Below, piece by piece: positions 1 to 39,267 of a stretch of 39,267 nt of DNA. Made by a program: the position numbers and the translations under genes. This stretch comes from a virus, in IMG/VR virus record IMGVR_UViG_3300005731_000018, positions 1-39,267 of that record. One strand, 5' to 3'. Position 1 is the first letter of the stretch. Every line of letters starts with the position of its first letter. The notes beneath the pieces were generated by a model, which did not search any database, was not told where the DNA came from, and saw nothing but the letters and a program-made list of their open reading frames with translations.

Positions 1-750
1 TTGTCCACCGCCACCGTCCCCGCCGTCGAAGGTAGTGTCTCCGGTTCCACCAGTTCCTCCTGCGCCTCCTGCGCCTTGACCGAGACCGGAACCATTCCCT
101 CCGTTGGCTCCCCCCGTGGCTACGACAGTAGTTGAGTCAAACGTGGAGTCCTGGGTGGCTGCTCCAACTTCAATATCATACACCGTGGATGGCGTGACGG
201 TCTCCGTGGCGAACACGAATTCACCGCCACCACCACCGCCACCCCCACTGATGTTAGCGGTGCCACCGTTACCTCCACCACCCCAAGCATGAATCCGGGC
301 TTCAGTGACTCCCGCAGGAGCAGTCCAGGTATGGGAACCGGCTGTGGCGAATATTTCAGTGATGCTGGCTGTCCCAGTTTGAGCAGTTTGCACCCCCCAA
401 ATGTCATTGAATACTACGTCAAGGTCAATGAGAGTGATGTCTCCATGAACGATTAACTGTCCCTGCAAGCCGAGTGAGTCGAGGTCGATGGCTGCTTGTG
501 GTAATATCACGGGATCGTATTCTGGATTCACTTCGGTTAGAGTGGTATTTCCTTGAACGTCGAGGTTGGCTTCCAAGTCCACGGATTCAATGTCGAGGTT
601 CGTGCTTTGGACGCCCCATGTGATTCCATCGTTTCCAGGAGATTCACCGAAGTCAGGTCCCCAAGCAACACTGGCCCCACCGACACCCACTTCACCACCA
701 CCACCAACTTCGGACGGGGTGCTTGACCGGATGCGCCTACGGGACGGCAT
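1..750 (-). CDS. Glycine-rich virion protein, N-terminal part (runs off window edge)
   Basis: The frame opens with ATG at 750 behind GGAGGAGGCG and stays open to base 1, giving 250 codons. The N-terminal third holds repeated short beta segments (LDLDSLGLQG, LDIESVDLEANLD). The rest resembles the glycine-rich domain of phage tail or fibre proteins: a TWTAPAGV segment, then long Gly runs with interspersed beta strands (EFVFATETVTPSTVYDIEV). The frame continues without a break into 38961-39267 if the window ends are joined through their shared TTGTCCA, for a total of about 349 aa. Its start overlaps the stop of the upstream 82-aa gene (TGATG). It is probably a surface fibre or adhesin of the virion; whether it sits on head or tail is not known. 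Confidence 0.8.
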   Translation of the reverse strand, partial: MPSRRRIRSSTPSEVGGGGEVGVGGASVAWGPDFGESPGNDGITWGVQSTNLDIESVDLEANLDVQGNTTLTEVNPEYDPVILPQAAIDLDSLGLQGQLIVHGDITLIDLDVVFNDIWGVQTAQTGTASITEIFATAGSHTWTAPAGVTEARIHAWGGGGNGGTANISGGGGGGGGEFVFATETVTPSTVYDIEVGAATQDSTFDSTTVVATGGANGGNGSGLGQGAGGAGGTGGTGDTTFDGGDGGGGQ

Positions 751-998
751 CACGCCTCCTCCAAGCATAGTGAGCAGTATCGTTCACGGATTGGCAAGCG
801 GTAAACGTGTTTCGAGTAGGCATCAATTTTCCGGGTGATGCGCTTCGGCCAATTTACGCCGTCACTGCTCCACTTGACAATGAAGGATGCTTTCTCTTGT
901 GCCCCTTCTACGGTCACGGTTAGGGAGTCATACCCGTCAAGGTCCAATGTTCCACTATTGGCTTCTAAGCCGACGAGGGTTTCACTGCGGGTAGTCAC
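750..998 (-). CDS. Small beta-sandwich virion protein (82 aa)
   Basis: I chose GTG at 998 because GGAGGTGG lies 6 nt upstream; the frame stays open further upstream, but there it overlaps the preceding gene. The protein has the pattern LDLDGYDSLTVTVEG followed by FIVKWSSDGVNW. The same pattern occurs twice in the preceding 841-aa protein (WIDT-x-x-Y/W, then a strand, then W/Y-S/T-D-D-G), so it looks like a single copy of that beta-sandwich module. The stop overlaps the start of the glycine-rich protein. It is probably a virion accessory protein; no named family is recognised. Confidence 0.7.
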   Translation of the reverse strand: MTTRSETLVGLEANSGTLDLDGYDSLTVTVEGAQEKASFIVKWSSDGVNWPKRITRKIDAYSKHVYRLPIRERYCSLCLEEA

Positions 999-3507
999 TG
1001 TCAGCCACCTCCGCGTATGAGATACGGGCCGCTGAATCCTCGTCACCTTCCGTGACTTCAAGGTAGACCCAATCCACTTCGCCTTGTGCAGAGCCAGTGC
1101 TGTTCCGGGTGAGCCGAATCGTTGTGGCGTTGATGGTTGCCTCCGTGAGTGTGTGCAAGCCACTGATGTCAATGAATTGCGTGTCGTCACTGGTGGAGTC
1201 GAACGTGAGGCTACCAACGGATTGATAACCGGCTCCTTCTCCGTCATCGAATTCAACGTCGAACACGGTGGCTGGTGTGGCGGCGGGGTTGAACGTTATG
1301 GCGATAACGCTACCCTTGGCACCGCCGGACATGGTTCCTGAGTAAGCGGCGGCCCCGGTGGTTGTGAGTGCGCGAGTGTTCAGGGTGATGCGGGCATCAT
1401 TGTTGCCGGTGCCGGTGCCAATCTCAGTTTGCTCCGTGGCACCAGAACCGACTGTATGGGTGCGGCGTTCCACGCCAACGAACGTCGCCAACAAGCCCTT
1501 ATCCGTTCCGTCGATGCTATCCGAGTAAGAGGAATCGTTTTCGAGGAAGATGGATTCACTGTTCTCAATCGGGTTATCGAGGTCAACGTCACTGAATCGA
1601 GCGACGATGATGGTGCAATTCGTGGCGGATTGTGAGAAGGAAGCCGTAACTGCCCCAGTGGAGGGAGAACCGTTTGCTTGATAGATGCTGGTGCGGTTCT
1701 TGGGGTCGGGGTCCGTGGAGTCTGCGACGAATTCCCAAGTCAAACCCATGCCAGTCACTGAAGCAATTGCGGCGTCTTCTTCGCGGCGACTGATGGCAAC
1801 GACGTAGTGGTGGTCATCGTTGGCGGTGACGCTTGGGCTGGCAATGCTCGTAACGTTCCCCGCCGTGTTGCCAACCACGTCCACGAATGCCGCCGTCTGG
1901 GTGGCCGGAGTAGAAGCCTTACGGCCCTCCACGCCAATCCGCAAAGTGTTAATGTCCGTGAGTGTCTTAGTGTAAGTGAAGCCATCCACTTCGAGGGTTT
2001 CCCCGTTATCGAAGAGGGTGCGAGTGTCGTTGGAGGTGAGGGCGTTATTCGTAGTATCGGCAGTCCCGGTAGTGGTGGCACCAGATTCATCACTTTCAAG
2101 GGAGGACCCCCCAGTGTCCTCGGCAATCCAGTAAATATCCACGGATTCATCAACTTCAATGGAAACATCAGCGCCCGGACGCAGGATTTTACCATTCCCC
2201 GAAGTCACTGTTCCATTCTGTTTCCAGTAAACATTGACGGTGTTGCTGTGGTTGCTGTACTCAATGGTTTTACGGTTCAGCAACCCCGCACCAGCAGAAG
2301 GAATTGGAACAGCGGAAGCGGAAGTGACGGTGCCTTGACCCGTATTAACGCTATTCAGGGGACGCAGAGGAGTTTCGGCTTTGTGTCCGGTGACGTGAAC
2401 ATCCAATCCCTCACCAGTTCCCCCTGTGTTCAATTCATTGATGATTCCACTGGAATCCCGTGCCAACAAGACGCTCTGTGACAACACCGTGTCGTCATCG
2501 CCATCCAATGGAACCCCAATCTGTCCACGGGGCACGTCGCTTGGAGTGGTCCGCAAATCCAATTCCAATAGGAACTCTGTTTGCGCGGTGGGGCCATTCG
2601 TGTAGATTAAGCGAACCCCGTCAAGCAAGCCGGTGAGTGTGATGGTTCGGAAGCCACGGGCAATGTCCTCCGCATCGAACTCATACGTCCTTGTGGCCCT
2701 AACCGTGGGCGTGGTGGCACCCGCATCATCCGTGTATTGGACTGCGAGTTCACCTTCAACATCAGCCCCCACATAGATTTGCAGAGTCCTCCAACCATCC
2801 GTGTCAATCCAATCAGAAGTGAATACCGCATCACCATTGAGAGGCGTGGTGGTTGCCACGGCGGCTCCGTCCGCCCTGGCATTAACAACGTCGCCGTCTG
2901 GTTGTTGCGCCATTTGGACACTGCGAGAGAGCAGGAACGAGTTCAGGGCGAACTCCGTGATGGGTGCGTCGTAAGTGGAGTAGGAGCCAGTGAATGGTTG
3001 GTCAAGGCCCCAGAGGAATGTCTCCGTGGCCGCGAGGCCACCACCAGGACTGGTCTGCGGGGTTGCTCCATTGGTCACGTCGTACTTGACGTAACGAGCC
3101 ACCTTCGGACGGGAGGGCACACCATTGACGATGTACGCCGTGGGGAGCGCCTGAGTCGAGAGGGGAGATGGTCCGGCGAAAACACTGACTTGCAAGGTGT
3201 CCGGGTCGCGGACAGGATTCACTCCATCATCCGACCAGGACTGCGTAACCGACGCAGGTTCAACGTAAGCGTACCAGAAGAAGTACAAGTCAGGGTATCG
3301 CCGAGTGTCAATCCAGCCGGTGCTGTAAGTCCCGGCTGCTCCGAGGGGTTCGTTGTCGTAGGATAGCGTGGTTTGACCGTGATCCCGGATTTCTTCCAGG
3401 TGACTAATGATAGCGTCCTGCCCTTCCTTAGTGGCCGGGTTGATGACGGCATCCGCACTATCCTGGACTTTCACTGCGTCCGCGATGAACGCCTCGTCAC
3501 TACCCAT
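982..3507 (-). CDS. Large modular beta-rich virion protein (841 aa), fibre or head-decoration candidate
   Basis: ATG at 3507 overlaps the stop of a tiny upstream frame (TGATG). The protein is rich in Thr, Ser, Asp and Gly and poor in Cys and Lys, as phage fibres often are. It begins with a short helical segment (residues 1-50), then two related beta-sandwich modules (TGWIDTRRYPDLYFFW and SDWIDTDGWRTLQIYV, each ending in a DDG turn). A middle domain (about 500-700) has the pattern RIGVEGRKA, HHYVVAISRR, GMGLTWEFV and IYQANGSPSTGAVTASFS, a type seen in phage structural proteins. A C-terminal jelly-roll-like part follows. It lies between the capsid gene and the connector genes, so head fibre is as likely as tail fibre. 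Confidence 0.8.
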   Translation of the reverse strand: MGSDEAFIADAVKVQDSADAVINPATKEGQDAIISHLEEIRDHGQTTLSYDNEPLGAAGTYSTGWIDTRRYPDLYFFWYAYVEPASVTQSWSDDGVNPVRDPDTLQVSVFAGPSPLSTQALPTAYIVNGVPSRPKVARYVKYDVTNGATPQTSPGGGLAATETFLWGLDQPFTGSYSTYDAPITEFALNSFLLSRSVQMAQQPDGDVVNARADGAAVATTTPLNGDAVFTSDWIDTDGWRTLQIYVGADVEGELAVQYTDDAGATTPTVRATRTYEFDAEDIARGFRTITLTGLLDGVRLIYTNGPTAQTEFLLELDLRTTPSDVPRGQIGVPLDGDDDTVLSQSVLLARDSSGIINELNTGGTGEGLDVHVTGHKAETPLRPLNSVNTGQGTVTSASAVPIPSAGAGLLNRKTIEYSNHSNTVNVYWKQNGTVTSGNGKILRPGADVSIEVDESVDIYWIAEDTGGSSLESDESGATTTGTADTTNNALTSNDTRTLFDNGETLEVDGFTYTKTLTDINTLRIGVEGRKASTPATQTAAFVDVVGNTAGNVTSIASPSVTANDDHHYVVAISRREEDAAIASVTGMGLTWEFVADSTDPDPKNRTSIYQANGSPSTGAVTASFSQSATNCTIIVARFSDVDLDNPIENSESIFLENDSSYSDSIDGTDKGLLATFVGVERRTHTVGSGATEQTEIGTGTGNNDARITLNTRALTTTGAAAYSGTMSGGAKGSVIAITFNPAATPATVFDVEFDDGEGAGYQSVGSLTFDSTSDDTQFIDISGLHTLTEATINATTIRLTRNSTGSAQGEVDWVYLEVTEGDEDSAARISYAEVADSDYPQ

Positions 3508-3542
3508 CAAGCACCCACAAGAATGGCACCGTAAAAGGCCAC
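3507..3542 (-). CDS. Possible 11-codon coupling peptide
   Basis: GTG at 3540-3542 follows GGAGGA by 8 nt, reads MAFYGAILVGA and ends in a TGA that overlaps the ATG of the 841-aa gene. The strong ribosome site and the TGATG overlap suggest that ribosomes enter here and pass to the large gene, perhaps with the peptide serving only for translational coupling. Without comparative data it may not be a real protein. Confidence 0.35.
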   Translation of the reverse strand: MAFYGAILVGA

Positions 3543-3545
3543 TTG

Positions 3546-3662
3546 TTATTCCTCCAAGGAATCACAGTCAACGTAAGAATAGAAAGAAATGGAAGAGGAC
3601 TCATCAATGGAGTGATCCACGTACTGGACGCGGCCATTCCGCATGACGAGTTGAACAGCCAT
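3546..3662 (-). CDS. 38-aa small protein downstream of capsid genes
   Basis: ATG at 3662 lies just after the stop of the 122-aa gene. The product starts MAVQLVMRNGRVQYVDHS and ends DCDSLEE. The N-terminal half looks like a short beta hairpin and the C-terminal half is acidic. The in-frame GGAGGAA at its end also serves as the ribosome site for the next tiny frame. Function unknown; the position in the head operon suggests a virion or assembly factor. Confidence 0.6.
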   Translation of the reverse strand: MAVQLVMRNGRVQYVDHSIDESSSISFYSYVDCDSLEE

Positions 3663-3664
3663 GA

Positions 3665-4033
3665 TTACTCCTCGGAGAGGAGGTCCTGCCAGTCCACGTC
3701 GTTGCGTTCAAGAGCAGCAATCACGCCCTTAGCCGTGGTAGCCGTCGTCTTGATGCCTTCTGCTTCACACACTGCGAGGAGTGCTTCAACTTCAGGTTCC
3801 AAGACAACTTCCTCCACTGCATCCACATCGAAGATTTCCGGTTCACTGACCGGAGTCATCGATGCACCGAGGGCTTCACTGTCCTTGACTTTCACGTGAC
3901 CCGCACGAAGCAAACGGGCTTCCAGGGCCGGGGATTCCGACGCCTGGAAGTACCCATTCACTACTGGGGTACGTTGCCGGTGGGCGAGGCTGATAGAGCC
4001 GTTTGTCAGTCCGTTACAACGCCAGTAAGCCAT
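3665..4033 (-). CDS. 122-aa protein following the major capsid protein
   Basis: ATG at 4033 is 11 nt after the capsid stop. The reading frame is open further upstream but that part overlaps the capsid gene. The C-terminal third (ALLAVCEAEGIKTTATTAKG onward to DWQDLLSEE) resembles a small helix-extension-helix (SAP/HeH-like) domain as found at the C-termini of phage neck proteins. The middle is acidic. The position suggests a head completion or decoration role; no exact family is recognised. Confidence 0.65.
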   Translation of the reverse strand: MAYWRCNGLTNGSISLAHRQRTPVVNGYFQASESPALEARLLRAGHVKVKDSEALGASMTPVSEPEIFDVDAVEEVVLEPEVEALLAVCEAEGIKTTATTAKGVIAALERNDVDWQDLLSEE

Positions 4034-4043
4034 ACAGCACCGT

Positions 4044-5267
4044 TTAGATGTCGTAGGACTGGAGCCACTTGCACAAGGCACCGGCACCCTTCAGGATGGG
4101 GGCACCGAACTCGTACACGACGAGGCGGTCACTGAGACCGATGCGGCCAAGGGGCACAGTGGACAGGGGCACGAGTTCACGGAACTCGAATTCGCGGCGG
4201 TTCATGATGAACACGTCACCCTCGTCACCCACGGTGTAAGCGCCGTCAGTGTGCGTGTCAACGCTGTGGGAAGCGATGATGGGCACACCGGACGCGTACA
4301 GGACGTTGAAGCCGAAGTTGATGCTGTTCGTGTTCTCATCGACGCGAGCAGTCACTTCGATTTCGTTTTCCAGGTGGTCGAACAGGGTGTGGCTCGTCCA
4401 GATTTCCAGGTCCGCCTTGTTGACGGCGAAGGGACCCTGAAGGAGGTCCTTGATTTCGGATTTAATGTCCTCGAAGAGGGGCTTGTCCGTGCCAGCAGTG
4501 GTCGGGTCGAGGTCAACGCTGGACTTGAGGACACTGTTGCCAGCGTCATCAATGATTTTAGCGAAGCCTTCATAGACATCGGCGTCACCGATGCCACCAG
4601 TGCCAGTCGCTTGGGCGGGGTCGCCGTACAGCATGGCCTTCTCTTTGAGTTGGGCGTGTTCCGCGATGCGTTGTCCGAGGGCAGTGTCGCGGACGTCGAG
4701 GTAGTGGCCGCTGGCAGCGACGGTGAAGTCACTGACGTCCACTTTGTCCAGGTAGATTTCCATGTCCACTTCGATTTGAGCGAACGTGGCTTCGTTGCTA
4801 CCGGCACTGCTCATGTCAATGGCGTCCGCTTCGGAACTGAATCCAATGGGGGCGTCACGGGCACTGATGCGGTTCACGACGGCCTTGTAGCCCTGCTGTC
4901 CAACGTGAGGGACGCGCTCCACGAGGGGAGCAGCGGCCTTCAGGATTTCCAGGACGTCAGGGTCGAACACGAGGGGCACAGCGCCGCCAACGGTGTTGCC
5001 ACCGAGGACGGATTCATCGTATGCCTTCGTGACGGCATCCTTCGTGGTCGCGCCGGGGGCGTGAGCCTTGATGGCGTTGTTGACCCAGAAGCCCTTGAAT
5101 TTCTCGCGCACTTCAGCGTGGCGGAAAATGTCTTGGCGGCTCTTGGACACGCGGCCCTCACCCGTAATGTTACGGGAGGGAATACCGTGGCGTTCGTATG
5201 CGTTCTTAAAGGCGGCTTCCGGGTCATTCAGACCGAGAACCGCGAGGGTGTTAGGGTTCTTTCCCAT
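4044..5267 (-). CDS. Major capsid protein (HK97 fold, 407 aa)
   Basis: ATG at 5267 follows AAGGAG by 8 nt. Assignment rests on length, on its position right after the protease-scaffold gene, and on HK97-like features: an N-terminal helical arm (about 1-90), a central spine and E-loop segment, and a C-terminal part in which FIMNRREFEFRELVPLSTVPLG leads into DRLVVYEFGAPILK. There is no transmembrane segment. It forms the icosahedral shell after maturation by the upstream protease. The N-terminal region to about residue 80 could be a delta-domain that the protease removes, but the cleavage point is not visible. Confidence 0.85.
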   Translation of the reverse strand: MGKNPNTLAVLGLNDPEAAFKNAYERHGIPSRNITGEGRVSKSRQDIFRHAEVREKFKGFWVNNAIKAHAPGATTKDAVTKAYDESVLGGNTVGGAVPLVFDPDVLEILKAAAPLVERVPHVGQQGYKAVVNRISARDAPIGFSSEADAIDMSSAGSNEATFAQIEVDMEIYLDKVDVSDFTVAASGHYLDVRDTALGQRIAEHAQLKEKAMLYGDPAQATGTGGIGDADVYEGFAKIIDDAGNSVLKSSVDLDPTTAGTDKPLFEDIKSEIKDLLQGPFAVNKADLEIWTSHTLFDHLENEIEVTARVDENTNSINFGFNVLYASGVPIIASHSVDTHTDGAYTVGDEGDVFIMNRREFEFRELVPLSTVPLGRIGLSDRLVVYEFGAPILKGAGALCKWLQSYDI

Positions 5268-5301
5268 GTTAATTTCTCCTTTGGTTCTATTGTCCCATGA
5301 C

Positions 5302-5748
5302 CTAGTAAGCGCGTCCCGCGTTGGGGGCCACGTGTTTCAGGTACTCGGGGAGTTCACTGCGTTCTTCAGTTGATTCGGTGGCGGCGGCCTTAGTGGCCAC
5401 CATGCCTCGGGGAGTCGGCTTAACGGATTTCTCCTCATCCTCCTCCTCGTCGTCAGCCATTTTCTCCTCTTCCGAGTCCTCCATGGCGTCCTTCTCCTCA
5501 TCATCTTCGCACATCTTCTCTTCGTCTTCTTCGTCCTCCATCTCCTTAAGAGACTCAGCGACAGCAGACTTAATGAGAGTCTTGAGGTCAAGGTCCGCGA
5601 AAGCGGATTTGACAACATCAGCGATATTCGTTTCAGTTTCAACAACGGCAGACTTGGCTTCCTTAACGGGAGCCTCCTCAGCCACAGTCTCAACGGACTT
5701 GGTTTCTTCAATGGCCTCAGTGGCCGCTTCTTCAGTGGTCTTGCCCAT
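5302..5748 (-). CDS. Nested scaffold protein by internal initiation (148 aa)
   Basis: In frame within the protease gene, codon 213 is an ATG preceded by a full GGAGG with an 8-nt spacer (positions 5757-5761). Starting here gives only the acidic coiled scaffold part without the catalytic residues. This matches the established lambda C/Nu3 arrangement, in which scaffold is made in excess from an internal start. The site is seen in the sequence; its use is inferred. Confidence 0.6.
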   Translation of the reverse strand: MGKTTEEAATEAIEETKSVETVAEEAPVKEAKSAVVETETNIADVVKSAFADLDLKTLIKSAVAESLKEMEDEEDEEKMCEDDEEKDAMEDSEEEKMADDEEEDEEKSVKPTPRGMVATKAAATESTEERSELPEYLKHVAPNAGRAY

Positions 5749-6384
5749 AGGCTTGTCCTCCATGAAAGCGGCTTGCATGGCCGCACGGAGTTCAGGATCT
5801 CCGGGTTTCACGCCGGATTTCTGGATGACTGCCGCGAGTTTATCAACGGCGTCAGGATTCGAGGGGATACCAACTGCGCTGACTTCAAACAAGTCGCAGT
5901 CGTGGAATACGCGTCCGCCATTGTCTTTGGCTTCAGAGTCTTTCGGAGCGAAACCGACACTGTAACCAATGGGGAGTCCCGCCTGGGTTTTCTGTGCTAG
6001 GACGACTCCGCGCCAGTCTTCAGTGTCGAGCCTAGCCGTACCGTACAATGTCTTGCCTTCAATGTACGCGTCGATCCAGACGCCAATCATGTCAGTGACT
6101 CCGTAACGGGGGCTGCCCATTCCGGCGTCACCGTGGTCTAGGTACAAGGGGACGCGGCCTTCCTTGAGTTGCTGCATCATGCACTTGAGGCCATCCATGC
6201 TGAATTCGTCGCCATCGCGGTCCTCGGACACGCTGCTGATGGGGACGGTGATGGTGGTTCCGTCGTCGGCTTCCTTGATGCCTTTGGCAATGACTAGCGT
6301 GGTGGCCGTCTTTAGTCGGCCTTGGTGGCCTTGTTCCAACTGCATCCCAAGGGCTTCATCGTTATTGGGGGGTCTTAATGGCAC
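5302..6384 (-). CDS. Prohead protease (U35-like) fused to scaffold domain
   Basis: GTG at 6384 is 12 nt after the portal-MuF stop, with TAGGAAAC just upstream. Residues 25-190 carry the U35/HK97 prohead protease pattern: His84 in LYLDHGD, Ser142 in IGYSVGF, and the signature DLFEVSAVGIPSNPDA at about 164-179. After residue 210 the protein becomes a low-complexity Glu/Lys/Asp-rich helix typical of scaffolding proteins and ends in ELPEYLKHVAPNAGRAY. The protease would cut scaffold and capsid arms inside the procapsid. An internal start at 5748 probably yields free scaffold. Confidence 0.88.
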   Translation of the reverse strand: MPLRPPNNDEALGMQLEQGHQGRLKTATTLVIAKGIKEADDGTTITVPISSVSEDRDGDEFSMDGLKCMMQQLKEGRVPLYLDHGDAGMGSPRYGVTDMIGVWIDAYIEGKTLYGTARLDTEDWRGVVLAQKTQAGLPIGYSVGFAPKDSEAKDNGGRVFHDCDLFEVSAVGIPSNPDAVDKLAAVIQKSGVKPGDPELRAAMQAAFMEDKPMGKTTEEAATEAIEETKSVETVAEEAPVKEAKSAVVETETNIADVVKSAFADLDLKTLIKSAVAESLKEMEDEEDEEKMCEDDEEKDAMEDSEEEKMADDEEEDEEKSVKPTPRGMVATKAAATESTEERSELPEYLKHVAPNAGRAY

Positions 6385-6395
6385 CGTTTCCTAGG

Positions 6396-9300
6396 TTACA
6401 CTTTGAGCCATTCGTATAGGGTGTTGCGGCCCACACCGAACCGCTTAGCCAAAGCACTCCTGTTCCCATCATCCAAGCGCTTCAACAAAGCAGGGAACGA
6501 CTCACCCTTCAAACCATGCCTAGCAAGGACATCGTACTGCTTCACCGTCAAATCATCCGTGAACAACGGCGAATCCTTCACGTGGACACCCAGTTCACTT
6601 AGGGCTTTCAGGTTCGAGGGCATATCCTCACGGAGAACCGGAACCTGAGTACACCGACAGTTCTTTGATACTATACCTTCTGCGAAGTACCAACCATGAG
6701 CCGTGGACGAATCATACACATCCCCCGCATAGGAAAAGACCTCGACCTTGACAACCTCATCGAACGCTACCAATCCGGGGTGTCGCTTTTGCAGTTGTCG
6801 AAGGAGTGTGGTATCTCCAGACCGACCCTCGCCCGTCACTTGGGGAAGGTCACGGATTTGCGAGGGCGCTCCGAGGCGGAGAAGTTGAAGTGGAGCCGGA
6901 TGGACAAGACCACTCGACGCAATCAACTCAAAGCCGCTCATGACGCTCGACGGGGAAGCACTGCTTCCGACGAGGAGCGAAGGCGCAAGGCCCTCGCCCG
7001 TTGTCGTCGTGTCGGTAGGCATGAAGATACCCTCCATGACAGGCTCACCGAACGTGGCCTCAACATCCTCCAGCAACATCCCTGGACTGCCTACAACTTG
7101 GACATGGCCGTCCCCGAAATCCGTGTCGCCGTGGAGGTGACGGCCTCCAATCAAATGACTCGTGCTTGCGGCAGGGAACGCCTCAAACACCTCCTCGATG
7201 GTGGATGGAAGCCCTTGATGGTAGTGCTTGGCTCCGGCGTCCTTCACTTGGACCGTGTGGCGGACAAGGTTGTCGCCTGGGCCAATCATGCCAGCGGCCT
7301 TCCAGCCGGAATCAGTGAGTATGGGGTGGTTCGGGGTGACGGAGAGCCGCTTGCCCGACGCCGTGACCAACCGGACGGCAGGACCATCGTACCGGAGTTT
7401 TGACGCTCCAGTGAATGTGCCTTCGACCTTGGTGTCTGGTAGGAAGCAGTTGAATGGGGAATCTTCCCCCACGAGGTACGCGGGACGCGGGTAATTCTTC
7501 GGTTGCGTTGCGTCCCCTGTTTGTGGAACCGTGAACGTGCTGTTCTTAGGAACAATCACGCCATCCATCGCGAGGTGCCAGGAACGCGTCCGTGCGTCCT
7601 TCGTCGCCAACCACTGCTTACCCTGCACAACGTCACTCGTGTCCATGAACGCTTGCGCCCCACCACGACTACCCGTCAAAGTCTCAGTACGGGCAACAAG
7701 GCGACTATGAGAATCACTGAGAACCGTGAAGCGATTCTTCAAGTCCTCCGCGATGTTGAACACGGATTCACCATTCTTCACGGCATCCGTCACCACACCC
7801 CTAATGCCGCGTTTCACGGTATCACTCACCGTCGTCATACGGGACGCAGCGGCTTGTGAGAGGAGTTTCACTGTCCGGGTGTCCTCCACGTCAAACATGA
7901 GTTCCAAGTCAGGTGCATCATCACCTAGAGTGGCTTTGATGGCTTCCGCCGTCTTACCCGCCGTATGCTTCGCGCCCCTGTTAATGGATTCAAGGATGAA
8001 CGGCATGGACCGCTTAGCAAGACGACCCGCAATGCCAAGACTCGCGAGAATCTTCTCAATGTCAAACAAGATGCCTTTCTGTTGTTGACTATCAAGAATC
8101 TCCTTCACCAAGTCATCCCCAATGCTGAGGAATTCCTCTTCCAATGCTTTCTGGAACCGCGCCGCGAGTCCTACGACCGGAGCATGATCCCCAGTGCTTT
8201 GCTCGTTACGGAGAGCATCCTTGAATTCCTGGTCAAAAGGGAGGCGTTCCTCATCCCCCTCATCAACGCCTTTAGTGGTGGGCGTGGATGCGGATAGGAA
8301 TCCGAGTCCGAGGTTATCCTCTGGGGGTAGTTCCTTTTCGGGGACGCCGTGCCATTGCTGCAACGCCCAACGCGGGGATTGACGAGCGAGGGTGTCTGCG
8401 AGGCTGGCGGGGAAGTCACCCCAAGGCACTTCATCCAAGCCCCTGCGACGACGCACCTCATTCACCGTGGCAAGACCCGACGACAAGTCCTCTTGGTCCT
8501 TTTGGCGCTCCAAGGCTTGAATATCCGGGTTATCCCACTCCCACTCAAACACGAGTCCACCACCAATGCGGCGATAGGGTTCCAGGAAGGGGAGGATTTT
8601 CCGGTTAATGTGATTCGCCAGCATCTCCATCAAGGGACGCGTGGTGCGACGGAACACCGTCGTCGCTTGCTCCTGAGCCGTTGCGCGGTTCAAGTCAGCG
8701 ACGTCACCCACCTCATTCTGATTGAGGCCGAAAGTCATCCACACCAATTTATGGTACCACTCCTGCGAATCCAGGAATTGAAGGTCCGTCAAGTGAGGAC
8801 GGAACGGAATGAAGTTAGCATCCCCACCCAAGATGGGAAGTTTATGCTCTTGGCCCTGCACTTCTTCTTTCCAGTAGGACCGGAAGCGTTGCAATTCATT
8901 CCCGTGAGCATCCGGGATGCTGAGCAATCCTTCCGGGATTTCATTGTGAGTGAAGTACTTCAGGTTCGTGACGTCCTGGTTTAATAGGATTTCAACGAGT
9001 CGCCGCACCTTTTGGACGCGGCCCCTGCCGTAAGCATCCTTGGTGCGGGGATTCTCTTCCGCCCACACGATTTCATCCCTGCTGAAGGGAATAGGTTTCG
9101 TGAAGCCTTGCGCCTGTTGCGCCAGGGGAGTCTCCTGCAACAAGTCATACAAGTCGCTGCGGCTACTATGAGTCCTGGCCGCCACAGCGTAATTGTGACT
9201 GAACTGGTAATACGCGGGACGGTCACTACCCGCCTCCGGGAAGCGCCCATGCTGGTCGAGGTTCTTAACAAAAGACAACCCGTCACGGGCATACATCTCC

Positions 9301-9719
9301 GTCAAGTTACCCTCCTCATCAGGAACGAGTTCCAGGACGCCACTGTCAATGCTTAGGGTGTCACCAATCCACGCCTTGAGTAAGTGGTCGAAGGTTTCAC
9401 TGTTGACGTTGAAGCCGCCTTCAAGCCACTCCATCAACTCCTCAATGGCCGCTTCCTGTTCACGATCCGGTGACTCATCCTCATCCTTCAAGCGGACTAG
9501 CCAGGGAGTGGTGGACACTTGCGTCTTAATGGTGTCCATTGGAATATCGACGGCGTGAGTGTCCTCTAGGAGTCGGATGCCGTACAAGTCATCGAGGCGG
9601 GGAACACCGAAACCCCGTGTATTGTACAGGAAACTATTCCCGAAGGCTTGGGGACCACGGCCCCCGGCTCCATTGAAAGTGCGGAGGGCGCTGCCCTCAT
9701 TGATGTTCATTACAGGCAT
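6396..9719 (-). CDS. Portal-MuF fusion protein interrupted by an intein (1107 aa; 844 aa after splicing)
   Basis: The ATG at 9719 lies just after a 39-aa gene. Residues 1 to about 480 are a portal protein (crown, stem and wing pattern, including FGLNQNEVGDVADLNRATA, typical of HK97/SPP1-like portals). A MuF minor head domain follows (LVARTETLTGSRGGAQAF, then QWLATKDARTRSWH). The MuF Cys-x-Cys motif is interrupted by an intein at residues 758-1020. The last 35 residues resemble a helix-turn-helix (SALAKRFGVGRNTLYEWLKV). The portal forms the DNA entry ring; MuF proteins enter the head. Fusion of portal and MuF in one chain is uncommon. Confidence 0.88.
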   Translation of the reverse strand: MPVMNINEGSALRTFNGAGGRGPQAFGNSFLYNTRGFGVPRLDDLYGIRLLEDTHAVDIPMDTIKTQVSTTPWLVRLKDEDESPDREQEAAIEELMEWLEGGFNVNSETFDHLLKAWIGDTLSIDSGVLELVPDEEGNLTEMYARDGLSFVKNLDQHGRFPEAGSDRPAYYQFSHNYAVAARTHSSRSDLYDLLQETPLAQQAQGFTKPIPFSRDEIVWAEENPRTKDAYGRGRVQKVRRLVEILLNQDVTNLKYFTHNEIPEGLLSIPDAHGNELQRFRSYWKEEVQGQEHKLPILGGDANFIPFRPHLTDLQFLDSQEWYHKLVWMTFGLNQNEVGDVADLNRATAQEQATTVFRRTTRPLMEMLANHINRKILPFLEPYRRIGGGLVFEWEWDNPDIQALERQKDQEDLSSGLATVNEVRRRRGLDEVPWGDFPASLADTLARQSPRWALQQWHGVPEKELPPEDNLGLGFLSASTPTTKGVDEGDEERLPFDQEFKDALRNEQSTGDHAPVVGLAARFQKALEEEFLSIGDDLVKEILDSQQQKGILFDIEKILASLGIAGRLAKRSMPFILESINRGAKHTAGKTAEAIKATLGDDAPDLELMFDVEDTRTVKLLSQAAASRMTTVSDTVKRGIRGVVTDAVKNGESVFNIAEDLKNRFTVLSDSHSRLVARTETLTGSRGGAQAFMDTSDVVQGKQWLATKDARTRSWHLAMDGVIVPKNSTFTVPQTGDATQPKNYPRPAYLVGEDSPFNCFLPDTKVEGTFTGASKLRYDGPAVRLVTASGKRLSVTPNHPILTDSGWKAAGMIGPGDNLVRHTVQVKDAGAKHYHQGLPSTIEEVFEAFPAASTSHLIGGRHLHGDTDFGDGHVQVVGSPGMLLEDVEATFGEPVMEGIFMPTDTTTTGEGLAPSLLVGSSASPSSVMSGFELIASSGLVHPAPLQLLRLGAPSQIRDLPQVTGEGRSGDTTLLRQLQKRHPGLVAFDEVVKVEVFSYAGDVYDSSTAHGWYFAEGIVSKNCRCTQVPVLREDMPSNLKALSELGVHVKDSPLFTDDLTVKQYDVLARHGLKGESFPALLKRLDDGNRSALAKRFGVGRNTLYEWLKV
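6660..7448 (-). other. Intein (HINT domain), 263 codons within portal-MuF
   Basis: The segment begins with Cys1 (CFLPDTKVEG, block A), carries the block B motif with Asn-His (SVTPNHPILT, intein residues 36-45), then GWKAAGMIGPGDNL (block N4-like). It ends with block F/G (YAGDVYDSSTAHGWYF, then GIVSKN), and Cys is the first C-extein residue. The penultimate residue is Lys instead of the usual His, a known variation. It interrupts MuF as SPFN/CRC. About 160 residues between N- and C-terminal splicing parts match no endonuclease in this frame. A nuclease-like gene lies on the opposite strand here. Confidence 0.9.
6696..7403 (+). CDS. Putative homing endonuclease (HTH + Vsr/EDxHD-like), antisense inside the intein
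   Basis: This is the only convincing plus-strand gene: 235 codons lying wholly within the 789-base intein. Residues 18-50 form a helix-turn-helix (LIERYQSGVSLLQLSKECGI, then SRPTLARHLG). Residues 105-195 look like the Vsr-type restriction fold of EDxHD homing endonucleases: E110 and D111 in RHEDTLHDRL, D136 in AYNLDMAVP, E147 in RVAVEV, and a GW at 170-171 before the strand PLMVVLG. No Shine-Dalgarno is seen. A TATA-like CTATAC lies about 23 nt upstream, so the message may be leaderless. It would cut intein-free alleles to spread the element. Codons of the nuclease core lie opposite the variable middle of the intein. Confidence 0.75.
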   Translation: MSRGRIIHIPRIGKDLDLDNLIERYQSGVSLLQLSKECGISRPTLARHLGKVTDLRGRSEAEKLKWSRMDKTTRRNQLKAAHDARRGSTASDEERRRKALARCRRVGRHEDTLHDRLTERGLNILQQHPWTAYNLDMAVPEIRVAVEVTASNQMTRACGRERLKHLLDGGWKPLMVVLGSGVLHLDRVADKVVAWANHASGLPAGISEYGVVRGDGEPLARRRDQPDGRTIVPEF

Positions 9720-9721
9720 GG

Positions 9722-9841
9722 TTAGGCTTCCTTGACGACGATGGTTGCGTGTGGGTGAATGCCTTTCAAGACACTCAAGATGCTGGCGGCACTGATTTCC
9801 TTGTGGTCGTCAATGACGGCGACCGTGTAAGTTGCTTGCAT
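9722..9841 (-). CDS. 39-aa small protein before portal
   Basis: ATG at 9841 overlaps the stop of the preceding gene (TAATG), with GGGAGG 7 nt upstream. The product reads MQATYTVAVIDDHKEISAAS and ends HPHATIVVKEA, which looks like a compact beta-alpha-beta peptide. Its stop lies 2 nt before the portal ATG. Function unknown. Confidence 0.65.
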   Translation of the reverse strand: MQATYTVAVIDDHKEISAASILSVLKGIHPHATIVVKEA

Positions 9842-9960
9842 TACTTGTCCTCCCTGAAGAGTAAGTCACTAATGAGTCCTAGAGTCATTTCCGTGAAGTG
9901 CTTCACGAGGACACCCCCCACGTACAGTGTCTCAGTGAAAATACTGATGACGGGATTCAT
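9841..9960 (-). CDS. 39-aa small protein between terminase and portal
   Basis: ATG at 9960 overlaps the previous stop (ATGA) and follows GGGAGG. The product starts MNPVISIFTETLYVGGVLVK and has a moderately hydrophobic amphipathic helix, then the acidic-basic tail FREDK. No Cys and no clear membrane span. Function unknown; translation is coupled on both sides. Confidence 0.6.
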   Translation of the reverse strand: MNPVISIFTETLYVGGVLVKHFTEMTLGLISDLLFREDK

Positions 9961-10370
9961 GCAGCCTCCCGGTCCCAGGGCTTCACGTAATGGCGGACTT
10001 CATCAGCCGTCAATTGACGCAAGTCTTCAAGGCCCTTAATGGGGAAATGCGCGGCACGGGGTTGATGACCGTAATGCCGGATGTAAGCACTAGTGAGGGC
10101 TTCACTGAATTCCTCCACTTCCCGGTTGGATGCGTTCTCGCCTAGAATCCAGACGTAGGTGCTGCCGGGGCTGTCTTCTAGGTGGATGAGTGTCTGGATG
10201 GGGTCTGCGAAGAGTTCACCGATTGGTACGTCTAGGAGTCGTGCGCCTTCCCCTAGGCGGGTGGCGGCGTTGAGTGGTGCGAGTGTCCAGTTGATGATGG
10301 GGGCTAGGAGTTTGAGGAGTGCGGCACGGAACCATCCAATGTGTTCGGTGGTGTCCTCTTCCTGGGTCAT
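9957..10370 (-). CDS. 137-aa protein between large terminase and portal
   Basis: ATG at 10370 lies 40 nt after the terminase stop. Residues 10-45 are a hydrophobic amphipathic stretch (WFRAALLKLLAPIINWTLAP) that could contact membrane or protein. The remainder is mixed alpha/beta with FSEALTSAYIRHYGHQ and VRHYVKPWDREAA. No family is recognised. Its place between packaging and portal genes suggests a DNA-packaging or head-assembly accessory. Confidence 0.7.
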   Translation of the reverse strand: MTQEEDTTEHIGWFRAALLKLLAPIINWTLAPLNAATRLGEGARLLDVPIGELFADPIQTLIHLEDSPGSTYVWILGENASNREVEEFSEALTSAYIRHYGHQPRAAHFPIKGLEDLRQLTADEVRHYVKPWDREAA

Positions 10371-10410
10371 CGAACACTTACGGGGTTGCGGGGGTTATGA
10401 GTCCTTTGGT

Positions 10411-11790
10411 TCAACGACTCGCCACTGAGAAGAACATCAAAGCATCATCACCAGGACTATACGACAACGCATCCCCGAAGTCCGGACTATTCCCTGACGA
10501 CTTCCCATCCTCAATGGTGACACGCAACTTACCAGTCTTCACATCAAACCTGTACCTCACCAAGTCCTTGTACAACTCCGGGGGAGGAGACACAAACGAC
10601 AAACGCTCATGCTCCAAATCCTCCCTGATACGCCACAAGAGTTCAGCGCCCTTATTCTTGAAGCGCTTATTATCAATGGCTCCCGCACCCGTCTTAATCT
10701 GGATGACTGAATGACCGTACTGCTCTAGGCGATCCGCCACGCCCTTCCCCACGCCATTACTATCCACTCCAATACTGCCCTCGCCCTCCGCTAGGACAGT
10801 CGCGTGTACACGGTCAGCGGTCTTCATGGTGTCAGCGTACTTCCACGCCCAACTATTCACGGCGACCTTGTACTCACCTTTCACCATCACCAACCACAGG
10901 ACTGTACGGTCCCCGCCCCCTTCCGCGACGTCTAATCGGTACTCCGGGGTCCATAGTTCAGGTTTCTTCGGTTCCCAGTGGTCGAGGACGGCGCGATGGT
11001 ACCACGAGGAGGGGATGAGTTGGTCTTCTGCTGCATCCGGGAATTCTGCTTCGTAGAGGACTGTGAATTCAATGGTGGTGAGTGATTTACGGGCTTCCTC
11101 AACGAATCCAGTACTCACACGGCCCTCCGTAACGGCGTCACGCCACGACACCGTGAAACCCGTCCAGGAAGCCTCCTCGAAGGAACGCGGAAAGTGTTCA
11201 TTGCTTCCCCACGGATTCCCAATCTTCACCCTGATACACCCCTCCTTACTACACATACGGAGAATCTTCGCTTGCACAGTGTCCGGGGTGTCACCGGCTT
11301 CATCCTCAATCACTAAGTCATAGGAACCGAAACCCATGAGGCGGTGGGCGTTGCCTTCGCAGGAGAAGAAGTCAATGCAGGACGCACCGTCACTAAAAGT
11401 GAGACGCGCCTTCGACACTTCGCGTTTCATGCGTTCCAAGCCCGATTGATTCATGTCAAGGCGTGACGCTAGGTCTTCGTCGCGCAGTACGAAATCCGCC
11501 ACGTAATTCCGCAGGATTTGGGACTGCCTAACCGTAGGGGCAATGATGGCAATCTCCGGATCCCGCCACAACTTCAAACACAAGCACACCGCGATAGCCA
11601 CAGCGTAAGACTTACCCCACTGCGTCATTGCCTTGATACTGATACGCCGTGCCTTCTTCCAAGCGAGGGCCTTAATGATACGCGCCTGACTCTTCGTTAG
11701 GTCAACGTCGTACCAGTACTTCACTAAGGCAGTGACTCGTTCTTCCCGGATGGCACGGGTTTCCAGTTCAATGGCTGCATCCATTACCAT
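10411..11790 (-). CDS. terL: Large terminase (TerL)
   Basis: The packaging motor ATPase and nuclease, 459 aa. The N-terminal ATPase has a Walker A variant TQWGKS (56-61), Walker B DLVIEDEA (158-165), and a coupling-type segment after KIGNPWGS. The C-terminal RNase H-like nuclease has acidic residues in RLDVAEGGGD (about 286-294), SIGVDSNGVG (about 339-348) and PDFGDALSYS near the C-terminus. ATG at 11790 lies inside the end of the upstream gene; ATG at 11784 (TAATG) is an alternative two residues shorter. It packages genomic DNA into the procapsid through the portal encoded downstream. Confidence 0.93.
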   Translation of the reverse strand: MVMDAAIELETRAIREERVTALVKYWYDVDLTKSQARIIKALAWKKARRISIKAMTQWGKSYAVAIAVCLCLKLWRDPEIAIIAPTVRQSQILRNYVADFVLRDEDLASRLDMNQSGLERMKREVSKARLTFSDGASCIDFFSCEGNAHRLMGFGSYDLVIEDEAGDTPDTVQAKILRMCSKEGCIRVKIGNPWGSNEHFPRSFEEASWTGFTVSWRDAVTEGRVSTGFVEEARKSLTTIEFTVLYEAEFPDAAEDQLIPSSWYHRAVLDHWEPKKPELWTPEYRLDVAEGGGDRTVLWLVMVKGEYKVAVNSWAWKYADTMKTADRVHATVLAEGEGSIGVDSNGVGKGVADRLEQYGHSVIQIKTGAGAIDNKRFKNKGAELLWRIREDLEHERLSFVSPPPELYKDLVRYRFDVKTGKLRVTIEDGKSSGNSPDFGDALSYSPGDDALMFFSVASR

Positions 11791-12020
11791 TCACACTTAG
11801 TTCCAAGACTGGTGCCTCGGTGGTGTCCTTCATGGCCAGTGTTCTTCCAGCAATGAATTGTGCCGAAGCGACTGGGGCATGGCCCTAAGTGGTAGTCATT
11901 AGGGACGGTGCGATACCTTTCACAGGTACGGCAGTCGCGGCAGGGACCAGCGTCGAACCATGGACCGTGATGACCACTGACTAGGCAACCACACCGGCAT
12001 GGAAGGCTTTTACGAGCCAA
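11784..12020 (-). CDS. Cys/His-rich zinc-binding protein (78 aa)
   Basis: I chose TTG at 12020 because GGGGG lies 6 nt upstream and the frame overlaps the end of the upstream microprotein. Two metal clusters are visible: CRCGCLVSGHHGPW with CRDCRTC, and CPSRFGTIHCWKNTGHEGHH. The second has the C-x-n-C-x4-GHxGxH arrangement also present in the 59-aa protein at 15271-15450. Probably a small treble-clef or zinc-ribbon protein that binds nucleic acid or protein. Its stop overlaps the terminase start. Confidence 0.6.
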   Translation of the reverse strand: MARKSLPCRCGCLVSGHHGPWFDAGPCRDCRTCERYRTVPNDYHLGPCPSRFGTIHCWKNTGHEGHHRGTSLGTKCEW

Positions 12021-12132
12021 TGAGGACCCCCGTGAACCAAACAAAGTACAGGAACGATAAGCCCGTGAAGCCAATGGAGGCGATTACAAGCCATAGTACG
12101 TCCCAGAACCCTTCCGGGTCCCGGTCACTCAC
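12010..12132 (-). CDS. 40-aa single-span membrane protein
   Basis: GTG at 12132 is favoured over ATG at 12138 because GGAGG sits 6 nt upstream of the GTG. The product has an acidic head (SDRDPEGFWD) and about 28 hydrophobic residues (VLWLVIASIGFTGLSFLYFV onward). It overlaps the small terminase stop. Role unknown; tailed-virus packaging operons often carry such membrane microproteins. Confidence 0.65.
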   Translation of the reverse strand: MSDRDPEGFWDVLWLVIASIGFTGLSFLYFVWFTGVLIGS

Positions 12133-12703
12133 CGTCATCCTCCAAGGCATCCCTAAGCGCGTCTAAGCGGTCATGCTTGATGCTTCCACTGTGTTGCACT
12201 TCCTTACGCTCCACTGGCATCGCGAATTGGTCAAACCGTGTCGCAATCTGCAACGCCAGTTTCCCATCCGGAGGACGCTGATAATACGAATCCTTACCCT
12301 CCTCCCACACCTTCACGCCACGCGCCGCCTCCATAGCAACGCCAGCCATTTCAAGGGCCGCCTTCTTACGATGCGCCAAAACGGCTTCATAGAATTCACG
12401 TTGCAACGACTCCTTCCCCTCTTCAAGGTCTTGCTTACCGTTCTCAATCCAGTAGTAGAACGCACCCACACTGATACCTAGGGCTTCGTACAAGTCTTTC
12501 ATGCTGCTGGCTTGTTCAATGGCGTCGGGCATGATTTCATCGAGGAGGAAGCGATCCAATTTGTACGCGGATTCTACTTTCTTCACCTTCTTTTTGCCGC
12601 CGTGGCGGTAACACGCTGCGCCTTTCCCTTGTCCTATCTTGCAGATTGTTCCGTCTGCGTTGCGGCATGGGGCTTCGTCGGGGAGCGTTGTGTCCTTCGG
12701 CAT
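12125..12703 (-). CDS. terS: Small terminase-like protein (192 aa)
   Basis: ATG at 12703 follows GGAGGT by 8 nt and overlaps the previous stop (TAATG). Residues 15-40 include CRNADGTICKIGQGKGAACY, a short Cys-containing segment. Residues about 50-85 form a helix-turn-helix (MKDLYEALGISVGAFYYWIE) typical of small terminases and terminase-like regulators. A long helical part (QREFYEAVLAHRKKAALEMA) and an acidic C-terminus follow. It would recognise the packaging site and hand DNA to TerL, which is two small genes downstream. Confidence 0.75.
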   Translation of the reverse strand: MPKDTTLPDEAPCRNADGTICKIGQGKGAACYRHGGKKKVKKVESAYKLDRFLLDEIMPDAIEQASSMKDLYEALGISVGAFYYWIENGKQDLEEGKESLQREFYEAVLAHRKKAALEMAGVAMEAARGVKVWEEGKDSYYQRPPDGKLALQIATRFDQFAMPVERKEVQHSGSIKHDRLDALRDALEDDGE

Positions 12704-12825
12704 TAAGTGAACCTCCATGGTTCTCGTAGCATACAACGAGCCGAGCATACGTGTTCACCGAAGCGCTCAGTGTGCTTGCACTCGTCTTTCCTCGCGGCTT
12801 CACGGAGGCCAGGATCAGGAGTCAC
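12703..12825 (-). CDS. 40-aa Cys/His microprotein
   Basis: GTG at 12825 overlaps the previous stop (TAGTG) and follows GGGAGG by about 10 nt; the stop overlaps the small terminase start (TAATG). A possible metal site is ECKHTERFGEHVCSARCM. Such short potential zinc proteins recur in this genome. Function unknown. Confidence 0.6.
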   Translation of the reverse strand: MTPDPGLREAARKDECKHTERFGEHVCSARCMLREPWRFT

Positions 12826-12920
12826 TACGACACGCCTCCCTTGTTACTGGATGACTTGGAATCCCCAGATGCTACTGGTGGCAATGCCTTGGGGTCCTGG
12901 GGGGAAGGGGGGACGATCAT
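12825..12920 (-). CDS. 31-aa Pro/Ser-rich microprotein
   Basis: ATG at 12920 overlaps the DUF2080-like gene stop (TGATG) with a G-rich ribosome site upstream, and its stop overlaps the next start (TAGTG). The product is MIVPPSPQDPKALPPVASGD plus a Ser/Lys-rich tail, probably disordered. It is supported mainly by its exact fit in a chain of overlapping genes. Confidence 0.5.
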   Translation of the reverse strand: MIVPPSPQDPKALPPVASGDSKSSSNKGGVS

Positions 12921-13063
12921 CAGGAGCAACCCCCTTCACGTTCAAGGATGACACTGACGCGGCGTCCTGCCCATTCTGCGGGGACGTTGACGTAGTGTCG
13001 TCCTCCATGTGTTTTGACACCGGCTTTGAGGTGGCTTTCAATGTCATGGAAAGACGCTTCCAT
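12920..13063 (-). CDS. DUF2080-like protein (47 aa)
   Basis: The C-terminal pattern HYVNVPAEWAGRRVSVIL (residues 23-40) matches DUF2080, a short AbrB-like or transposon-associated family found almost entirely in archaea (V-x-V/L-P-x-E-W-x-G-x-x-V-x-V). The N-terminus MEASFHDIESHLKAGVK is typical too. No Shine-Dalgarno precedes ATG 13063. A TATA-like box lies about 23 nt upstream, so the transcript is probably leaderless. It opens the packaging operon and may bind DNA. Confidence 0.75.
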   Translation of the reverse strand: MEASFHDIESHLKAGVKTHGGRHYVNVPAEWAGRRVSVILEREGGCS

Positions 13064-13078
13064 GCTTGAATCAATGAC

Positions 13079-13091
13079 GCATATATAATAA
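13079..13091 (-). promoter_or_regulatory. Archaeal-type TATA promoter for the packaging operon
   Basis: On the minus strand the sequence reads CTTATTATATATGC, with its TATA centre about 22-24 nt before ATG 13063. The gene has no ribosome site, which fits a leaderless archaeal transcript starting at or next to the ATG. A pyrimidine tract with T-runs ends the previous unit just upstream. Confidence 0.55.
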
Positions 13092-13106
13092 GGGTTTGGT
13101 CGTGGT

Positions 13107-13154
13107 GAAGGGAGAGGAAAAAGGGAGAGTGCGAGAGGGAAAAAGGAGAGGGAA
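13107..13154 (-). terminator. T-rich polypyrimidine terminator-like tract
   Basis: Right after the methyltransferase stop, the minus strand is almost purely C/T for about 45 nt and contains two TTTTT runs. T-runs in pyrimidine tracts end transcription in archaea. No stem-loop is visible. It separates the accessory region from the packaging operon. Confidence 0.45.
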
Positions 13155-13841
13155 TTACCGAACCGCAGACTCCAAGGCTTGCGCGATAGCCACAGACAAA
13201 TCATACGGCACCATACCACGCAACCTAGCATCCTTCAATCCCTGCGTCCCAGTATCAGCACCACGAGGAGCCGCAACGTGACACGACTCACCATTCTTAC
13301 AAGCAGGATGCAGAAACAAGGACAAATCAATGTTCGACCAGAAATCCGTTGGCTTCATGCGTTCATCCCCGTATTGACAATACGTGACGGTGAACGCGTC
13401 AGGCACAGCATCCATGAACCCCATCGTCCTCAACCCCCCCCTGGGATTCTCCATTATCCATGGAACGTTGAACAAGTCGATGGCTTGTAAGGCCGCAACG
13501 ATGTGACCACAGGCATCCCAGGCATCCCGTGTCCTGGGGAACCGGGGACCCCACCAAGGGAACACCTTCGGTGGGTCTTGCCAAGCGCCGTGGTACCAGT
13601 TGTGCGTGTTGCCTCCCATGCTGAACGTTTGACATGGCGGAGAAAGCCACAAAGCATCGGGCCGCCAGTCGCCAAGCCATTTGTCTGGATTCTTGACGAC
13701 TTCCCAAACGTCTGCCTTGATTACGGGGTCTGGGGTTCCCATTTTGTCAGGGAACAATTCAACGTGCCGAACGTCATGCCCACGGGCTTTCAATCCAGCC
13801 GTGGCACTACCAGTTCCAGCGTAAAGGTCTAGGACCTTCAT
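13155..13841 (-). CDS. DNA cytosine-5 methyltransferase-like protein (228 aa)
   Basis: S-adenosylmethionine site MKVLDLYAGTGSATAGL (1-17), catalytic Pro-Cys motif LSPPCQTFS (66-74) and ENPRGG (131-136) match motifs I, IV and VI of C5 methyltransferases. CQYGDERMKPTDFWSN near 155-170 resembles motif VIII. At 228 aa it is shorter than full enzymes (over 300 aa) and has little room for a target-recognition domain. It would methylate viral DNA against host restriction; no partner nuclease is beside it. ATG 13841 overlaps the upstream stop (TGATG). Confidence 0.85.
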   Translation of the reverse strand: MKVLDLYAGTGSATAGLKARGHDVRHVELFPDKMGTPDPVIKADVWEVVKNPDKWLGDWRPDALWLSPPCQTFSMGGNTHNWYHGAWQDPPKVFPWWGPRFPRTRDAWDACGHIVAALQAIDLFNVPWIMENPRGGLRTMGFMDAVPDAFTVTYCQYGDERMKPTDFWSNIDLSLFLHPACKNGESCHVAAPRGADTGTQGLKDARLRGMVPYDLSVAIAQALESAVR

Positions 13842-13984
13842 CAGGCACCGTCCACGGGACTGTACTGCCTCAAGACTTGACGCGCCATATGCAAACGATT
13901 CGCCCTAGCAATCAACCTGTTACGCTCACGAGTCAACCACTCATCACGCTCATCCAACCTATTACACAATTCAGGAATCGACAT
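13841..13984 (-). CDS. 47-aa helical, basic microprotein
   Basis: ATG at 13984 follows GGAGG by 5 nt. The chain MSIPELCNRLDERDEWLTRE and NRLIARANRLHMARQVL is one long amphipathic basic helix, probably a dimer-forming coiled coil. Its stop overlaps the methyltransferase start, so the two may be made together. Function unknown. Confidence 0.65.
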   Translation of the reverse strand: MSIPELCNRLDERDEWLTRERNRLIARANRLHMARQVLRQYSPVDGA

Positions 13985-14020
13985 ACTTGCCTCCACTCCC
14001 AACCAATTCAACGCCCCTTA

Positions 14021-14263
14021 TTACGCTGCCGAAACAACACCAGTCAAACACCACAACTCCGCAAGACCATGATTAACCGTAGGAATACGTCCATGACGAG
14101 CCACAAAACCAAGATCCTCCAAGTCCCTCAACGCACCACGAATCGTTTTCTGAGCCGGTCCACGAATCGACTCACCCTTAATGCCCAAGCACAATTCATC
14201 CACCGTCATACAACGCACGGACAGTAAATCCAGGATATGCGACTTCCTACCCAGTAACGGCAT
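14021..14263 (-). CDS. Winged-helix DNA-binding protein (80 aa)
   Basis: ATG at 14263 overlaps the previous stop (TGATG) and follows GGGGGAC. MTVDELCLGIKGESIRGPAQ, then TIRGALRDLEDLGFVARHG and a final strand reading ELWCLTG, give a compact winged-helix: three helices, recognition helix at about 40-55, and a beta wing. Probably a small transcription regulator of the accessory genes. Confidence 0.7.
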   Translation of the reverse strand: MPLLGRKSHILDLLSVRCMTVDELCLGIKGESIRGPAQKTIRGALRDLEDLGFVARHGRIPTVNHGLAELWCLTGVVSAA

Positions 14264-14421
14264 CACTCGTCCCCCTTAGTGACTTCATCAACGAAGACCG
14301 CTAGGATGCCACAGAACACGACGAGGCACCCAAGGATAATGTTACGGGGATCCACTTCATCAATGCCGTACACGATGCCTAAGAACCCTAGGACGCAGAC
14401 AAACCACGCCACCACATTCAT
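14263..14421 (-). CDS. 52-aa two-span membrane protein
   Basis: Two hydrophobic stretches (VVAWFVCVLGFLGIVYGI and NIILGCLVVFCGILAVFV) flank a polar loop DEVDPR, and an acidic tail ends the chain. ATG 14421 overlaps the upstream stop (ATGA). Location: cell membrane. Role unknown; holin-like size but far from the putative exit genes. Confidence 0.65.
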   Translation of the reverse strand: MNVVAWFVCVLGFLGIVYGIDEVDPRNIILGCLVVFCGILAVFVDEVTKGDE

Positions 14422-14954
14422 ACTTCACCCTCGGCTTGCCATTCCATCAACACTTCATCTCGAAGTTCCGAGTAGTAGGGACGAACCGGACGCTGTCCAT
14501 CCCGCACAATGGCCTCGATGCGACGGTGCATCCCTTCGCGCCACACCGCGTCCCTGGGGCGACCGGTGTTCGACCATTCGGGGGCGCAGGACAGGACCGT
14601 CATGTAGTCGTCCACGTCGTAGCGTTGCCGCATGGAACGGTCGAGGGCGCGGGCGTCCTTCGCGTCGTCCTGGTTGCCCTTTGCGTCCGCGTAGGCCGCC
14701 AAGGAGAGCGGAGACTGGTCGATGATGACGAGGTCGTAGCCGGCCTTCTCGCATTGGTGGAGGCGACGGTCGAGTTCCTGGACGAACTGGCTTTCCCGCA
14801 TCGTGGTCACATCTTCGCCGCGAAGTGTGGCGAGGAGCGCGGGTTCGTCGGGCACATGGACGGTCATGCCGGCTTGTGAACAGAGGGCGGCGATGCGCCA
14901 TGCTCCCGTTGTTTTGCCGGTGCAGGGGCCACCGTGGAACTGGACGACCTTCAT
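14418..14954 (-). CDS. P-loop NTPase, nucleotide kinase-like (178 aa)
   Basis: The P-loop is FHGGPCTGKTT (6-16). A Walker B-like strand DLVIIDQSPLSLAAYA lies at about 73-88, followed by an Arg-rich LID-like segment (DARALDRSMRQRYDVDD). This resembles AAA_28/NadR-type or deoxynucleoside kinase-like ATPases often carried by phages. Substrate unknown. Composition is clearly more GC-rich than the neighbouring structural genes, which suggests separate acquisition. It ends in WQAEGEV, one copy of the junction motif. ATG 14954 overlaps the previous stop (ATGA). Confidence 0.75.
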   Translation of the reverse strand: MKVVQFHGGPCTGKTTGAWRIAALCSQAGMTVHVPDEPALLATLRGEDVTTMRESQFVQELDRRLHQCEKAGYDLVIIDQSPLSLAAYADAKGNQDDAKDARALDRSMRQRYDVDDYMTVLSCAPEWSNTGRPRDAVWREGMHRRIEAIVRDGQRPVRPYYSELRDEVLMEWQAEGEV

Positions 14955-15103
14955 GCGCGGGGCCTCCGTTCTTCTTGCTGTTCGGGTTGGCTTACAGCAA
15001 GCGTTTGGTCCTCATGGGCTTCCGCACGTTTGCGAGACATGAACCGGCACGCTGTTTCGCGGTCAGGACATGAACATTCGGCTTGCCAGATTTGGTATGC
15101 CAT
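14951..15103 (-). CDS. 50-aa Cys-containing microprotein
   Basis: ATG at 15103 follows GGAGGGAACCT. The product starts MAYQIWQAECSCPDRETACR, with a possible metal cluster CSC plus C, then a charged helix and the tail SQPEQQEERRPRA. The stop overlaps the kinase-like gene start (ATGA). It contains two copies of the QAE/QPE junction motif, one at each end. Function unknown. Confidence 0.6.
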   Translation of the reverse strand: MAYQIWQAECSCPDRETACRFMSRKRAEAHEDQTLAVSQPEQQEERRPRA

Positions 15104-15274
15104 TCAGGTTCCCTCCGTTGGTTCTACGGCTTTCCGTGTGTCAGCCGCTTGATGGTGTGCGACACTCAAAGCCCCGCGCAATTCTTCCATGCTCAAGCCA
15201 TCAAGCAGGAGGTCCGTAGCAACCGTGCGAAATTGGTTGAGGTAAAACTCACGCTTCCAGACTGGCAGACTCAT
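15104..15274 (-). CDS. 56-aa small helical protein
   Basis: ATG at 15274 follows AGGTGA. The chain SLPVWKREFYLNQFRTVATD and SMEELRGALSVAHHQAAD looks like three helices. It ends RKAVEPTEGT, a junction-motif variant whose DNA also carries the next gene's GGAGGG ribosome site. Function unknown. Confidence 0.6.
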   Translation of the reverse strand: MSLPVWKREFYLNQFRTVATDLLLDGLSMEELRGALSVAHHQAADTRKAVEPTEGT

Positions 15275-15450
15275 TGTTTCACCTGTCCTTTGGCTTGCCA
15301 ATGCACACATTCTGGCCTCTGCTTGGTGATTGGACTTTGATGATCGCCAACGTGTCCTTCTTCCAACTCGCAGACGAAAGAGCCACGACCGTCCCAGGCG
15401 TGACCCAGGACGTTGCCGCATTGCTTCTTGATGTACGGCACACCGCGCAT
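15271..15450 (-). CDS. 59-aa zinc-binding protein with GHxGxH motif
   Basis: ATG at 15450 overlaps the previous stop (TGATG) behind GAGGAGG. Metal pattern: C12, C28, then EEGHVGDH, and C49 close to the end; this C-x-n-C-x-GHxGxH arrangement is shared with the 78-aa protein at 11784-12020. Ends WQAKGQVKQ, a junction-motif copy. Function unknown. Confidence 0.6.
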   Translation of the reverse strand: MRGVPYIKKQCGNVLGHAWDGRGSFVCELEEGHVGDHQSPITKQRPECVHWQAKGQVKQ

Positions 15451-15521
15451 CAAACATCCTCCTCTTCGTACAAGGCGCGAATCTCAAACAAATCCCACAC
15501 ACAAGGAACAGGTTCAATCAT
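15450..15521 (-). CDS. 23-aa microprotein
   Basis: ATG at 15521 follows GGAGGCCGTGC and lies within the end of the previous gene. The peptide starts MIEPVPCVWDLFEIRALYEE and ends EDV. Its stop overlaps the next start (TGATG). The good ribosome site suggests translation, but the product may serve only for coupling. Confidence 0.45.
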   Translation of the reverse strand: MIEPVPCVWDLFEIRALYEEEDV

Positions 15522-15732
15522 GCACGGCCTCCAAGGCTTCATGAAGGAACGGATCACTCGCCGCCCAATCGGGACGGGCACCATAGAAGTCAACCATTTG
15601 ACGACGCGCTTCCCGAAGGTCTTGCCAAACCGTGTTCTGCTCCCACGGCCCAGGCCCCACACCCTTAGAGTACAAGCCCTCAATAGCAGTCATGCCGGAT
15701 TCCAAGGCTTTGATGACGTCACCGGGATTCAC
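15514..15732 (-). CDS. 72-aa hypothetical helical protein
   Basis: GTG at 15732 overlaps the upstream stop (TAGTG) and follows GGAGG. Sequence VIKALESGMTAIEGLY, a glycine-proline linker, then QDLREARRQMVDFYGARPDW. Probably helical and soluble. No family recognised. Confidence 0.65.
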   Translation of the reverse strand: MNPGDVIKALESGMTAIEGLYSKGVGPGPWEQNTVWQDLREARRQMVDFYGARPDWAASDPFLHEALEAVHD

Positions 15733-15932
15733 TAGTAATCCTCCTTGACACGGTGAGTCGTGTATGAAATGAATGATTTCAGGTCCACGCCGAAAGTACG
15801 CCCCACGCGTTCATCCTCCTCGTGGTCATACAACGGCAAAGGCGGCAGCACGGGACGATCCCCGACGAAGGCACCATCCTTCAAAGGATTCGGATAAGGA
15901 GACTTTAGGGCCTCCGTGAATGGATTCGCCAC
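15732..15932 (-). CDS. 66-aa hypothetical protein
   Basis: GTG at 15932 overlaps the stop of the annealing-like gene (TAGTG) and follows GGGGG. Pro-rich N-terminal half (SPYPNPLKDG, PVLPPLPLYDHEEDE) and a C-terminal half with FGVDLKSFISYTTHRV. Likely a short adaptor peptide; no family recognised. Confidence 0.6.
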   Translation of the reverse strand: MANPFTEALKSPYPNPLKDGAFVGDRPVLPPLPLYDHEEDERVGRTFGVDLKSFISYTTHRVKEDY

Positions 15933-16441
15933 TAGGATTCCCCCAAGTCAGATTTGAGTTGCTTAATCAAGGCTTGCGCCTCACCCTTAGTTTTAGGGGA
16001 TTCCAGTTTCACGGGTTCCCCTGTGACGGTTTCCAGTTTCTTCACCAAGTCCCGGAGGTACTTCAACTGTGATTGACTGGGACCCTCAGGTTCCTTCTCA
16101 TCAACGTCACTCACTTCCTCAGCGCCAGTGTACTCCACTCCCGCACCGAAGAACCTTAAGGCACGAGCAACGGCGCGGGTCTCAGCGAGTTCCAAGAGAT
16201 TCTTCTTATGGAGGCCGTCACGGCCTGCGTGAGCCGTCCCGGTGCCTTGGAAGCGTCCCCCCTCCTTACTGGTGGCAGTGGCTTGAACCGTCGCCACCTC
16301 ACCGTAAGCATACTCAACGACGGTGGTCTCCAAGCCTTGAAGGCCCATGTCGTGAGCCACCCTGAGGCGACCGCCAACGACGGGGAATTTCTTCCCTTGA
16401 AGGCTGACGAGTTCATGTGGTTGAAAGTCATTGGACGCCAT
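15932..16441 (-). CDS. ERF-like single-strand annealing or recombination protein (169 aa)
   Basis: ATG at 16441 overlaps the previous stop (TAATG); AAGGAG is 10 nt upstream. The core LQGKKFPVVGGRLRVAHDMG, then ATATSKEGGRFQGTGTA, and LLELAETRAVARALRFFGAG matches a family of phage and actinobacterial/deinococcal ERF/Rad52-like proteins. A C-terminal helical tail (SQSQLKYLRDLVKKLE) is also usual. It probably coats and anneals single-stranded DNA during recombination-dependent replication, with MmcB-like and other DNA proteins close upstream. No cognate exonuclease was recognised. Confidence 0.7.
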   Translation of the reverse strand: MASNDFQPHELVSLQGKKFPVVGGRLRVAHDMGLQGLETTVVEYAYGEVATVQATATSKEGGRFQGTGTAHAGRDGLHKKNLLELAETRAVARALRFFGAGVEYTGAEEVSDVDEKEPEGPSQSQLKYLRDLVKKLETVTGEPVKLESPKTKGEAQALIKQLKSDLGES

Positions 16442-16563
16442 TACAATGCGACTCCTTGATTGTGAAGCATCTGCACAAGGCATTGGTCCTTGTACGACAA
16501 GGAATCATAATCCCAACGCGCCAATGCAAGCAGCGACTCCAAGTGACTCGTGGTAGCACTCAC
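16441..16563 (-). CDS. 40-aa microprotein
   Basis: GTG at 16563 overlaps the previous stop (GTGA) and its own stop overlaps the annealing-like gene start. Product MSATTSHLESLLALARWDYD with SLSYKDQCLVQMLHNQ; helical. GAGGTG lies upstream. Function unknown. Confidence 0.6.
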   Translation of the reverse strand: MSATTSHLESLLALARWDYDSLSYKDQCLVQMLHNQGVAL

Positions 16564-16724
16564 GCCAACACCTCATTCACGGCATCCGTCACGGATAGTA
16601 TGACGGCTTCCTTCACGATGCGTTGCGCAGTCTCCAATGGGACCACGAAGTTTCCCCAAGCATCCTGGTAAGCATGACCTTCCAGGACTTCTTGATGCGT
16701 TTTAATGTGCGTTGATGGCTTCAT
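16560..16724 (-). CDS. 54-aa hypothetical protein
   Basis: ATG at 16724 overlaps the previous stop (ATGA) and follows GGAGGCAAGTGA. Product has HQEVLEGHAYQDAWGNFVVP, then two helices (ETAQRIVKEAVILS). Small soluble protein; no family recognised. Confidence 0.6.
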   Translation of the reverse strand: MKPSTHIKTHQEVLEGHAYQDAWGNFVVPLETAQRIVKEAVILSVTDAVNEVLA

Positions 16725-16924
16725 TCACTTGCCTCCAAGTCACTGAACTGGGAGTGATACTTAACGGCACCGAAACGATTCTCCCCAAGCCACACCGGAC
16801 GATTCACGCAATCCCTGTCATGGAATCCGGCACGATTACACACCTTACAGATACGGGAACCACGAGGAATCACGCGGCGATCCTTGAGGCGTTTCGCACG
16901 GTCCAAGCGATTCCGTTTCATCAT
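16721..16924 (-). CDS. 67-aa basic zinc-finger protein
   Basis: ATG at 16924 overlaps the previous stop (ATGA). N-terminal MMKRNRLDRAKRLKDRR is strongly basic, and ICKVCNRAGFHDRDC is a CxxC/HxxxC metal-binding knuckle. Probably binds nucleic acid. The end overlaps the next start (GAATGA). Confidence 0.65.
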   Translation of the reverse strand: MMKRNRLDRAKRLKDRRVIPRGSRICKVCNRAGFHDRDCVNRPVWLGENRFGAVKYHSQFSDLEASE

Positions 16925-17523
16925 GGACACGGCCACTCATCCTCCCCCACGTGATAATGCGGATTCCCAGGATCGTGCTTCACTTTCCCCTTCGACGTGA
17001 CACGACTCAAACGACCCGCCGCAGCGTAACCCCTATTGTAACCACGGCGTTCGGCTTTCCCTTCCGCCCATTGAATGATGCCGGGGAAGAATTCTTGTCG
17101 TTCCATGAATTTCCGTAGGACGCGGCCCAGGATTGTGAGGTAACTGGATTCTTCCATGTGCCCAGTGAGGATTGGCGCGGGTTTCACGCGGGACACTGAA
17201 TCCCCCCTTGCCACTAGCAAGCCCCAATCCTCCGGGAGTTCACTGTCTTTCACGATGATGTCCTCCCCAATGCACAAGTAGAAACGGTCACAGGCATTCA
17301 TTGCGTCCCGGCTCTTATCGGGGTTCTTGTATTCGTGAAGCCAATCACCACGAGACACTTTCAACTCCACGATGCAGACTTCCAGGGTCTTCGTGTTAAC
17401 CGCAATCAAATCCACTCGCCGTTCACTATCAGGTAATTGAACCTCAGGGACCGCCACCCAATCAGGTGCAGGGAAATGATCCCGGATAGTCATCGCCAGT
17501 AAATCACTCGTCACGCGAGTCAA
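16921..17523 (-). CDS. MmcB-like nuclease-fold protein (200 aa)
   Basis: TTG at 17523 is preferred: GGAGG lies 6 nt upstream. GTG 17514 and ATG 17493 are downstream alternatives without such a site. Core: VDLIAVNTKTLEVCIVELKV with KNPDKSRDAMNACDRFYLCI, matching the MmcB family of restriction-like-fold DNA repair proteins (D, E-x-K in VELKVS as the probable metal site). It is soluble and likely binds or cuts DNA. The C-terminal part (RRGYNRGYAAAGRLSRVTSK) is basic. Confidence 0.75.
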   Translation of the reverse strand: MTRVTSDLLAMTIRDHFPAPDWVAVPEVQLPDSERRVDLIAVNTKTLEVCIVELKVSRGDWLHEYKNPDKSRDAMNACDRFYLCIGEDIIVKDSELPEDWGLLVARGDSVSRVKPAPILTGHMEESSYLTILGRVLRKFMERQEFFPGIIQWAEGKAERRGYNRGYAAAGRLSRVTSKGKVKHDPGNPHYHVGEDEWPCP

Positions 17524-17749
17524 GGTAAGCCTCCCAGTTACGGTCACAATAAACGCAGACACGACGCCCCATGGGACGCCCCTGCTTCATGGAACGACGG
17601 AAAGGAGCCGGAACCGCTTCCTCACCCAAGTTGGCACTGCAAGTTTTCCGTTCACCACTATCCCACATATGCCAATTCGATGCCTTCCCTTGTTGGCTGC
17701 CTTTGATGAGGGCTTTCGCCCAAATCCAATCCTGTCCAGGGAGTTTCAC
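17504..17749 (-). CDS. 81-aa zinc-knuckle protein
   Basis: GTG at 17749 overlaps the previous stop (GTGA) behind GAGGAATC. Cys pairs at TCSANLGEE and RVCVYCDRNWEAY suggest one zinc site with three or four ligands; the linker PFRRSMKQGRPMGRR is basic. Probably a nucleic-acid-binding treble clef. Function unknown. Confidence 0.6.
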   Translation of the reverse strand: MKLPGQDWIWAKALIKGSQQGKASNWHMWDSGERKTCSANLGEEAVPAPFRRSMKQGRPMGRRVCVYCDRNWEAYLDSRDE

Positions 17750-18186
17750 TTCGATTCCTCACCGAGCAAGTACTCATCCAAGTCAGCGACGGCGGCTACT
17801 AAGTCATCCTCCGTAACTGAGTCCCCCACGACTAAGCGACGAGCCTCACGTAGGACACGGAGTTCCAAGTCACGACGAGAAGGACCCGGCTCCGGGAGAC
17901 TGGCACCATTCAAGACACTCCACCCAGTAGGCGTCAAAATCAAGGGATGCGCCTTCCGACGCGTCACCGAGCATACACGCTTAGGAGCCTCCTTCACGCA
18001 ATCAGAACGAATCAACAAACTCCTCCGACGCGTCACCGTATGATTCCCGAGCAAAGTCCCCTTCCCGATCTCCTGGGCAGTCGAAGGACCATTCCTATCA
18101 AGGAACGCGAGAATGATACCAACTTGAGTCTCCTCCACTCCCTCCTCTTTGAGGTCCCGGTAAGATTCCAGGCTCGTATCACTCAC
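17746..18186 (-). CDS. Winged-helix regulator-like protein (146 aa)
   Basis: GTG at 18186 overlaps the upstream stop. QVGIILAFLDRNGPSTAQEI and GNHTVTRRRSLLIRSDCVKE form a helix-turn-helix with wing (KAHPLILTPTGW), as in archaeal or bacterial PadR/MarR-type small regulators. The C-terminal helix (EDDLVAAVADLDEYLLGEES) is acidic and may dimerise. Probably regulates this gene cluster. Confidence 0.65.
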   Translation of the reverse strand: MSDTSLESYRDLKEEGVEETQVGIILAFLDRNGPSTAQEIGKGTLLGNHTVTRRRSLLIRSDCVKEAPKRVCSVTRRKAHPLILTPTGWSVLNGASLPEPGPSRRDLELRVLREARRLVVGDSVTEDDLVAAVADLDEYLLGEESK

Positions 18187-18424
18187 CACGCTTCACACCC
18201 CCAAACTTCGTAACGGCAGCATCCACGCCTTTATCCAAACCATGATTCACGGCTTCCAACAAGGCTTCCCAGGAACCCATGATGTGTTTGGCTTCCAGGA
18301 CGACGGGGTACGTGGGGAACTGGTAAGGTGGCTTGTCGGTGACTCGTTCCTGTATGCCTGGACGGTGAACGTCACTGTTGTTGAGGATGACGCGGAGGAG
18401 GACACTGAGTTTAGCCCGAGCCAT
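18179..18424 (-). CDS. 81-aa hypothetical protein
   Basis: ATG at 18424 overlaps the previous stop (TAATG), with GGAGGGG upstream. MARAKLSVLLRVILNNSDVH starts a beta-alpha fold and LEAKHIMGSWEALLEAVNHG is helical. No family recognised. Confidence 0.65.
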   Translation of the reverse strand: MARAKLSVLLRVILNNSDVHRPGIQERVTDKPPYQFPTYPVVLEAKHIMGSWEALLEAVNHGLDKGVDAAVTKFGGVKRGE

Positions 18425-18594
18425 TACGAGTCCCCTCCGAATTCTTCTTCCAGTTCTGAACGGCGTTTCTCTGCTTCCTCCACGTAATCGTATTGGTAGC
18501 AGTAGTCGTGGCCGTGGTGATGGTTACACTCCCTGGGGGGGTCCGTGGTGAATCGGTGGCAGTAAATGCAGACACCGAGGGGAGCCTCACTCAA
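18424..18594 (-). CDS. 56-aa zinc-finger protein
   Basis: TTG at 18594 overlaps the stop of the membrane gene and follows AAGGTGA. VCIYCHRF (CxxC) is followed by ECNHHHGHDYCYQYD, giving a His-rich zinc site; a charged helix (VEEAEKRRSELEEEF) follows. Probable nucleic-acid or protein adaptor; function unknown. Confidence 0.6.
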   Translation of the reverse strand: MSEAPLGVCIYCHRFTTDPPRECNHHHGHDYCYQYDYVEEAEKRRSELEEEFGGDS

Positions 18595-18889
18595 CTTTTT
18601 CACCTTCGGGTTGTCGTTGATCAGGCGCTTTCCGGTAGGCGTGAACCGTCAGCCATACGCCCCCGATGGAGTATAGAGCCACGTTCACGGCCCAAGGCCA
18701 ACCCGGTTGGGGGATTCGGTCCAAGAACGATGGGTCGCGGTGGAGGAGCCAAGCAAAGGCCCCCGCCATGACCGTGGACCCGGCCTTGAACAAAGCAAAG
18801 CCACCGAGCGCGGCATAGACCCACCTAGGCCAGTAAAACAGCGCGGCAAGGCCGGAACCGCCGAGCGTGATTGAAAGCACCCGCTTCAT
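18587..18889 (-). CDS. 100-aa multi-span membrane protein
   Basis: ATG at 18889 follows GGAGGTGGTGAACG. Three hydrophobic stretches (LAALFYWPRWVYAALGGFAL, STVMAGAFAWLL, VNVALYSIGGVWL) separate short polar loops. C-terminus RKAPDQRQPEGEKVE contains the junction motif. It lies in the more GC-rich block and is an integral membrane protein of unknown role. Confidence 0.65.
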   Translation of the reverse strand: MKRVLSITLGGSGLAALFYWPRWVYAALGGFALFKAGSTVMAGAFAWLLHRDPSFLDRIPQPGWPWAVNVALYSIGGVWLTVHAYRKAPDQRQPEGEKVE

Positions 18890-19005
18890 CGTTCACCACC
18901 TCCGGTTTCCCGTTCCGTAAATCGACAGACCATGAGATTCACGCCACAGCGAGAGGTCTGCAAATGGGAATAGACCCGGAATTTGCCGCAATCGAGGCAC
19001 TTCAT
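18886..19005 (-). CDS. 39-aa zinc-ribbon microprotein
   Basis: ATG at 19005 overlaps the methyltransferase stop (ATGA) and follows GAAGGTGA. MKCLDCGKFRVYSHLQTSRC with a fourth Cys (LMVCRF) makes a CxxC/C/C zinc site. Its stop overlaps the membrane gene start. Function unknown. Confidence 0.6.
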   Translation of the reverse strand: MKCLDCGKFRVYSHLQTSRCGVNLMVCRFTERETGGGER

Positions 19006-19595
19006 TGTTCACCTTCGGTTTGGCATACCACAAGCGTTTCCTGACGGATGCGGGACCACTGGTCCCCCATCGCATCGGCCACGCCCTGGAAAGTCCGGCT
19101 CCGTTCCTTCCATCGGTCAGGACTGGGCGGCATCATGTGAACGCGAGGCTCCCGGCCTTCCACAACTTCGGTCGGTTGCAGTTTGGGAAGCGCTTTGAGC
19201 CAGAGGCACGTTGTCTTGGTTTCCCCGTGTCCGAACTGCCAAGGCTGGATTATCTGGTGGGCAGCTCCAAGGACGCGAGAGGCCACACTTACGGGCTGTT
19301 CAAGGGCAATGCGGGGAATGGGTGCATCCCACAGGGCCTGGACGAACTGGAGGGCCTTCTCCTGTTCCTGTTCCTTCTCCTTGAACCATCGAGCGCCGGA
19401 AACGGCCAAGTCGGTGCATGGAGGATGGCAGACCATGAGGTCCCATCCATCGTGCAGGACTTCCAGAACGTCGCCCTGAATGTGGGGGCCGGGGACTTCG
19501 GTGGGCAGGAGATCGCAGGACACCGCGTCGTGCCCGTTTCGGCGGAAGGCATCACGGACCCGGCCGCTGTATTCACAGGCAACCAAGACCTTCAT
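19002..19595 (-). CDS. Phage-type DNA methyltransferase-like protein (197 aa)
   Basis: ATG at 19595 sits close behind GGAGGA. SAM-type Rossmann start MKVLVACEYSGRVRDAF, acidic strand AVSCDLLP (24-31), and CHPPCTDLAVSG (56-67), the Pro-Pro-Cys catalytic segment of small phage cytosine methylases. A motif like LEQPVSVAS follows. It lacks a clear target-recognition domain. Probably modifies viral DNA, but another role is possible. Ends VVCQTEGEQ (junction motif). Confidence 0.75.
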   Translation of the reverse strand: MKVLVACEYSGRVRDAFRRNGHDAVSCDLLPTEVPGPHIQGDVLEVLHDGWDLMVCHPPCTDLAVSGARWFKEKEQEQEKALQFVQALWDAPIPRIALEQPVSVASRVLGAAHQIIQPWQFGHGETKTTCLWLKALPKLQPTEVVEGREPRVHMMPPSPDRWKERSRTFQGVADAMGDQWSRIRQETLVVCQTEGEQ

Positions 19596-19711
19596 TCCTC
19601 CTCCCCCCAATTCCTTTCATCACAAGAAGGACAGATTTGATGGACCAGTCCCGCGCAATTCGCCCCGGCTACAATCACGCCGTAGCCTTTGCAATCCTCA
19701 CACACGCTCAT
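19592..19711 (-). CDS. 39-aa zinc-ribbon microprotein
   Basis: ATG at 19711 overlaps the previous stop (ATGA). CEDCKGYGVI (CxxCxG, DnaJ-like) pairs with ICPSCDERNW (CxxC) in a minimal zinc ribbon. The stop overlaps the methyltransferase start. Function unknown. Confidence 0.6.
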   Translation of the reverse strand: MSVCEDCKGYGVIVAGANCAGLVHQICPSCDERNWGEEE

Positions 19712-19839
19712 CCAGACACCGCCCAAGCGTTGCCACATTGAGAACAGACGTAGCGGTCACCCATTTGCACGGGCTGGCCGCCGCACTTTTCCGAGCATCC
19801 GTCCGTTTCTGGTTCGGCTTGCCGTTGCATAGGCTTCAT
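19708..19839 (-). CDS. 43-aa zinc-ribbon microprotein
   Basis: ATG at 19839 overlaps the PAPS-reductase-like stop (ATGA) and follows GGAGGG. CSEKCGGQPVQ and YVCSQCGNAW form a two-Cys-pair zinc ribbon. Its N-terminus MKPMQRQAEPETDG contains the junction motif at the start of the gene, not the end. Function unknown. Confidence 0.6.
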   Translation of the reverse strand: MKPMQRQAEPETDGCSEKCGGQPVQMGDRYVCSQCGNAWAVSG

Positions 19840-20729
19840 GTGAAGCACCCTCCGCCGTCGTCGCAGAACATGAGGGATTGCTGTTCCTCCGAAGGCCACG
19901 GGCGACCTTTCTCCTTGGGTGGGTCGCGGCCTTGTTCGACTCGTTCCTTGACAACCCGAAGCGGAAAGCCTTGGAAGAAGTAGCCCGAACCGGGCTTGAC
20001 GTTTTCTTCAACCGCTTGCCATTGTGCGAAAATCTCCGGGTATTCCTTGGCGCAACGGGCCGCCTTCAATGGGCCTCCATTGGGGCAGAATACGCAACCC
20101 GACTTCTTGGGTTCCGGGCCTTTCCAGACTCGTTCAAGAACCGCAGGGAAGTCCGCCCGATGGATGCCCATGTCAAAGAGTGGGTATTCGCTTGGAATCC
20201 ATTTCGGGGATTTGTGGCGGCTGTTGGCAACGCGGGTTTCTTCGTCGGCGTTGTAGCAGATCAGCATGGTGGCTTGGCCCGGTTTCTTGTTGCTGATGCC
20301 GTTTTCTTTCAGCCATGTGCGAATCGCTCCGATTTTGCTCCACGTTGAGCAGGACTTAACGCGGCGATGCGGAAGGAACAGCCGGCGCTGACGGTGCCAC
20401 CGTTGCAGGATTCCATAGGGGCGGCGCACGACCACGAACGGGATATTCAGATTCATGCACACTTGGCGCACGGCGCTCCACATTTCGTAGGTGGTGGGTT
20501 CTTCGTGCCATGTGTCAGCACCCATCACCAAATCGGGAAGATTGCCGGATTCCATGCACAAGCCAAGATAGACCGTGCTGTCTTTGCCCCCACCGTGGCT
20601 CAAGACGCGAGGTTGCTTCGGCATTTGCCAGCCTTCAGGAATGAACGTCAGCGTCGGGTGAACCTCGATTTCCGTGTCCCGGTTCGGGGTTGCCGCATCG
20701 AGCGGTAGAATGGGAGTTTCAAACTCCAC
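19836..20729 (-). CDS. PAPS-reductase-like PP-loop protein (297 aa)
   Basis: GTG at 20729 follows GAGGTGAACC. The PP-loop LSHGGGKDSTVYL (43-55), CSTWSKIGAIRTWLKENG, and the Cys pair KKSGCVFCPNGG near 220 identify the phosphoadenosine phosphosulfate reductase / ATP-pyrophosphatase superfamily. Phages and archaeal viruses often carry such proteins; their substrates are usually unknown. Sulfur transfer to DNA (DndC-like), thiolation or sulfate reduction are options. The two-CxxC arrangement favours an iron-sulfur or zinc site. No dnd partner is present. Confidence 0.85.
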   Translation of the reverse strand: MEFETPILPLDAATPNRDTEIEVHPTLTFIPEGWQMPKQPRVLSHGGGKDSTVYLGLCMESGNLPDLVMGADTWHEEPTTYEMWSAVRQVCMNLNIPFVVVRRPYGILQRWHRQRRLFLPHRRVKSCSTWSKIGAIRTWLKENGISNKKPGQATMLICYNADEETRVANSRHKSPKWIPSEYPLFDMGIHRADFPAVLERVWKGPEPKKSGCVFCPNGGPLKAARCAKEYPEIFAQWQAVEENVKPGSGYFFQGFPLRVVKERVEQGRDPPKEKGRPWPSEEQQSLMFCDDGGGCFT

Positions 20730-20982
20730 GGTTCACCTCGTTTTGTTTCTGTTCGGCTTGCCGAAGCGTAAGCAGTTCGGCACCACAACCAGGACAGAAC
20801 GGCGGAGCGACGACGAAGCGCCATGAACCAGTGCCGTCACACCAGAGAAGTTCTTGGTCGTCATCCCACCGGTGCGCGCCTTTGTCCTCGTAGAGCGACA
20901 GGCGGTCATCGACTTCATCCTTCATGAATCGGGCTTTTGCCAACAGGCTTGACAGGCGGCGGAGGAACAGTTCCTCGCTCAT
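20719..20982 (-). CDS. 87-aa protein with zinc ribbon
   Basis: ATG at 20982 follows AAAGGAG and overlaps the preceding stop (ATGA). A helical N-terminal part (LRRLSSLLAKARFMKDEVDD), then ELLWCDGTGSW and FCPGCGAELL (CxxC). Ends LRQAEQKQNEVNRGV, a junction-motif copy whose DNA supplies the ribosome site for the PAPS-reductase-like gene. Function unknown. Confidence 0.6.
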   Translation of the reverse strand: MSEELFLRRLSSLLAKARFMKDEVDDRLSLYEDKGAHRWDDDQELLWCDGTGSWRFVVAPPFCPGCGAELLTLRQAEQKQNEVNRGV

Positions 20983-21023
20983 TGTCCCGGCTCCTTTGTT
21001 GGTTCTACGGCTTGCCAAAGCAT
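20979..21023 (-). CDS. Possible 14-codon linking peptide
   Basis: ATG at 21023 overlaps the membrane microprotein stop (TGATG), reads MLWQAVEPTKEPGQ and ends in ATGA with the next gene. The peptide is essentially one copy of the junction motif, so this looks like a bare cassette that joins two genes. Confidence 0.35.
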   Translation of the reverse strand: MLWQAVEPTKEPGQ

Positions 21024-21139
21024 CAGTTCCACACTCCTGTCGCCACGGCGAATCCCGCCGCGAAACAAAGGACGGTCCAACCAATCTGGGGCCAAATGGA
21101 AGCCCGAATGGATTCGCCAGTAGAACCTGTGGCCCCCAT
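21023..21139 (-). CDS. 38-aa single-span membrane protein
   Basis: ATG at 21139 overlaps the previous stop (TAATG). ESIRASIWPQ precedes a hydrophobic span IGWTVLCFAAGFAVATGVW. A competing frame runs here too, but the TAATG overlap favours this one. Function unknown. Confidence 0.5.
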   Translation of the reverse strand: MGATGSTGESIRASIWPQIGWTVLCFAAGFAVATGVWN

Positions 21140-21360
21140 TAGGCACCATCCGTTTCTTGTTTGGCTTGCCGTGGGGCAATCTCTCCCTTCAACACCGCAT
21201 TACAAGGAAACAAACCACCATTCCTGTCATAATGATGATGAGTCGTGATGGCTTGAGTCGCACCATGGTACACTTCAAGGTCCACGTGCTTGATGCAGTA
21301 AACGTGCTTTAGGGGTTCGGGGTTCGTCAATTTGCTTGCCTCCAAGACTACCAACGCCAT
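21139..21360 (-). CDS. 73-aa hypothetical protein with possible metal site
   Basis: ATG at 21360 has no clear ribosome site; it lies 6 nt after the GIY-YIG stop. HVYCIKHVDLEVYHGA, TTHHHYDRNGG and LFPCNA supply Cys/His residues for a possible zinc or HNH-like site, but HNH identity is not convincing. Ends RQAKQETDGA, a junction-motif copy. Confidence 0.55.
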   Translation of the reverse strand: MALVVLEASKLTNPEPLKHVYCIKHVDLEVYHGATQAITTHHHYDRNGGLFPCNAVLKGEIAPRQAKQETDGA

Positions 21361-21366
21361 GGGGTA

Positions 21367-21870
21367 TTAAAGGCCACCGAATAGGAGTTTCACCACACCC
21401 ACAACACCAGAAGGCCCCTTGAAATCCAGGGCACAATCCGAATTCCCCGCATTTACATTCACCAAAGGAAAGAACTTCGCCGCGTTTTCAATCCACCAAT
21501 CCTCACTGCACCCATCCTCCATAGGCTTCCCCAACACTACAAACTCAGGAAGAAGACCCCGAGCGAACAACTCCTCCTTCCATTCTACTAGGTGAGGATT
21601 GCCTGAACCCACTAGTGTCAAATGTGCCACTGAACGAGCATGAGCATCCTTCGTCAACCCAACATACCGAAGGTCCTTGTTCCGGGGATCCCGCAGAGCA
21701 TAAACCACTAAGGAATCCTGCAACTTTCTGGATGGAGTGAATCTAGCCATGTAGCACGGTGAGCAATAACTGACGCCCCCATATTTCTCCGTCAACCTTG
21801 AGGGCATAGAACAACGCTCACAAGACTGCGACAACGGCACTCGTTGACTTACTTGGAGGGTTGCAGACAT
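21367..21870 (-). CDS. Zinc-ribbon plus GIY-YIG-like endonuclease (167 aa)
   Basis: ATG at 21870 follows GGAGG by 8 nt and lies inside the end of the previous gene. Residues 17-39 carry a four-Cys ribbon (CERC, then YCSPC). Residues 54-80 match the GIY-YIG start: VVYALRDPRNKDLRYVGLTK, with R79 the likely catalytic Arg. EDWWIENAAKFFPLVNVNAG near 125-145 resembles the conserved Glu and Asn part. It may be a free-standing homing endonuclease or a DNA processing nuclease. Confidence 0.8.
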   Translation of the reverse strand: MSATLQVSQRVPLSQSCERCSMPSRLTEKYGGVSYCSPCYMARFTPSRKLQDSLVVYALRDPRNKDLRYVGLTKDAHARSVAHLTLVGSGNPHLVEWKEELFARGLLPEFVVLGKPMEDGCSEDWWIENAAKFFPLVNVNAGNSDCALDFKGPSGVVGVVKLLFGGL

Positions 21871-22265
21871 TCCAAAGCCTCCAAAGTCACATTCAACTTC
21901 CCCTGAAACTCCATAATCTCCCGGTCCTTCACCGATATTTCCTCACGGAAAGCACGAATCACACGACTAGAAGACTCCACAGTCTCCAAACGACGCAACT
22001 TCTTCACCTGATTCTCCTTCGCATTAACCCGCGTCCTCAACGAACGAATCTGACGATCATGCTCCTGCACCCTAGACTCCAAATCCACTAAACGACGCAT
22101 CACATCCCCATCACGATTAATGTGGAACCAACGCAACGCCTTACGCATAGCCTCCGGTTTCGATATACCAAGATCGGCAGCCGTAGCCTCCACGATGCGT
22201 TCCTCTTCAGGAGTCATACGGACCTTCACTTCACTGACTTTCCGGGACTTGCTTGTTCCAGACAC
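21849..22265 (-). CDS. Ribbon-helix-helix regulator with coiled coil (138 aa)
   Basis: GTG at 22265 (MSGTSKSRK) is chosen because a TATA-like TTTTTA lies about 24-29 nt upstream and there is no ribosome site, so the message is probably leaderless. Residues 11-47 form a ribbon-helix-helix (SEVKVRMTPEEERIVEATAA, DLGISKPEAMRKALR). Residues 55-130 are a long coiled coil (ESRVQEHDRQIRSLRTRVNA). Likely a dimeric or oligomeric repressor of the accessory operon it opens. Confidence 0.75.
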   Translation of the reverse strand: MSGTSKSRKVSEVKVRMTPEEERIVEATAADLGISKPEAMRKALRWFHINRDGDVMRRLVDLESRVQEHDRQIRSLRTRVNAKENQVKKLRRLETVESSSRVIRAFREEISVKDREIMEFQGKLNVTLEALECLQPSK

Positions 22266-22285
22266 AAGGCCAGTGAACACGCAGA

Positions 22286-22300
22286 TGGTAAAAAGGATTG
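22286..22300 (-). promoter_or_regulatory. TATA-like promoter of the accessory operon
   Basis: The minus strand reads CCTTTTTACC, with TTTTTA about 24-29 nt upstream of GTG 22265, at the expected distance for an archaeal TATA box of a leaderless transcript. The gene lacks a Shine-Dalgarno sequence. The hairpin at 22339-22375 lies just upstream and could be its operator. Confidence 0.45.
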
Positions 22301-22338
22301 GGCGGACGGCCAACGCCCGGTGTGTCTAGAATAGCCGA

Positions 22339-22375
22339 CGATCTTACACGGGTGTTTCCCCTTGTAAGAGTATCG
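22339..22375. promoter_or_regulatory. Dyad symmetry, possible operator or terminator
   Basis: TCTTACA (22342-22348) and TGTAAGA (22363-22369) are perfect inverted repeats with GGG/CCC inside, giving a 7+3 bp stem and TGTTT loop; CGA and TCG further pair outside a 3-nt bulge. There is no T-run on the minus strand, so operator of the adjacent ribbon-helix-helix gene is more likely than terminator. Confidence 0.5.
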
Positions 22376-22412
22376 CCAGGGAATGGTCCCAAAAGTTAGG
22401 GGGCCATGGATT

Positions 22413-22485
22413 CTAAGGGAGGCGCAGCGAAGTGCTAAGGAGGCTTGCTAACGCAATCCAACAGTAGCATCCACGCTAAGGAGGC
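22413..22485 (+). repeat. Three iteron-like CTAAGG(G)AGGC repeats
   Basis: Copies at 22413-22423 (CTAAGGGAGGC), 22435-22444 and 22476-22485 (CTAAGGAGGC). Start-to-start spacing is 22 and 41 bp, close to two and four helical turns, as expected for protein-binding iterons on one DNA face. Confidence 0.5.
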
Positions 22486-22603
22486 CATTGCAAGTCGCAT
22501 TGGCAAATAAACAGGATGGAAAAGAAAGTTTACTGGAATCTGGTTGTTTTCACGTAACCCTCCACCTAGAGACTACATGGCCCCCTAGAAATGGTCCCAA
22601 AAA

Positions 22604-23779
22604 CTACTCGGACTCAATGAGTCTCAATCCGTGGGGTCCACGACTATCCACCCGGAACGTCAACGTCCCCGGCAACGAATACTCACCCGTCTGATCCGTG
22701 AACCATTGACTCCCACCATCAAGGGACGGACACTGCAACCACAAACGACCATGAGTAGAAAGCGCCTGGAAATGATGGTAATGACCACTGACAAGAACGT
22801 CAGCATCACCAGGACCATGACGCCCCATGGCTTGACCCTTCCACCAATTCACGGCTTTCTGCTGCACAGAACCACCCCTGCCGAATTGATGACCATGCGC
22901 GAAAGACACAACCGTCCCCGCCACATCCAAGGTGAGCGTCAAATCTTCATCCGGCAAAGTGAATGAAACGTGTTCATACGCCGGGGCATCCCTGAAAATG
23001 TCATGCACTTGTTCAAACACAGCCACATCCTCATTATCCCAAGGCTCCGTCACGCGCTTACCCCCACTGCGAACCTCCCCGTGATTACCGGGAACCGCAC
23101 CAATAACGATGCGTGGAGCATGAGGAGCCACGGCTTGAATCAATGACTTCAACGCACGACGAACAAAACGGGACTGCTCCCGGTGATTCAAATCCGTTGT
23201 ACGGCCCTGCGCCGGGTAATTCCCATGACACCGTTCCACCATATCCCCCATGCCAATCAAGTACAAGGCATCCGGTTTCCCCTTCTTAACGGCATTCGTG
23301 ATGGAATCAATCAAGTGCTTAATGCGGTCAGCGAGAGCAAGACTCCCACCACCTTCTCCTTTACCCGCTTGCCAATCCGCAAGACACACCACCAAGGCAT
23401 GACTAACGGGACGAGGATCAGGACGCCGAGGCTTATGCTTCAACACTTGTCGTTTCGCTTCTTCCCAGTCTGGGTCGAAGTCGTCTTGACTACATGAAGC
23501 AGTGAATTTGAAGTACCGAAGCCACGGGCCATCCTCCGTTTGCTGCCAACGACGCACCTGGACATCCCCTAGGATGTGCCATGAATCCGGGTCCAACCCA
23601 CTTTCCTCGAGGAGAGTGTCGTGGTCGGGGCTGTTCTTGAATGGACCCGCCACGGCTTCAGCACGAGGCCCCTTCTCCGTTACGGTAGGCTCCCATCCCT
23701 TCGGATGCACTTGACTCGTGGGACGCCCTGGACGCGGCGGACCCGGTGGAGGATTCAGTAAGTCGTCTTGCAACGACAT
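22604..23779 (-). CDS. Calcineurin-like metallophosphoesterase (391 aa)
   Basis: ATG at 23779 overlaps the preceding stop (TAATG). After a Pro-rich N-terminus, the metal-binding motifs appear in order: LADWQAGK (D-x-x/H-like), IGMGDMVE (GD), VPGNHGE (GNH), FAHGHQFG (GH) and SGHYHHFQ (GHxH). These define the calcineurin-like superfamily. Phage members of this size are often annotated as DNA-processing or nucleotide phosphoesterases; substrate unknown. It is the last gene before the noncoding region. Confidence 0.88.
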   Translation of the reverse strand: MSLQDDLLNPPPGPPRPGRPTSQVHPKGWEPTVTEKGPRAEAVAGPFKNSPDHDTLLEESGLDPDSWHILGDVQVRRWQQTEDGPWLRYFKFTASCSQDDFDPDWEEAKRQVLKHKPRRPDPRPVSHALVVCLADWQAGKGEGGGSLALADRIKHLIDSITNAVKKGKPDALYLIGMGDMVERCHGNYPAQGRTTDLNHREQSRFVRRALKSLIQAVAPHAPRIVIGAVPGNHGEVRSGGKRVTEPWDNEDVAVFEQVHDIFRDAPAYEHVSFTLPDEDLTLTLDVAGTVVSFAHGHQFGRGGSVQQKAVNWWKGQAMGRHGPGDADVLVSGHYHHFQALSTHGRLWLQCPSLDGGSQWFTDQTGEYSLPGTLTFRVDSRGPHGLRLIESE

Positions 23780-24039
23780 TAGGACACCACGAAATGACAC
23801 AAGCACAAGTCATGTCGATGGTTACGAATCGTGCTTAGGCAAGGAGCGTGGAGGTCTGGGTAATGCTTCTTGATGGAGTCATGGATTTGTCGATTAGTCC
23901 ATTCTCCTTTGAGCATTGCCCGGAGGGCTTGACTTTCTGTTTCACCGATGGCTTCACGGAGTTTACTGAACCCGCATTTCTTTTGTTGCCAACCAGGGGC
24001 ACCGTCGCGGAGTTCGTCAGTCAATCCCACACGGGACAC
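23779..24039 (-). CDS. 86-aa putative DNA-binding protein
   Basis: GTG at 24039 follows GGGAACG. Residues 20-75 (GFSKLREAIGETESQALRAM, GEWTNRQIHDSIKKHYP, LSTIRNHRHDLCLC) look like a helix-turn-helix. The stop overlaps the phosphoesterase start. A small regulator or terminase-like HTH protein is possible. Confidence 0.6.
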   Translation of the reverse strand: MSRVGLTDELRDGAPGWQQKKCGFSKLREAIGETESQALRAMLKGEWTNRQIHDSIKKHYPDLHAPCLSTIRNHRHDLCLCHFVVS

Positions 24040-24151
24040 CGTTCCCGTAGGGTTTTAGGTGTTTCGCAAAAAGAACCGGGGATGGGGCCAACAAGTGGAG
24101 GCAAGCCGCGCTCTCCATCCCCGGCAAACCCTTCACCGCTACGACCAACAT
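24017..24151 (-). CDS. Doubtful 44-aa frame
   Basis: ATG at 24151 overlaps the zinc-ribbon gene stop (TAATG) and the frame reaches into the next gene by 23 nt. It reads MLVVAVKGLPGMESAACLHL, with no recognisable features and a weak ribosome site. Only the junction pattern supports it. Confidence 0.35.
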   Translation of the reverse strand: MLVVAVKGLPGMESAACLHLLAPSPVLFAKHLKPYGNGVPCGID

Positions 24152-24288
24152 TAAGGTATTCCAAAACCAGTGGCCAAGAAACGATTCCAAGAGTACACGC
24201 AATCCGGGCACTTCCTAGTCTCAATGTCACCGTGAATGATACTATCCGACAACGGCACTTCACAGAACGGACAAGTTACGGGCTTCAT
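24151..24288 (-). CDS. 45-aa zinc-ribbon protein
   Basis: MKPVTCPFCEVPLSDSIIHG and RKCPDCVYSW form a CPxC/CPxC ribbon. I chose ATG 24288. The frame is open upstream through a hydrophobic stretch (VWLGVGFVLGVSVSA) that could be a signal or membrane segment if a GTG upstream is used. The 82 nt between this start and the previous gene hold no other supported feature. Confidence 0.55.
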   Translation of the reverse strand: MKPVTCPFCEVPLSDSIIHGDIETRKCPDCVYSWNRFLATGFGIP

Positions 24289-24370
24289 TGGCAAGGAGGC
24301 GGGACCCGTGGCACTGACTGACACGCCCAACACGAATCCCACCCCAAGCCAAACAGGACAGGGAACGGGT

Positions 24371-24967
24371 TTATTGCTTCCTGTTCCTAGCCTCGTGACG
24401 GTCCCACGCATTACTGAAAGGAGCAAGACGATCCGCCACTTGATGACGACTCAACCTTCCCTTAGCGTGTAGTTCCTCAGTCTCCTTCCGGCCACGTTCC
24501 GCGATGTTCACGTACCACCGACGCGACTCCTTCACGCGTCCCTCAAGAATGGGTATGAGGATGTCTGCTTTCCTTAGCACTTCTAGGAGGGCGTAATCGG
24601 CTTGATGCCGGTACGCCGTGTCCCGGTACCAGAAACCCATCAGGAGGGTGCCGTAAGTGTCCATGATGTCCTTCTGCCACGCCGCATCAGTGCGTTCAAC
24701 GACATCCGACAGGACGGCGTTCACTTCCAAGATAACGGGGTCCTGGCAACGCTTCAGTGCATCCTGCAAAGCCTTCATGTCATCCTGGTAACGAGCCGCT
24801 ACCTTACGTCCCAAGTAGCCTTGGAAGCGACTGAACAAGCGACTCCTGGCCTTACGGATTCGGCCCCCCCGAATGAACAAGACCCGGAACGACGTCACAA
24901 GGAACCGGCTAGCATCCTTGAATTTCCCCTTCATGGCATCGTACTTGACGATGCTAGGGCGAGGCAT
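24371..24967 (-). CDS. 198-aa basic helical protein
   Basis: ATG at 24967 overlaps the previous stop (TAATG). Mostly helical and rich in Arg/Lys: FRVLFIRGGRIRKARSRLFS, QGYLGRKVAARYQDDMKALQ, EGRVKESRRWYVNIAERGRK. No transmembrane segment or known motif. Position after the putative exit genes gives little hint. No family recognised. Confidence 0.65.
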   Translation of the reverse strand: MPRPSIVKYDAMKGKFKDASRFLVTSFRVLFIRGGRIRKARSRLFSRFQGYLGRKVAARYQDDMKALQDALKRCQDPVILEVNAVLSDVVERTDAAWQKDIMDTYGTLLMGFWYRDTAYRHQADYALLEVLRKADILIPILEGRVKESRRWYVNIAERGRKETEELHAKGRLSRHQVADRLAPFSNAWDRHEARNRKQ

Positions 24968-25398
24968 TACGCCTCAACAGGTTCTTCTTTCGCAGCCACG
25001 TGAGCCTCAAGAATCTCTTGAACCTCAACTTGGCACTCCCGCGCCGCGTCCTTCTGCTGCTTCACTTGCTCATCCATGGCCTCAACTTGGTCACGGATAA
25101 GGTCCACTTCACCAGACAGAATAGACAAGACTTCTTCCCGGCCTTCGGCACGGTACTCAACTTGACAACCGGCCTTATTGATGACAATCTTCTCCGGGTT
25201 CACGGTCTTATCCAAGAGATTGATGAGGCCCTGCACTTCCGCTTCAGCCATACGGAGTTCCGATTGGCGTTGCTGAATGTACTTGTAACGCTCCTGGTGA
25301 TCTTGCAGCCGGGCTTGAACGCGTTTCACGGCGTCCCGGTCCTGGGTACTCAATTCACTCATGGGCACGGATAGCGACTTGGATGGGGTGTCAGCCAT
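24967..25398 (-). CDS. 143-aa coiled-coil protein
   Basis: ATG at 25398 lacks a strong ribosome site. Two long helices (QDRDAVKRVQARLQDHQERY and LIRDQVEAMDEQVKQQKDAA) flank a short beta segment with KAGCQVEYRAEGREEV. It resembles prefoldin-like or scaffold-type hairpin proteins in layout, but no match can be claimed. Confidence 0.65.
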   Translation of the reverse strand: MADTPSKSLSVPMSELSTQDRDAVKRVQARLQDHQERYKYIQQRQSELRMAEAEVQGLINLLDKTVNPEKIVINKAGCQVEYRAEGREEVLSILSGEVDLIRDQVEAMDEQVKQQKDAARECQVEVQEILEAHVAAKEEPVEA

Positions 25399-25428
25399 GC
25401 CGGTGCAGTAACGTAGCCCGTATTAGGC

Positions 25429-25593
25429 TTACGGGGTGAGGCGACGAGCCGCCGTGGCTCCTGCGCCAGTGCCGAGGATTCCCGCCGCGATGCCAACAGC
25501 AGCAGTGGTTTGTCCTTCCCACACGAGGAAGGAGCAGAAAGCGAGTCCCGCGAGACCCGTGATGGTTGATAGGATAGCCGTCCAGGGAGCCAT
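25429..25593 (-). CDS. 54-aa two-span holin-like membrane protein
   Basis: ATG at 25593 follows AAGGA by 9 nt. Two small-residue-rich hydrophobic spans (ILSTITGLAGLAFCSFLVW and TAAVGIAAGILGTGAGATAA) and a basic end (RRLTP) are typical of small holins. The neighbouring coiled-coil membrane protein supports an exit role. No murein hydrolase accompanies it. Confidence 0.6.
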   Translation of the reverse strand: MAPWTAILSTITGLAGLAFCSFLVWEGQTTAAVGIAAGILGTGAGATAARRLTP

Positions 25594-25623
25594 AGGTGGG
25601 AGTCCTTCTCGTGTGCCTTAAAG

Positions 25624-25899
25624 TTACCCAACGCTAGTAATCAAAGCCCCTAATGCAATGAGGGCCACTCCAACTATCAGGGGCAACCACAGGAACGCTT
25701 CCCGGTTAGCCCGACGCTTCTGAGCATCCTCAAGAATAGTGACTGCTTGAACAAGCCCTTTCCTTCCATCCTCACCGAACAGGATGACGTCCCGCTTCGC
25801 TAAACTATCGGCAAGGCGTGACATGGATTCCTTGAAGGCACCCATTTGTTCTTGGACCACGCGGAACTCCGCTTTGGTCTCAGCATCCACGAAACACAA
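25624..25899 (-). CDS. 91-aa XhlA-like coiled-coil membrane protein
   Basis: The start is TTG at 25899 or GTG at 25890; neither has a good ribosome site. An N-terminal coiled coil (AEFRVVQEQMGAFKESMSRL) and one C-terminal span (AFLWLPLIVGVALIALGALI) give the layout of XhlA/hemolysin-like accessory lysis proteins. Likely forms a membrane complex with the adjacent holin-like protein. Confidence 0.6.
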   Translation of the reverse strand: MCFVDAETKAEFRVVQEQMGAFKESMSRLADSLAKRDVILFGEDGRKGLVQAVTILEDAQKRRANREAFLWLPLIVGVALIALGALITSVG

Positions 25900-25928
25900 C
25901 TCATTCTTGAGTGCTTTAGGTGTTGCCC

Positions 25929-26471
25929 TTATCGAGGGTCGTCGGCGTCAATGACTTCCCAAGTCATGCTGCCATCCCAGTCAATGATTCTGACATTGGG
26001 GTAGCGGTCCACGAGTTCATTCCATGCAAGGCGGAAGTCGTCCGGGTCCGTGACTCGTTCACCGAGTTTGACGCGGGTGCCGTCCTCCATTCCATCCATG
26101 ACGGGGTGTCCTTCCTCGTGACGCCATCCGTGCATCATGTGGCCCCAAACCTCGTGCATCACGATTTCCTTTTGCTTCTTCGATTCTAGGGCTTCAAGGA
26201 ATCCCCTCGTACTGTAAAGGCCGGGGACGCGGTACGGTTTAGGAATCCAGTCCTCACGGAACATGGAATCATTCCCTGGGGTTTCCGCCCACGCCACCCC
26301 GGCAAGGGGCTTACGCGGCGGTTTAAGGGCCTTAGCGTGGAAGTCCGCGTCCTCATCCGGGGACCAGTAATACAAGTCGAAGTACGCACCCTCCGGTACG
26401 GGAGGCACTGGCTTACGTTGTTTAGGGAGAATTTCCCGTTTCGCGGCTTTAACAGTAGAACATAGGCTCAT
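25929..26471 (-). CDS. 180-aa protein with His-rich metal-like motif
   Basis: ATG at 26471 lies 5 nt after the previous stop. The segment IVMHEVWGHMMHGWRHEEGH (about 110-130) is full of His and Glu, but HExxxH is not the standard HExxH zinc motif, so metal binding is likely and protease activity is only possible. Remaining parts have EGAYFDLYYWSPDEDADFHA and MTWEVIDADDPR. Its position next to membrane proteins could suit a host-wall or S-layer enzyme. Confidence 0.55.
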   Translation of the reverse strand: MSLCSTVKAAKREILPKQRKPVPPVPEGAYFDLYYWSPDEDADFHAKALKPPRKPLAGVAWAETPGNDSMFREDWIPKPYRVPGLYSTRGFLEALESKKQKEIVMHEVWGHMMHGWRHEEGHPVMDGMEDGTRVKLGERVTDPDDFRLAWNELVDRYPNVRIIDWDGSMTWEVIDADDPR

Positions 26472-26475
26472 GGTA

Positions 26476-27681
26476 TCACTCGAAGTTGACTGGTTTGGGA
26501 CGCCGCCCAGTACTAGCGGCGATGGTGACATTACTGACGACGCCCGTATTCACGGCCAAGGCATTACTCCAAGAAGTGCCGCCGTTCGTGGTGGTGCTAA
26601 CGCGGACGTCATTGGCACTCGCCCCTGCATGAGCGATGAGGTAATTGTCCTCGTCAAGGATGGTGATGCAAGCGGGTAATTCATCCGTCGTGGTCAAGGC
26701 TTCAACGCCAGTGGTTGTCCAACTGGTGCCTCCATTCGTTGTCTTAGCAAAACGAATACCTTCAGTTCCGACGCGACTCATGTAACTAACAACGTAAGTG
26801 TCAGCGTCTTCAACTTCAATGGCCCACCCACCGTAAGCAAACGCACTGGAACCCGCGAGGCTAACGTTAGCGTCAATCGTCACGGGACTACTCCAAGTCG
26901 TCCCACCATTCGTCGTCTTACTGAACAGGAGGTCATCGTTGGTTTGATCCCAGTAAATCACGATGTACGTATCAGCATCCACGACGGCAAGACTCGTGTT
27001 CTCCCCAATGGTTCCACCAGTGTCAACGGTGACTGCGCTGCCCCACGTGGTTCCTCCATTCGTGGTTTTCCTGAACTCTAGTTGAGTGGAAGTGGAATTG
27101 TAGTACGTGAGAATGTACGTGTCCTCGTCAACGACTTGAATATCATTGTGTCGGAGAACATCCGTGGATTCAAGGAGACTCGTACTCCATGTTTGGCCTT
27201 GGTCCGTGCTTTTCCCGAAGTACAAGTCATTACCGGAGCCACTGCCACGGAAGTAAGTGCAGACAAGGGTTTCAGTGTCAACGGCGGCAACGGAAGAAAG
27301 TTCACTCAGGCCAGCCGCCGTGCCAACTGTTCCACCCGTGGAATCCACGACGTACACAGTCCAGTTATCCCCATTATCCGTACTGACGGCGAAGTTCCAA
27401 TCATCAGCCGTGCGGTCATAGTAAATGATGCCCCACGTGTTCGTGGTGATGAAGACGAGTTCACAGTAATCCCCTGCGTCCCCGCCACTATCCACGAGGG
27501 CGGTACTCCAAGTACTACCCGAGTCATCACTGAACGCGAACACAAGGTTAGTGTTCCCAACGTCATAATAAGCGATACCAACGTTCGCACTCATCGGGGT
27601 TTCATTCGGCCAATACAAATGAGTCGGAGACCTGTACTTGATGCTGGCCGGCCCATTGAAAACCGATTTAGTAACCCACAT
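26476..27681 (-). CDS. BNR/sialidase-like beta-propeller virion protein (401 aa)
   Basis: ATG at 27681 overlaps the preceding stop (TAATG). At least six BNR/Asp-box repeats of the form S/T-x-D/N-x-G-x-T-W occur (SDDSGSTWS, STDNGDNWT, STDQGQTWS, TTNGGTTWG, TTNGGTTWS, TTNGGTSWT, TTNGGTSWS), with YY/DAD strands between. This makes a beta-propeller such as in sialidases and phage receptor-binding proteins. It is likely a carbohydrate-binding fibre tip; catalytic sialidase residues are not evident. Confidence 0.85.
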   Translation of the reverse strand: MWVTKSVFNGPASIKYRSPTHLYWPNETPMSANVGIAYYDVGNTNLVFAFSDDSGSTWSTALVDSGGDAGDYCELVFITTNTWGIIYYDRTADDWNFAVSTDNGDNWTVYVVDSTGGTVGTAAGLSELSSVAAVDTETLVCTYFRGSGSGNDLYFGKSTDQGQTWSTSLLESTDVLRHNDIQVVDEDTYILTYYNSTSTQLEFRKTTNGGTTWGSAVTVDTGGTIGENTSLAVVDADTYIVIYWDQTNDDLLFSKTTNGGTTWSSPVTIDANVSLAGSSAFAYGGWAIEVEDADTYVVSYMSRVGTEGIRFAKTTNGGTSWTTTGVEALTTTDELPACITILDEDNYLIAHAGASANDVRVSTTTNGGTSWSNALAVNTGVVSNVTIAASTGRRPKPVNFE

Positions 27682-28370
27682 TACGTCAAAGCCCCAAACA
27701 AGTACCAAGCACTGTCCACTTCTTTCCAGATGACGAACGCGTTAGTGTACTGGACCGTCAAGTCGGTGAGGCTGGCTTCACTGCGGAGAGTGTCCGAGGA
27801 CGTGAAGGAAATGACTCCGGTGCCATCATTGACGATGCTGCACGTGAATCCATCATTCACTTGGCTCCCGTCCAGGGTGACGGTACTGGTTCCAGTGAGG
27901 AACAAGACATCCTGGTTGTGAGTTTGGTTCAGGGTGATGTCGGTGCCGTCAATGTTCTCCGGGTTCACGAGGTCACTGAGGACGCGTCCGTCAATGAGTT
28001 CCGCGTCCGTGATGCTGGCGGCACTGGCATCCACTTGAGCCAATGCAAGGAACACTTCCCCATCAGGAATTGGAGGGGCCACGTCCGCCGTGGTTCCCTT
28101 CGTGATGGTGACGTACCCGTTCTCATCAATGCTTACCGTGTCAATGCGGTCAAACGCGCCTCCCGCATCGAGGACTTCAAACGTGGCATCGTAAGTGTAC
28201 TCCACTTCACCGATGCGGTAAGTGGACGCTGCAACATCAAGGGTGAGGCTTGCACCGCCTTGGACACTGACAGCGGCTCCACTGACAACGTAATCCCCGA
28301 GCGCGGCACGGTGAATACCCGTGAATTCATTCCCGAAAAGGGGTTCTCCATCAATTACGTTTCGAGGCAT
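27681..28370 (-). CDS. 229-aa tail or receptor-binding protein
   Basis: ATG at 28370 is 2 nt after the previous gene. Beta-rich with EFTGIHRAALGDYVVSGAAV, an IDENGYVTITKGT turn, and a C-terminal domain QVNDGFTCSIVNDGTGVISF typical of phage fibre head domains. It overlaps the propeller gene (TAATG) and is probably its attachment or baseplate partner. Confidence 0.7.
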   Translation of the reverse strand: MPRNVIDGEPLFGNEFTGIHRAALGDYVVSGAAVSVQGGASLTLDVAASTYRIGEVEYTYDATFEVLDAGGAFDRIDTVSIDENGYVTITKGTTADVAPPIPDGEVFLALAQVDASAASITDAELIDGRVLSDLVNPENIDGTDITLNQTHNQDVLFLTGTSTVTLDGSQVNDGFTCSIVNDGTGVISFTSSDTLRSEASLTDLTVQYTNAFVIWKEVDSAWYLFGALT

Positions 28371-28372
28371 GA

Positions 28373-28732
28373 TTAAGTCTCCGGGTTCATGTGTTTCTGA
28401 GTGATGTTGTAACGGAGGGCGAAGTCACTGGTTTTGTCAATGGTTGCATGGACGGCGCGAGTGGCGAGATCCGCGTTATCATCCTCAAAGCCAACTTCAG
28501 TGAATTCCGTTCCGTTGCCTTCCGACACAGGGATTGTGGCCGTGATTCGAATGGAGCCGGAAACCGGGAAGGATTCCGTGGCGGCCTTACTGACCACCTC
28601 AGTCTCTAGGGCGGCATCGGATTCAGCGGGGGGCGTCGTACCACTACCCGCCACGATGGCCGTGTAAACGCCGCTGAGGGCTTGAGCGATGCGGTCTAGG
28701 TTCGTGGTGGTTGCAAGTTTATTCGTTGCCAT
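28373..28732 (-). CDS. 119-aa tail protein
   Basis: ATG at 28732 follows GGAG by 5 nt. N-terminal helix (NLDRIAQALSGVYTAIVAG) and beta strands ending in TIDKTSDFALRYNITQ. The C-terminal part resembles the 135-aa protein at 38263-38670 (TKTSDFSMTFTVTVEYSD), so the two are probably paralogous virion proteins. Confidence 0.65.
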   Translation of the reverse strand: MATNKLATTTNLDRIAQALSGVYTAIVAGSGTTPPAESDAALETEVVSKAATESFPVSGSIRITATIPVSEGNGTEFTEVGFEDDNADLATRAVHATIDKTSDFALRYNITQKHMNPET

Positions 28733-28734
28733 GT

Positions 28735-30072
28735 TCACTCCGTCGTTGTATCAAGCACTGTAACTGGTGCTTCATAAGGCCACCCAAGTTCACCGCCACC
28801 CACGGCGATGCGTCCAGTGTGGCCCCCCCACTTGCCGAATAGGAATTTATCCGGTGCGAGGTCCAAGCGTTCCACGAGGACTTCATAGGACACTTGAACA
28901 GGGATATTGATGTCCACGACATCCGTCCTTACAGCGTCAGGGTCAGCGTCCCGAACGTCCACGCGCACAACGTCATCGGAGAGATTCACTAGGATGTCCG
29001 TGATGTCATCCCGGTCCTCCGCCACCAAGACCCTCGTGGGGGGGTAGGAGGGCCACTTGTAACGAATCTCAGCAACACGGAACGAACCACTCACGCCCAC
29101 CTCGGGGTCAACGACGCCAGCAGACATACCAGGGAACGTCGTCAACCTTCCCCAAGTCGTAATTGTCCCCTTCAACAACTGCTCCTTCTGGTTCAAGATG
29201 CTGTACGCTTTCTCCTCAGCAGCGGCTTCCGTAACGATTTCAGGGTAATGAGCATCAACTTCCACGACGACGGGACCCGCCGAACCAATGCGGTTCTGCA
29301 AATCCAGTTGCCTCCCAACGTCCTGGACAACGATGCTCCCCCGGTCATCGCCTTCACCGTAGAAGATGCGGACCCGGTTCGCTTCCTGCGTGAAGTCGTC
29401 ATCGAATTCGGATTCAACGTAAGTGCCCACCTGGAAACCAGTTGGTGCCGTGGTCAAGTTCCGTGGCCTGAAGAAGAATTCCTGGTTGTTGTTCGCGCCG
29501 TACTCGTATTCGCCGCTGATGCTTGCGAGTTCCCGGAGTACAACGTCCAAGTTCTCCCCGTGCCAACGACGCGTAATCTGGGCGTCATCCGGCAACAAGA
29601 CAATACTAGGCTCCCAGGTGAGAGGAGTCAAGTCGTCAATCAAGTCCTCAAGGATTTCACTGACATAACTCGCCTCGTAGGACGCGAATACTTCCCGTTT
29701 CCGTAGCCAGTAATCATGACTGAGGACGTCAAGGACTAGATGATTGTCGTCGCGTTGGGGATTCACGACGAATCCACCGAACCTCGTAACCCATCCTTGG
29801 TCGTCAAGGAGGATGCCGTCCCCGTTCTCTTGAAGTAACCGGTCCCCGTTCTCTTGGAGCAAGTAATTCACTTGCGTCGGATCCAAATTGTACTGCAACC
29901 GGAGAGGAGTCAGTTCGGGGAATTGAATGTTCAAGTTCCCGGTTCGGTCCATCAAGGACACTGTGGCGTGACGAGCGTGGCGATTGAAGGCGTCAACGAC
30001 TTCCACTCCTAGGAGAGTGTCTTCGTAAATGACGTCATTCGAGTCATTGATGACGCGCCACGCTAGACGCAT
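28735..30072 (-). CDS. Tail hub or baseplate protein (445 aa)
   Basis: ATG at 30072 comes right after the preceding stop. It has beta-rich N-terminal domains, a repeated segment NYLLQENGDRLLQENGDGIL common in phage baseplate proteins, a GF-type hub domain (HLVLDVLSHDYWLRKREVFA), and AEEKAYSILNQKEQLLKGTI as in gp27-like hub proteins. Located directly after the tape-measure and distal-tail genes, which fits a hub at the tail tip. Confidence 0.8.
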   Translation of the reverse strand: MRLAWRVINDSNDVIYEDTLLGVEVVDAFNRHARHATVSLMDRTGNLNIQFPELTPLRLQYNLDPTQVNYLLQENGDRLLQENGDGILLDDQGWVTRFGGFVVNPQRDDNHLVLDVLSHDYWLRKREVFASYEASYVSEILEDLIDDLTPLTWEPSIVLLPDDAQITRRWHGENLDVVLRELASISGEYEYGANNNQEFFFRPRNLTTAPTGFQVGTYVESEFDDDFTQEANRVRIFYGEGDDRGSIVVQDVGRQLDLQNRIGSAGPVVVEVDAHYPEIVTEAAAEEKAYSILNQKEQLLKGTITTWGRLTTFPGMSAGVVDPEVGVSGSFRVAEIRYKWPSYPPTRVLVAEDRDDITDILVNLSDDVVRVDVRDADPDAVRTDVVDINIPVQVSYEVLVERLDLAPDKFLFGKWGGHTGRIAVGGGELGWPYEAPVTVLDTTTE

Positions 30073-30074
30073 AC

Positions 30075-30560
30075 CTATTGTTCTCCAACAGCGTTGATGG
30101 CTTCCGTGAATTTCAGGACCCAGGAGCGACGAGTGATTCCCCCGACGATGATGGGGCGCATCTCAGTGATGAACACTTGAGGGAACACGCCGTTCTCAAT
30201 GTCAACTCCTGCCGTGGTGGTGGCCGTGTATTCATCATCCTGATTGTAGAAATCGAAGGCTCCCCCCACGCTCCTCATGTAGTACTCGATGCGGTTCACT
30301 TGGTCTGCTGCCGTGGCGGGTCCACCGAACAAGGCTTCCACTGCGGCTTTCTGGTCCGCTGGCATATCGTCACTATCGAGGAACGTGCCTTGAACAGTGA
30401 GTTCCTTCTTGATTGTGAGGTGATCGAAGGCGCGAGTTGTCTGCCCAGGCACCGTGAACGTGAGGACGTCATTCTTGACGACGGAATCCACTTGGAAATT
30501 CGGTGCTAGATACGCCACTACAACCCCGTCGTTTTCGAGTCGTACACTGTCGTAAGCCAT
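30075..30560 (-). CDS. Distal tail-like protein (161 aa)
   Basis: ATG at 30560 overlaps the tape-measure stop (TAATG), with GAGGGG upstream. The pattern VRLENDGVVVAYLAPNFQVD, then ITEMRPIIVGGITRRSWVLK at the end is beta-rich. Place in the order (tape measure, this, hub) and size suggest a distal tail or baseplate ring protein. Confidence 0.7.
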   Translation of the reverse strand: MAYDSVRLENDGVVVAYLAPNFQVDSVVKNDVLTFTVPGQTTRAFDHLTIKKELTVQGTFLDSDDMPADQKAAVEALFGGPATAADQVNRIEYYMRSVGGAFDFYNQDDEYTATTTAGVDIENGVFPQVFITEMRPIIVGGITRRSWVLKFTEAINAVGEQ

Positions 30561-31969
30561 TAGACACCCCTCTGTTTGAAGCGACTGTCCAACGCCCGTG
30601 CAACTTGTTCAACGAGTGCTTCCTGGGCGAAGGGGTCGTTGGCGCTTTCGCTGCCAGTGAATGTGAACGCGCCTCGTTCAATGACGATGCTGGTGCGGGA
30701 CTGCGTGACTCCACCAGAAGCCATGGGGCTACCGATGGGACTAGCAACGCCCTGAGTGCCGCCATTGGCGAGGGTCAACGTGTTCACGCCTTTACTGAAA
30801 TGCTTGGCAAGGTCACTGCCCCACCGTTGAGCCATGCGGTCATTCGCCGCGATGTCAAAAGTGATGGGCGCTAGTAGGTCCTCGAAGAATTTCTTGATGC
30901 GTCCACGCATGGTTTTCAATCCAGCCAAGAAGTTCGTGAGCAAGTCACGCCCCCATTGAGTAGCGGAGTCAATGAATCCTTGAACCGTGTTCCGAACGGT
31001 GAGGATGATTCCCGCGACGGCTTGAGCCATGGCGGTTCCAACATCCACGATGGCTTGCCACACCGCGTCAAACGCTCCCTTGAACGCCCAGAAGACGTTC
31101 ATGATGCGTTGAGTCGTCCGAATCATGTAACCCCTAATCGCGTCCCAAGCACCTTCCCAGTCACCAGTCATCACTGCTAGGAACACTTCCAGTACGGTTA
31201 GGAGCGTGTCGAACATTCCCGCCATGTGATTCAAGACGTAAGTGGTGAAGAACGCCACGACGGCCATGATTTCATCACCCCACTGTGCCCAGAAGGCTTT
31301 CAGGATGAGGAGGACTTTCATCCAAATGGCTTGGATGCGTGGCATGAATTGTTCAAGCATGGGCCTGATGGCGTCAATGGCTCCAATTACGACGTCACGG
31401 ATGCCGAACCAGTTACCACGCCAAGCCATCACGAGAAGACTGACACCGGCTGCTAGGGCTGCTAGAGCCGCCACAATGATGAGGATAGGCCAACCCACCG
31501 TGTTAATGACGACACCGAAAGCGAACACGGCAGCAGTCAAGATGCCAACGGCACCCGCCGTCACGATGGCAATAGCAATGAAGGACTTCATGGCAGGGCT
31601 AAGAGCAGTGAAGGCTTCAACGACTTTGAAACCCCACTCAATAATCACTCCCGCACCCTTCGGTCCAAGGAACGCTTGAATGATACTCTCCGCGAGTAAG
31701 CCGAACGCGCCACGCAACCCGCCAAGAATCGCGTTAGCCGTAGGACTAGCCGCCAAGAGAGTCGCCATGAAACCCGCCGTCACACCAGCCACAGCAAGCA
31801 TAGCCGTCTTATTCGCCTTCATCCAACGATTCGTCGCATCCGTCGAACGCTTCGCAACGTTACCAGTACGAGTCAAACCCGTCTGCACCCGATTATAATC
31901 CTGTTGAACCGTGGAAGCGCCCACGCTAGCATAACGAATCGCAACTGTGCGAACAACTTCCCCGGCCAT
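30560..31969 (-). CDS. Tape-measure protein (469 aa)
   Basis: ATG at 31969 comes 3 bases after the chaperone extension stop (TAACGATG). N-terminal helical region with RTGNVAKRSTDATNRWMKAN, then hydrophobic membrane-like segments (ILTAAVFAFGVVINTVGWPI, LIIVAALAALAAGVSLLVMA), Trp-rich amphipathic helices (IWMKVLLILKAFWAQWGDE), and a flexible C-terminal part. By the rule of about 1.5 angstrom per residue, a tail of roughly 70 nm is expected if the whole chain measures length. It spans the tail tube and may form a pore in the host membrane. Confidence 0.88.
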   Translation of the reverse strand: MAGEVVRTVAIRYASVGASTVQQDYNRVQTGLTRTGNVAKRSTDATNRWMKANKTAMLAVAGVTAGFMATLLAASPTANAILGGLRGAFGLLAESIIQAFLGPKGAGVIIEWGFKVVEAFTALSPAMKSFIAIAIVTAGAVGILTAAVFAFGVVINTVGWPILIIVAALAALAAGVSLLVMAWRGNWFGIRDVVIGAIDAIRPMLEQFMPRIQAIWMKVLLILKAFWAQWGDEIMAVVAFFTTYVLNHMAGMFDTLLTVLEVFLAVMTGDWEGAWDAIRGYMIRTTQRIMNVFWAFKGAFDAVWQAIVDVGTAMAQAVAGIILTVRNTVQGFIDSATQWGRDLLTNFLAGLKTMRGRIKKFFEDLLAPITFDIAANDRMAQRWGSDLAKHFSKGVNTLTLANGGTQGVASPIGSPMASGGVTQSRTSIVIERGAFTFTGSESANDPFAQEALVEQVARALDSRFKQRGV

Positions 31970-31971
31970 CG

Positions 31972-32115
31972 TTACCTCTTCATCTTCTTAGCGTCTTGTT
32001 CAGCCTTCCGATTATCCTGCTCCCGTTTCTTATTCCTACCCAGTGCAACTTGCAAGAGGGATTCAAACTTCCAAGCGGGAAGCAAACGGTAATCCATCGC
32101 GCCCCACTCATCCAT
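31972..32115 (-). CDS. Possible free 47-aa product of the extension frame
   Basis: ATG at 32115 follows GGAGGAGGTTTTATTG. The product begins MDEWGAMDYRLLPAWKFESL and ends in a highly charged Lys/Arg-rich helix. The ribosome site is good but lies within the extension frame, so both a fusion and a free product may be made. Confidence 0.45.
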   Translation of the reverse strand: MDEWGAMDYRLLPAWKFESLLQVALGRNKKREQDNRKAEQDAKKMKR

Positions 32116-32184
32116 CAATAAAACCTCCTCCACGGTGCGTTGATCCCGTCCAGTGAATCCTAGACGGGACCCTTGTCCCCATTC
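31972..32184 (-). CDS. Frameshift extension of the tail-assembly chaperone (70 aa beyond the shift)
   Basis: From GAA at 32184 the +1 frame is open to TAA at 31972 with a plausible product (EWGQGSRLGFTGRDQRTVEE, VLLMDEWGAMDYRLLPAWKF, then a Lys/Arg/Glu-rich helix). It has no start of its own until ATG 32115, and the sequence before that ATG also looks like coding sequence continuous with it. It would be joined to the 139-aa chaperone by a +1 shift at CTT-TGA, giving 209 aa. This parallels lambda gpGT. Alternatively a free 47-aa protein starts at ATG 32115 behind GGAGGAGG. Confidence 0.75.
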   Translation of the reverse strand, partial: EWGQGSRLGFTGRDQRTVEEVLLMDEWGAMDYRLLPAWKFESLLQVALGRNKKREQDNRKAEQDAKKMKR

Positions 32185-32194
32185 AAAGAAACCC
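32183..32194 (-). promoter_or_regulatory. Probable +1 programmed frameshift site (CUU UGA)
   Basis: The zero frame reads GGG TTT CTT TGA A. The P-site tRNA on CTT can re-pair on TTT when the UGA is slow, and the next codon is GAA in the extension frame. The same CUU-UGA shift occurs in the bacterial RF2 gene prfB. A strong Shine-Dalgarno stimulator is not seen, only CGGG close upstream. A -1 shift leads to no long frame. Confidence 0.65.
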
Positions 32195-32602
32195 GATACG
32201 GGTGTCCTCGTCCAGGTTGCTGAATGTGTTCACGGATTCCGCGAGTTCGTCACGGAGGTCAGCGGGGAGGGTGGCAATGTCGGTGTCCGAGCCGGTCCAT
32301 CCCTGGGGGCCTTCAGTGACGCCGTACTTGATGAGGGCGTTCTTGGCGGCTCCAATGTTGGGTTTGACTTCACCACCGCGACCCGACATGCCTTTCGTGG
32401 CTGCATCATCCACTTTGTCCTTCTCCCGTTGGGAGAGGCTTTTCACTTTGAATGTGAGGGGAACCGGGGAGTCCTTGGTGCCAACGTTGAACGTGACATT
32501 CTTAGTGGATTCCGCGAGTTCCTGGAATTTCTTTTGCGCTTCCCCCCAAGAAATGGAGGGGGCTGTGTCAATGCTTTGCTCTAGTTCGGTGCTGTTGCTC
32601 AT
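32183..32602 (-). CDS. Tail-assembly chaperone (gpG-like, 139 aa)
   Basis: ATG at 32602 follows AGGTGA. Start MSNSTELEQSIDTAPSISWG, a beta segment VTFNVGTKDSPVPLTFKVKS and a C-terminal helix suit the small chaperone placed between tail tube and tape measure in nearly all long-tailed phages. It ends RIGFL then TGA, with CTT just before the stop, the shift site. Confidence 0.8.
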   Translation of the reverse strand: MSNSTELEQSIDTAPSISWGEAQKKFQELAESTKNVTFNVGTKDSPVPLTFKVKSLSQREKDKVDDAATKGMSGRGGEVKPNIGAAKNALIKYGVTEGPQGWTGSDTDIATLPADLRDELAESVNTFSNLDEDTRIGFL

Positions 32603-32643
32603 TTGCTTCACCTAGGGGCGATTAAGGAAAAGGCCGCCCTTGT

Positions 32644-33657
32644 TTAGGCGGGGACACGGATTTCGATTTCCGTGTTCCGGGGTTGAACCGTAATGTCCGC
32701 TTGGAGGCGTCCCTGGGCCGGGAGGGGCACGGGAGCATCCGTGATGACGCAATCGTACAAGTGAATGTACAAGGCGTCAATGGGAGTGTCATTGGTGCCG
32801 GTTTCACGGACGAGGGGAATGGAGATGTCCACGCGTTCCTTGTCCTCAGCGGCGCGGAGGTACAAGTCAAGGTCCGTGACGGTGACGCCGAGGGTGACAC
32901 TGTACTTGTTAGCGGATTCGCCTTCAACGATGCTGTAAGCGTCACGTCCGCCGCAGTGATGGACGGCTTCCAAGCCATTGTCCCATCCAATGTCGAAGGA
33001 GTCAATGGTGCAGAGGTCTTTCACGCTGTCGCCTTCACTGCCTTCGTCACCGTCAGCGGTGAGCGTGATGGGGACTTCTTGGAGGTGAGTGAACCGGAAC
33101 GGAGTCGTGTCCGGGATTCCACTGATGTCATCGTAGGAGCCAGGGGACGTATCTACGTCGTAACTGACGCCCATGAAGGAGAGGGTGGCTTTGAGGTGTT
33201 CCCCTTTAGAGCAAGTCAAGTTGAGAGATGCTTTGCAGCCAATGTACTTTGTGAGGAGGCCAGCGTCACGTTGAGCATGAGCCACCGTCAAAGTGGGGAG
33301 GCGGTCCTCTTCAGTGAACAAGTACTCAGTGTACTCATCACCGGAGGCAGGAGTCAAGTCCGGGTCAACGGCTTGACTAGCCACCGCACCAAGAGCAACG
33401 TGGAATGGAGCGTTCTCATCCACGACGAGGAAAGGAACATCAAACGAGTACTCCTTCTCATCAGCACTAAGCGCGTGAGGACCACGACGAGTCCCACCAC
33501 TACTAAGAGGAGTGTACGGATTCGGCATGGGAGGAGTAATATCCTCATTCGTCAAGCCAAACCAATTCGTGGTGGTGGCTGCGACTTCGTAAGTTGTGGA
33601 TTCATCTCCCCAGGAGACTTGGCCACGGCTGGCTTGGAGGTAACGTTCAACGGGCAT
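32644..33657 (-). CDS. Major tail tube protein (337 aa)
   Basis: ATG at 33657 lies 6 nt after the previous stop. Beta-rich with long Thr/Asp-rich strands, YLQASRGQVSWGDESTTYEV at the N-terminus, and repeated strand patterns such as LNLTCSKGEHLKATLSFMGV and NKYSVTLGVTVTDLDLYLRA. Size and position between neck and chaperone genes fit the tail tube. It is larger than the usual tube protein (about 150-250 aa), so extra Ig-like domains are likely. Confidence 0.8.
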   Translation of the reverse strand: MPVERYLQASRGQVSWGDESTTYEVAATTTNWFGLTNEDITPPMPNPYTPLSSGGTRRGPHALSADEKEYSFDVPFLVVDENAPFHVALGAVASQAVDPDLTPASGDEYTEYLFTEEDRLPTLTVAHAQRDAGLLTKYIGCKASLNLTCSKGEHLKATLSFMGVSYDVDTSPGSYDDISGIPDTTPFRFTHLQEVPITLTADGDEGSEGDSVKDLCTIDSFDIGWDNGLEAVHHCGGRDAYSIVEGESANKYSVTLGVTVTDLDLYLRAAEDKERVDISIPLVRETGTNDTPIDALYIHLYDCVITDAPVPLPAQGRLQADITVQPRNTEIEIRVPA

Positions 33658-33663
33658 GATTCA

Positions 33664-34146
33664 TCACGTGCTACTAGAGTACAAGGTTCCTTCGATTGAC
33701 AAGCGAATAGAATGGATGCTGCTCCCAGTGTCCCAAGAAGGACTAACGGAGCCAGTGAAGTCAACGTCATGCCAACCCGCATCCTGCAAGGCAGCAATAT
33801 TATCCTCGAACCAGTGACGCACTTGATCCCGGATGACTTTAACGTGGGTGCTGGATTCCGCCACAATGTCCAGGTTCACACCGAAACGATGCTCATGGAT
33901 GGATTGTCGGCGGTCAATGCGGCTACCCGTGTCCACGCTTTCCTCCACGATGACGTGAGGGTAATACGTGCGCTTAGACGGGAAACTCGTCATGATAAAA
34001 GGAGCGCCACCCGCCGCGCTACGTTTAGCGGCGTTGGGATCGGTGAGGGGGGCCGCGCCGGAAGCCGCCGTGCGGAGGCCGTCCCGGATGAGGAATAGAA
34101 TGGTTTTGCTGAGTTCAGCAGTATCAATGACTGTATTGACCGGCAT
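33664..34146 (-). CDS. Tail terminator-like protein (160 aa)
   Basis: ATG at 34146 follows GGCGGGGACCCA. A helical N-terminus (IDTAELSKTILFLIRDGLRT), then YPHVIVEESVDTGSRIDRRQ and a C-terminal strand HSIRLSIEGTLYSSST. The layout and position between neck and tube genes resemble phage tail terminator (gpU-like) proteins. Confidence 0.7.
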   Translation of the reverse strand: MPVNTVIDTAELSKTILFLIRDGLRTAASGAAPLTDPNAAKRSAAGGAPFIMTSFPSKRTYYPHVIVEESVDTGSRIDRRQSIHEHRFGVNLDIVAESSTHVKVIRDQVRHWFEDNIAALQDAGWHDVDFTGSVSPSWDTGSSIHSIRLSIEGTLYSSST

Positions 34147-34217
34147 TGGGTCCCCGCCGCACCGTTATTCGAGTGGGCAACGAGGACTCACTCCATGGAC
34201 ACTTAATGGCACCGTTT

Positions 34218-34739
34218 CTATGAGTCGCGGTCAATGGTTCCGCCGACGTCCTGACTCGCTTCCCGCTTGTACTGTTCTTCGCTTCGGATGGCGGCTTGCT
34301 TCGCGGGTTCAAAACCCTCAATGCCGTTCTCTCCAATACTGAAACGGATAGCGTTCACGATTCCCTCGAAGTCATCATCGCCTCGTTTACTGATGCCTTT
34401 CTCGTGAACCCATTGCGCGATGACGTCAAACGGGGGAGGTGGGAGTCCTGGGCGGCGTCCGTACTCTGCGACGGCAGCACTAATCAAGTTACTACCCACC
34501 ATGTACTCCCCTTCACTAATCTTCTCAACGTGGATGCTTTGAATGGTTTGGCCCGTGTTCCGCCACGGCTTACCCCTGCCTTGGCCACTGGCTCCGGTTC
34601 CACTGTTCAGGTTCTTCTGCCACTCCACTTGCCCCCTAATAGCGGCGCGTTCCACCACTTCATTCATCACGGACTGGAAGTCGATGTCCCCTAGTTCCTC
34701 CACATCCGTAGTGATACCGTCAGGTGGCAGGGGAATCAC
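34218..34739 (-). CDS. HK97 gp10-like neck or tail-completion protein (173 aa)
   Basis: GTG at 34739 lies within the end of the preceding gene and follows AGGTC. The core VVERAAIRGQVEWQKNLNSG, then NTGQTIQSIHVEKISEGEYM and VGSNLISAAVAEYGRRPGLP, is the HK97 gp10-like pattern (YAxYVExG type). A helical C-terminus follows. It closes the neck. Confidence 0.75.
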   Translation of the reverse strand: MIPLPPDGITTDVEELGDIDFQSVMNEVVERAAIRGQVEWQKNLNSGTGASGQGRGKPWRNTGQTIQSIHVEKISEGEYMVGSNLISAAVAEYGRRPGLPPPPFDVIAQWVHEKGISKRGDDDFEGIVNAIRFSIGENGIEGFEPAKQAAIRSEEQYKREASQDVGGTIDRDS

Positions 34740-35106
34740 GACCTGGGTACTGTACCAAGTCCACAGTTAATTTACTGCAACCAGTCCACGGGTGGCGGTC
34801 ATCGTGAACGTTCGCGACGGCGTACAATCGAGTGCCGCGAAGGATTTGGTCAGGGCGACCGGCGCGATCTGCTTCAATATCCGTACCACTAGGCACCGTC
34901 AAACGGAGTCCGAGGCGCACTTCTTGACCCTGAAACAGGATGGCCTCCGATTCACCAGGACGGGACACGACGGCTTCCACTTCATAGGATTCCCACGTGG
35001 ACCCCGATTCATCGTACTCATCCCAGTCATTGTAGGATTCACTGATGATTCGGTACCCTGTGAGGGTTTCCCCGAGAGCAGAAACGGTGCTGTCCGGGTC
35101 AATCAT
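34720..35106 (-). CDS. Head-closure-like protein (128 aa)
   Basis: ATG at 35106 is one base after the connector stop. The sequence STWESYEVEAVVSRPGESEA, LFQGQEVRLGLRLTVPSGTD and TRLYAVANVHDDRHPWTGCS resembles phage head-closure or minor head proteins of the HK97 gp7/SPP1 gp16 type (beta-barrel). It overlaps the next gene by 20 nt. Confidence 0.65.
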   Translation of the reverse strand: MIDPDSTVSALGETLTGYRIISESYNDWDEYDESGSTWESYEVEAVVSRPGESEAILFQGQEVRLGLRLTVPSGTDIEADRAGRPDQILRGTRLYAVANVHDDRHPWTGCSKLTVDLVQYPGRDSPAT

Positions 35107-35107
35107 G

Positions 35108-36133
35108 TTAAGCCACCAACAGGGAACGAAGCGATTTGAGGGCTTCCTTGTGTTCAGTACTGAGTCGGATGCCACTCATGGCGTCTGTGAGGAGGCTGAC
35201 GCTGAAGCCATCCATTGACCACCCACTGAGTCCCCCTGCTTTGGGGTTGTTCTTAGCGGCTTGCAAAGCCTCACAGGACAGACTCTCCGCGACGGCGGTC
35301 ACTGCACCAGGAGGAGTCGTGTAACCCCAGTCATACGTGACGCGGTAACGATTCCAGCCCCTGAACCAGTAATTCGGAGGACGCCTTTCAAGGACGCCAC
35401 CGTCCTGAGCCAAGAGGTCTTCCTTCTTCACACGGTAATCCGCCGTCGAAACCGTTGTATCATCCTCCGTGACTTCAACGATACTCGTCACCGGGTACCC
35501 ACGAAGCCGGATGCAATCCGTGTTATTGCCATCGATGCGTTCAACTTCATTCGTGTGATGACAGAAGTCTCGGTGAGTGTAAGCGTGAATGATTCCCGCA
35601 GCACGTTCCTGAATCTCCTCAATGAACGCACTGAAGGCACCAGTGGTCATGCCGAGGTCCGTAGCAGTCACGCCGCAACTATTCTCGATGTGAGTGGTGT
35701 CGCCGTAAATGCAGCCTTCTTCCTCCGGGCTACCGGGAGTGCTGCCGCCAGCCGTGACGTAGAACCCAATGTAATCCACGCTTGGAGTGTCCTCGTACTC
35801 GGAGGTAACGCGGAGACACCAGTACCCAGATTCACCGGACGCATTGATTTCCGCGATGTCCACATAGTACGCGAGAGCCGTACCCGTCACGCTACCCGTC
35901 GCATCCTGCGAAGGAGCAATATCCACGGCGCTAGTGTTCGCCGTGTCAGTGAAATCCCGTTGCACCCCACTCGGGTCAAACAAAGCCACCGTGATACTAT
36001 CAGCAGTCACAATGGTATGCGGGGGAGTAATGTCGCGTTGCACCCACACGAGTCTAGCGTCTTCTTGACCGAGACTGTACCGGGTGCTAATGATGAAGTC
36101 GAAGGAGTACAAGCCGCCTGGATCGCTGCTCAT
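35108..36133 (-). CDS. Head-tail connector with Ig-like N-terminal domain (341 aa)
   Basis: ATG at 36133. Residues 1-130 are an Ig-like beta-sandwich (TRYSLGQEDARLVWVQRDIT, GYWCLRVTSEYEDTPSVDYI). Residues about 140-330 carry the gp6-like helical connector pattern (FSAFIEEIQERAAGIIHAYT, DWGYTTPPGAVTAVAESLSC). The fusion of an immunoglobulin-like domain to the adaptor is unusual. It binds the portal ring. Confidence 0.75.
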   Translation of the reverse strand: MSSDPGGLYSFDFIISTRYSLGQEDARLVWVQRDITPPHTIVTADSITVALFDPSGVQRDFTDTANTSAVDIAPSQDATGSVTGTALAYYVDIAEINASGESGYWCLRVTSEYEDTPSVDYIGFYVTAGGSTPGSPEEEGCIYGDTTHIENSCGVTATDLGMTTGAFSAFIEEIQERAAGIIHAYTHRDFCHHTNEVERIDGNNTDCIRLRGYPVTSIVEVTEDDTTVSTADYRVKKEDLLAQDGGVLERRPPNYWFRGWNRYRVTYDWGYTTPPGAVTAVAESLSCEALQAAKNNPKAGGLSGWSMDGFSVSLLTDAMSGIRLSTEHKEALKSLRSLLVA

Positions 36134-36163
36134 GGTTACGGTTCGTACTCCGTGACGGATAAC

Positions 36164-36292
36164 TTAAGGGGATTGGTTGCAGGAATCACAGAACCTCATA
36201 CGACGCCGTAGGCGCGGCACGGACAGTAGCCCCTTGAACACAACCCACAGCCCGTATGCCCCCACAAGTGCAAGGGTCAGAAGCGACTCCAT
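36164..36292 (-). CDS. 42-aa membrane protein overlapping a zinc-ribbon gene
   Basis: ATG at 36292 starts inside the 52-aa gene in another frame. MESLLTLALVGAYGLWVVFK is one membrane span, then a basic helix SVPRLRRRM and the pair RFCDSCNQ. Both frames look like genes, which is rare; this one ends before the connector start. Function unknown. Confidence 0.45.
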   Translation of the reverse strand: MESLLTLALVGAYGLWVVFKGLLSVPRLRRRMRFCDSCNQSP

Positions 36293-36344
36293 TCTCTGTG
36301 GATTCCACGATGTCCTCACAGGACAAGCACTGCACGCGACTCAT
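36186..36344 (-). CDS. 52-aa zinc-ribbon protein
   Basis: ATG at 36344 overlaps the LamG-like gene stop (ATGA). QCLSCEDI (CxxC) and DPCTCGGI (CxC) with another Cys (VGCVQG) make a zinc site. Overlaps the membrane microprotein by 107 nt in a different frame. Function unknown. Confidence 0.5.
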   Translation of the reverse strand: MSRVQCLSCEDIVESTENGVASDPCTCGGIRAVGCVQGATVRAAPTASYEVL

Positions 36345-37048
36345 GCGTACATCACCTGTTGTCGAGTTGTCTGCATGAGGGCACGAATTTCACCGGCAGT
36401 CAAAGCCACATCATATGCACGGGTTTCACAGATGCGGCCATTGAAGAAACTCAGGTTTGGATCCGTTCCGGCACTATTGTCCCTAGCGCCACTCAAGTAG
36501 AATTGGCCCGGCGAAGGACCCACACCGGAATCAGTCCACTCAATGTTGGTCGTATCAGCGTTACTCCCATCCTCAACGCCATTAACGAACACCTTCATTC
36601 CAACGGAATTGTCAAACGTGGAGGCGACGTGAACCCATCCACCAGTGGATAATGTCCCCGCACCCACTAGGGAAACGAAGGAACCCGTACCTTCACCCTT
36701 GGATGCAGATACATTAGAACCGTTAAGGCTCAACCTGTACCCACGACCATCGCCTCCCGCACCTTCCGGGTTGCCATTAATGAGTTCTTGAACCCCAGAC
36801 AATACATCAGGGTAAATCCATGCGGCGTAAGTTAAGGCTTGAACCTTATCCGCAGCCTCCAAGGCATCTTTGTACGCGTCAGTGGAGCCGTCAAAATCCA
36901 CGGCTTCATCAATGCGTCCCTGAATAGTGGAGGGGGTTCCAACGGCGGTCAAGTCAAAACCGTTCGGTCCAAGGTCCGTGGCCGGGGATTGACCCATGGG
37001 GTAGTAACGGACTAGGTTGTCGGGTTTGATTTCCGGTGGGCGGCGCAT
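36341..37048 (-). CDS. LamG/concanavalin-like virion protein (235 aa)
   Basis: ATG at 37048 overlaps the preceding stop (TAATG). DEAVDFDGSTDAYKDA, LTYAAWIYPDVLSG, GWVHVASTFDNSVGMKVFVN and GRICETRAYDVALTAGEIRA are the standard LamG jelly-roll pattern. Such domains bind carbohydrate. It lies between virion fibre genes and connectors and probably decorates the particle. Confidence 0.85.
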   Translation of the reverse strand: MRRPPEIKPDNLVRYYPMGQSPATDLGPNGFDLTAVGTPSTIQGRIDEAVDFDGSTDAYKDALEAADKVQALTYAAWIYPDVLSGVQELINGNPEGAGGDGRGYRLSLNGSNVSASKGEGTGSFVSLVGAGTLSTGGWVHVASTFDNSVGMKVFVNGVEDGSNADTTNIEWTDSGVGPSPGQFYLSGARDNSAGTDPNLSFFNGRICETRAYDVALTAGEIRALMQTTRQQVMYA

Positions 37049-37815
37049 TATGCTGTGGCCCTCGTGTACTCGATGCGGAGGCCATGGAAGTCCGCGTCAT
37101 CCGTCAAGTCATCATTCCCACCACTGCCAAGTCGGGACAATCGAAGGAATAGTACGTCGCCAGCGGCGAGGTCGGTGGGTTTCGTGATGGTGCCGAAGTC
37201 CTCGTAAACCCAGGCATCAGCAACGCCATCAGCATCCGAATCCACGGAGGCCATGGTAGTCAATGCCCCATCAACGACGGCACCGGCTTCAACGCGGTCT
37301 CCTTCCAGTTGCCAGGAAGCAGTCTCCGTATCAACCGCTGTATTCGTACTCCAAATGACGGTGGCAGTCAAGGTCCCTGCATCCCAATCCTCGGGCATGA
37401 CAATCTTAGCATCAGCCGATTCCGTGGCGGCGTCAGCGAAAGCGATTTGGATGTAATCGTAATTCGACCCCGACACTTGTTGCTGAGTCGCCCCACCACT
37501 GGAAGGAATGACGAAGGCTTCAGCGGGAAGGAAAATGGTTCCCGCCGTAATCGCTCCACTCACCCCGGCTAGGTCCGCAATAGATTGGGCCGTCACTTGT
37601 TTCACGGTGTTCGAATCATCCACGTCACTGACCATGACGAGATCCCCAGTAGCCACCGTCGCGGAAGGGAGTGCTGCAACGTTGAGGGCCTTCGTCAAGT
37701 TACTGCACGTCGTCTTCTCCGTCGTCGGCGTTCCACTGACATCCGTGAATGGAACAATATCTGATTGGGTTGGCGCAGTGTCTTCCGGCAAGTCACTAAT
37801 GATGCTGTCCGCCAT
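37048..37815 (-). CDS. 255-aa beta-rich virion protein
   Basis: ATG at 37815; GGAGTGATG lies upstream. N-terminal ISDLPEDTAPTQSDIVPFTD and STVKQVTAQSIADLAG-like segments are typical of phage fibre N-termini that form trimers, and the C-terminal domain (QIAFADAATESADAKIVMPE, LFLRLSRLGSGGNDDLTDDA) is a beta-sandwich. It probably forms a fibre with the LamG protein downstream. Confidence 0.7.
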   Translation of the reverse strand: MADSIISDLPEDTAPTQSDIVPFTDVSGTPTTEKTTCSNLTKALNVAALPSATVATGDLVMVSDVDDSNTVKQVTAQSIADLAGVSGAITAGTIFLPAEAFVIPSSGGATQQQVSGSNYDYIQIAFADAATESADAKIVMPEDWDAGTLTATVIWSTNTAVDTETASWQLEGDRVEAGAVVDGALTTMASVDSDADGVADAWVYEDFGTITKPTDLAAGDVLFLRLSRLGSGGNDDLTDDADFHGLRIEYTRATA

Positions 37816-37860
37816 GCTAAATCATCACTCCGCGTTGAAGGTTATGAAGGTGTGCGTTCT

Positions 37861-38262
37861 TCACTTAATCGCTTCCACAGGACTACGGCCAACGAAACTG
37901 CCCCTCCGTGTACTCTCGGAGAGGGATTCTGCGAGGTCATCAATCGTGGATTCCCGGACATCGTAAGGAGGACACGACAAGCGCCCATACTGACTGTGTT
38001 CCGCGACTTCCTGAACTTGGTAGCCACTGAGGGCTTCACTAACTTCGTAAGTGCCACGCCACTCCTGGTGCGTAGCATCATAAGTCATGGTGAAATCATA
38101 CGAGGCACTGGCTAGGGTTCCGTCACTTTGCAGCCACAAGTACTCATCACCGTCATCCGTCACGCGGACCTGGAACGCTGCGGATCCCGACACGATGACG
38201 CCACCGAGCGCGGTGCGCCAACGACGCGTGACTGGTTCAACTTGACCCACGAGGACAGTCAT
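37861..38262 (-). CDS. 133-aa virion protein
   Basis: ATG at 38262 directly follows the stop of the upstream gene. Beta-rich (FQVRVTDDGDEYLWLQSDG, ASYDFTMTYDATHQEWRGTY) with an Asp/Ser-rich tail. No named family; position in the fibre cluster suggests a virion component. The 45 nt after it hold no gene. Confidence 0.65.
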   Translation of the reverse strand: MTVLVGQVEPVTRRWRTALGGVIVSGSAAFQVRVTDDGDEYLWLQSDGTLASASYDFTMTYDATHQEWRGTYEVSEALSGYQVQEVAEHSQYGRLSCPPYDVRESTIDDLAESLSESTRRGSFVGRSPVEAIK

Positions 38263-38670
38263 TTAACTATTGTCAGAGTATTCCACGGTCACAGTGAACG
38301 TCATGGAGAAATCACTGGTCTTAGTGAGTGACTGTCCATCAATTCCCGCAACCAAAGTCGTTGAAGATGCAGACACGCTAGCCGCCGCCGCATTATGAAG
38401 GGCCACGCGGCGAATCGTGAAGTTAGCGACTCCCGTCCCGAAAGTGGCGACGTGAGTCACGGTTTGAGATGAACGAGTGGGCGTGGCGTCAAAATCGGCG
38501 TCGGCTTCATTACTAACCGCACCGCCACTATTCAAGGCCGTGTCACCTGCCGCGAACGCGTTACTGCTATCGTCCACGCTTAGGGATTGAATAGCCGCGA
38601 AGGAATCCGCCGTGCTGCTGGCGCGTCCACCGATGACTTGCAAGCCACGGTTAACCACGATAGAGGCCAC
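38263..38670 (-). CDS. 135-aa virion protein, paralog of the 119-aa tail protein
   Basis: GTG at 38670 follows GGAGGAAAATTAA. ADAVNEADADFDATPTR-type acidic spacer, then ATFGTGVANFTIRRVALHN and TKTSDFSMTFTVTVEYSD at the C-terminus. The last part resembles the protein at 28373-28732. Likely beta-rich fibre component. Confidence 0.65.
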   Translation of the reverse strand: MASIVVNRGLQVIGGRASSTADSFAAIQSLSVDDSSNAFAAGDTALNSGGAVSNEADADFDATPTRSSQTVTHVATFGTGVANFTIRRVALHNAAAASVSASSTTLVAGIDGQSLTKTSDFSMTFTVTVEYSDNS

Positions 38671-38955
38671 TTAATTTTCCTCCGTCATTATTTTGCAACA
38701 TTCTTTTTCGTGTAGTTCAACCTTTTCCCTGCTCTTAGAGTACGTGGGACAGTAATCACAAACCCAAACCGCCTCCGTGGGGTGGGTCTTCGTGTTGAGG
38801 ACCGTGATGTTGCGCCCCTCCACTTTAAGAATTTCATTCCCTTGACTCCCGAGGATATTCACTGCCTCCTCAATGGATAAGTCGGGGTTGTCAATGTGCA
38901 TGACTGCTTCCGCCGAGATGACCGTATCAATGTTGGTTCTGATTTCTTGTTGCAT
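38671..38955 (-). CDS. 94-aa protein with C2H2-like zinc finger
   Basis: ATG at 38955 is 5 nt after the glycine-rich protein stop. Residues 15-55 hold HIDNPDLSIEEAVNILGSQG and an alpha-beta fold; the end VWVCDYCPTYSKSREKVELH with ECC gives a C2H2-type zinc finger. A zinc finger within a virion-gene cluster is unexpected; it may be a regulatory or assembly protein. Confidence 0.6.
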   Translation of the reverse strand: MQQEIRTNIDTVISAEAVMHIDNPDLSIEEAVNILGSQGNEILKVEGRNITVLNTKTHPTEAVWVCDYCPTYSKSREKVELHEKECCKIMTEEN

Positions 38956-38960
38956 GAATA

Positions 38961-39267
38961 TCACGTCAAGGGTTCGTCATAAGTTACAGCCACCAAGCCA
39001 ATGGAGCCACCCGTTGCAGCGAATAACGTAGATGCTCCACCACCACCACCGCCCGGAATTGTGCTGGCCGTTGCAGAATTCAAGTTACCGGCACCCGTTC
39101 CACCATCCCCTCCACCTGCTTGCCATGGAACATCCGTGCCTCCTCCGTTGCCTCCCGCGCCACCAGAGTCAAGGTTCAATAAGTCGCCGTCGCCACCATC
39201 TGTGCCAGCGCCAGCACTACCCGCACCGCCGCCGCCACCGCCGCCAGTGATGATTGCGGCTTGTCCA
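38961..39267 (-). CDS. Glycine-rich virion protein, C-terminal part (runs off window edge)
   Basis: Continues the frame from position 1 if the ends are joined through TTGTCCA: left-end GGA CAA is followed here by GCC GCA ATC. Long Gly runs (TGGGGGGGAGS, GGAGGNGGGTD) and a C-terminal strand SIGLVAVTYDEPLT. No start lies in this part, which supports the circular reading. See the first feature for function. Confidence 0.75.
   Translation of the reverse strand, partial: GQAAIITGGGGGGGAGSAGAGTDGGDGDLLNLDSGGAGGNGGGTDVPWQAGGGDGGTGAGNLNSATASTIPGGGGGGASTLFAATGGSIGLVAVTYDEPLT

Follow-up and report, generated by a model that had tools for sequence, protein, structure and literature searches.

The 39,267-nucleotide stretch of viral DNA analysed here (IMG/VR virus record IMGVR_UViG_3300005731_000018, positions 1 to 39,267; hereafter the window) carries on its minus strand a gene for a portal-MuF fusion protein (6396–9719; Pfam Phage_portal, E 6.4e-23, and Phage_Mu_F, E 4.3e-10), which hosts a continuous intein of 263 amino acids (6660–7448, minus strand; insertion N/C...N/CRC, slashes marking the borders) at a MuF site common to about 100 relatives. 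The intein coordinates agree exactly with the original prediction: Cys1 is encoded at 7446–7448 and its final Asn at 6660–6662, and the residue after it is Cys (CRC). The match to PF14890 (E 3.6e-7) fell under the curated cut-off. An N-terminal Cys, TxxH in block B, a terminal Asn, Cys at +1 and a HINT fold were present as in inteins, and inteins dominated the Foldseek list for the modelled protein. The N-terminal splicing block (blocks A and B, TPNHP; 7254–7448, minus strand) and the C-terminal splicing block (blocks F and G; 6660–6752, minus strand), both sense-selected in relatives, were modelled with high confidence (pLDDT 93–98 for residues 1–60 and 94–98, respectively) and form the HINT fold at the two ends. 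Between them, residues of about 80–125 had modest confidence and residues 133–209 were disordered (pLDDT <50); this middle (6804–7253) is the part whose coding appears, from the substitution bias in relatives and the disorder of the sense model, to be selected mainly on the plus strand.

As had been predicted, no endonuclease match was found in the sense frame of the window intein. EDxHD enzymes are known to occur beside split inteins, and the locus might accordingly be a fractured or split intein, or one with an in-frame endonuclease, that has been misread; however, the intein halves do not lie in separate genes as in the fractured layout, the sense frame being continuous in the window and in all 80 loci retrieved with intein seeds, and together with the lack of a sense-frame endonuclease match this leaves such a misreading hardly credible. 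Two further observations concern the host gene. The C-terminus of the MuF protein (6396–6485) is a helix-turn-helix-like segment (CENP-B_N, E 0.0012), which is unusual in a capsid protein. Also, the public PHROG 'head protein' profile phrog_15127 matches 6660–7448, i.e. the intein sequence itself, so that the intein seems to have been built into this profile as though it belonged to the head protein.

On the plus strand, opposite the intein, lies an open frame of 235 codons (6696–7403), exactly where the original prediction had placed it, which we assign as a predicted antisense homing endonuclease gene. Its codons are in exact antiparallel register with those of the intein, sense positions 1, 2 and 3 standing opposite antisense positions 3, 2 and 1, and for this reason an antisense stop can arise only at sense TTA, CTA or TCA. 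Because of this register and the GC-richness of the window (55% GC), openness by itself is weak evidence and was rejected as a stand-alone argument; GC content by codon position in the window was uninformative. The frame could then be a by-product, in which exact register, a conserved intein and a GC-rich genome give an open frame and a spurious similarity, and the window indeed has other long antisense ORFs, such as one of 349 amino acids opposite the gene at 4044–5267. Against this, about 303 antisense stops would be expected in 78 non-redundant copies and none was observed, including in the subset with GC <50% (153 expected, 0 observed). By such sequence conservation the antisense ORF of the window is raised above chance.

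The encoded protein was modelled with a pLDDT of 88.9 and a nuclease fold, whereas much of the matching sense stretch was below 50. A helix-turn-helix at residues 18–50 (6747–6845, plus strand), proposed from the letters alone, was borne out by three modelled helices and weak Pfam HTH matches. It is followed by a nuclease core of the Vsr/EDxHD/DUF559 type (7008–7295, plus strand; E110, D136, E147, R162 and G170). A lack of resemblance to Vsr/EDxHD folds had been named in advance as evidence against an endonuclease; instead, I-Bth0305I, Vsr and NGO0050 took the top Foldseek ranks, at modest E-values (0.004–0.02), and VIA-align gave Z scores of 11.7 for Vsr and 10.6 for I-Bth0305I, with a third value of 10.7. 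A profile of the antisense family matched PDB sequences 3hrl (1.3e-7), I-Bth0305I (8.3e-5) and Vsr (0.011), and 51 of 57 antisense-nuclease members matched Pfam MTES_1575 at E 0.01 or better. The conserved core comprises E110, Y133-N134-x-D136, A145-V146-E147, R162 and G170; across 78 copies its D and E are invariant and E110 is present in 73. Of the residues originally proposed, E110, D136 and E147 belong to this conserved core and are retained in the window copy, and D111 is not conserved. The W153-H154 pair that usually follows E147 is Q-M in the window, His being found there in 65 of 78 copies. Direct intein-free homologues of the protein were not found in the fetched loci, a search seeded from intein-borne copies, and the identity of the nuclease consequently rests on profiles and fold, which support a helix-turn-helix protein with a Vsr/EDxHD-type nuclease as a putative cleaving enzyme. 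With I-Bth0305I (PDB 3r3p; reviewed in PMC3943268) it shares the nuclease fold, the profile match, an extra DNA-binding region and residence in a phage element; the gene of I-Bth0305I is, however, not described as antisense inside an intein, whereas here the enzyme is read opposite a splicing protein.

A tblastn search with the antisense protein retrieved 124 phage records (Gordonia, Salmonella, Pseudomonas, Vibrio, Klebsiella, Haemophilus Aaphi23 and others), and further relatives were found in IMG/VR (187 and 18) and in bacterial genome contigs (four). In each of 15 phage records fetched from these hits, a single uninterrupted coding sequence faced the match; most of these sequences bear a MuF, minor-head or hypothetical annotation, and the antisense ORF is annotated in none of the records. 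Among nuclease-seeded loci, 117 of 119 had both intein splicing blocks opposite and in register; in the two exceptions (L024 and L088) only the N block was found, at least L024 beginning at a contig end. Conversely, an antisense nuclease was present in all 80 intein-seeded loci (157 bits or more), although the use of whole inteins as seeds may have left inteins with a different middle under-represented. Nearly all inteins occupied one MuF site, N/C...N/C[RK]C, with a second site in Mycobacterium phage Sejanus and a third in one locus (L031). In that locus a MuF gene (sense frame 3887–6745) contains two inteins in tandem, both of which carry an HTH-EDxHD nuclease in antisense; the first of them occupies the third site (RTE/T). 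Judged by these searches, the layout is widespread and not peculiar to the window, being found in upwards of 100 phage records as well as in hundreds of viral contigs.

In order to determine which strand is under selection, substitutions were counted by sense codon position in 15 pairs of relatives, as had been suggested beforehand. The exteins and splicing blocks varied mainly at sense position 3 (positions 1/2/3: N-extein, 246/191/588; intein N block, 119/53/239; intein C block, 44/35/115; C-extein, 151/122/317), whereas the wobble flipped to sense position 1 in the intein middle (844/290/471), with the position-1 bias in 15 of 15 pairs, indicating strongly that the middle is antisense-coding and under selection as an antisense protein and that the ends are sense-coding. 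In agreement with this, amino-acid identity of the middle was higher in antisense than in sense (77.9% and 62.3%), the order being reversed in the other regions. No IMG/VR relatives close to the MuF protein of the window were found, so the wobble test covers the relatives and not the lineage of the window; when the window was compared with 91 relatives, the middle scored higher in antisense in 91 of 91 and the splicing ends higher in sense in 91 of 91. The reversed bias refutes a by-product for the family and, taken with the stop counts and the model, leaves that account with scarcely any probability.

The antisense protein and the intein thus appear to be coded on opposite strands of one stretch, and their constraints could be mapped by column: antisense constraint at residues of about 19–135, sense constraint at the ends, and constraint on both strands at residues 144–148. 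This doubly constrained stretch (7125–7139; 78 copies) encodes VAVEV, including Glu 147, in antisense opposite [D][FL]HGD in sense; antisense A145 and E147 were conserved in 77 and 78 of 78 copies, sense H and G in 71 and 75 of 78, and the wobble base was fixed too. The sense-side constraint may reflect a role of the sense residues or a DNA element.

Several comparisons bear on mobility. Exteins of Gordonia and Pseudomonas phages were 99–100% identical with and without the intein, and exact empty alleles were found in close relatives of other copies (Geodirt, JBD44 and VSiA), none being found for the phage of the window itself; the insertion point fell precisely at the junction of the Asn and Cys codons. 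Between Salmonella phage ZS and VSiA, mismatches per 60 nt outward from the intein (14, 11, 6, 1, 0, 0 and 0 on the left; 13, 9, 6, 3 and 3 on the right) clustered close to the insertion, at distances up to about 180 nt, as expected of co-conversion, a footprint that was clear in this pair only and weak or absent in others. In one pair of loci (L110 and L008) the inteins were 93% identical and the exteins about 74%. The empty alleles, the exact insertion and the single footprint resembling co-conversion are sequence-level signs of homing.

In relatives the antisense start codon (ATG in 58 and GTG in 7 of 90) lies opposite the His codon of the sense motif GHVYNLQ, and a Shine-Dalgarno core match of at least 4 nt was present in 68 of 90, compared with 15% of control positions. 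The Leu codon at this position was CTC in 68 of 77 (22 expected), which spells a Shine-Dalgarno sequence on the other strand. In the window this site is degenerate (6707–6722, plus strand; GTGGACGAATCATACAC ATC): the homologous start codon reads ATC (6720), and no Shine-Dalgarno sequence is left. The alternative ATG at 6696, eight codons upstream, is without a good ribosome site, and a sigma-70 scan of the upstream plus strand revealed no promoter-like site in the window. Owing to the loss of the usual start and Shine-Dalgarno sequence, present expression of the window copy is uncertain; the gene may have begun to decay, or its start may be ATG 6696.

These features of the window, i.e. the missing start context and W-H pair, would suit an antisense protein that is real but does not act, or has stopped acting, as a homing enzyme, for instance a DNA-binding regulator or a decaying remnant, as would the stops found in the antisense frame of 3 of the 80 intein-seeded loci. 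Such loci, with the antisense frame broken and the intein intact, had been named beforehand, together with an absence of plus-strand RNA, as refuting the antisense gene; they do occur, but the frame was unbroken in the other 77 and the homing cycle predicts such cases. The three loci (L138, L145 and L183) have one or two stops in the nuclease frame, as expected of decaying homing genes. Strong purifying selection with the invariant core residues, together with recent transfer and the empty alleles, argues against a non-homing protein or remnant, and we regard it as unlikely.

Other nucleases were also found antisense to MuF inteins. In Gordonia phages Sitar, Lennon, Nordenberg, Thing3, Barsten and SchottB, a different intein at the same MuF site has an antisense frame for a LAGLIDADG-type protein, which matched phrog_5046 (E 1.1e-15; a profile named 'HNH endonuclease') with an own Pfam score of only E 0.26, and has free-standing endonuclease homologues in Cyanophage PP and in Caulobacter phages; the assignment follows from the phrog_5046 match and from the Cyanophage PP homologue, which itself matches LAGLIDADG_1 and _3 weakly. 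Between Sitar and Barsten, substitutions at positions 1/2/3 were 43/4/9 in the LAGLIDADG-type region and 5/3/31 in the N-extein, and this frame is under antisense selection in Sitar, Barsten, Lennon and Thing3 (L119, L120, L125 and L126). A single further locus (L030; 4499–5656, plus strand) has, opposite a second MuF intein, an antisense protein that combines zinc-ribbon-like repeats with a DUF559 nuclease domain. Because the Gordonia LAGLIDADG-type endonuclease is unrelated and sits at the same site, the antisense layout arose at least twice. It is probable that the antisense layout recurs among phage inteins as a selected architecture, with unrelated HTH-EDxHD, zinc-ribbon DUF559-type and LAGLIDADG-type enzymes at three or more MuF sites, and, where the EDxHD core lies opposite the constrained HGD, with both proteins dependent on the same codons.

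The computation supports selection on both frames, a nuclease fold, an exact insertion site, empty alleles and, in one pair, conversion-like flanks. We therefore read the locus, with a probability of about 0.88, as a continuous MuF intein carrying an antisense HTH-Vsr/EDxHD homing endonuclease, one stretch encoding both, as originally proposed; the wobble test, fold and conservation agree on this point. MuF mRNA would be translated into a precursor, of which the terminal blocks would fold as a HINT domain and splice, and the sense reading of the endonuclease region would be a partly disordered linker. A plus-strand transcript would yield a free HTH-Vsr/EDxHD nuclease, in most relatives from an ATG or GTG start with its Shine-Dalgarno sequence presumably hidden in the codons for HVYNLQ. 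The nuclease would cleave MuF sites lacking the intein, and the intein would be copied into them during repair.

Intein endonucleases are described as intein fusions (PMC3943268). Ordinary endonuclease-containing inteins, such as those of phage TerL (PMC5050341), likewise are mobile and have the endonuclease between blocks B and F, but as an in-frame fusion on the same strand. The ShiLan domain (PMC11855218) is also a phage insertion that is read through by its host gene and has an endonuclease in another frame; unlike the window element, which is on the opposite strand with a HINT domain, it is same-strand, of HNH type and without a splicing domain. In Porphyra, the complementary strand of nuclear group I introns contains ORFs for His-Cys endonucleases (PMC2585584). 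As here, these genes run antisense to an element that splices, but they lie in an RNA intron extension without dual protein coding, and the ORFs are often broken. No antisense intein endonuclease was described in the literature covered by our search, outside which fell two works that PMC11855218 cites for overlapping frames, Gosselin 2025 (bioRxiv 10.1101/2025.01.02.630785, 'Non-Canonical Architecture') and Gorbalenya 1998 ('Non-canonical inteins', PMC147447); a partial earlier description of the antisense layout is conceivable, though we lean against it.

The arrangement departs from the textbook rule that an intein endonuclease is an in-frame fusion, and provides a clean natural example of overlapping protein genes on opposite strands, in which selection differs along the stretch and can be mapped. 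It also accounts for an unannotated gene in more than 100 sequenced phages, and opens to test the origin of antisense genes and the expression of a homing enzyme against the direction of a structural gene.
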